Positions 1 through 31,457 of a stretch of 31,457 nucleotides of DNA are shown piece after piece. Origin of the DNA: a virus; the IMG/VR virus record IMGVR_UViG_3300006921_000075, positions 1 to 31,457 of that record; one strand, written 5' to 3'. Positions within the stretch are counted from its first letter, which is position 1; the number at the start of each line of letters is the position of its first letter. Under the pieces are notes generated by a model. It was given only the letters and a program-made list of their open reading frames with translations. It had not been told where the DNA came from and searched no databases. Both the position numbers and the translations under genes were made by a program.

Positions 1-786
1 ACAGAGTTACCTAGAATCCACAAAGAATTACCAAACGGAGATGCTTTCTATCTAATTTGGAATAACACAACACCGACTTTCCCAAGCGGTGATGCTAACT
101 TCAAGTATGGAGCACCACGCCCTATGTCTGAGAAAGAAAGAACATCATCCTTCTTAGGTCGAAAGGTTGGTACTAACGATGAACCTTCACTTATTAGTGT
201 ACGGTCAAGCGGTAAAATGGCTGATACTCAGTACGCTAGTTTTCTACCCGGTTCGATAGGATTGAGACCAGGTAGGGATGGTAAAGTTGCTTATGCTAAA
301 GAATTAAGCGACCTTGTACCTAATGAAGAAGTGGCGGGAATATTCTCAGCACCACCTATGACTATGACAGAATCTGGTCCAGCAGGTATCGTGCCGGATA
401 TGCTAAACGGTCTATACCCTAACGGCGGATTACTACCTTCTTTCGCAACACTAGAACAATATCATACAGACCACAAAGACGATAAAGATTGGTGGGACCA
501 ATGGGTCGGTTGCGTTGGTGAAGTTGTTCATATAGACCCAAGAGAACGTGGTGGATATATTGTAACACTAGGAGACTTAGATATTACATCAACTGCTCCG
601 GGAATTGATTTAGTCATACCAAAGGCACATGAGCACTTACTAACCTTCGGGATTGGTTCGCAGGTTCTAGTGGTCGGGCAGACATACAAATCTAGAGATG
701 ACGAAATGAGATTTACAACACATGGTTGGTGGTGCGTCGATTCTATCGAAGCAGTATCAGTCGATGCTGAATCATGGGAGGATTAA
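1..786 (+). CDS. Putative OB-fold ssDNA-binding (RPA-like) protein, C-terminal part
   Basis: The reading frame is open from the first base of the window, so this is the C-terminal 261 residues of a longer protein; the first in-frame ATG at 124 is probably internal. The last ~95 residues (WVGCVGEVVHID..., ...GSQVLVVGQTYKS...) alternate short beta strands with a glycine turn, as in an OB fold of the RPA/SSB type. The gene lies directly upstream of a RecA-fold recombinase and a sliding clamp, which fits a single-stranded DNA-binding role in replication or recombination. The N-terminal visible half is rich in Gly/Pro/Ser and unrecognised. The OB fold is a judgement from pattern only. Its stop codon lies just before the next gene's start, with that gene's Shine-Dalgarno inside this gene. 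Confidence 0.5.
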   Translation, partial: TELPRIHKELPNGDAFYLIWNNTTPTFPSGDANFKYGAPRPMSEKERTSSFLGRKVGTNDEPSLISVRSSGKMADTQYASFLPGSIGLRPGRDGKVAYAKELSDLVPNEEVAGIFSAPPMTMTESGPAGIVPDMLNGLYPNGGLLPSFATLEQYHTDHKDDKDWWDQWVGCVGEVVHIDPRERGGYIVTLGDLDITSTAPGIDLVIPKAHEHLLTFGIGSQVLVVGQTYKSRDDEMRFTTHGWWCVDSIEAVSVDAESWED

Positions 787-788
787 GC

Positions 789-1739
789 ATGGCTTGGGCT
801 CAACCTGCGGCAAAGGGGGTGAAAGCCTCCGCCGCTCCTTCCTATACTGTTGACCATTATAGGGAATTATTCAACAAGAATGCTGAGCGTAAGTTATTAT
901 CCACGCCTATACGCATGGCTTTGGTCGGTAAAGAAAACACCGCTAAGACTGGTCTTGCATTATCACTAGCGAGAACACCAAAGGAAATTAAGGATGGTAA
1001 AAAGGTCATTATATTTGACTTCGATAATTCAGCCGAAGCAACGGTCAGATTCGTTTGTCCTGATGACCCTAACGTAATTGTTCTTAAACTATTTGATGAG
1101 ACAGATGACTCTATATTTGAAGAAGATGGAGTAACAGTATCGTGGCATGGTTTAGTAAAAAAGGTCAAAGCATTCGTTACAATCGCTGGAGACTTATGCG
1201 AAGATGGTGAAGTCGCCGCAGTTATTTGTGATGGTGGCTCAACATATCTTAAGTGGTGCGAGTTTAGTATGCGTGAATCATTACTTGCTAAAGGAGTAAT
1301 TGATGATGAAGGAGATTCATTCAACCAAAAAGAATGGCGTGAGCGTAATCAAACATATCGAGATACACTATACCGTATTCAAGCACTTCCGGTCGATAGA
1401 GTATTCTTTACCTTCCATCTGAAAGACCATAGACAATATCTAGGTGATGGTGGAGGCAAAAAAGTTCTCATGAAAGTTGGTGAAAAACCGGATTGGGTAG
1501 ATGGTACACAACGAAACATGAGCCAGCAGATATTCTTAGCGAGATACACACAAAAAGGTGATGAGGCCGCAGGTGTCAAAGCAGATAAAACTCTTAAAGC
1601 AGGTGAGTTTGTTGTCCGTGCTGTCATAGAGGAAATGAAAGGGACAGGCAGCGAGTTTGTTGGTACTTCACATGACGTATTGAAAATTAAAGATAACAAA
1701 GTAACATGGAACGGTCTACCGGACATGGGGTTGATATAA
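789..1739 (+). CDS. RecA-fold ATPase, Sak4/RadA-like (AAA_24 type)
   Basis: 316-residue P-loop ATPase, probably a single-strand annealing or strand-exchange protein of the Sak4 kind, or a minimal RadA. Walker A is at residues 47-54 (GKENTAKT), with Ala where the usual Gly precedes Lys-Thr. A following strand KKVIIFDFDNSAE resembles the Asp-rich strand of phage AAA_24 proteins, and Walker B is VAAVICDGG around D148. A strand RVFFTFHLKDH follows, as in RecA-fold sensors. I chose ATG 789 because GGGAGG at 776-781 sits 7 nt before it; ATG 774 in the same frame overlaps that ribosome site. Its neighbours, an OB-fold protein and the sliding clamp, support a recombination/replication role. The superfamily call is firm; the choice between Sak4 and RadA is not. 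Confidence 0.75.
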   Translation: MAWAQPAAKGVKASAAPSYTVDHYRELFNKNAERKLLSTPIRMALVGKENTAKTGLALSLARTPKEIKDGKKVIIFDFDNSAEATVRFVCPDDPNVIVLKLFDETDDSIFEEDGVTVSWHGLVKKVKAFVTIAGDLCEDGEVAAVICDGGSTYLKWCEFSMRESLLAKGVIDDEGDSFNQKEWRERNQTYRDTLYRIQALPVDRVFFTFHLKDHRQYLGDGGGKKVLMKVGEKPDWVDGTQRNMSQQIFLARYTQKGDEAAGVKADKTLKAGEFVVRAVIEEMKGTGSEFVGTSHDVLKIKDNKVTWNGLPDMGLI

Positions 1740-1897
1740 TGTCCGATAAAATGAATCAAGTCGCTAGTGACATAGACAGAATGTTTTTAGAGATAAGACA
1801 ACTACAAGATGAGATGTATCAACTAAGAAGTTCAATATCAATCATAGCAGAAAGATTGGCTAAGGAAAGTGACGAACCTCTGTCAAAATGGACATAA
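1739..1897 (+). CDS. Small coiled-coil protein, function unknown
   Basis: 52-residue acidic protein with a heptad-like pattern (MFLEIRQLQDEMYQLRSSIS), predicted to be almost entirely helical and coiled-coil. Its ATG shares the last base of the stop codon of the ATPase gene (TAATG), so translation is coupled. The frame also has a start at 1706, but that lies inside the ATPase gene and is less likely. It ends just before a TATA box for the clamp gene, so it closes the first transcription unit. No family is recognised. Confidence 0.6.
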   Translation: MSDKMNQVASDIDRMFLEIRQLQDEMYQLRSSISIIAERLAKESDEPLSKWT

Positions 1898-1900
1898 TCT

Positions 1901-1906
1901 TTATAA
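1901..1906 (+). promoter_or_regulatory. TATA box for the sliding clamp gene
   Basis: TTATAA inside TCTTTATAAGT, in the short gap between genes. Its centre is 26.5 nt before ATG 1930, which would place the transcript start at or next to the start codon (leaderless). An AGGTGG ribosome site at 1916-1921 also precedes the ATG, so read-through transcripts from upstream could be translated too. Confidence 0.6.
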
Positions 1907-1929
1907 GTGGTAACTAGGTGGATTCAAAT

Positions 1930-2751
1930 ATGTTAGTCAAGACGGGAAACCTCAAGAGATTATTAGAAGTAACAGCAAGAAAACAATTTGTGAATGCAAA
2001 ACCTCAACAGCAGGTTATAGGCTGTGTCATTAGACCCAACGGGGATAGTGCGAACACCACAAGTCTAGTTAGAGATGGCAAGACGAGTCTTGGTAAGTTT
2101 TCAATCCCCTGTTCATGGTCAGAAAATGAAGATGCAATAGTCATCCCCGACATTGATAGAACACTAGGAGTTCTTTCAGCACATAGCGGAGATGTAACCC
2201 TAACACAATTAGGTGGTTCATTAAAGATTAAGAGCAGCGGTAAGCAAACGACATTAGTTGCAGAGCCGGGTAGTCTAGCGTTCCCACACAGTCAAGAAAC
2301 AATTGCACAGTGGGAAGAGAAGTCTGTAAGTATGTCTAATCAGATTGACCCTGCTGCGGGATGCTATATTATGCGTGATGGCTCAAAAAGAAATGCTATG
2401 CACATGGTTGAGACTTCATCTAACCTTCTTCACGAGGCTTTAAGATGTGATAACATGAACGGTCAAAAACTTAACCAATATACCTTTCAGCACGACGGCA
2501 AAGACACATTATTCGTTCTAACCGGTAGCGATTTGAAAGGGCAGACTGAGACAATACTTAATGATGATACACCTTTCCAAGAGGATTTTACAACAACCTT
2601 TGAAGGTGGATTAGAGCAAATGCTATCTAACTATGATGGTATGGTCAATCTATACTTCATAGACTTCCGACCAGAAGGACAGGGTATCAGACTATTACTT
2701 GTATTCGACAATGGTGATTGGGTATTCCAAGCAGCAGTTATTAAGAGGTGA
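1930..2751 (+). CDS. Sliding clamp (PCNA-like)
   Basis: 273 residues, close to the usual length of a PCNA/gp45 subunit. The pattern VTLTQLGGSLKIKSSGK followed by TLVAEP matches the beta-strand pair near the end of the first clamp domain. The C-terminal part (VNLYFIDF, IRLLLVFDNGDWVFQAAV) looks like the last strands of the second clamp domain. A clamp would encircle DNA and hold PolB and other enzymes. I chose ATG 1930 rather than the in-frame GTG at 1918, because both the TATA spacing and the AGGTGG site fit ATG 1930. The sequence is divergent and no interdomain loop could be placed with confidence. The position next to a recombinase, in a genome with PolB, supports the call. A structure prediction should show two matching half-domains. 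Confidence 0.6.
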   Translation: MLVKTGNLKRLLEVTARKQFVNAKPQQQVIGCVIRPNGDSANTTSLVRDGKTSLGKFSIPCSWSENEDAIVIPDIDRTLGVLSAHSGDVTLTQLGGSLKIKSSGKQTTLVAEPGSLAFPHSQETIAQWEEKSVSMSNQIDPAAGCYIMRDGSKRNAMHMVETSSNLLHEALRCDNMNGQKLNQYTFQHDGKDTLFVLTGSDLKGQTETILNDDTPFQEDFTTTFEGGLEQMLSNYDGMVNLYFIDFRPEGQGIRLLLVFDNGDWVFQAAVIKR

Positions 2752-2757
2752 TTCCCA

Positions 2758-3258
2758 ATGATGGAATTACACGAAGTCAAATACTATACAGGCGACCCCT
2801 GTTATGTTATAGAAGATAATAGATGGAATGAGTTTTGTGAATTACTTTGGGCTGAGCAAAACGAAGATTACGAAGCAGAATTAGATTGGACTATGAATGA
2901 AGGAACTCTTTCAGAGGAGACATACAAAATAGAAGTCTATCCTTCTCCGGGAGGAGATGGCTGTTGGTATTTTAGTGGTGGTGAAATGGGAGTTGATGCA
3001 GGTTTATTGGCTATCGTTCCTATCGAGTGTTGCCATGAAAACCCTACCGGTATGGGTATATTACATAAGTCAAAACCTACGATATCAGTAGACCACCACG
3101 AAGGTAAAGTAACGCTTAACGGAGAACTAGATTCTTCATGGATGATTTGTAATTGTGGTTCAGAAACTAGAGCAAATGATACTTGGGATTGTGAACACTG
3201 TTATGAACCGCAGTGCGACGATTGTGCGGGCAACTGCTGTGACGAAGGAGGTTTTTAG
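2758..3258 (+). CDS. Unknown protein with GDPCYV motif and C-terminal Cys cluster
   Basis: 166 residues. The N-terminal ~100 residues carry YTGDPCYVI...W..FCELLW and a later GDGCWYFSGG...VDAGLLAIVP. I recognise this as a small beta-rich domain common in phage and virus hypothetical proteins, of unknown role. The last ~40 residues hold many Cys (ICNCG, CEHC, CDDC, NCCD) and probably bind zinc. ATG 2758 and ATG 2761 are both possible; GAGGTGAT at 2745-2752 favours 2758. The gene follows the clamp by 6 nt and belongs to the same transcript. I can give no function. Confidence 0.6.
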   Translation: MMELHEVKYYTGDPCYVIEDNRWNEFCELLWAEQNEDYEAELDWTMNEGTLSEETYKIEVYPSPGGDGCWYFSGGEMGVDAGLLAIVPIECCHENPTGMGILHKSKPTISVDHHEGKVTLNGELDSSWMICNCGSETRANDTWDCEHCYEPQCDDCAGNCCDEGGF

Positions 3259-3259
3259 G

Positions 3260-3457
3260 ATGAAAACAATAATATCCGTATCGACTTCAACAGGTATAAC
3301 TTGGATGGATATAAGAGATATATCATCAATAACAGAACCCTACGATAATGAACCTTTCTTAATCCACATGGCCTCTGGTACTATATTTGAATCAGGAGAT
3401 ATATTGCCTCTATTCGAGGCTTGGAAAAAATATAATGATGGAGATGAAGAAGAATGA
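3260..3457 (+). CDS. Small hypothetical protein
   Basis: 65 residues beginning MKTIISVSTSTGITW and ending in an acidic tail (NDGDEEE). The start is fixed by GGAGG at 3247-3251, 8 nt upstream; the longer frame from 3155 would run inside the previous gene. It overlaps the methyltransferase start by ATGA, so the two are probably translated together. No recognised domain. The alternating hydrophobic strands followed by a helix (ILPLFEAWKKY) suggest a small alpha/beta fold. Confidence 0.6.
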   Translation: MKTIISVSTSTGITWMDIRDISSITEPYDNEPFLIHMASGTIFESGDILPLFEAWKKYNDGDEEE

Positions 3458-4632
3458 GTTTAGAAAGACATATAATAAGAACACCACTAAAAAAGAGATA
3501 TGGCGCACCGCCTTTCAGCATACTAGATGCTCGTCAAGGTTATTGGCAAGACAGAAAGCGTTGGTGGACTCGTAAAGGTATTCGTTCAGAATTAGGTAGG
3601 GGTGAAGCACTTATCGCTATGTCAAAGTCGAACATGAAGTATATGTTTGGTAAAAAGGAATATGATTTCGACCAATTACAAAAAGAAGGCTTTCTTCTAA
3701 CAGATGAAGAAGTATCGGTCGGTGGAGATTCAAAAGGTAATGCTAAGACATTCGCTATTGGAGACAAAGCAACGTGGAATGAAACTAAGAAAGATACTAG
3801 AGCAATTCCGGGAGGAGGCACAGGTAAAAATAGTGCATGGCTTCATAAGAATGAGGATGGTACAACAAGTGCCGCCCTAAAAGAAGGTGATGCTTTCCAA
3901 AATAGAGCAACAGGTACTTCTATATTCGACCCAGTGCTAACAGAGTTAATGTATAATTGGTTCTGCCCCGAAGGTGGTAGCATTCTTGACCCTTTCTGTG
4001 GTGGTTCTGTAAGAGGAATTGTTGCAGCACATGGTAATCATCAGTATGCGGGTATGGAATTACGTTCCGACCAAGTACAAGCAAATAGGATTCAAGGATT
4101 AGAGATTCTAGGTAATACAGATTTACCTATGCCTAATTGGGTTGTTGGAGACGCACTAGACATACAGGATAAGATAGGTGGTCAATGGGATATGGTATTT
4201 TCATGCCCGCCCTATGGTGACCTTGAAGTCTATTCAGAAGATGATAGGGATTTATCCACTATGGAACACCACGAGTTTTTAGATTCGTATAGAAATATTA
4301 TTCAGCGTTCTGTTGATATGCTCAAGCCTAATAGATTTGCTGTGTTCGTTGTTGGAGACTTTAGAAATGAAAAAGGATTCTATCGTAACTTCGTTAGCGA
4401 CACTATTGACGCATTTCAATCAGCAGGTGCTACCTTATACAATGAATGTATTTTAATTACAGTTGCAGGTAGCCTTCCTATAAGAGTCCATAAGCAGTTT
4501 GCTAACAATAGAAAGTTAGGTAAAACTCATCAGAATGTTTTAATCTTCTTCAAGGGTGACCCAAAGACTATACAGGATGAGTTTCATTACTTAGATGTTG
4601 AAGATAAGACTGAGGATGTTGAATGGCTTTAG
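3454..4632 (+). CDS. DNA methyltransferase (N4-cytosine/N6-adenine type)
   Basis: 392 residues. The SAM-binding motif I is LDPFCGGS at about residues 178-185, preceded by the helix TELMYNWF typical of the N4/N6 methyltransferase family. The catalytic motif IV is SCPPYGD at 250-256. Motif I comes before motif IV, so the order is not the beta class order. The Cys before PPY, instead of Asp or Ser, is unusual for textbook enzymes but I recall it from phage-encoded relatives. The N-terminal ~45 residues (PPFSILDARQGYWQDRKRWW) form a conserved block often fused to such phage enzymes. It probably methylates viral DNA, for protection or as a first step of modification. It overlaps both neighbours. 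The protein ends in Glu-Trp-Leu, as do the next protein and PolB. Confidence 0.85.
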   Translation: MSLERHIIRTPLKKRYGAPPFSILDARQGYWQDRKRWWTRKGIRSELGRGEALIAMSKSNMKYMFGKKEYDFDQLQKEGFLLTDEEVSVGGDSKGNAKTFAIGDKATWNETKKDTRAIPGGGTGKNSAWLHKNEDGTTSAALKEGDAFQNRATGTSIFDPVLTELMYNWFCPEGGSILDPFCGGSVRGIVAAHGNHQYAGMELRSDQVQANRIQGLEILGNTDLPMPNWVVGDALDIQDKIGGQWDMVFSCPPYGDLEVYSEDDRDLSTMEHHEFLDSYRNIIQRSVDMLKPNRFAVFVVGDFRNEKGFYRNFVSDTIDAFQSAGATLYNECILITVAGSLPIRVHKQFANNRKLGKTHQNVLIFFKGDPKTIQDEFHYLDVEDKTEDVEWL

Positions 4633-5558
4633 ACTTAAGCGAGTTTAAGCCACTAACATTAGAAAACTATACCGAGTTTCGTGAAGCACTTTCTTCTATG
4701 TCTTGTGGTAGGTTAATTAGGTACTATGAATCTCCCCTTAGATTGATGCACCAACCTCATGTATTCAAGTTAGGATATATTGATGATGAATTAGTCGTTC
4801 TGAAAGACAGACAAATTATGGGTACTCAAGTATTGTATGCTATCCTACCATCAAGTGATGATATGGTGAATAAATTAAACGATGCAGGTATTCCTAGCCT
4901 AGTAAATGAGTCCGGTATGCAAGAATGTGTGCTTGATAATGAAGAATACATATACAAACTTAGTGCATTCAGCGATAGATACGGGGTGAACAAGAACCAA
5001 TTAAGAAGGCCATGTAACAAGGCTGAGTCGCTTAACGACTCAGATACAATAGATATACAGGTTCATTGGGGCAACGTACCATACAAAACGCTTGAATCAT
5101 GTAATGCTTTGACCGGCAGATGGTTAGGACAAAGGGATAAAAAAGCATGGAAGCCTAACTTCTTTATTGACTCGTTCAATGCTTATTCACAATTAGAAGA
5201 TGCACTTCTTCTGACCATTATGGAAGGGGATAGATGTATAGGGTATCATCTTTCACATAGGACTGACAACGGTCTAATATATGATACGGCCTGTAAAGAC
5301 TACGATAATAAGTTAATAAAGAATATGACACCTGTTCTCCTCCACTATGCTTCAAAGGCATGGGAAGAGAAATTAGGGTTGGATAGTGCTTATGTAAATA
5401 GAGGTGCAGCAGTTAGAGGTGCTTCTAGTAAGATAGCAAAGCAGAAACTAAGACCGGCTATCGTAAATAAGATATACAAAACCGTACCTAGTATAAAGAT
5501 AACGAAAGAATTGAAGGCCTCTTACTTTGAAAAAAGAAACTATACAGAGTGGTTGTAA
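4623..5558 (+). CDS. Putative GNAT-fold acyltransferase (DUF2156-like)
   Basis: 311 residues. A region near residues 106-130 (EEYIYKLSAFSDRYGVNKNQLRR) resembles the block in DUF2156/LPG synthase C-terminal-like GNAT proteins where a substrate-binding Tyr/Arg segment lies. The C-terminal half (DALLLTIMEGDRCIGYHLSH, then NRGAAVRGASSKIAKQKLRP at about 259-278) matches the strands and the Asn-x-Gly...Lys-x-x-x-x-Pro ending of the same family. It would transfer an acyl or aminoacyl group to an unknown acceptor. The ATG lies inside the Glu-Trp codons of the methyltransferase's end, so the two are tightly coupled and may work together, perhaps on modified bases. The protein ends in Thr-Glu-Trp-Leu. 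Family assignment is moderate and the substrate is unknown. Confidence 0.5.
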   Translation: MALDLSEFKPLTLENYTEFREALSSMSCGRLIRYYESPLRLMHQPHVFKLGYIDDELVVLKDRQIMGTQVLYAILPSSDDMVNKLNDAGIPSLVNESGMQECVLDNEEYIYKLSAFSDRYGVNKNQLRRPCNKAESLNDSDTIDIQVHWGNVPYKTLESCNALTGRWLGQRDKKAWKPNFFIDSFNAYSQLEDALLLTIMEGDRCIGYHLSHRTDNGLIYDTACKDYDNKLIKNMTPVLLHYASKAWEEKLGLDSAYVNRGAAVRGASSKIAKQKLRPAIVNKIYKTVPSIKITKELKASYFEKRNYTEWL

Positions 5559-5566
5559 TCCAAAGA

Positions 5567-5573
5567 TTTATAA
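5567..5573 (+). promoter_or_regulatory. TATA box upstream of the HTH gene
   Basis: TTTATAA preceded by a purine-rich AAAGA stretch, in the 68-nt gap between the GNAT-like gene and the HTH gene. The expected transcript start is near 5596, leaving a leader of about 30 nt, unlike the leaderless genes in this window. The leader contains a small GCC-CATA-GGC inverted repeat at 5602-5611 that could be a control site. The TATA call is reasonable; the hairpin is weak. Confidence 0.5.
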
Positions 5574-5626
5574 CCCCATGCCTCTTCCGTAATAGTAGAA
5601 AGCCCATAGGCGGGAAGCCAAAATAA

Positions 5627-5926
5627 ATGACAGAAACAGAATATGCAATAGTAATAGATGAAGAACAAGATGGAATACAAGAAATAATACCCTGTAAAGC
5701 GAATGTAAGATTCGTTAAAGATGGAGTATGGTATCTCCTAAGCACAGGTACAGCAGATACCTCTAAACCATATAGACAAGAATCATGGTTAAGAGAAGAA
5801 TATATCAACAAAGGACAAACCCTTCAACAGATTGGGAATAGATGTGGTGTAAGTCCTATGACCATAAACCAGTGGATTGTAAAGCATGGTATCGAAAGCA
5901 GACCAAGAGGAAGGAGACAAGAATGA
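5627..5926 (+). CDS. Small helix-turn-helix DNA-binding protein
   Basis: 99 residues. The C-terminal part (REEYINKGQTLQQIGNRCG, then VSPMTINQWIVKHGIESR) is a typical homeodomain-like helix-turn-helix of the resolvase/transposase regulator kind, with the recognition helix near residues 77-88 and a basic tail RPRGRRQE. The N-terminal ~50 residues look like a short beta hairpin domain (VRFVKDGVWYLLST). An in-frame stop lies directly before the ATG, so the start is clear. It has its own TATA box with a leader, and sits before the deoxyribosyltransferase-like gene and PolB. It may regulate this unit or mark specific DNA sites. The target is unknown. Confidence 0.7.
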   Translation: MTETEYAIVIDEEQDGIQEIIPCKANVRFVKDGVWYLLSTGTADTSKPYRQESWLREEYINKGQTLQQIGNRCGVSPMTINQWIVKHGIESRPRGRRQE

Positions 5927-6414
5927 GTGTATCATTCTATTTGTGCGGACCAATTCTCGAAGGTGATGAGCGTTGGCGTTCAATAGGGTGGCGTGAAGTA
6001 GCATATAATATATTGACCGAAAAAGGATTTACAGTATTCAATCCTATGGTTAGTGCTAAAGCAGGTGATGTTCATTATGATGAGACATTCAAAGAATTAA
6101 TAGTCCCTAGAGATAAATTAATGATAGACCGAAGTGATATTATTATAGTCAATTATGTTCCTAAAGAATTAAGCATAGGTACTTGTATGGAGATTATGTA
6201 TGCACACATGACCGGCAAGAAGGTTATATGGTTTGCGGAGGACCAAGAACTCTGTTTAGACTTAGAAGATAATCCTTGGGTCATAGCACATAATGATTGG
6301 GAGTTTGTTAGACCATTTAGTGCAGAAGTTATGGATGATATAGCGGAATGGTTTAATTGTTTCAAACCACATAACCCACTAACTATAAGCCGTGATGGAT
6401 GGCAAGTATTATAA
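5923..6414 (+). CDS. Nucleoside 2-deoxyribosyltransferase-like protein (DUF4406 type)
   Basis: 163 residues. FYLCGPI at residues 5-11 is the N-terminal glycine-containing strand of the nucleoside 2-deoxyribosyltransferase family. MIDRSDIIIVNY at 67-78 is the central strand, and SIGTCMEIMYAH holds the likely catalytic Glu at residue 90. Family members exchange or cleave the base of (deoxy)nucleosides or nucleotides, including hydrolases that clear or make modified dNMPs. In a virus it could salvage nucleotides or tune the pool for a modified base. The start is ATG 5923, which overlaps the HTH stop as ATGA; a longer frame from 5842 lies inside the HTH gene. The methyltransferase and GNAT-like genes nearby make a DNA modification role attractive but unproven. 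Confidence 0.7.
   Translation: MSVSFYLCGPILEGDERWRSIGWREVAYNILTEKGFTVFNPMVSAKAGDVHYDETFKELIVPRDKLMIDRSDIIIVNYVPKELSIGTCMEIMYAHMTGKKVIWFAEDQELCLDLEDNPWVIAHNDWEFVRPFSAEVMDDIAEWFNCFKPHNPLTISRDGWQVL
6407..6414 (+). promoter_or_regulatory. TATA box for the DNA polymerase gene
   Basis: TATTATAA, overlapping the stop codon of the previous gene. The TTATAA centre (6411.5) is 25.5 nt before the PolB ATG at 6437, so the transcript would begin on the start codon. No good Shine-Dalgarno precedes that ATG, which agrees with leaderless translation. Confidence 0.6.
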
Positions 6415-6436
6415 CTAAGCGATATAACGGAACACT

Positions 6437-8638
6437 ATGATAGTGGATAAGTTAGGCGGGAAAAGGGTTGCAGTTAGGTATCGTGACCCAGTAACGCTTG
6501 ACCGAAAGCAAGATATAATAAGCCACATTTACCCTTATGGTTTTATTAGAGATGAAGAAGCAGATTTAGTTTCAGCAATAAGAAAGGAAGAGGGTTTTAG
6601 TGGTCTTTATGGTGAATCACTTACTAAGATAACACTTAGCGACCCTTATGAAGTATCACAACTAAAGGATAAGTTTTCACAGACTTGGGAATGTAATATC
6701 CCCTTCACTAATAGAGTACTTATGGATAATGGTAAAGAGTACCCATTCTATAAGCATCGTGTATGGTATGTCGACCTTGAATGGAATGAAAGGGAAGAAG
6801 TAACGGTTGCGACTGTCTATGATAATTACATGGGGAAATATCTAACGTGGTTTGTATCACCGCCCGGTCAAACTCACCCACCATTAGTAAGTAAGTTAGG
6901 AGATAAAACATTCAATCCCCCACTTAAAGCATTCAAGACCGAAAAGGAATTACTCGATGATTTCTTCCATGTGATGATGAAGAAAGACCCAGATGTATTG
7001 ACAGGTTGGTTCTTTATGGGTGCTGATATGCGAGTCCTGTTTGATGCTTGTAAGAGGCATGGTTGGAATGCAGGTAAAAGAATGAGTCCACATGGTTCTG
7101 TTCGTTATCAGTTTGATGATTGGTCACAATGTATCAAAGGCAGAATTACTATTGACCTAATGACTGTATTCTGTAAGTTATGGCGAATAAAGAACGGGCA
7201 ACTACCTGGTCAAAGCCTAAAAGATGTATCGCAGTTTGTTCTTGAAGATGAAGAAAAGATGGACCTAGCAGACGGGCATGATACATACTATACTGACATC
7301 GGTCTATACATTGACTATAACATACAAGACGTAGCATTACTTCCTAAATTAGATAAGATGTTGAATTGTATCGACCACTATATCAACTTACAGCATATTG
7401 TTCAGTGTGATTTTACAACAACTCCTTGGGTCACTAGATTAGCAACAGTATTATTTATGCGTGATAAAGAAATTGACTGGAAGATGCCTTCAAGGGCTCA
7501 GTTTGGTTATGAAGATTATCAAGGTGCAGATATACAAGAACCGGTAGCAGGGCTATATGAAAATGTTGCCATCATGGATATTAGAGCCATGTACCATAGT
7601 AATGTCGTTAAGTATAATATATCTTGGGAAACTTTACTTGATGAGAAGAATGCTGTGTTCGATACAGACGCACCAACAGGTGCATTAGGTCGTGCTATGA
7701 ACCTACTTACAGATTTAAGAAATGAGTACAAGGCTAATATGAAGGCTTCGACAACCAAAGACGAAAAGACTAAATGGGATTCGGCTCAATTCGCAACAAA
7801 GTCCCTAGTGGCTTCGCTGTATGGAGTGTGTGGCGATAGCCGATTCGGTATGTATCACCCTGCGGTAGCGGCGGCCATTACTAGGGAATCAAGAAACACT
7901 CTTTTTACGCTTAGGGATAAATGTATTGAATGGGGTTGTGATGTAATTTATGGTCATACTGATTCTGTTTTCGTATGTGTTGAATCCCCCGAAGCGGGTG
8001 TGGAGATGGTTGAGTGGATTAACAAAGAAATGGCTCCGATAGAAACTGAATATGAAAAGCATTGTGAGCGTATGCTTCTTAAGGCTAAGAATAGATACGC
8101 AGGTAAGGTAGTATGGACTGATGGTAAATACCACGAACCCGACTATTATATCAAGGGGATTGAATCTAAGCAAGCAAGGATGCCTCAGATAATGAAGGAT
8201 GCTATGAATACAACTATAAACTCTATGCTTGATGGTAAAAGTGAAGAAAGTGTTACAGAGAAAGTATGTAATATTATACATGATATGATAGATGGTAGCA
8301 TATCCCTTGATGACCTAAAACAGAAAGGTAAATTAAAGAAAGACCTAAAAGACTATAAGACAATAGGTGGCTCGGCAGCAGGAGCATTATGGGCGAATAC
8401 ACACTTAGGAAAACAATATAGAAAAGGTTCATATTTTTGGAATCTGATAGATAATAACGGAAGGTTTATATCTTTTGACAGGGTGGAAGAACTACCAGCA
8501 ACCATCGGGATAGGGTACGAGATAATGTCTGATAGATATATTTTAGAGAAAGTTAAACCTTTCTATGAAATAGCATCTTGGGATATGTCTCCACTATACG
8601 ATGCGAAGAAGGGAAGGAAAACAGTAGAGTGGTTATAA
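6437..8638 (+). CDS. polB: Family B DNA polymerase with 3'-5' exonuclease domain
   Basis: 733 residues, slightly shorter than cellular archaeal PolB (~780). The exonuclease motifs are present: VDLEW (D113, E115), MGADMRVL (D197) and YNIQD (Y294, D298). Polymerase motif A is DIRAMYHS (D381), in place of the usual DxxSLYPS. Motif B is KSLVASLYG (K455 to G463), with Ala instead of the common Asn. Motif C is YGHTDS (505-510), with His507 in place of the first Asp; the metal-binding Asp509 remains. Proofreading and synthesis both look intact. The N-terminal end has the TWECNIPFTNR segment typical of archaeal/phage PolB. The last residues are Thr-Val-Glu-Trp-Leu; archaeal PolB often carries its clamp-binding motif at the C-terminus. 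It probably replicates the viral genome together with the clamp and primase encoded here. Confidence 0.95.
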   Translation: MIVDKLGGKRVAVRYRDPVTLDRKQDIISHIYPYGFIRDEEADLVSAIRKEEGFSGLYGESLTKITLSDPYEVSQLKDKFSQTWECNIPFTNRVLMDNGKEYPFYKHRVWYVDLEWNEREEVTVATVYDNYMGKYLTWFVSPPGQTHPPLVSKLGDKTFNPPLKAFKTEKELLDDFFHVMMKKDPDVLTGWFFMGADMRVLFDACKRHGWNAGKRMSPHGSVRYQFDDWSQCIKGRITIDLMTVFCKLWRIKNGQLPGQSLKDVSQFVLEDEEKMDLADGHDTYYTDIGLYIDYNIQDVALLPKLDKMLNCIDHYINLQHIVQCDFTTTPWVTRLATVLFMRDKEIDWKMPSRAQFGYEDYQGADIQEPVAGLYENVAIMDIRAMYHSNVVKYNISWETLLDEKNAVFDTDAPTGALGRAMNLLTDLRNEYKANMKASTTKDEKTKWDSAQFATKSLVASLYGVCGDSRFGMYHPAVAAAITRESRNTLFTLRDKCIEWGCDVIYGHTDSVFVCVESPEAGVEMVEWINKEMAPIETEYEKHCERMLLKAKNRYAGKVVWTDGKYHEPDYYIKGIESKQARMPQIMKDAMNTTINSMLDGKSEESVTEKVCNIIHDMIDGSISLDDLKQKGKLKKDLKDYKTIGGSAAGALWANTHLGKQYRKGSYFWNLIDNNGRFISFDRVEELPATIGIGYEIMSDRYILEKVKPFYEIASWDMSPLYDAKKGRKTVEWL

Positions 8639-9009
8639 TGAAAGGACAAAGAACGCCGAAGAAAATGACAGTAAAACAGGTCATGCAACAAGACTTAAGA
8701 GAAATGAAAGAAAAAGTGGATTTGATTGAAGAAAAACATAATCAATTAGTGAGTGTTTTTATTGACTTTAGCAAACACGCTGAGAATATGACAACACTTT
8801 TACATCTTCATCTATTAGACGCAGGTCTAGCAGTTAAGGAAGAATGTAGTGGGTGTGGTATGAATATCATTTATCCTCATGCGTTTGAAGAAATACAGGC
8901 TATGCCGGTCTGCCCTAACAGGATTAACAACAATGGTGAAGAAGTTAAAGAGTGTATGGATGGTTTTAACCACATAGAAAATCCCTTTGCTAATAATGAA
9001 GAAGAGTGA
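8638..9009 (+). CDS. Small coiled-coil and Cys-pair protein
   Basis: 123 residues, starting at the ATG that shares a base with the PolB stop (TAATG), so it is co-translated with PolB. The N-terminal ~45 residues are basic, then form a coiled coil (LREMKEKVDLIEEKHNQL). The C-terminal half has CSGCG and later CPN and ECMDG, which may form a zinc site. The end is acidic (NNEEE). No known family. The coupling to PolB suggests a replication accessory role, but that is only context. Confidence 0.6.
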   Translation: MKGQRTPKKMTVKQVMQQDLREMKEKVDLIEEKHNQLVSVFIDFSKHAENMTTLLHLHLLDAGLAVKEECSGCGMNIIYPHAFEEIQAMPVCPNRINNNGEEVKECMDGFNHIENPFANNEEE

Positions 9010-9013
9010 ATAT

Positions 9014-9871
9014 ATGGAGTCATCATATAATCCCTATGAAGTAATAGGTGATGTTAAACTCCGTATAAGCAAATCATCCTTTATGTCGGCAAGGCAGTGT
9101 CCTCGTAAGTATTGGTGGAATAAGGTAGCATTACCCGATGTAAGAATACCCGCCACCGAGTTTATGATTAAAGGAACAATAGTGCATGAAGGTGTCGAGA
9201 ATCTATATACTACTAAAGAACAACATACGGGGCTAGAGACTATAAGAGCCCAGTTACCCGTAGCGACAGAGTATGATGACACCTTTGACGAAATCGCAGT
9301 TATGGAGACACAACGCTTGGAAGTATGGGGCAACGAGTTCTTCTTGCCGATTGAGGCAGAAGTAAAGAAGGAGGTGTATGACCCTGAATATGATGTTGTT
9401 CTTTCGGGTATGTGGGATGGTCTTATGCTACACCCCGATGGTGGTCTTTGTATTATGGAATTGAAAACAGGTGACCTTAGTACCGCTAAGTTAAGCAGGG
9501 TGCGAAGAGAATTATGTTTCTATACTAGAATGATTAGACTACTAGGCTATGAAGAAAAATATGGTCCTGTGACTCACATGATGCTAATATCCTCTGATTG
9601 CACCAACCCTAAAACAGCAGAGACTTTACTAAAAAGTAAAAACAAAGAAGTCTATGTTGGAGATGTTAAGGGGATAACTGTAATAGAGAAACTAGGTAAG
9701 CGTAGCCACACTGCTTTTGAAAAAGACTATGCTAGGATTGTTAATACTCTTAAGATGAAAGATTGGACTCCTAAGTGGAGCGAATACTTCTGTGCAAACT
9801 ATTGTGATTTCTATTTATCATGTGATGAAGAGTTACATGGTGCTGGTCAAGACCCAACGGTGATAGTATGA
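9014..9871 (+). CDS. Cas4/RecB-like PD-(D/E)XK nuclease with Fe-S cluster
   Basis: 285 residues. The nuclease core is visible: GTIVHEG (H58), MWDGLM (D135) and MELKTG (E149, K151), followed by RRELCFYTRM where the family has its QxxxY helix. Four Cys fit the Fe-S cluster of Cas4/AddB-type enzymes: C29 (QCPRKYWW) near the N-terminus, and C260, C264 and C270 near the C-terminus. It likely acts as a DNA exonuclease in recombination or end processing. ATG 9014 is preferred because the frame from 8987 or 8996 runs far into the previous gene, but ATG 8996 cannot be excluded. There is no CRISPR array in the window, so this is a viral repair or replication nuclease and not part of an adaptation module here. 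Confidence 0.85.
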   Translation: MESSYNPYEVIGDVKLRISKSSFMSARQCPRKYWWNKVALPDVRIPATEFMIKGTIVHEGVENLYTTKEQHTGLETIRAQLPVATEYDDTFDEIAVMETQRLEVWGNEFFLPIEAEVKKEVYDPEYDVVLSGMWDGLMLHPDGGLCIMELKTGDLSTAKLSRVRRELCFYTRMIRLLGYEEKYGPVTHMMLISSDCTNPKTAETLLKSKNKEVYVGDVKGITVIEKLGKRSHTAFEKDYARIVNTLKMKDWTPKWSEYFCANYCDFYLSCDEELHGAGQDPTVIV

Positions 9872-10065
9872 ATACAAAAGATTTACAAAACTTAACGACA
9901 ATAGAAATGTGTGAAGAATGCGGCAAACTAAAAATGTGGAATATAACACATACATTCGCAGTAGCCATGCAAGAAGGCAAAGGTTTATCAAAGAATAGAA
10001 TTAGGACTTGTCAAGGGTGTGGTGCAGTTGAAGGATATGATGGACCTACTGACATTTCCTCGTGA
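9868..10065 (+). CDS. Small zinc-ribbon protein
   Basis: 65 residues with two Cys pairs, CEEC at 15-18 and CQGC at 48-51, the usual spacing of a zinc ribbon. The start overlaps the nuclease stop (ATGA), and the end runs 29 nt into the primase gene in another frame. It may bind nucleic acid or help the nuclease or primase. No family is assigned. Confidence 0.65.
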   Translation: MNTKDLQNLTTIEMCEECGKLKMWNITHTFAVAMQEGKGLSKNRIRTCQGCGAVEGYDGPTDISS

Positions 10066-11050
10066 AATAGGTTTGAAAAGAAAGATATGTACTAGCGAAT
10101 ATAATTTCAAAGAGTATGTGAGGAAACTCAATGGTAAGGCAGATTTATACACGAGTCTATACTCATTTGGTAACATGGATGATAAAGATAATACAGCCAT
10201 CATGGATAGAGCGTGGTGGGATTTTGATTCTAACGATGACTATACAATAGAGCAAGTCAAAGATGATGTTGCTATGCTTCTATGCAGATTAGAGGGTGAT
10301 GTAAGATTAGTTGCGACAGGAAGAGGATTTCATGTTCATCAGTTATTTGATATATCGGTAGATTCACGAAGATGGAGACATACTATTGATAGATACCAAA
10401 GATTCATGGCTAATGGTCTTTTAACACTAGACGGTGTTGGTTATCCTCGAAAACTATGCAGAATCCCACATACATATAACGCTAAAAGGGGGCGTTTTGC
10501 GGTAATGGTGGATGTAAATACTTTCAAGACGACTCCACAGACGACTCTTATAGCAAATAGGCCGAAAGAATCACCCGTTGCACATCTTCATCCGTATTGG
10601 GGAGAAAAAAGAAAGGATGGTGGTTTTGATATAAGACAATGGGCTGCGAGTAACCCTGTCGAGTTGATGGGCGATTGGAATAAACAACAAGTAACGGTCA
10701 TAGAAGGAACACAAGAGGCTATTCCTATGATTCCATGTCTGCAACGAGAAATAGAAGTATCAAATCCCCCACACCATATACGGGTCGCATTAGCACAACA
10801 TTTATTTGAGCACTTAAGAAACTTCGCAGAACCAACTGCTTTAACATATGAGCAGAAACAGGAAATGATAGATTTAGCGGTCTTATTTATTCAGAAACTA
10901 GAGTGGCAAGACTACAATGAACAGGTCACAAGGAAAGCACTAAATACTCTTGTGTCTTACGGAAGGTCTACGTCTTGTGCGTGGTTCTGCAAGCGTGGCC
11001 TTTGTGCGGCTCCGTGTTGGCGAGATGATGGAACTAGGCGTGAATACTGA
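10037..11050 (+). CDS. Archaeo-eukaryotic primase: PriS catalytic domain with PriL-like Fe-S domain
   Basis: About 337 residues. The AEP catalytic motifs are WDFDS (D62, D64), GRGFHVHQLF (H99/H101) and a basic stretch KLCRIPHTYNAKRGR near 140-155 that matches the nucleotide-binding motif. The C-terminal ~110 residues have the Cys layout of the large primase subunit: C234 (IPCL), then C314, C318, C323 and C327 (CAWFCKRGLCAAPCW). They would hold a 4Fe-4S cluster used in initiation. A single chain thus seems to combine PriS and PriL functions. The start is uncertain: ATG 10037 and ATG 10040 have poor ribosome sites, and GTG 10019 is also possible. It would make primers for PolB. Its stop is followed by a TATA box. 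Confidence 0.85.
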   Translation: MMDLLTFPREIGLKRKICTSEYNFKEYVRKLNGKADLYTSLYSFGNMDDKDNTAIMDRAWWDFDSNDDYTIEQVKDDVAMLLCRLEGDVRLVATGRGFHVHQLFDISVDSRRWRHTIDRYQRFMANGLLTLDGVGYPRKLCRIPHTYNAKRGRFAVMVDVNTFKTTPQTTLIANRPKESPVAHLHPYWGEKRKDGGFDIRQWAASNPVELMGDWNKQQVTVIEGTQEAIPMIPCLQREIEVSNPPHHIRVALAQHLFEHLRNFAEPTALTYEQKQEMIDLAVLFIQKLEWQDYNEQVTRKALNTLVSYGRSTSCAWFCKRGLCAAPCWRDDGTRREY

Positions 11051-11056
11051 AAAAGG

Positions 11057-11066
11057 TTTTTATAGG
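11057..11066 (+). promoter_or_regulatory. TATA box for the 43-residue zinc protein
   Basis: TTTTTATAGG, just after the primase stop. The TTATAG centre (11062.5) lies 25.5 nt before ATG 11088, the same spacing as for PolB and the ERCC4 nuclease. It supports a leaderless start there. Confidence 0.55.
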
Positions 11067-11087
11067 TCCAGTTCTCCTATAAGTATT

Positions 11088-11219
11088 ATGCACAAAGAAC
11101 CTTGTGTTCGATGTATGTCGGTTAATATGGTTATGCCTGTGCATGGGTCAAGAAAATGTATTTCATGTTTTCTTAGTGTTGATTCGTGCTCAGAAGGTCA
11201 TCCTACATACTTGAATTAA
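11088..11219 (+). CDS. Very small zinc-binding protein
   Basis: 43 residues with CVRC at 6-9 and CISC at 24-27, plus a further Cys at 34. This is a compact zinc-finger-like pattern. The frame is open further upstream (to 10950) inside the primase gene, but the TATA box 25.5 nt before ATG 11088 and the restriction of the Cys pairs to this part favour the short form. Role unknown; such small zinc proteins in archaeal viruses are often transcription or DNA-binding factors. Confidence 0.6.
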   Translation: MHKEPCVRCMSVNMVMPVHGSRKCISCFLSVDSCSEGHPTYLN

Positions 11220-11224
11220 GAATG

Positions 11225-11232
11225 CTTATAAG
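11225..11232 (+). promoter_or_regulatory. TATA box for the ERCC4 nuclease gene
   Basis: CTTATAAG, a perfect 8-bp palindrome in the gap between the zinc protein and the nuclease. Its centre is 25.5 nt before ATG 11254. There is no Shine-Dalgarno before that ATG, so a leaderless transcript is likely. Confidence 0.65.
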
Positions 11233-11253
11233 TAATGACTAAGTCGATTGGTC

Positions 11254-11787
11254 ATGCGTGAACTACCTCGTGGGTATCTCATAGTGGATGATAGAGAAAA
11301 TGATAAAGTAATCCATAAATTATTTATGTCTCTAGGTGATGCTAAAACAGACCCAAATGGTAAAGTATATGTTACTCGTCTTAAGACAGGGGATTATATC
11401 ATAGATGATTGGATTATAGAGGCTAAAGAAATCAAAGACTTATCTGCATCAATAATAGGGCAGGGGCGGTCTAGAACCATAGCGGCTCAGTTAAGGGATA
11501 TGAATGAGTATGCTGCTGATAATACAATGACACCATATCTGGTAGTATATGGGGAGACTAAAGACCTCAAACCATTCTTTGCCAAAGGAAAAAAAGGAGG
11601 AAAACAAAACGCTGTGATACAAAAAGCGAGAATGAAGAGTAGGATAGCGGCATTCAAAAAGACCTTTCTTTTTCGATTTCCCGCTACACATTTTTTTGAA
11701 GTTGAAACGCTAGAAGATTATGTTGCATGGATTATTGAAGCATATACTCAAAAAGTCGTTTTGAATCACGCTCCATCCTCAGAATAA
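11254..11787 (+). CDS. ERCC4-domain (XPF/Hef/Mus81-like) structure-specific nuclease
   Basis: 177 residues made up of one nuclease domain. The family motif is spread over VDDRE (11-15), TGDY (D47), IIEAKEIKDL (E56, K58, D62) and SIIGQGRSRTIAAQL, where cellular proteins have GDxxxERKxxxD and GRxxxQ. The catalytic Asp, Glu and Lys are kept although Arg of the ERK triplet is Ala. There is no helicase and no clear helix-hairpin-helix part. Such enzymes cut branched DNA, and in archaeal viruses they probably resolve replication or recombination intermediates. ATG 11254 is chosen over TTG 11248 from the TATA spacing. The 3' end overlaps the convergent tail hub gene by 22 bp. Confidence 0.85.
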   Translation: MRELPRGYLIVDDRENDKVIHKLFMSLGDAKTDPNGKVYVTRLKTGDYIIDDWIIEAKEIKDLSASIIGQGRSRTIAAQLRDMNEYAADNTMTPYLVVYGETKDLKPFFAKGKKGGKQNAVIQKARMKSRIAAFKKTFLFRFPATHFFEVETLEDYVAWIIEAYTQKVVLNHAPSSE

Positions 11788-14700
11788 CTATCAGCATCAC
11801 CCGAAGTTTTTCTTAATTTATCACTTGATGCCCTACCGTCTGATTTGTAAATAATATTACCGCTAGAATCGTATGTGCCGCTAGAAGTTTTTGTATTAAT
11901 AGAATCTTTTGTTCCACTTAAGAATCCTTTTGTATTATCCCCTGTTGTTAATTTGCTCTTAGAAGATAAATTACCTATTGATGCTCTTTCTCTAGTATTA
12001 AATATTACATTAACACCTTTTATTAATAATGAACCAAATGGAGAACTATCTTTCCCATCCTTTACAGTAAGTAATGAACCTCCGGGAACTCTTCCAACAG
12101 TAATTTTAATTTTATTACCTGCAATATTAGCCCCTAATAATTTATCACCGTTGAATACCATAAGTCTTTGTGTTTCATCAGAAGATTTAATATTAAGAAT
12201 CTTTTCGCTTACGTGACCACTATCTATACACTCAACAAGACAATTTATAGAGTACGTTTCACCACCACCTGTTTTGGGTGCTAATACATATAACTGTACC
12301 ATTATTCTATCGTCTATACTATCAATAGGTACTGTTACAGTAACAGAGCCTTCGTGATAATCTGATTTATCAACAACCCCTGTTTCTGCTATGTGGCTCA
12401 CTCCGGGTAGTGTAAAGCCTTCGGAAGTTATCATAGCACTACCGCTTTCTATCTTATTAGAATTACCTATTCCTTCAATACCCTTAACTCTTTTTGAGTT
12501 AGTATCACCCTTCTTGTCAAATCCTAATAAGCCTGTTTTACCACCAAGTTTCAAATCTAAATCTGTCTTACCTCTAATACTATTTAGAGAACCTCTGCTT
12601 AGTCTGTTTATACTTATTTTTGATTTAGTCTTTAGAGAACCTATACTGTCTGTGAATTGGTCAGGCATACCTTCTATGTTACTTTGTTTTATATGTCTTG
12701 ACGAGTACCCACTAACAACATTATGGTTTTTACCAATACCCCTGTTTGTAATTATAGATGCGTCATAATCCCCATAACCTTCTTTTCTGTCATCATCAAC
12801 ATCAGAACCATGACCTCCTTCATCACCAACTTCATTCCCATCTTGACCGCCTATATCTTGTATAGGTTTAGGTGCAGGTAATAGTGGGTTTAGTAATGAT
12901 TGCGATTCATTTTTCTGTAATACTAATTTTACCTCGCACTTGTTATATGGTCTTTCATTCCATACTACCCTATTTATCATTAGATTATCACTACTTATGT
13001 TTAGGTTAGCATCTGTATATGTTATTGTTCTTGCAGGTCTATACACAAAGTCATCAACTATTTCAATCCTAGAAGCATAGTATAGAGCTCTTGGTCTAAG
13101 ATGCCATAGTGGTCCTTGACGGCCTTGTGAATCTTCACTACCTAGTGGTCTGTAATATAGGGATAATCCTAGCGGGAAGGCTGAACCTTCATTAACAGGA
13201 TTGCCATGCGAAAGGTCTAATACTGATGTTGCCACATCGGGTATTGCTGATATTCTATTACCTTTGTTAGATTTACTCGATATACTATTATTACTTCTAT
13301 ATTTTAGTAAGTCATCACAATATTCTGCGTTAAATGATACTATGATTCTGCTTGTTGAATCGCCCCCGTATGATTGTGGGAATGCTATTTCGTAAAACCC
13401 ATTACCTTTTACATCAAGATATACAATATTACTAGGTGCTAAGGTAGTATTGATAGTTCTCTGTGCATCAAATGGTGCATCTATTAACCATATTCTATAA
13501 TGTGTTTCGTTAGCAGTATTTGAAGCGTGTGTTATAAATACTCTTAATTCATTACCTGTGCTTGTACTCACTTTAGGAGCATTCTTAGGGATGTGGACTA
13601 TTTGAAGTGCCTTTTCTATACAATTTACACCGTATGGAGCATATTGTCCTGTGTGATTTGTGTCGTGCATATCATAGACATTACAAGAACCAGAGCCATG
13701 ATAACCAACACCTTCTTCTAAATATTCCCAATCCCTTTTACTTCCTATGTATATTTCATCCCAAGCATCTCCATGTGTATTTGTTTGGTTACTTGCTCCT
13801 TGTGATTGTGTTCTGCCGGAATATATTATACCATCGAGATTACCATCCATAGCATTTTGTCTCCCACCTATAATCGCACCACCTAAATTACTATGTGGGA
13901 ATAATGTCGAGTAAGTATGTAATCCATCGGGCATTGATTGTATTAGTGGTGTGGATATGTAACCAAACCTACCGCCGGAAGTCATAGGGTTATGTGAACC
14001 TGTTGTTCCTATTATAGTCGCATCAACAGTATAGTTTTTCTCTTTATTTTTGTTGTATTCTGATTTAGCCATGACTAATGCTTGATTAGGGGATGAAATA
14101 CTCCATGCTTGTAAAGTTTTCCATCTTAAGTTATTGTCTGCTCCTGAAATTGGTTTAGGATAATCCACAAACGATGCACCACCATTATACACAACCCTTA
14201 CGTTAGTTATCTGTCCTGTACCTTCTACAGTTACATTTGACTTTATAAAATTACTTCTTGTTAGTGCAGTTGATTGTTTGTATGACGGTCTAAACTCAAA
14301 CCTATTATCTTTACCTACCATATAGAAGAATGTTGTTGTATTACCTGCCGAGCCGGGTCCGGATTGCTTACTTGCTGCTTGGATAATATTTAAGGATGTT
14401 TTACCCCTTGCGTCTAAAGCATCACCGTAATTATCAAGGGTAGTACCACCTAATTGTGTACTATCCATTCTATAAGTTATAGGTACGTTATTAATATCGT
14501 AATTAAAAGGCATATTATTTCCTTTCAACCAAGTTTTTGTTCTGCTCATTTGCCAAAGAAGTCTCATTTTATCATGTTCCCATTTAGTATTATTACCTGC
14601 TGTTTCGACAAATCCATCTACTGTCATTAGGGCAAATAAACCATATAGTGATGACCAATTACTATATACTGAATGTTCGTTATCTTTATTTAACTCAGGG

Positions 14701-17700
14701 ATTGAGTTATTGCCTATAATAGTATTTTCAAACGAAACTCCAAATGTTTCATCATTAACAATATCAACTTTTCTTGAACCAAAATGAGTATATAGTCTTG
14801 AAGCGTCTGATGCGGATATTTCATCATAGTCTGTAACAAACGACCCTCCTGTTTTGTAAGTATAGTAAGAAACATCATCCCCATCAGTTTCTTTATGCTC
14901 TATAACACCATAATTAGAATAGTCGGGGAATGTATTACCTTTGTAATAGTTTGAAGAATCTAATATTAGTACGGGCTTATCTGTAATAGTAGGTAATGTC
15001 ATTTTAGTCTGATAATTTATGAAGAATCTCCAATTTGGTTCGTACTGTATTCTATATTTAGCATTGTAAGGGTGCGGTGGGGCTTCCCACCAATAACTAT
15101 CCATAAGTGCTGGCTCACCTGCTGATTCTAACATAGTTTCCCCAATATCTTTTAAGCCACCAGAGGTATCTCCTATTTTCCCGTTGTTAGCATAGGTGTT
15201 AAGATTGAAAAACTTACTTGAATCAACCGCAATAGGTGCTCCTGCTTTAGACTCCCAATTATGTAGGTGAGATACTATATCACCTGTAATGGTATTTGTG
15301 TAGTTATCCGACCAAACTGCACTTGTGAATGGGTCTGTTTTACCTAATTCCCATAAATCAATGTCTGCTCCTATTTTTAGTGATATTAATTCTTCTTGTG
15401 AATCAGATGATAGTATAGTAACATCGTAATTATCCTCTGTTGGGTACAGTAATCCCCAAGAATCTTGTCTATAACCTCCATCTGCGTCTGCTGAGCCATC
15501 ATTTCTCATGTCAGCCCAATTTAACCAAATGTGTTTGAAATCATTCTTAATTCTTCTAAATCTCCCTACCGTACCTGCTGTATGGGGTTTAGTTAAATGC
15601 TTTACTCCACTTATTGTAATATCACCTGCATATACTTTGCATATATTCCCACCTTGCGTATCTAGTGGGTATTGGTTGTAAGCGAGGCTAGAATTAGTAT
15701 GACCATCATAGTTTAATATATTATTCTTGAATTGGTTTTCACCTGCAACAGCAACATTTGCTCTTTGTAATTGGTTATGCCAACCACTAGTAGCAGTGCT
15801 AGTTACACCCCTACTTCCCCTAACACTACCCGGAATATCACCAGTAGCAGTTACGCCTACATTATAGTGATACCACCTAGAGCCACTATGCCTCCATTTA
15901 TGGTGTATATCTTCTTCTACTGTCATCTTACCAACAGGGTGAGCATGGGGATATATTAGGTTAGTCAAACCTCTTCTGATACTACCAGAAGTGGGTGTTC
16001 CACTATAAGTTACTGCTAATGGGTTATCAGTCTTTAGTTTGTCTGTATCTCTATCAATATCATCGGCCTTAAAGCCTAACCTTATCTGTTGTTCTGCTAC
16101 TTCTGCGGGATAAACAAGAATCCAGTAGCCTGTAACAACTAATACTTTGTACCATCTATAAGAATATAAATCTCTCATATTAAACTTATCTGTATTTTCT
16201 TTAACATACGATTCATTATCAATAACTATCTTTTTGCTAGTGTTATTAAACTGCATCGTTGTACCGCTTGGTGGCTGCTGTACCGCCCCTTGTGTATTCC
16301 CAACAAATATAACATCACCTGCTTGTAATCCAGCCCACTTTTCATTATCAAACCAAGGTCCGCTTCTTGTTTGACCGCCAGTAGTATATGAATCCCCCGA
16401 AGCAGTATAGCCACACGCTCTAGGATTGCCACTGTGTATATTATCTCTATTAGACCTTTCATTAGTAGCCTTTTGGTATATTTCTCCATTTCTAACATTA
16501 CCCGCCTGTAACCAAGCAGGGTGATTTGATTGTTTTAACCATAATCCACCAGTTAGATTAGCATACTTACCTACATTTGGGTAAGGTAAATTATCTGAAT
16601 TAGGTCCACCTGTGTTTAGTATTTCCCCTTGAACTACTTTTGTTATTTCATAGTGATTCCAAGTAGGATTACTTATAGGGCTTCCTGCTCTATTTGCGGC
16701 AAAACTTGTCATTCTTGCTGACCTTGCTGCCCCAACATCTAAAGTACCATCTATATTATCTAATTCAAATATTAGCCCACCATTGTTTAGAGTACCTTTA
16801 TTACCAGTAGTAACCCAAGCCCTTGAAGGTATTGACATAGTAGGGTCTGTACCGTAATCATAATTTAGTTGGTCTTGTAAAGTTATATCTTTATTTCTTT
16901 CATCCTCAAAGTTTTCATCTAGCATAGGTACTGAACAATAAGGTTTGAATGTCATGGCACTGTCTGTTGAAGGGTCAAAATCTGCTGTAAGAACAAAGTA
17001 ATCCGAATATTGATGCTCTGCTATTTCCGGTGCTGCTGCTTGGTGGTCCCTCCTATCATGTCCTCCTACTAAGCCGCCATTCGGGGTAAGTCCTACATCA
17101 CCGTACATACTTACATTACCGCTTGAAGTTATTACTGCTTTTCTATTAGGGAATCTAGCAGTTGAAAAGTGTGGTGGTCCATCTGTACCCCAAGCACGTT
17201 GTTCTATTATACCAAAGACCATTCTAAACCACATTGAAGATGCAATATCGTGCATATAGGAAGCGTGTGCTGCTCTATATTTCCTTCTTGCTTGTCTTGC
17301 TAATGGTGGGGTAAATATTGCTTGGGCTGTGGATATTACAGGGTACACACAAGGTTCTAAGTATTGTCCTCCGGCAGTTGTAGGCGTTCCTAAGATGTTA
17401 GAAGTTCCGTGTTGTCCTCGCATATAACCTATACCTAAAGAAGTTGCGGCCTTTGTTATTAGGGTGTCTGTTCCTCTTCCTGTTATCTTATACATAGACC
17501 ATCTATTACCACTAACAGTATTATATGCTCTAATCCATCCTGTGTTGGGGAATGATTTTAATGCTGCTGCCCCAATAGTCCATGTGACCACGTTGCCGGA
17601 AGTAACAGATGCAGCAGTCGTAACGTGCTTCATGTGATTATGTTGTGTGCTTGCTACTGCTGTATTAGTACCTGAAAATATATCTCCGCTTGAATCTGTG

Positions 17701-20700
17701 GTTTTATTTGTGACCGTAAAAACACCTGCTTGTGAAAACTCTTTACCATAACCCGAACTTGTTTTATTATCAGAACTTGCTATTGTTGGTAAGTTATTAG
17801 GTTCTATTTGGTCTATATCATTACCCCTTATCATCATTGTTAAGAACGAATCTTCTGTACCTTGAAATGTCATAACTTCTCCGCCGTGTGTCGCTCCACC
17901 CGAAGTATTATGTGTTCTAAAATACCGAGTATAAGCATCTATAACTGTAAGTGTCTGCCCTCTTTCTTTTGATGTATTATAGTTTAAGTACTCTAGTGGT
18001 GTATCACTTGCCCCTTGTGATTCGGTAAAGCAACTTCTAGGTCCTACCGTTATTAAACCATGTGGGTCATGTATCTGTTTCATAGTTTTTGCTTCTAGTG
18101 GTACTAGACCAGCAGGTTTCCAAGTCTGGGTATAACCTCCCGCATCTGCTAATCCTATTTTTATGTCTGCAAAGTTGTCATTGATAGTTTGCTCATTAAC
18201 GAAAGACATAGCGGTCATGTAATCAACTGCACAGGCGTGTATATTGTCAGTTGTGCTCAATCCAGCAGTAGACATTGATTCTGAAAAATACCCTGACCAA
18301 CTAACACTTAATGTAGGGTCAAACTTTCTTAACCCATCTGCGTCATCTAGTTTTATTGCTGTAAGATAATCATTAGCAATACTTACGTTCACACCATCAT
18401 GTTTTATCTCGCTAAACATAGGACAACCCCAAGCCCCGCTATTACTTTCTGCTGAAGTATAGTATTGTTTATCTCCTTCTCCTAAACCACCTACATTTCT
18501 TGGCCTTCTTATTATAGACCACCACGAAGGAGGTTCTGCTCTAACAGGGTATGTGTCTGAGCCGCTTTCAATCCACCCATCAGTGTTTGTGCTACCGAAT
18601 CCGAATATATTACCTTCGCTATATGTAAAGGCAAAATGGTTATCATCTATAATTTTCTTAACAATAATGGTCATACCATCTTCACTTGTTGTTTTTCTAG
18701 TGAATGGGTTTAGTCCTGTGGATGAAGAATCATCTTTATTTAGTGAGCCTTCGTTGTATATCTTAAACGTATCATCCACTTCTAAATTATGCTCTATACA
18801 GTGTGCTATTATGTATGATGGGTCGTGATAAGAACCATCACTGAATCCTATTATTTTGCTCGTATTCCACTGTTTCCAAATAGCATTACTAGAAGTTTTT
18901 GCTGTTTGTGCTTTATTGAAGAAATCTTTAGAGGCAGAAGGCATAAACTTATCTTCTCCTAAATACATTTGTATTGGGTTAGAAGAAAATAATCTTGTTC
19001 TTTGGTCGTATCTTGCGCCGTACCTTCCTTGTACTGCTCCTATCTCATCATCACTATCGAATGGGTGAAGCGACCTTGTTTGGTGGTCCATACCTATACT
19101 TGATGCACCACGCATTAATCTTCTAGCACCTAAAAATAAATTCTCAGTTACCATTTCTGCTTCTTGCCTTCTATACACATAATCTGTCGAAGGTCCAAAA
19201 TCTTCATTCTGTCCTACTTCCCAATGGGGGATTAAAGACTCTATTTTACTTAGTGCATCGTAAGCCGTTAATTCAATTTCTTTGGTTCTGCTTCTTGCGT
19301 CTTGTTTAATTCTTACAGAATCAAGATAGCCGTACCAAGATACTGAGTCAATATCATTTCTAAACAAAGCAACTGACCATTCAGAAGGTGTTGATGTTAA
19401 TATGTCCTGTACCTTTCTTTCATTATCATCGTCAATAATATTTACTCTTAATAAACTAGAAGCATCTATTTCTAAACTCATATTTAATTTATCTATACTT
19501 AGGTCGCTTAGTGAAGATATACCATTAGGACTATCCCCTACCGGATGTGTTATTTCATGTATTAAACCAACCCTGTCTATAAGATGGTAGTATGTTCTTG
19601 TTTTTTCTGACTCAAATCCCCAATATTTACCACCTTGAAATGAGTTTGTTTGTGAAGAAGAAAAGGTTGTCTGTGTTACTCCATGGTCAATATGCCAACC
19701 GTAAAAATCTGATGCCACCCAAGCACCGCCCGAAGGTTTAGTCTCGAAACTAAATGTACCTCCTTCGTAACCATCAAGATAGACCTTATATCTTTGGTTA
19801 GTGAAGTCTAATACCACATCAATATCAGCCCAATGTTCCCACTCATTAGAATAGTTTGGGGTACTGACCGTACTTGTTGCGTCATAGTCGATAAATGCTT
19901 CTTTGTGATTATCCTTTATTGCATTAGGGAATGTTTGTGACCTTACAACATTCATACCATGCTCTAATGTATCTGCTGCATCATTAATAGTGCCTAGTTG
20001 TAATTCAAACTCTATTGCTGATATAGATTGTGAAGGATTATAGTCAGAACCTATATGGTTATACCTATTGCCCCTTGAAGTCCAGTCAATTCTGCTTCTG
20101 TCGTACCCTACTCGTATAGCGTAGTGGCTTGCCCTTGTTGTGTCCGGCAATCCTTTATTATCCATACTTAACGGGCAGAGTCGAAGATGAAATGTATCAC
20201 CATCTCCAAAGCAATTTAAGTCTCCATCATAACCAATAACAGGCTCAAACCATTTACGAAGAGGAACTGCTGTAGGTGCAGCAGGTGAGCCTATATAAGA
20301 AGCATGGGTTGGCTTGTATTTATCTATATCAACTAAAGCATTATTTGTTATGCTAAATAATTTTGTTATCGCATTCTTTTTATGGTCTATTTCTTGTATC
20401 ACACAATGCTTATCGGCTCCAACTTGCACTATATCACCGACCCTAAGATGTTTGCTTTGATTTCCTACGGTTGCTGGGTGTAGTCCTCTAGTATGACCAC
20501 CATAGAACCATACACCGTCTCCTTGGTCACCCGATACGCTACTTCCGTTAGCAATAGTAGCACCTTGAAGAATTAATGATGCGGGTTTAGTGTGCCTAAT
20601 AGCGAGGAATGGTGTTCGGGATGGGGATTTTATTTCAGCACCTAAAACATTAGCGTTAGTATCTTCGGCATCCCATGTGCTCGCTGATAGTAAAGTGCTT

Positions 20701-21467
20701 AGTCCATTTTCCGTACTAAATACTCCACAAGTCACTACTGACGAAGTAAATTGAATATGGTTTTTATCCACATCCGATACTGATGTTTCGTTGCTACTGT
20801 CTAATTTATATGCTATTGCACTTACTTTATCATTACTTACTGTTATTGATAATGAAGGAACTCCAGCATCTTTGTGAAATACATATTGTTTCTTATCTGC
20901 TCTTCCAAAACTTGCATCTGTTTGACCACTACCAATCCAATAAGACCCTGTACCATTGTGGCTTGCATTTGCTTTGATATAACTTTCAGTTGTACCATCA
21001 CCTGCGTATTTATACCTATTACTATGAGCATGACTATCTAAGTATTCATTATTTATTATAGAAGAATACGCTCTTCCTTTACCAAGTCTTGTTAAGTCTA
21101 TGGTAAGAAACTCGTGTATTCCTTCGTTATGTAGTAGGTTCATATCATTAGTAACCATACCACTAGACCTGTTAGCAGTGAATACGCTTGAATCTGATAG
21201 TGTGTAATTCTTAGTCCAATAAGTCGCTACCCTATCTATGTATGAAAATCTGTAATAAGGATTTAGTCTTGATTCTGAGTTCATTGGATTTCCAAAATGT
21301 GTTTTTTCATGTTCCATTTTATTTGAACTCGCTTCCGGCTCACAAAATGATGATGTAAAATCTTCCCAATATCCTGTAAGCCATAATTCATAATCCGAGG
21401 GGAATGGATTAGTATTATCACTCACTAAAGGAGTTTGCGAATCATACTGCATTAAAAATCTTGTCAT
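11766..21467 (-). CDS. Giant tail hub/adhesin protein (3233 residues)
   Basis: The largest gene here, directly after the tape measure gene, where siphovirus-like tails encode hub and receptor-binding proteins. A LamG/concanavalin-like segment is around residues 540-575 (DIDVVLDFTNQRYKVYLDGYE). Residues ~660-750 look like the first half of a gp27/Tal-type hub (WYGYLDSVRIKQDARS, IELTAYDALSKIESL). A second hub-like part is near 2370-2490 (YMVGKDNRFEFRPSYK, ITNVRVVYNGG). About 1600 residues rich in Gly, Ser, Tyr and Trp lie between them and are probably adhesin or beta-rich insertions. A Gly/Asp-rich linker sits at ~2870-2900. The chain ends with a beta-sandwich-like region (~3035-3150) and a Ser/Lys/Gly-rich tail. 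The start ATG has a GGTGA site 5 nt upstream. It likely forms the tail tip and binds the host. Confidence 0.75.
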   Translation of the reverse strand: MTRFLMQYDSQTPLVSDNTNPFPSDYELWLTGYWEDFTSSFCEPEASSNKMEHEKTHFGNPMNSESRLNPYYRFSYIDRVATYWTKNYTLSDSSVFTANRSSGMVTNDMNLLHNEGIHEFLTIDLTRLGKGRAYSSIINNEYLDSHAHSNRYKYAGDGTTESYIKANASHNGTGSYWIGSGQTDASFGRADKKQYVFHKDAGVPSLSITVSNDKVSAIAYKLDSSNETSVSDVDKNHIQFTSSVVTCGVFSTENGLSTLLSASTWDAEDTNANVLGAEIKSPSRTPFLAIRHTKPASLILQGATIANGSSVSGDQGDGVWFYGGHTRGLHPATVGNQSKHLRVGDIVQVGADKHCVIQEIDHKKNAITKLFSITNNALVDIDKYKPTHASYIGSPAAPTAVPLRKWFEPVIGYDGDLNCFGDGDTFHLRLCPLSMDNKGLPDTTRASHYAIRVGYDRSRIDWTSRGNRYNHIGSDYNPSQSISAIEFELQLGTINDAADTLEHGMNVVRSQTFPNAIKDNHKEAFIDYDATSTVSTPNYSNEWEHWADIDVVLDFTNQRYKVYLDGYEGGTFSFETKPSGGAWVASDFYGWHIDHGVTQTTFSSSQTNSFQGGKYWGFESEKTRTYYHLIDRVGLIHEITHPVGDSPNGISSLSDLSIDKLNMSLEIDASSLLRVNIIDDDNERKVQDILTSTPSEWSVALFRNDIDSVSWYGYLDSVRIKQDARSRTKEIELTAYDALSKIESLIPHWEVGQNEDFGPSTDYVYRRQEAEMVTENLFLGARRLMRGASSIGMDHQTRSLHPFDSDDEIGAVQGRYGARYDQRTRLFSSNPIQMYLGEDKFMPSASKDFFNKAQTAKTSSNAIWKQWNTSKIIGFSDGSYHDPSYIIAHCIEHNLEVDDTFKIYNEGSLNKDDSSSTGLNPFTRKTTSEDGMTIIVKKIIDDNHFAFTYSEGNIFGFGSTNTDGWIESGSDTYPVRAEPPSWWSIIRRPRNVGGLGEGDKQYYTSAESNSGAWGCPMFSEIKHDGVNVSIANDYLTAIKLDDADGLRKFDPTLSVSWSGYFSESMSTAGLSTTDNIHACAVDYMTAMSFVNEQTINDNFADIKIGLADAGGYTQTWKPAGLVPLEAKTMKQIHDPHGLITVGPRSCFTESQGASDTPLEYLNYNTSKERGQTLTVIDAYTRYFRTHNTSGGATHGGEVMTFQGTEDSFLTMMIRGNDIDQIEPNNLPTIASSDNKTSSGYGKEFSQAGVFTVTNKTTDSSGDIFSGTNTAVASTQHNHMKHVTTAASVTSGNVVTWTIGAAALKSFPNTGWIRAYNTVSGNRWSMYKITGRGTDTLITKAATSLGIGYMRGQHGTSNILGTPTTAGGQYLEPCVYPVISTAQAIFTPPLARQARRKYRAAHASYMHDIASSMWFRMVFGIIEQRAWGTDGPPHFSTARFPNRKAVITSSGNVSMYGDVGLTPNGGLVGGHDRRDHQAAAPEIAEHQYSDYFVLTADFDPSTDSAMTFKPYCSVPMLDENFEDERNKDITLQDQLNYDYGTDPTMSIPSRAWVTTGNKGTLNNGGLIFELDNIDGTLDVGAARSARMTSFAANRAGSPISNPTWNHYEITKVVQGEILNTGGPNSDNLPYPNVGKYANLTGGLWLKQSNHPAWLQAGNVRNGEIYQKATNERSNRDNIHSGNPRACGYTASGDSYTTGGQTRSGPWFDNEKWAGLQAGDVIFVGNTQGAVQQPPSGTTMQFNNTSKKIVIDNESYVKENTDKFNMRDLYSYRWYKVLVVTGYWILVYPAEVAEQQIRLGFKADDIDRDTDKLKTDNPLAVTYSGTPTSGSIRRGLTNLIYPHAHPVGKMTVEEDIHHKWRHSGSRWYHYNVGVTATGDIPGSVRGSRGVTSTATSGWHNQLQRANVAVAGENQFKNNILNYDGHTNSSLAYNQYPLDTQGGNICKVYAGDITISGVKHLTKPHTAGTVGRFRRIKNDFKHIWLNWADMRNDGSADADGGYRQDSWGLLYPTEDNYDVTILSSDSQEELISLKIGADIDLWELGKTDPFTSAVWSDNYTNTITGDIVSHLHNWESKAGAPIAVDSSKFFNLNTYANNGKIGDTSGGLKDIGETMLESAGEPALMDSYWWEAPPHPYNAKYRIQYEPNWRFFINYQTKMTLPTITDKPVLILDSSNYYKGNTFPDYSNYGVIEHKETDGDDVSYYTYKTGGSFVTDYDEISASDASRLYTHFGSRKVDIVNDETFGVSFENTIIGNNSIPELNKDNEHSVYSNWSSLYGLFALMTVDGFVETAGNNTKWEHDKMRLLWQMSRTKTWLKGNNMPFNYDINNVPITYRMDSTQLGGTTLDNYGDALDARGKTSLNIIQAASKQSGPGSAGNTTTFFYMVGKDNRFEFRPSYKQSTALTRSNFIKSNVTVEGTGQITNVRVVYNGGASFVDYPKPISGADNNLRWKTLQAWSISSPNQALVMAKSEYNKNKEKNYTVDATIIGTTGSHNPMTSGGRFGYISTPLIQSMPDGLHTYSTLFPHSNLGGAIIGGRQNAMDGNLDGIIYSGRTQSQGASNQTNTHGDAWDEIYIGSKRDWEYLEEGVGYHGSGSCNVYDMHDTNHTGQYAPYGVNCIEKALQIVHIPKNAPKVSTSTGNELRVFITHASNTANETHYRIWLIDAPFDAQRTINTTLAPSNIVYLDVKGNGFYEIAFPQSYGGDSTSRIIVSFNAEYCDDLLKYRSNNSISSKSNKGNRISAIPDVATSVLDLSHGNPVNEGSAFPLGLSLYYRPLGSEDSQGRQGPLWHLRPRALYYASRIEIVDDFVYRPARTITYTDANLNISSDNLMINRVVWNERPYNKCEVKLVLQKNESQSLLNPLLPAPKPIQDIGGQDGNEVGDEGGHGSDVDDDRKEGYGDYDASIITNRGIGKNHNVVSGYSSRHIKQSNIEGMPDQFTDSIGSLKTKSKISINRLSRGSLNSIRGKTDLDLKLGGKTGLLGFDKKGDTNSKRVKGIEGIGNSNKIESGSAMITSEGFTLPGVSHIAETGVVDKSDYHEGSVTVTVPIDSIDDRIMVQLYVLAPKTGGGETYSINCLVECIDSGHVSEKILNIKSSDETQRLMVFNGDKLLGANIAGNKIKITVGRVPGGSLLTVKDGKDSSPFGSLLIKGVNVIFNTRERASIGNLSSKSKLTTGDNTKGFLSGTKDSINTKTSSGTYDSSGNIIYKSDGRASSDKLRKTSGDADSYSEDGA

Positions 21468-21477
21468 CTATTCACCA

Positions 21478-24336
21478 CTATGCTAATCTCTGATACACAC
21501 CACTTGTCTTAAGTGAATCTGCTATCCTTTCTCCTATCTGGTCTGTTGCTTCATCCATAGTAAGACCGTGAAAGTTATTAACCACGCTTACTTCGGGGGC
21601 AAAGTATAAGTTCTCGACACCGTTTTGTTTTAATTCTTGGAACATAGCAGCATCCATAGCAGACCTTCTTCCACCGAAGAATACTTCTAGTCTTTTATCA
21701 TCAAACTTTGCTATTGAAGCAGTAGCATTATCTATTGATTCTGCCATACCATCTGCTCCTAACATTCCTGTCGTCATCCATGCTTCTGTTTGTGCCTCAT
21801 GTTCTTCAAGCATTCTTTGTACTTCGGCAGAATCTTTTTCAACTCTATCCATCTGTGCTTCCATGTCTGTACCAACACTACCGAATAAGTCCTTTTCTTT
21901 AGCAATTGCTAAGGCAGCGGCTCCTAAAAATACGGACAACCCCAAAGTAGCAAAAGCCATTTTAGTACCTAGTGCTGTCATAGCACCAGTAGCAGAGACT
22001 GTCATAGCAATCATAGGTATGAATGCGAAGGTCATTAACATGGCCGATGCTTCTGCTGCATCTGCTCCTTCTGCGAAAAACATAACACCCATAGAAGCGA
22101 GCATAAAAGCATTAGTCCACCCCATAGCAACTTGCATTGAAATCATTTTCATGTTATTCACCTTATTTATTGCACCTGCTAGTAAGACCTGTGCTTGTGC
22201 TTCTGTCATAGCACCTTTTATTACTGCTTGTCTTAGAGCAGCGTCTAGTATTTTAATATCAATACCTTTTAGTAAAGCAAGATTTGCTCCTTCTTGTGAT
22301 GCTGCGAGTGCATAGTTACCTATTGCTTCTGAAATCTCTTGCCTTTGTTTAACGGTTGTTATTTTAATATACTCTGCTTTACTTCTCCCTACTGCATATG
22401 TTTTAACTAACTCGTTATCCATTAACAAAATCCTAGCCTGTGCTAGTCTTATACTCTCCGCATTAAGAGTTTTTTCTACTTGTAGAGTTTGTAATCTAAC
22501 TTGTAATGCAGCCCTTTGTGAATCTGTCAAAGTCTTATCTACTAATAACTCTGTCTCTTTTTCCGCTATCATATGGAGAATACTCCTTTCTTGTTCTCTT
22601 AACAATGCTAATTTTGCTTCACTTTGTATTAGACTCATTCCATCCATCTCAAGGATTTTGAATTGTTGTGTTATTGTTTGTTGACCTAATATAGTTGAAG
22701 CCCTATGCTCTAGATTCTTGTGTTGAGTTGCCATAACACCCTGTTCTAATATCGCTAATTCACTTGCTCTTAGTTGGTTGTGGTAAATTAAAGTATTTGT
22801 TTTATGAGCATTTGCTAAGGTTTCTTCCCCGTAAGCGGATATTCTTAGTTTTTGTAATTGATTTTCATTAAGATGCTGCAATAACCCATCATTTCTTAAT
22901 CTAATAAGTAATGCTTCTGCCTGTGCTTTACCTTTATATGAGTCTGCCTCCACCTGACTATAACTAGCAGCAATTTGTTGAAGTCTTGTTCGTTTTACCG
23001 CTTGTGCTAATAGTGTTTTCTGTGCAACACCAACAGTAACTACTGCTAGGCTGAATGCCATAACACCTTTCATAGCCTCGAATGTTGCTGATGCTATCAT
23101 AGCCCATGTATTCGCTTCTTCAAACAGAGGACCTTCTGATATTAATAATCTAGCCTGTGCAAACATATAATTAACTTGGGTTGCTCTTAATGTCGAGGGG
23201 ATTAGTTTTTCTGCAATAGCATAGTTTAGTAAGTCTATTTCTTTTTCGTATTGTTGTGTTTGATACATAGCATTTTCTTGAAACACTTCGTATTCTAAAA
23301 GAGCACTATTCATTGAGTTTTGGGAATCAGCCATTATCTCAACTGCCCTATCATAACCTTCCATTAACTTAATGAATCTAACATAGTGGTGAGCACCTGC
23401 AACACCGATAGCAATATTAGTCTGTTGGGAAGAGTTCATTTCATCCCATTTTGGTTTTAGTTGGTCCATAACATCCATTAAAGTGAACATATTACCGTTA
23501 CTATCTTTAACAGCAACACCATACTCTGCTAACAAAGCATTGTTCTGTGACCTATCAGACGCTAATCTAGCAAGCATCTGTTTGATACCACGACCAGCCT
23601 TAGAGGATTGTTCACCTTGTTCGATAAGTGTTGCACCTAAAGCAATCTGCTCGTCTAATGATGTATTTACTATTGTCGCTGCCGAAGCATACTGATTCAT
23701 AGCACCTATGAGGTTCTGTATTGTTGCACCGCTTTTATTTTCCACTTCATTTAATTTATCAACAAGTCCTATTGTATTACTTAAAACAAATGCTCTTTCC
23801 TCTTCTTCTGTAAGTAATTCTCTCTGAGCCCTAGTAAGACCGTTATACATATAGTTGGTTTGAAGTTGAAGTTGTGTTAGTGCAGACATAGCGGCCTCTG
23901 TTTCCATCATACCGACCGCACCTAACAGCATAGCACCTTCTCTTGCAGCCCCCTGTGCAGGTTGACCGCCTATAACATTACCTAACTGTGCCATTGTTGC
24001 TGCTGCTTCTAGAGATTCTGCTGCTGATTGATTATAGGCTGCACCTATGCTCATTATATCTTGTTCTAATTGCTTTACTTCGGGTGATACTTCATCGAAA
24101 AACTTTTCAAAATGTATAGTAGCCATTTCAATAGGCTCTGCTAAGTCCATTAGAGCATCATTCCATTGTTGAATACCCATGAATACTTCCTCGAAAGCAA
24201 TCATCATACCTTCTACCGCATCGGTAAATACAGCAGTTAGTACAGCACCTAGAGCGTTAGCATCATCTAGGATTTGTTCTGATTTAATAGACGCATAGAC
24301 CGTAAAAAAGGTCCTTGCACCACCCATTTTTGCCAT
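21478..24336 (-). CDS. Tail tape measure protein
   Basis: 952 residues, Ala- and Met-rich, mostly helical. Residues ~100-350 resemble the TP901-type tape measure core (MSIGAAYNQSAAESLEAA, AATMAQLG, GAMNQYASAATIVNTSLDEQ, GRGIKQMLARL, GVAVKDSNGNMFTLMDVMDQL). Long helices with coiled-coil character follow. A hydrophobic region near ~745-860 has several possible membrane spans (WTNAFMLASMGVMFFAEG, LSVFLGAAALAIA). It sets tail length and may enter the host membrane during DNA delivery. At ~1.5 angstrom per residue the tail would be about 140 nm, which is inference. GGGGGTGAT precedes the start, and the ATG shares a base with the upstream stop (TAATG). Confidence 0.9.
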   Translation of the reverse strand: MAKMGGARTFFTVYASIKSEQILDDANALGAVLTAVFTDAVEGMMIAFEEVFMGIQQWNDALMDLAEPIEMATIHFEKFFDEVSPEVKQLEQDIMSIGAAYNQSAAESLEAAATMAQLGNVIGGQPAQGAAREGAMLLGAVGMMETEAAMSALTQLQLQTNYMYNGLTRAQRELLTEEEERAFVLSNTIGLVDKLNEVENKSGATIQNLIGAMNQYASAATIVNTSLDEQIALGATLIEQGEQSSKAGRGIKQMLARLASDRSQNNALLAEYGVAVKDSNGNMFTLMDVMDQLKPKWDEMNSSQQTNIAIGVAGAHHYVRFIKLMEGYDRAVEIMADSQNSMNSALLEYEVFQENAMYQTQQYEKEIDLLNYAIAEKLIPSTLRATQVNYMFAQARLLISEGPLFEEANTWAMIASATFEAMKGVMAFSLAVVTVGVAQKTLLAQAVKRTRLQQIAASYSQVEADSYKGKAQAEALLIRLRNDGLLQHLNENQLQKLRISAYGEETLANAHKTNTLIYHNQLRASELAILEQGVMATQHKNLEHRASTILGQQTITQQFKILEMDGMSLIQSEAKLALLREQERSILHMIAEKETELLVDKTLTDSQRAALQVRLQTLQVEKTLNAESIRLAQARILLMDNELVKTYAVGRSKAEYIKITTVKQRQEISEAIGNYALAASQEGANLALLKGIDIKILDAALRQAVIKGAMTEAQAQVLLAGAINKVNNMKMISMQVAMGWTNAFMLASMGVMFFAEGADAAEASAMLMTFAFIPMIAMTVSATGAMTALGTKMAFATLGLSVFLGAAALAIAKEKDLFGSVGTDMEAQMDRVEKDSAEVQRMLEEHEAQTEAWMTTGMLGADGMAESIDNATASIAKFDDKRLEVFFGGRRSAMDAAMFQELKQNGVENLYFAPEVSVVNNFHGLTMDEATDQIGERIADSLKTSGVYQRLA

Positions 24337-24596
24337 TACTTATCACCCCCTCTTTTCCTACGTTCCGCTCTACGTTGATTCCTACGAGCCACTGCTCCTT
24401 TAGCCTCTTTGGATAAATCCTTTTTAGAATTACCTTTATTATAGTTCTCGTTTAACTGTTCGTTAATTTCTGATGCAATAGAGGCGTCTAATTCCATACG
24501 TGCTCTACCTACTACTGGGTCAAGCCATCTTTCCGCAAAATATGATGGTGATACACCCTTAAATGTAGAGCAAACTGCGGGTAATAGAAAACTCAT
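24336..24596 (-). CDS. Tail assembly chaperone, T part (likely made by -1 frameshift)
   Basis: 86 codons with an N-terminal FLLPAVCSTFKGVSPSYFAERWLD and a very basic C-terminus (RRNQRRAERRKRGGDK). It lies between the G-like chaperone and the tape measure gene, as T does in lambda. Its ATG overlaps the G stop as ATGA, but no clear ribosome site precedes it. It is in the -1 frame relative to G, and that frame stays open back to a CCCTTTG heptamer. I infer that most T is made as a G-T fusion of about 206 residues, with independent initiation as the alternative. It would bind the tape measure protein and recruit tail tube subunits. Confidence 0.65.
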   Translation of the reverse strand: MSFLLPAVCSTFKGVSPSYFAERWLDPVVGRARMELDASIASEINEQLNENYNKGNSKKDLSKEAKGAVARRNQRRAERRKRGGDK

Positions 24597-24955
24597 TTGA
24601 CCAAAGGGACAGCACCCTCGTCCTCCTCGCCTCTAATAAAAGCAAGTAAGGGTACTATTTCTTCTGAAAGTAATTCATTAGTATCACATTCAGTACCATC
24701 CTCATATTTTCCTACGCATAGGGGAATTAACAAAGCGATTTGATTAGCCAAACCTGCCCCGTAATCTTCGACCATATCAAAAAAAGTATCTTGTTGTTCT
24801 TCGGTCCATTCTGTTGGGTTCATCCCGAAATGTCTGCACTTACGCAGAGCCTTAGCGTGTGCTGTTTCTAATGGTAATTTTTCTATACCCGATGCTTGGC
24901 GAACCCAAACTTTTCTTCCATCGTTTAATTCAAATTGCTTACTTCTTATCGGCAT
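24593..24955 (-). CDS. Tail assembly chaperone, G-like
   Basis: 120 residues, a size and place typical of the first tail chaperone: after the major tail gene and before tape measure. It begins with a short beta pair (KQFELNDGRKVWVRQASG) and continues as an acidic helical domain (EEQQDTFFDMVEDYG, LANQIALLIPLCVG). It ends in an acidic tail before the slippery site. It should coat the tape measure protein during tail tube assembly. The start overlaps the upstream gene by 17 nt. The call rests mostly on order, length and the frameshift layout, not on strong sequence motifs. Confidence 0.65.
   Translation of the reverse strand: MPIRSKQFELNDGRKVWVRQASGIEKLPLETAHAKALRKCRHFGMNPTEWTEEQQDTFFDMVEDYGAGLANQIALLIPLCVGKYEDGTECDTNELLSEEIVPLLAFIRGEEDEGAVPLVK
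24602..24608 (-). other. Candidate -1 ribosomal frameshift site CCCTTTG
   Basis: On the minus strand the last codons of the G-like gene read GTC CCT TTG GTC AAA TGA. C-CCT-TTG fits the X-XXY-YYZ slippery pattern in the right register. A -1 slip reads CCC TTT GGT CAA ATG and enters the T frame without a stop. The site lies 6 nt before the G stop codon. I did not find a clear downstream hairpin by eye. Confidence 0.5.
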
Positions 24956-25202
24956 CCTTCTTCACACTCTTACTTTTCTTTTTCTTTGGCTTGGCTTCTG
25001 CCTTTGCCTTCTCTTCGACCTCTTTCTTTAGGTCTTCTAATTCTGCTAACTGTGCTGCTTCAATATCAGCCATTAGTTTATTGTATCGTGCTGGTCTGCC
25101 ACCGGATAATTTGTATAGTCTTTTCTTCTCATCCATTTCAAACTTTCTTGAACCGCCTCTAATAGAAGGGTTGTGTTTATTGTGCTTACCGTCTTTTGCC
25201 AT
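24939..25202 (-). CDS. Small basic Lys-rich protein in the tail module
   Basis: 87 residues, strongly basic at both ends. The N-terminus (MAKDGKHNKHNPSIRGGSRK) is Gly/Lys/Asn-rich. The middle is a helix with coiled-coil character (AAQLAELEDLKKEVEEKA). The end is a low-complexity Lys run (KPKKKKSKSVKKDADKK). GAGGTGATT gives a clear ribosome site. It sits between the major tail protein and the chaperones. It may be a tail or DNA/RNA-associated virion component; no family is recognised. Confidence 0.6.
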   Translation of the reverse strand: MAKDGKHNKHNPSIRGGSRKFEMDEKKRLYKLSGGRPARYNKLMADIEAAQLAELEDLKKEVEEKAKAEAKPKKKKSKSVKKDADKK

Positions 25203-25213
25203 ACTTAATCACC

Positions 25214-26302
25214 TCACGCATTTGGATAAGCGGATAGTGTGCTCTTAAGTGTTGCTTTTGACATACTATGTGTTGCTTCATTGTATAGTGCTGTAAAGGA
25301 AACTTTTAGTGTTTGTCTGTCTCTTCCGCTTATTGTTGAATCGGGTGCATCGTATTGAAGGGAATAAATATCAATCAAAAGACTTTCATTTGCTGCTCCG
25401 TTATACATAACGCTTAATGCGGGGTCTGCTGCTGTTCCAACAACTGTTAAACCTGCTGCTAATTCTTTGTAAAATGGTTCTTTCATTACGTCGTTTAGTG
25501 ATGTATCACTTAAATTGTCGTGAATAACTCTGTTGAACTCGATTGTTCCTGTGATTTCTCTAACTCCGGGTACAGGCATACGGGAATAAGAATTACTACC
25601 TAATGCAGTAGCGGAATCAGCATCTCTATTCATGTTGAAGTTTAATTCGACTGATTTTACTAACTTGCTTCTTTCATTACTTGTTGATGCAACACCTTCA
25701 AAAGCAACGTGTGCTCCTTCAAAGTGGAAAGCATCATTACCGTGAAATACTGTATCTGCCGGAATCGCTAAAGCGTGTTCTGCTGAGTTATCCTCACCAC
25801 ATCCTAAGAAAGATGCAGAGCACATAACATATTCACCAACATTAGCACTAATAGTTAAACTATTCAATACTTGACCTAAGTATCTATGTTCACGACCTTC
25901 ACGACCAACTCCAATAGTAAAGGAATTATTTCCTGTATATACTCCGGTTGATGCTGTTGATGCTGCTGAGTCAGACTTTGTAGGGTCTTCTGTCAGTAAG
26001 GTTGTGTAACAACTGCTAACAGGACCTGTTGTTGCTGCCGCATTGTATATGTTAGCGATTACTGTATTACAAAACGTATCACCAAGCATAGCGAAATTAA
26101 TATCACCAGTAGCAGTCTCCATACCTATTACTGTTTTACGTGGACCATATCGTGAAATATCTTCCCTTGTCATTATATCAAAGTTAGGTGTGAATGATTC
26201 ATCATCCACTTCTCCGTATTTCTTAGCGGTTGTTGCTGATTGTCCGTATGTTGTTGCCCCTTCGACATTGATGTATAAGTATCTGCTTTGCATATTAGCC
26301 AT
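25214..26302 (-). CDS. Major tail (tube) protein
   Basis: 362 residues, beta-rich, with few charged runs. The segment HRYLGQVLNSLTISANVGEY followed by VMCSASFLGCGED resembles the strand-turn-strand block of phage tail tube proteins, in which the subunit packs into a hexameric ring. The C-terminal part (FNRVIHDNLSDT..., QTLKVSFTALYNEA) fits the last strands. The place fits too: after the probable terminator and before chaperones and tape measure. At 362 residues it is larger than a minimal tube protein (~200), so an extra domain in the N-terminal half is likely. GAGGT precedes the ATG. No sheath gene is seen, which suggests a non-contractile tail. Confidence 0.75.
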   Translation of the reverse strand: MANMQSRYLYINVEGATTYGQSATTAKKYGEVDDESFTPNFDIMTREDISRYGPRKTVIGMETATGDINFAMLGDTFCNTVIANIYNAAATTGPVSSCYTTLLTEDPTKSDSAASTASTGVYTGNNSFTIGVGREGREHRYLGQVLNSLTISANVGEYVMCSASFLGCGEDNSAEHALAIPADTVFHGNDAFHFEGAHVAFEGVASTSNERSKLVKSVELNFNMNRDADSATALGSNSYSRMPVPGVREITGTIEFNRVIHDNLSDTSLNDVMKEPFYKELAAGLTVVGTAADPALSVMYNGAANESLLIDIYSLQYDAPDSTISGRDRQTLKVSFTALYNEATHSMSKATLKSTLSAYPNA

Positions 26303-26354
26303 AATTAATTACCTCGGCTGGTAGCCTACGCATCGAGCCAATACCTATTTAGTC

Positions 26355-27419
26355 TTAGCGATGAACCATACGTTCTCTTCGCATATAAGTTAAACTTAAT
26401 TGGTGAATACATATCATTTCATCATTATCGACCTTAGTATCTAGTGATACTTCATAACTTGTTAGTGAATCTATGCTACCGTTTAGTCCTGTATTGGTGT
26501 ATAATTCATCAAATACATCACCTAGTATTCTTAATCCGAAGCGGTAGGATTCTTTATAGTCCGTTCCTTTTGTTGTAATCATTATACGAGCATCATTGTT
26601 TTGATAGATACTTGTTCCCCCTAGTGTATCGAAACTATCAGAGCCACTGCCGCTAGTAAGTATATGTATGGTTGGTGGGGTTAATCTCATTATCATAGCA
26701 GAAGAAAGGTCATAACCATAAACTATGCTTGAATCGGGGATTTCTTTTATAGTACCTCTTTTACTATTCCTTAGTGTATTTCTAAGTGATAGACCTAACC
26801 TGTTTAGTGTTGCTTGATAAAATGCTGATTGTGATAACTCATCGGGATTGAATGCCCCATGATGGGTTGCATATACTGAACCCCATTTAGTTTCACCATC
26901 ACTACTACCCCATTTTATTAATCTTCCTGTTGTGTCACTAGAGCCTGTAACGGATAAAGACCTATCAGTACCGAAATCATCTTCCATAATCTCATGAACA
27001 TATAGTTTAGCATTACCCGAAGCATCTAAAGTAAGCCTAAGTGTTGTTATGTAAGGTTCTATATCTACCATAGTTAAGTCTAAGTCTGAAAAAGTAGAGG
27101 TTGTTGCTCCCACTATTTTTACGCTTGTGGCTAATCCTGTGGATTGGACTTCAACGGCGTGGCTGTCGCTTCTTAGTAGCATAAGAGTCGTTCCGTCTGC
27201 GGGAATGTCTGCCGCATTAGGATAGAATACTGTGGCTAGTATTGTTAAGTCATCTGATGTTGAAGGGGTGACCGAATAATAACCACTTGATGTTATCTTC
27301 CAATAATCACCATCTGCTGAACCTGAGCCTGTTGCAGACCATACTTCACCATCACTTGCGGTAGGGTCATCACCGTGATTACGGCTAGTCCAATATTGAT
27401 TTGTTGTTGCTATACTCAT
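26355..27419 (-). CDS. Probable tail terminator with N-terminal LamG-like domain
   Basis: 354 residues in two parts. The first ~190 look like a LamG/concanavalin-type beta sandwich, including TTLRLTLDASGNAKLYVHE and the closing pattern WGSVYATHHGAFNPDELS that ends many LamG domains. The last ~150 (PPTIHILTSGSGSDSF, ARIMITTKGTDYKESYRFG, LRILGDVFDELYTN, HQLSLTYMRRE) resemble a tail terminator or completion protein of the gpU/gp17 type. The gene sits between the gp10-like protein and the major tail protein, exactly where the terminator is expected. GAGGGATTAG is the ribosome site. The terminator call is moderate and the LamG call is by pattern. Confidence 0.5.
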   Translation of the reverse strand: MSIATTNQYWTSRNHGDDPTASDGEVWSATGSGSADGDYWKITSSGYYSVTPSTSDDLTILATVFYPNAADIPADGTTLMLLRSDSHAVEVQSTGLATSVKIVGATTSTFSDLDLTMVDIEPYITTLRLTLDASGNAKLYVHEIMEDDFGTDRSLSVTGSSDTTGRLIKWGSSDGETKWGSVYATHHGAFNPDELSQSAFYQATLNRLGLSLRNTLRNSKRGTIKEIPDSSIVYGYDLSSAMIMRLTPPTIHILTSGSGSDSFDTLGGTSIYQNNDARIMITTKGTDYKESYRFGLRILGDVFDELYTNTGLNGSIDSLTSYEVSLDTKVDNDEMICIHQLSLTYMRRERMVHR

Positions 27420-27428
27420 TCTAATCCC

Positions 27429-28130
27429 TCAGACTAATTTCATCATCTTTGTAATATCTCTACTTGTAACGTGTTTGTAAGAAGAAGTGCTCTGTTCTAT
27501 AACCTCTCCTCCGGGTCCTAAATTATTTTCTAAGTAAGCCTCTATATTAGTTCTCCATTTTATATCTACTTTCTTTTGAGCCCTAGCCATATATGCTAGT
27601 TTTCTGAAACCATCGTGCTGTCTACTACTATTAACACCGTAAGCAAACCCACTTTTACCTCCTTCGTAATACTGTGCTATTTTACCTGCGTATTTCTTTC
27701 CACTTCTTGCCCTAGAACCTCTAACACCTGCACCTGTAAAATTATTAGGATTTTCTGGGTCTTGGCTCCACATAGAAACTGATGCTGTGCTTTTATCAAC
27801 ATTAGCGTCTCTAGTTTTTCTTACTACTAAAGAGTCTGCTATTTTTTTAGTTGCTCTTTCTGTGGATTCTGCCATACCCAATCCTTTACTGCCACCCTTA
27901 ACCTCCCATCTTGTAGGTCCCGTTGCGTTTTTTGTGTATCTAACTCCTTTTAGGTATGCTCTTGTCTCTTCCATAGCCACTGTCATTTGTTCTAAAAGAA
28001 AATTATTCATAACAGTAGGTGCGTTTTTACCTACATCCTTAGCGTACTTTTTAGTCTCTGTTGTATCAGTAACTAATTTGAAATGCAGACCGCCTTTGTC
28101 CTTACCAACATTTTTAGTATATTTGCTCAT
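27429..28130 (-). CDS. HK97 gp10-like neck/tail completion protein
   Basis: 233 residues, basic. The N-terminal helix (NNFLLEQMTVAMEETRAYLKG) followed by a conserved-looking loop and the later YYEGGKSGFAYG segment fit the gp10 family of head-tail joining or tail completion proteins. It lies between the connector and the terminator, as gp10 does. The start shares a base with the upstream stop (TAATG), so it is coupled to the connector. The sequence evidence is modest; the gene order is the stronger argument. It would form part of the neck between capsid and tail. Confidence 0.55.
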   Translation of the reverse strand: MSKYTKNVGKDKGGLHFKLVTDTTETKKYAKDVGKNAPTVMNNFLLEQMTVAMEETRAYLKGVRYTKNATGPTRWEVKGGSKGLGMAESTERATKKIADSLVVRKTRDANVDKSTASVSMWSQDPENPNNFTGAGVRGSRARSGKKYAGKIAQYYEGGKSGFAYGVNSSRQHDGFRKLAYMARAQKKVDIKWRTNIEAYLENNLGPGGEVIEQSTSSYKHVTSRDITKMMKLV

Positions 28131-28657
28131 TACTGAACACCACCGATATGTGCAAGTCTAGTTAGCGTTGATTCTGTTCTTTCACGAAGAACGGAAGCCC
28201 TCATACCTTCACCATCGGTTCTTTGAAATGTTGATTCATCTTCAAGATAAATTGATGCTGCAAAATCAGCACATATTTCTCTTAGTACGTGAGCCATTTC
28301 ACCTTCTTGTACCGTAACACCCGATGCGTGGTCAAGTGTAATACCTGTCACTCCTGTTAATTGGTTAGAGGATTTACCAGTCCACGAAAAAGAATCACCG
28401 TCAATATTTCCTTTACCACTAGATGAAAAAGATGAGCCGCTCGTTAAATCAACTGTCGTGCTTTCGGGTGTATGTGCTCCGCTAAGTGTGGTTTCACCTA
28501 TTTCTTGTGAAGGTGTTGCCCTACCGTAATACTTGAACTCTTGGTCTATTTCTATTGATGCTCTTCTTATATGACTAAGAATCTTAGTATTCGCTTGCAC
28601 CCGCTGAGCACTATTAAGTCCTAGCCTTAACCCAACATCAGCAACAGAACAATACAT
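28130..28657 (-). CDS. Head-tail connector (gp6/gp15-like adaptor)
   Basis: 175 residues. The N-terminus (MYCSVADVGLRLGL...ILSHIRRASIEID) is the helical start typical of adaptor proteins that bind the portal. The C-terminal helix (VLREICADFAASIYLEDE) is the second half of that bundle. Between them, about residues 52-115, is a beta insertion (TTVDLTSGSSFSSSGKGNID, SFSWTGKSSNQLTGVTGI) of a kind often seen in virion proteins. It should sit under the portal and join the tail. A GAGTGAG site precedes the ATG, 5 nt after the upstream gene. Confidence 0.7.
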   Translation of the reverse strand: MYCSVADVGLRLGLNSAQRVQANTKILSHIRRASIEIDQEFKYYGRATPSQEIGETTLSGAHTPESTTVDLTSGSSFSSSGKGNIDGDSFSWTGKSSNQLTGVTGITLDHASGVTVQEGEMAHVLREICADFAASIYLEDESTFQRTDGEGMRASVLRERTESTLTRLAHIGGVQ

Positions 28658-28662
28658 TTATC

Positions 28663-29046
28663 TCACTCTTGCGCATCCTTTAATCTTTGAATTAGGTCTG
28701 CTTTCTTTCCTTGTACTGAAAGACCAGCCGCCTTTAGTTTTTCCTTCAACTCAACAACACTATGGGATTCAAGGGTCGTTTCAATCTTTTGTATTTCTGC
28801 CTCTGCATCTTTAACTGCTTCTTTTACATCACCAACCGAATCTAATAACTCATCAAGAGTTATTTTACCATCTGCACTTACGGCTAGATATTTCTTATAC
28901 AGTAATGACCCTATACCTGCTAAGGCAACTACCGCTAGAAGTATTATTTCTATATCACCAATCAATGATGATGACTCCATTGGTACGCAATCTATTGTTT
29001 CGTTAAGTGCATTCAAGCACGTTTCTGCTGTTGTGTTATTACTCAT
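28663..29046 (-). CDS. Single-span membrane protein with C-terminal SAP domain
   Basis: 127 residues. The N-terminal 30 residues have two Cys (C10, C20) and N-glycosylation sequons (N4-T-T, N15-E-T) and probably face outward. One membrane span follows at about 31-50 (IGDIEIILLAVVALAGIGSL). A short acidic segment SADGKITLDELLD comes next, then a coiled coil (VKDAEAEIQKIETTLES). Residues ~96-127 (VVELKEKLKAAGLSVQGKKA, DLIQRLKDA) match a SAP motif, a helix-extension-helix that binds DNA or RNA. ATG 29046 is chosen because AGGTGA lies 6 nt upstream; GTG 29055 would overlap that site. A membrane-tethered SAP is unusual. Its role could be DNA-membrane attachment, virion assembly or host takeover. 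Confidence 0.7.
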   Translation of the reverse strand: MSNNTTAETCLNALNETIDCVPMESSSLIGDIEIILLAVVALAGIGSLLYKKYLAVSADGKITLDELLDSVGDVKEAVKDAEAEIQKIETTLESHSVVELKEKLKAAGLSVQGKKADLIQRLKDAQE

Positions 29047-29051
29047 TTTAT

Positions 29052-29219
29052 TCACCTATATTCTATGTGTTTTACCGCACTAAACGGTATAAAAGATAGA
29101 GGTCTATTATCCCCCTTATCTTTGAATATCTTATAGCCATGTGCTGTTTCTTCAATAAAAACATTAACATAACATTTCTCTGGTGGATGATATATTATCT
29201 TCCCAAAATTAGCACTCAT
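29052..29219 (-). CDS. Small hypothetical protein, 55 residues
   Basis: A short frame between two membrane protein genes. The start ATG overlaps the upstream stop as ATGA, and the stop codon overlaps the ribosome site of the SAP gene, so it fits the packed operon. The protein begins MSANFGKIIYHPPEKCYVNV and ends FIPFSAVKHIEYR. It is predominantly beta by eye and has no membrane span. Without it this interval would be the only gap of its size in the operon. Function unknown. Confidence 0.6.
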   Translation of the reverse strand: MSANFGKIIYHPPEKCYVNVFIEETAHGYKIFKDKGDNRPLSFIPFSAVKHIEYR

Positions 29220-29605
29220 TTCTTAGCACCTTTTTCTTTGTCTTTACCAACAATTGATGAAGGCATCAAAGGGGATATAGTCTCTGTTCCTGTGACCGTA
29301 AATCTATCCATCTGTAATTCGTGCGATTTCTTTTGTGAAACTAATTCCATATTATGTGCATTGATAGAAGGGATTAATTGAATCTCTGCTGTCTGTTGTT
29401 GCTTCCACATATCTAGAGCATCTTTAATAATCAATAAAGCAGGACCGCCTATGATTGCTATTAGTGTAGTATAACCGTCAAGATTATCAAGAACTGATTG
29501 GTTGTGCATTCCCGCCCATATAATATAACAAGCAAATAATACCCATGCTAGGACTATTGGTGCTCCGATTATTAAGATAAACTTATCATTAAACTTTGTA
29601 CTCAT
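29216..29605 (-). CDS. Two-span membrane protein, holin-like in layout
   Basis: 129 residues with two hydrophobic spans, about 9-31 (FILIIGAPIVLAWVLFACYI) and 45-61 (YTTLIAIIGGPALLIIK). The loop between them is short and has an N-x-S sequon (N35). The C-terminal ~65 residues are hydrophilic and basic at the end (KDKEKGAKK), probably cytoplasmic. Size and layout are like small holins, but no family match is certain. It has a GAGGAAGAG site and a palindromic TATA-like element upstream, so it may start its own transcript. Confidence 0.6.
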   Translation of the reverse strand: MSTKFNDKFILIIGAPIVLAWVLFACYIIWAGMHNQSVLDNLDGYTTLIAIIGGPALLIIKDALDMWKQQQTAEIQLIPSINAHNMELVSQKKSHELQMDRFTVTGTETISPLMPSSIVGKDKEKGAKK

Positions 29606-29618
29606 GTCTCTTCCTCAT

Positions 29619-29633
29619 ACTATACTGTATAGT
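29619..29633 (-). promoter_or_regulatory. Palindrome over a TATA-like sequence
   Basis: ACTATAC-T-GTATAGT on the plus strand, a perfect 7-bp inverted repeat around one base. It lies in the 82-bp gap before the two-span membrane gene. Its CTATAC hexamer is centred 24.5 nt before ATG 29605, close to the promoter spacing seen elsewhere. It could be a promoter with a built-in operator for a dimeric regulator. Confidence 0.4.
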
Positions 29634-29687
29634 GAATAGGTCCAATCTCTATATGAAGGTAGCCCCTAATTACTGTTGATATTAATG

Positions 29688-30032
29688 TTATCCTAGTATT
29701 CCGCTTTCTAATAGACGGTCTATTATTTCTTTGTAATAGTCATAATCTGTTATAGTACATATAGGCTCTATGTGTGTACTGCCAATGGAATAATTAGAAT
29801 ACGCTTCCGGTGAAACATACATATCATATATTTTAATTTCATTAGAAACTTCATCATGCACTTCGACTATTAAAGTAAAAGGTGCTTCTTTTTCTATAAC
29901 CTTACCGGTCACATTATGACAAGTAATACTACCGTTTTCTTGATAATACTCTATGCTTGATTGTGGGGCAATTACTAATAAAAAAGCGACTACTAATATA
30001 AAAAATAACCCAGTCTCAGGACCTTCATCCAT
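29688..30032 (-). CDS. Signal-anchored membrane protein with exterior domain
   Basis: 114 residues. One hydrophobic span at about 8-22 (GLFFILVVAFLLVIA) is followed by a ~90-residue beta-rich domain with three N-glycosylation sequons (N33-G-S, N40-V-T, N80-Y-S) and two Cys (38 and 92), which suggest an outward-facing, possibly glycosylated and disulfide-linked domain. The ATG shares a base with the upstream stop (TAATG), so it is coupled to the coiled-coil gene. It may act in egress, superinfection exclusion or the virion; there is no known family. Confidence 0.6.
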   Translation of the reverse strand: MDEGPETGLFFILVVAFLLVIAPQSSIEYYQENGSITCHNVTGKVIEKEAPFTLIVEVHDEVSNEIKIYDMYVSPEAYSNYSIGSTHIEPICTITDYDYYKEIIDRLLESGILG

Positions 30033-30274
30033 TACATCATCCCGTCTATACCATATATAGAAGCAATAGCGGCTAGACCTATTTTCATAAACTTAAATCC
30101 TTCTGTAAGTATCTGATTAGTGACCGCTTGTGTTTCATAAAGTGCGGCTTGTTGAACATGAAGTGATGTTAAGCCATCACCCATCTTTTCAATTAACTCA
30201 TCATGTTTTTCAACCCTTTTTTCTAGGTTCTCTAATCTTAAATCTTGAACGGCTGGACCTGAGTTGCTAGGCAT
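30032..30274 (-). CDS. Small coiled-coil protein with hydrophobic C-terminus (XhlA-like layout)
   Basis: 80 residues. Residues ~12-32 form a coiled coil (LRLENLEKRVEKHDELIEKM) and the last ~20 are hydrophobic (FMKIGLAAIASIYGIDGMM), long enough to insert in a membrane. The same layout occurs in hemolysin XhlA-type phage lysis accessory proteins, but similarity of layout is not proof. A TATA box lies upstream, centred about 40 nt before the ATG, inside the end of the oxygenase gene. It is followed directly by two further membrane protein genes. Confidence 0.55.
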   Translation of the reverse strand: MPSNSGPAVQDLRLENLEKRVEKHDELIEKMGDGLTSLHVQQAALYETQAVTNQILTEGFKFMKIGLAAIASIYGIDGMM

Positions 30275-30307
30275 TAGTAAAGGGATTGTCCCATACTTGT
30301 ATGAACC

Positions 30308-30877
30308 TTACTTATATCGGGGTCCACGATACCAACCAACAAGGCTTGTTCTCGAACCATCAGTAATTTCTTCAACACAATGTTCTTGATAAGAAAGGAA
30401 TGCTATCACAGTTCCTCTTTTCTTTAGTGATTCACCATCAGGGTTTTGTATATGCTTAAACTTAAAATCCCCACCTTCATAATCTTCGGGGTCTGATAGT
30501 TGTAGCACTATGGATATTTTTCTATGTGTTCCTGTCTGATTTCCCCAATCAATGTCGTGATGCCACCCATATTTGTAGCCTATATCTTTGTATTCTGTAA
30601 ATTGTAATTCGGGAAGGTAGGATAATTCCATACCAAAATGTTTATTAGCCTCCCTTGAATATGTCTCGAATATTTGATTTATCCAATCATGCTCTTCATC
30701 CCGAGGAACCCATCTAATTTGTGTCTTTCTATTAGGGTCTTCGTATAGCGGGTCTTCACCTGCCCTAAATGTTGTTGCATTTTTACTAGGTAATTTCTCA
30801 CAGGCTTCTAAAATCTTATCACACATCTCATCATCTAAGGAAGCCTCCCATATCAACCAGTCGGGGAATTGTTGCAT
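30308..30877 (-). CDS. 2-oxoglutarate/Fe(II)-dependent oxygenase (prolyl 4-hydroxylase-like)
   Basis: 189 residues. The iron ligands are H106 and D108 (WHHDID) and the distal H166 (YQEHCVEEI); R176 in DGSRTSLVGW should bind 2-oxoglutarate. The core strands (ISIVLQLSDPEDYEGGDFKF, KRGTVIAFLS) are typical of the PKHD/P4H group. It hydroxylates an unknown substrate, perhaps a virion protein, a nucleic acid base or a host protein. The frame is open to a GTG at 30889, but a TATA box centred 26.5 nt before ATG 30877 indicates a leaderless start at that ATG. Marine phages also carry such enzymes near structural genes. Confidence 0.88.
   Translation of the reverse strand: MQQFPDWLIWEASLDDEMCDKILEACEKLPSKNATTFRAGEDPLYEDPNRKTQIRWVPRDEEHDWINQIFETYSREANKHFGMELSYLPELQFTEYKDIGYKYGWHHDIDWGNQTGTHRKISIVLQLSDPEDYEGGDFKFKHIQNPDGESLKKRGTVIAFLSYQEHCVEEITDGSRTSLVGWYRGPRYK
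30311..30317 (-). promoter_or_regulatory. Possible TATA box for the small membrane gene set
   Basis: ATATAAG on the minus strand, overlapping the end of the oxygenase gene. The expected transcript start is near 30288, leaving a leader of about 14 nt before ATG 30274. A short GGGA-CAA-TCCC inverted repeat lies at 30282-30292, in the predicted start region. Weaker than the other TATA calls. Confidence 0.35.
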
Positions 30878-30900
30878 GAGGTTCCCCACTAAGTCATTAG

Positions 30901-30906
30901 TTATAA
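30901..30906 (-). promoter_or_regulatory. TATA box for the oxygenase gene
   Basis: TTATAA within GACTTATAACTA in the gap between the virion-like gene and the oxygenase. Its centre is 26.5 nt before ATG 30877, the same spacing as the sliding clamp promoter. It decides the oxygenase start in favour of ATG over the upstream GTG. Confidence 0.6.
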
Positions 30907-30917
30907 GTCTTTTGTAA

Positions 30918-31457
30918 TCAAGATTGGTACTTAAACTTAATCCGTACGGGAGTGGCTGCTGTGCTACCGCTTGAATTACTAGCGGTGCATTGTAATTCTA
31001 ATGCCAATTCATCACCATCTACGGGAAATGTATAACCTCCTTTACCTCCACCAAAAGTCATTCTCATAACAGCCGCCCCACTACTACCTGTGCTATCTTG
31101 TGATGTTCCACCCGCAGCATAAACACTCATTGATACATTTGTAAGGCTTGTTTCAACACCTAAAACCATATTCCATTGGAATGATGTTGCGTCTGTTGCC
31201 CTACAATATGCCTTTAGTACAATATCTGAACCACCTGCAATACCATTAAAACCACTAAAATCAGCAACATCAACTGTTGTACTTGTTAGATAAACATTGT
31301 CAGTCGAGTTATAAGTAAATGAACTTGAAGGAAGAAATATATGAACATCCGGTGAATTACCACCTTCGGAATCATATACTAAATCTCCCGTAAATAAAGC
31401 ATTGTCATAGTTACCACTAGAAGAACTGGCTATGCTCACACCTGTTGGTGCAGAACC
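30918..31457 (-). CDS. Beta-rich probable virion protein, C-terminal part
   Basis: The frame is open through the right edge of the window, so the N-terminus is missing; the GTG at 31439 is probably an internal Val codon. The visible ~179 residues are rich in Ser, Gly, Thr and Ala, with alternating hydrophobic strands (FTYNSTDNVYLTSTTVDVAD, VRIKFKYQS) as in viral beta-sandwich structural or decoration proteins. It heads the structural block seen here, upstream of the oxygenase. No specific family is recognised. It could be a capsid decoration, spike or minor capsid component. Confidence 0.55.
   Translation of the reverse strand, partial: GSAPTGVSIASSSSGNYDNALFTGDLVYDSEGGNSPDVHIFLPSSSFTYNSTDNVYLTSTTVDVADFSGFNGIAGGSDIVLKAYCRATDATSFQWNMVLGVETSLTNVSMSVYAAGGTSQDSTGSSGAAVMRMTFGGGKGGYTFPVDGDELALELQCTASNSSGSTAATPVRIKFKYQS

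Follow-up and report, generated by a model that had tools for sequence, protein, structure and literature searches.

Genes and C-terminal tails at the locus

The window, by which we mean the whole 31,457-nucleotide stretch of viral DNA analysed here (IMG/VR record IMGVR_UViG_3300006921_000075), carries a replication block in which a DNA methyltransferase, a GNAT-like protein and a family B DNA polymerase (PolB) all end in Glu-Trp-Leu (EWL). The relevant features are as follows:

1918..2751 (start GTG 1918 or ATG 1930), + strand: sliding clamp encoded by the virus, to which the tails are proposed to bind (AlphaFold2 and Foldseek)
3454..4632, + strand: N6/N4 DNA methyltransferase (PF01555, Pfam E 2.9e-10) with an N-terminal ParB-like part, tail-bearing
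4615..4629, + strand: methyltransferase C-terminal tail DVEWL (..EDVEWL), read from the sequence and kept in relatives
4623..5558, + strand: GNAT-like protein, tail-bearing (PF09924, LPG_synthase_C, E 0.0012, below the cutoff)
5541..5555, + strand: GNAT-like C-terminal tail YTEWL, read from the sequence (relatives NVEWL, GVEWV, PVEWL, PIEWL)
6437..8638, + strand: PolB, tail-bearing (PF00136, E 2.7e-34; phrog_262 DNA polymerase)
8621..8635, + strand: PolB C-terminal tail TVEWL, read from the sequence (within its clade, 34/34 non-redundant PolBs end in xW[LIVW])

The methyltransferase also matches phrog_12517 (E 1.4e-100) and phrog_498, a DNA methyltransferase family. The identical ending of the three proteins, and the differing codons behind it, had been pointed out in an earlier note on this DNA and were confirmed from the sequence (gat gtt gaa tgg ctt in the methyltransferase, gag tgg ttg in the GNAT-like protein and gag tgg tta in PolB). 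That note guessed a chance rate of 1e-4 for an EWL end; the background measured in relatives, as EWL ending 1–60 residues before the C-terminus of their ORFs, is 2.4e-4 per position. The probability of at least three EWL ends among the 43 window ORFs of at least 100 aa is about 1.7e-7, and EWL ends were found in 69 of 2,405 non-redundant ORFs of relatives against 0.6 expected. The methyltransferase tail does overlap the next ATG, as had been cautioned, but this overlap was rejected as the cause of the tail: EWL also ends the methyltransferases of the related loci L058, L060, L062 and L049, whose genes have different neighbours.

Conservation in related viruses

Relatives whose PolB is 77–100% identical retain all three tails (one GNAT ends in VEWV). 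In these relatives a fourth tagged protein of ~221 aa, here called P4, lies upstream of the position at which the window starts and is thus beyond its view. When 62, 75 and 51 kb relatives were searched for EWL followed by a stop, exactly four matches were returned, all of them the ends of these genes.

Scans with the clamp and with P4 yielded 142 loci with clamp or P4, some of which are overlapping pieces of one contig, and reached relatives with a clamp identity as low as about 35%. Family counts were made for the ending W-[LIVFMWY] on proteins non-redundant at 85% identity. Counted in this way, over related sequences and not independent events, the ending occurs in 42/42 P4 proteins, 34/34 PolBs of this clade, 22/24 N6/N4 methyltransferases and 4/4 GNAT-like proteins, the last including all homologues with intact ends. 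The absence of EWL from homologues had been named as one observation that would speak against a docking tag; the tail held in all four families, and we count the two methyltransferases without it against clamp docking. The same ending was found in none of 248 proteins (85% non-redundant) of seven other replication-block families: the RFC small subunit (RFC-S, 0/31), Sak4-like (0/38), clamp (0/47), HTH (0/45), primase (0/27), ERCC4 nuclease (0/25) and the conserved gene ORF168 (0/35). One ERCC4 singleton, outside the 85% non-redundant count, ends in DSWL. The motif also spikes at the exact C-terminus, with 177 of 2,405 ORFs compared with about 17 at other offsets.

Proteins that carry the tail

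PolB and P4 aside, almost every family with the tail consists of enzymes that modify DNA, and the folds of these families are unrelated. They include several subfamilies of N6/N4-methyltransferases, with two per genome in three loci (L049, L052, L083), C5-methyltransferases (PF00145), DpdA (PF23859; 6/6 in clamp-bearing relatives, with the tail xW[LI]), a Mom-like protein (phrog_1384) ending in EEVKQEWI, further methyltransferases and a PLP-dependent enzyme. The tagged GNAT-like proteins include a GNAT/ATPase fusion (L078, L108). Exceptions to this pattern are some PD-(D/E)XK nucleases, one ERCC4 nuclease and, in magrovirus-like loci, a large protein encoded downstream of RFC-S. Bacteriophage homologues of the methyltransferase lack the tail at their ends. 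The earlier proposal that the tail tethers modification enzymes is strengthened by its presence on C5-methyltransferases, DpdA and the Mom-like protein. Because the GNAT-like protein of the window bears this tail and keeps this company, we propose it as a DNA-modifying enzyme.

The viral clamp and its loader

The clamp gene (1918..2751) belongs to no Pfam or PHROG family, and PDB sequence searches with its profile gave nothing useful. Its AlphaFold2 model as a monomer is confident (pLDDT 90, pTM 0.88), and Foldseek matched it to bacterial beta clamps and archaeal PCNA with E values down to 4e-11. Against the PDB there were 271 matches at E <= 0.001, and among the 50 matches listed all were beta clamps or PCNA. 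The assignment of 1930–2751 as a clamp, made earlier from the letters alone, agrees with a structure model of sliding-clamp fold. The gene is present in 28 of the 28 loci that were found with P4 and have 9 kb downstream.

Components of a clamp loader are found in relatives, outside the window. RFC-S, encoded upstream, matches the clamp-loader family phrog_168 (E 6e-44). P4 is probably a further clamp-loader subunit, as its best structural neighbours are RFC subunits, although the match is weak (E 0.03) and the model poor overall (pTM 0.43, with pLDDT below 50 over the last seven residues). No sequence homology was found between P4 and a magrovirus P-loop protein that carries a PIP box.

Form of the tail and the PIP box

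Among 95 distinct tails, which were chosen for a W-hydrophobic ending, Trp is at −2 in 95/95 and the last residue is L, I, V, F, M or W, while the neighbouring positions vary; all P4 proteins and all PolBs of the clade that were seen have the ending. Glu is at −3 in 65% of these tails, and a hydrophobic residue is at −4 in 63% and at −5 in only 33%. The bacterial beta-clamp binding motif is of the QL[SD]LF type. Most window-type tails, as sequences, are nearer to it in spacing, with hydrophobic residues at −4, −2 and −1, but the tails of the window differ from it in having no Gln and in the type of clamp that is in use.

PIP boxes of archaeal PCNA clients are located at the very C-terminus and end in an aromatic and a hydrophobic residue (PMC6881253). 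The three window tails share this position and the aromatic/hydrophobic pair of PIP positions 7–8 (W at −2, L at −1). Tails of archaeal clients are also disordered; in P4, the low pLDDT of the last seven residues comes from a model that is poor throughout. Unlike the archaeal boxes (PMC6881253), they have no Gln at −8 and, with T, D or Y at −5, no hydrophobic residue at PIP position 4; both the missing Gln and the off-standard hydrophobic spacing count against clamp docking. Only 7/95 of the distinct tails match Q..[LIVM]..W. The caveat that the peptides lack a full PIP box is thus true of the window tails, but it is partly answered by some relatives, whose methyltransferases have canonical QxxLxxW[LW] boxes in this position (QRTLAEWL, QQTLGEWL, QKTLAEWL); these and magrovirus PolB ends of the type QKKLDEWW are among the seven. 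The tail is best explained as a PIP-like box, either derived or shortened, with the form (hydrophobic)-x-Trp-(Leu/Ile/Val/Phe)-COOH.

Other endings in other virus groups

Magroviruses (Aoguangviridae) are marine archaeal tailed viruses (PMC10768690). From their gene content, loci L009–L021 are read as belonging with them. Like the window group, magroviruses encode PolB, a clamp, a clamp loader and an AEP primase, with a syntenic replication block in L009–L021; unlike it, they have a PolB split in two, a clamp without detectable sequence similarity and canonical PIP boxes that replace EWL. The boxes on their PolB are of the QKTLSEWW and QKKLDEWW type, and the P-loop protein in magrovirus-like loci ends in QMSLGDF. 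The lack of detectable sequence homology between window-type and magrovirus clamps is counted against the clamp-docking reading.

In the cultured haloviruses HVTV-1, HCTV-1 and HCTV-5, the large subunit of replication factor C (RFC-L) ends in QSVLDF, PolB in GGVLSW, the GNAT adjoining PolB in VEDPLDF, and a DUF6610 protein encoded within the preQ0 cluster in VLEF or VLDF. An N6-methyltransferase ends in DVLDF in HVTV-1 and HCTV-5 and was not found in HCTV-1, and a further small protein, which is gp99 in HVTV-1, has the ending VLGF or VLEF. A 285-aa protein of HVTV-1 can be aligned to the profile of the window clamp (probability 74%, E 2.8e-5). Thus, in another virus family, the same protein classes have another ending in common.

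DpdA proteins of other viral contigs (65–67 non-redundant) often have bacterial-type clamp motifs near the C-terminus, such as QLDLF, QADLF, QMELF and QLSLTL. The pattern Q..[LMI]F, which was picked after a first look at the tails and was not preregistered, is found in 10/67 DpdA C-termini as compared with 7/1,967 control ORFs from the same contigs (odds ratio 49, p 1e-11); stricter beta-clamp patterns were written after the tails had been seen and were not relied on. These counts are a strong lead that DpdA switches its clamp code between virus groups.

Probable docking on the clamp and alternative explanations

We consider it very probable that the EWL tail is a C-terminal docking peptide for the viral clamp, by which PolB and the modification enzymes are tethered. 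The earlier note had suggested a docking tag with the clamp at 1930–2751 as the likeliest partner, and this suggestion gains support from the conservation of the tail, the clamp fold and the PIP boxes of relatives. The clamp is the likely partner because the tails are PIP-like, with full PIP boxes in some, because HVTV-1, HCTV-1 and HCTV-5 share another ending on the same protein classes, and because bacteriophage DpdAs often carry bacterial beta-clamp motifs in place of xW[LI]. PolB and nearly every DNA-marking enzyme of this large group, which consists of marine archaeal viruses, share an ending that most likely plugs into the clamp.

In the proposed mechanism, the virus's own clamp loader would put the viral sliding clamp (1918–2751) on DNA, and the Trp and the last residue of a tail would insert into a hydrophobic pocket of the clamp. 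PolB would use its tail for processivity, while the methyltransferase, the GNAT-like protein and other modification enzymes would ride the clamp behind the fork by the same tail, scanning new DNA. New viral DNA would in this way be modified before host restriction enzymes meet it. The binding, the pocket, the timing, the benefit and modification at the fork are what we infer from the pattern of tails.

Docking of the tails on another replisome hub, such as a single-strand binding protein, the clamp loader or the Sak4-like protein, seems improbable to us. Such a hub is favoured by the large protein downstream of RFC-S, which has its own conserved acidic Trp tail (GWD, ESWED; DLDWF in magroviruses), so Trp-bearing tails are a wider theme in these viruses. 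However, archaeal and T4 polymerase tails bind clamps (PMC6881253, PMC2988020), full PIP boxes or beta-clamp motifs substitute for the tail in relatives and DpdA homologues, and the tail is also present on P4, which is presumed to be part of the loader. We assign an equally low likelihood to binding of host PCNA in place of the viral clamp. Here the code follows the clamp lineage, with xWL accompanying the window clamp, LGDF/EEWW that of magroviruses and VLDF/VLSW that of HVTV-1 and its relatives, and an own clamp was present in all 28 testable loci; on the other side, host PCNA should accept PIP-like peptides too, and PolBs of hafunavirids end in canonical boxes (QSGLGAFI, QTGLAAFC, QRGLADYV) compatible with a host-type PCNA.

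That the tails reflect chance, shared ancestry or C-terminal structural packing, with no docking, is hardly credible. Common descent links the proteins within each family, so that their counts are not independent, but the tagged proteins have unrelated folds (PolB, N6/N4- and C5-methyltransferases, DpdA, GNAT-like, Mom-like and PLP enzyme), which argues strongly against this explanation, as do the tail-free methyltransferase homologues of bacteriophages and the probability of about 1.7e-7 obtained from the window alone.

Precedents and novelty

By analogy, the closest working precedent for clamp docking is phage T4, in which the C-terminal clamp-binding motifs of gp43, gp33 and gp55 are interchangeable (PMC2988020). 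In T4, as in the window group, near-identical short C-termini occur on the polymerase and other proteins of one virus; those of T4 are hydrophobic/acidic, bind the clamp of the virus and can replace one another (PMC2988020, PMC7892883). The T4 tags serve polymerase, ligase and late transcription, whereas in the window group the tag is otherwise found mainly on DNA-modification enzymes, the viruses are archaeal and the ending is of the Trp-Leu type. DNMT1 is likewise a DNA methyltransferase with a clamp-binding peptide and a proposed coupling of methylation to replication, but its peptide is N-terminal and belongs to one eukaryotic enzyme, while that of the window group is C-terminal and common to unrelated modification enzymes of one virus (PMC4575159). 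In one study the PCNA-binding domain of DNMT1 was dispensable for replication-coupled methylation (PMC4575159); tethering therefore need not be essential, which we count against the clamp-docking reading.

In the literature searched, a tail common to the DNA-modification enzymes of a virus appears undescribed, and there was no earlier report on DpdA with a clamp, on DUF6610 or on archaeal viral methyltransferases with PIP boxes. Our verdict, drawn from sequence comparison, is that the tail would be a known type of docking peptide put to a new use as the common tag of DNA-modification enzymes, with codes that vary with the clamp between virus groups.

Significance and a candidate enzyme in HVTV-1

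Viral DNA needs full marking ahead of cleavage by host restriction enzymes, and there has been little testing of how modification keeps up with replication. A shared docking tail would offer a concrete, mutable handle on replication-coupled modification of viral DNA. Whether tailed viruses in general tether their DNA-modifying enzymes to whichever sliding clamp serves their replication, via exchangeable C-terminal codes (xWL, VLDF, QLDLF), so that the tail finds new ones, is to us an even question. If so, the tail could be used to find new DNA-modification enzymes, for example the GNAT-like protein of the window and the DUF6610 protein of HVTV-1.

HVTV-1 carries dPreQ1 at about 30% of the guanines of its DNA, and no DpdA was found in this virus (PMC6884629). 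As a cultured virus with this modification and no known inserting enzyme (PMC6884629), it makes the idea directly testable. No sequence link was found between DUF6610 and DpdA, and PDB sequence searches with the DUF6610 profile gave nothing useful. The DUF6610 protein gp69 (PF20314), whose gene adjoins that for the preQ0-pathway GTP cyclohydrolase, ends in NVLEF and is, on the basis of this tail, a candidate for the missing preQ1-inserting enzyme, which later work may already have named.

C-terminal tails on further proteins

C-terminal tails recur on further proteins of HVTV-1, other cultured haloviruses, a marine archaeal virus relative and a P4-bearing virus, several of them linked, or possibly linked, to DNA modification.

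Features discussed (L137 and L138, HVTV-1; L139 and L140, other cultured haloviruses)
L137:33803-34963 (HVTV-1 gp69), L139:2643-3806, L140:2455-3570: DUF6610 protein
L138:1807-2310, homologues in L139 and L140: small protein, HVTV-1 gp99
L138:3425-4282: unannotated 285-aa protein, HVTV-1 gp101
L161:19177-19773: Mom-like DNA modification protein (phrog_1384), marine archaeal virus relative
L183:17244-18110: PLP-dependent enzyme (PF00291), P4-bearing virus
Window 5923-6414: nucleoside 2-deoxyribosyltransferase-like protein
Window 124-783 (truncated by the window start), homologues e.g. L005:3030-4277: 400-430 aa protein downstream of RFC-S

The DUF6610 protein adjoins folE within the preQ0 cluster and ends in VLEF/VLDF, the tail also found on RFC-L and the methyltransferase; judging from its tail, it is a candidate enzyme for 7-deazaguanine insertion into HVTV-1 DNA. 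The sixth tagged protein of HVTV-1 is gp99, which with its homologues has the ending VLGF/VLEF. HVTV-1 gp101, which aligns with the window clamp profile, is probably a sliding clamp.

Beyond the haloviruses, the Mom-like protein ends in EEVKQEWI and the PLP-dependent enzyme in VEEPAWL, with base hypermodification a possible role of the latter. The deoxyribosyltransferase-like protein, between GNAT and PolB, lacks the tail, though nucleotide modification may be its theme as well. In bacteriophage DpdA (loci L190-L262), motifs like those for the bacterial beta clamp are frequent at the C-terminus (QLDLF, QADLF, QMELF, QLSLTL; TLFDVA in mycobacteriophages), which suggests that clamp tethering occurs in these phages too.

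The protein downstream of RFC-S, labelled SSB-like from its position only, has a conserved Trp-bearing acidic C-terminus (ESWED, GWD, GWDA); magrovirus-like versions end in DLDWF.
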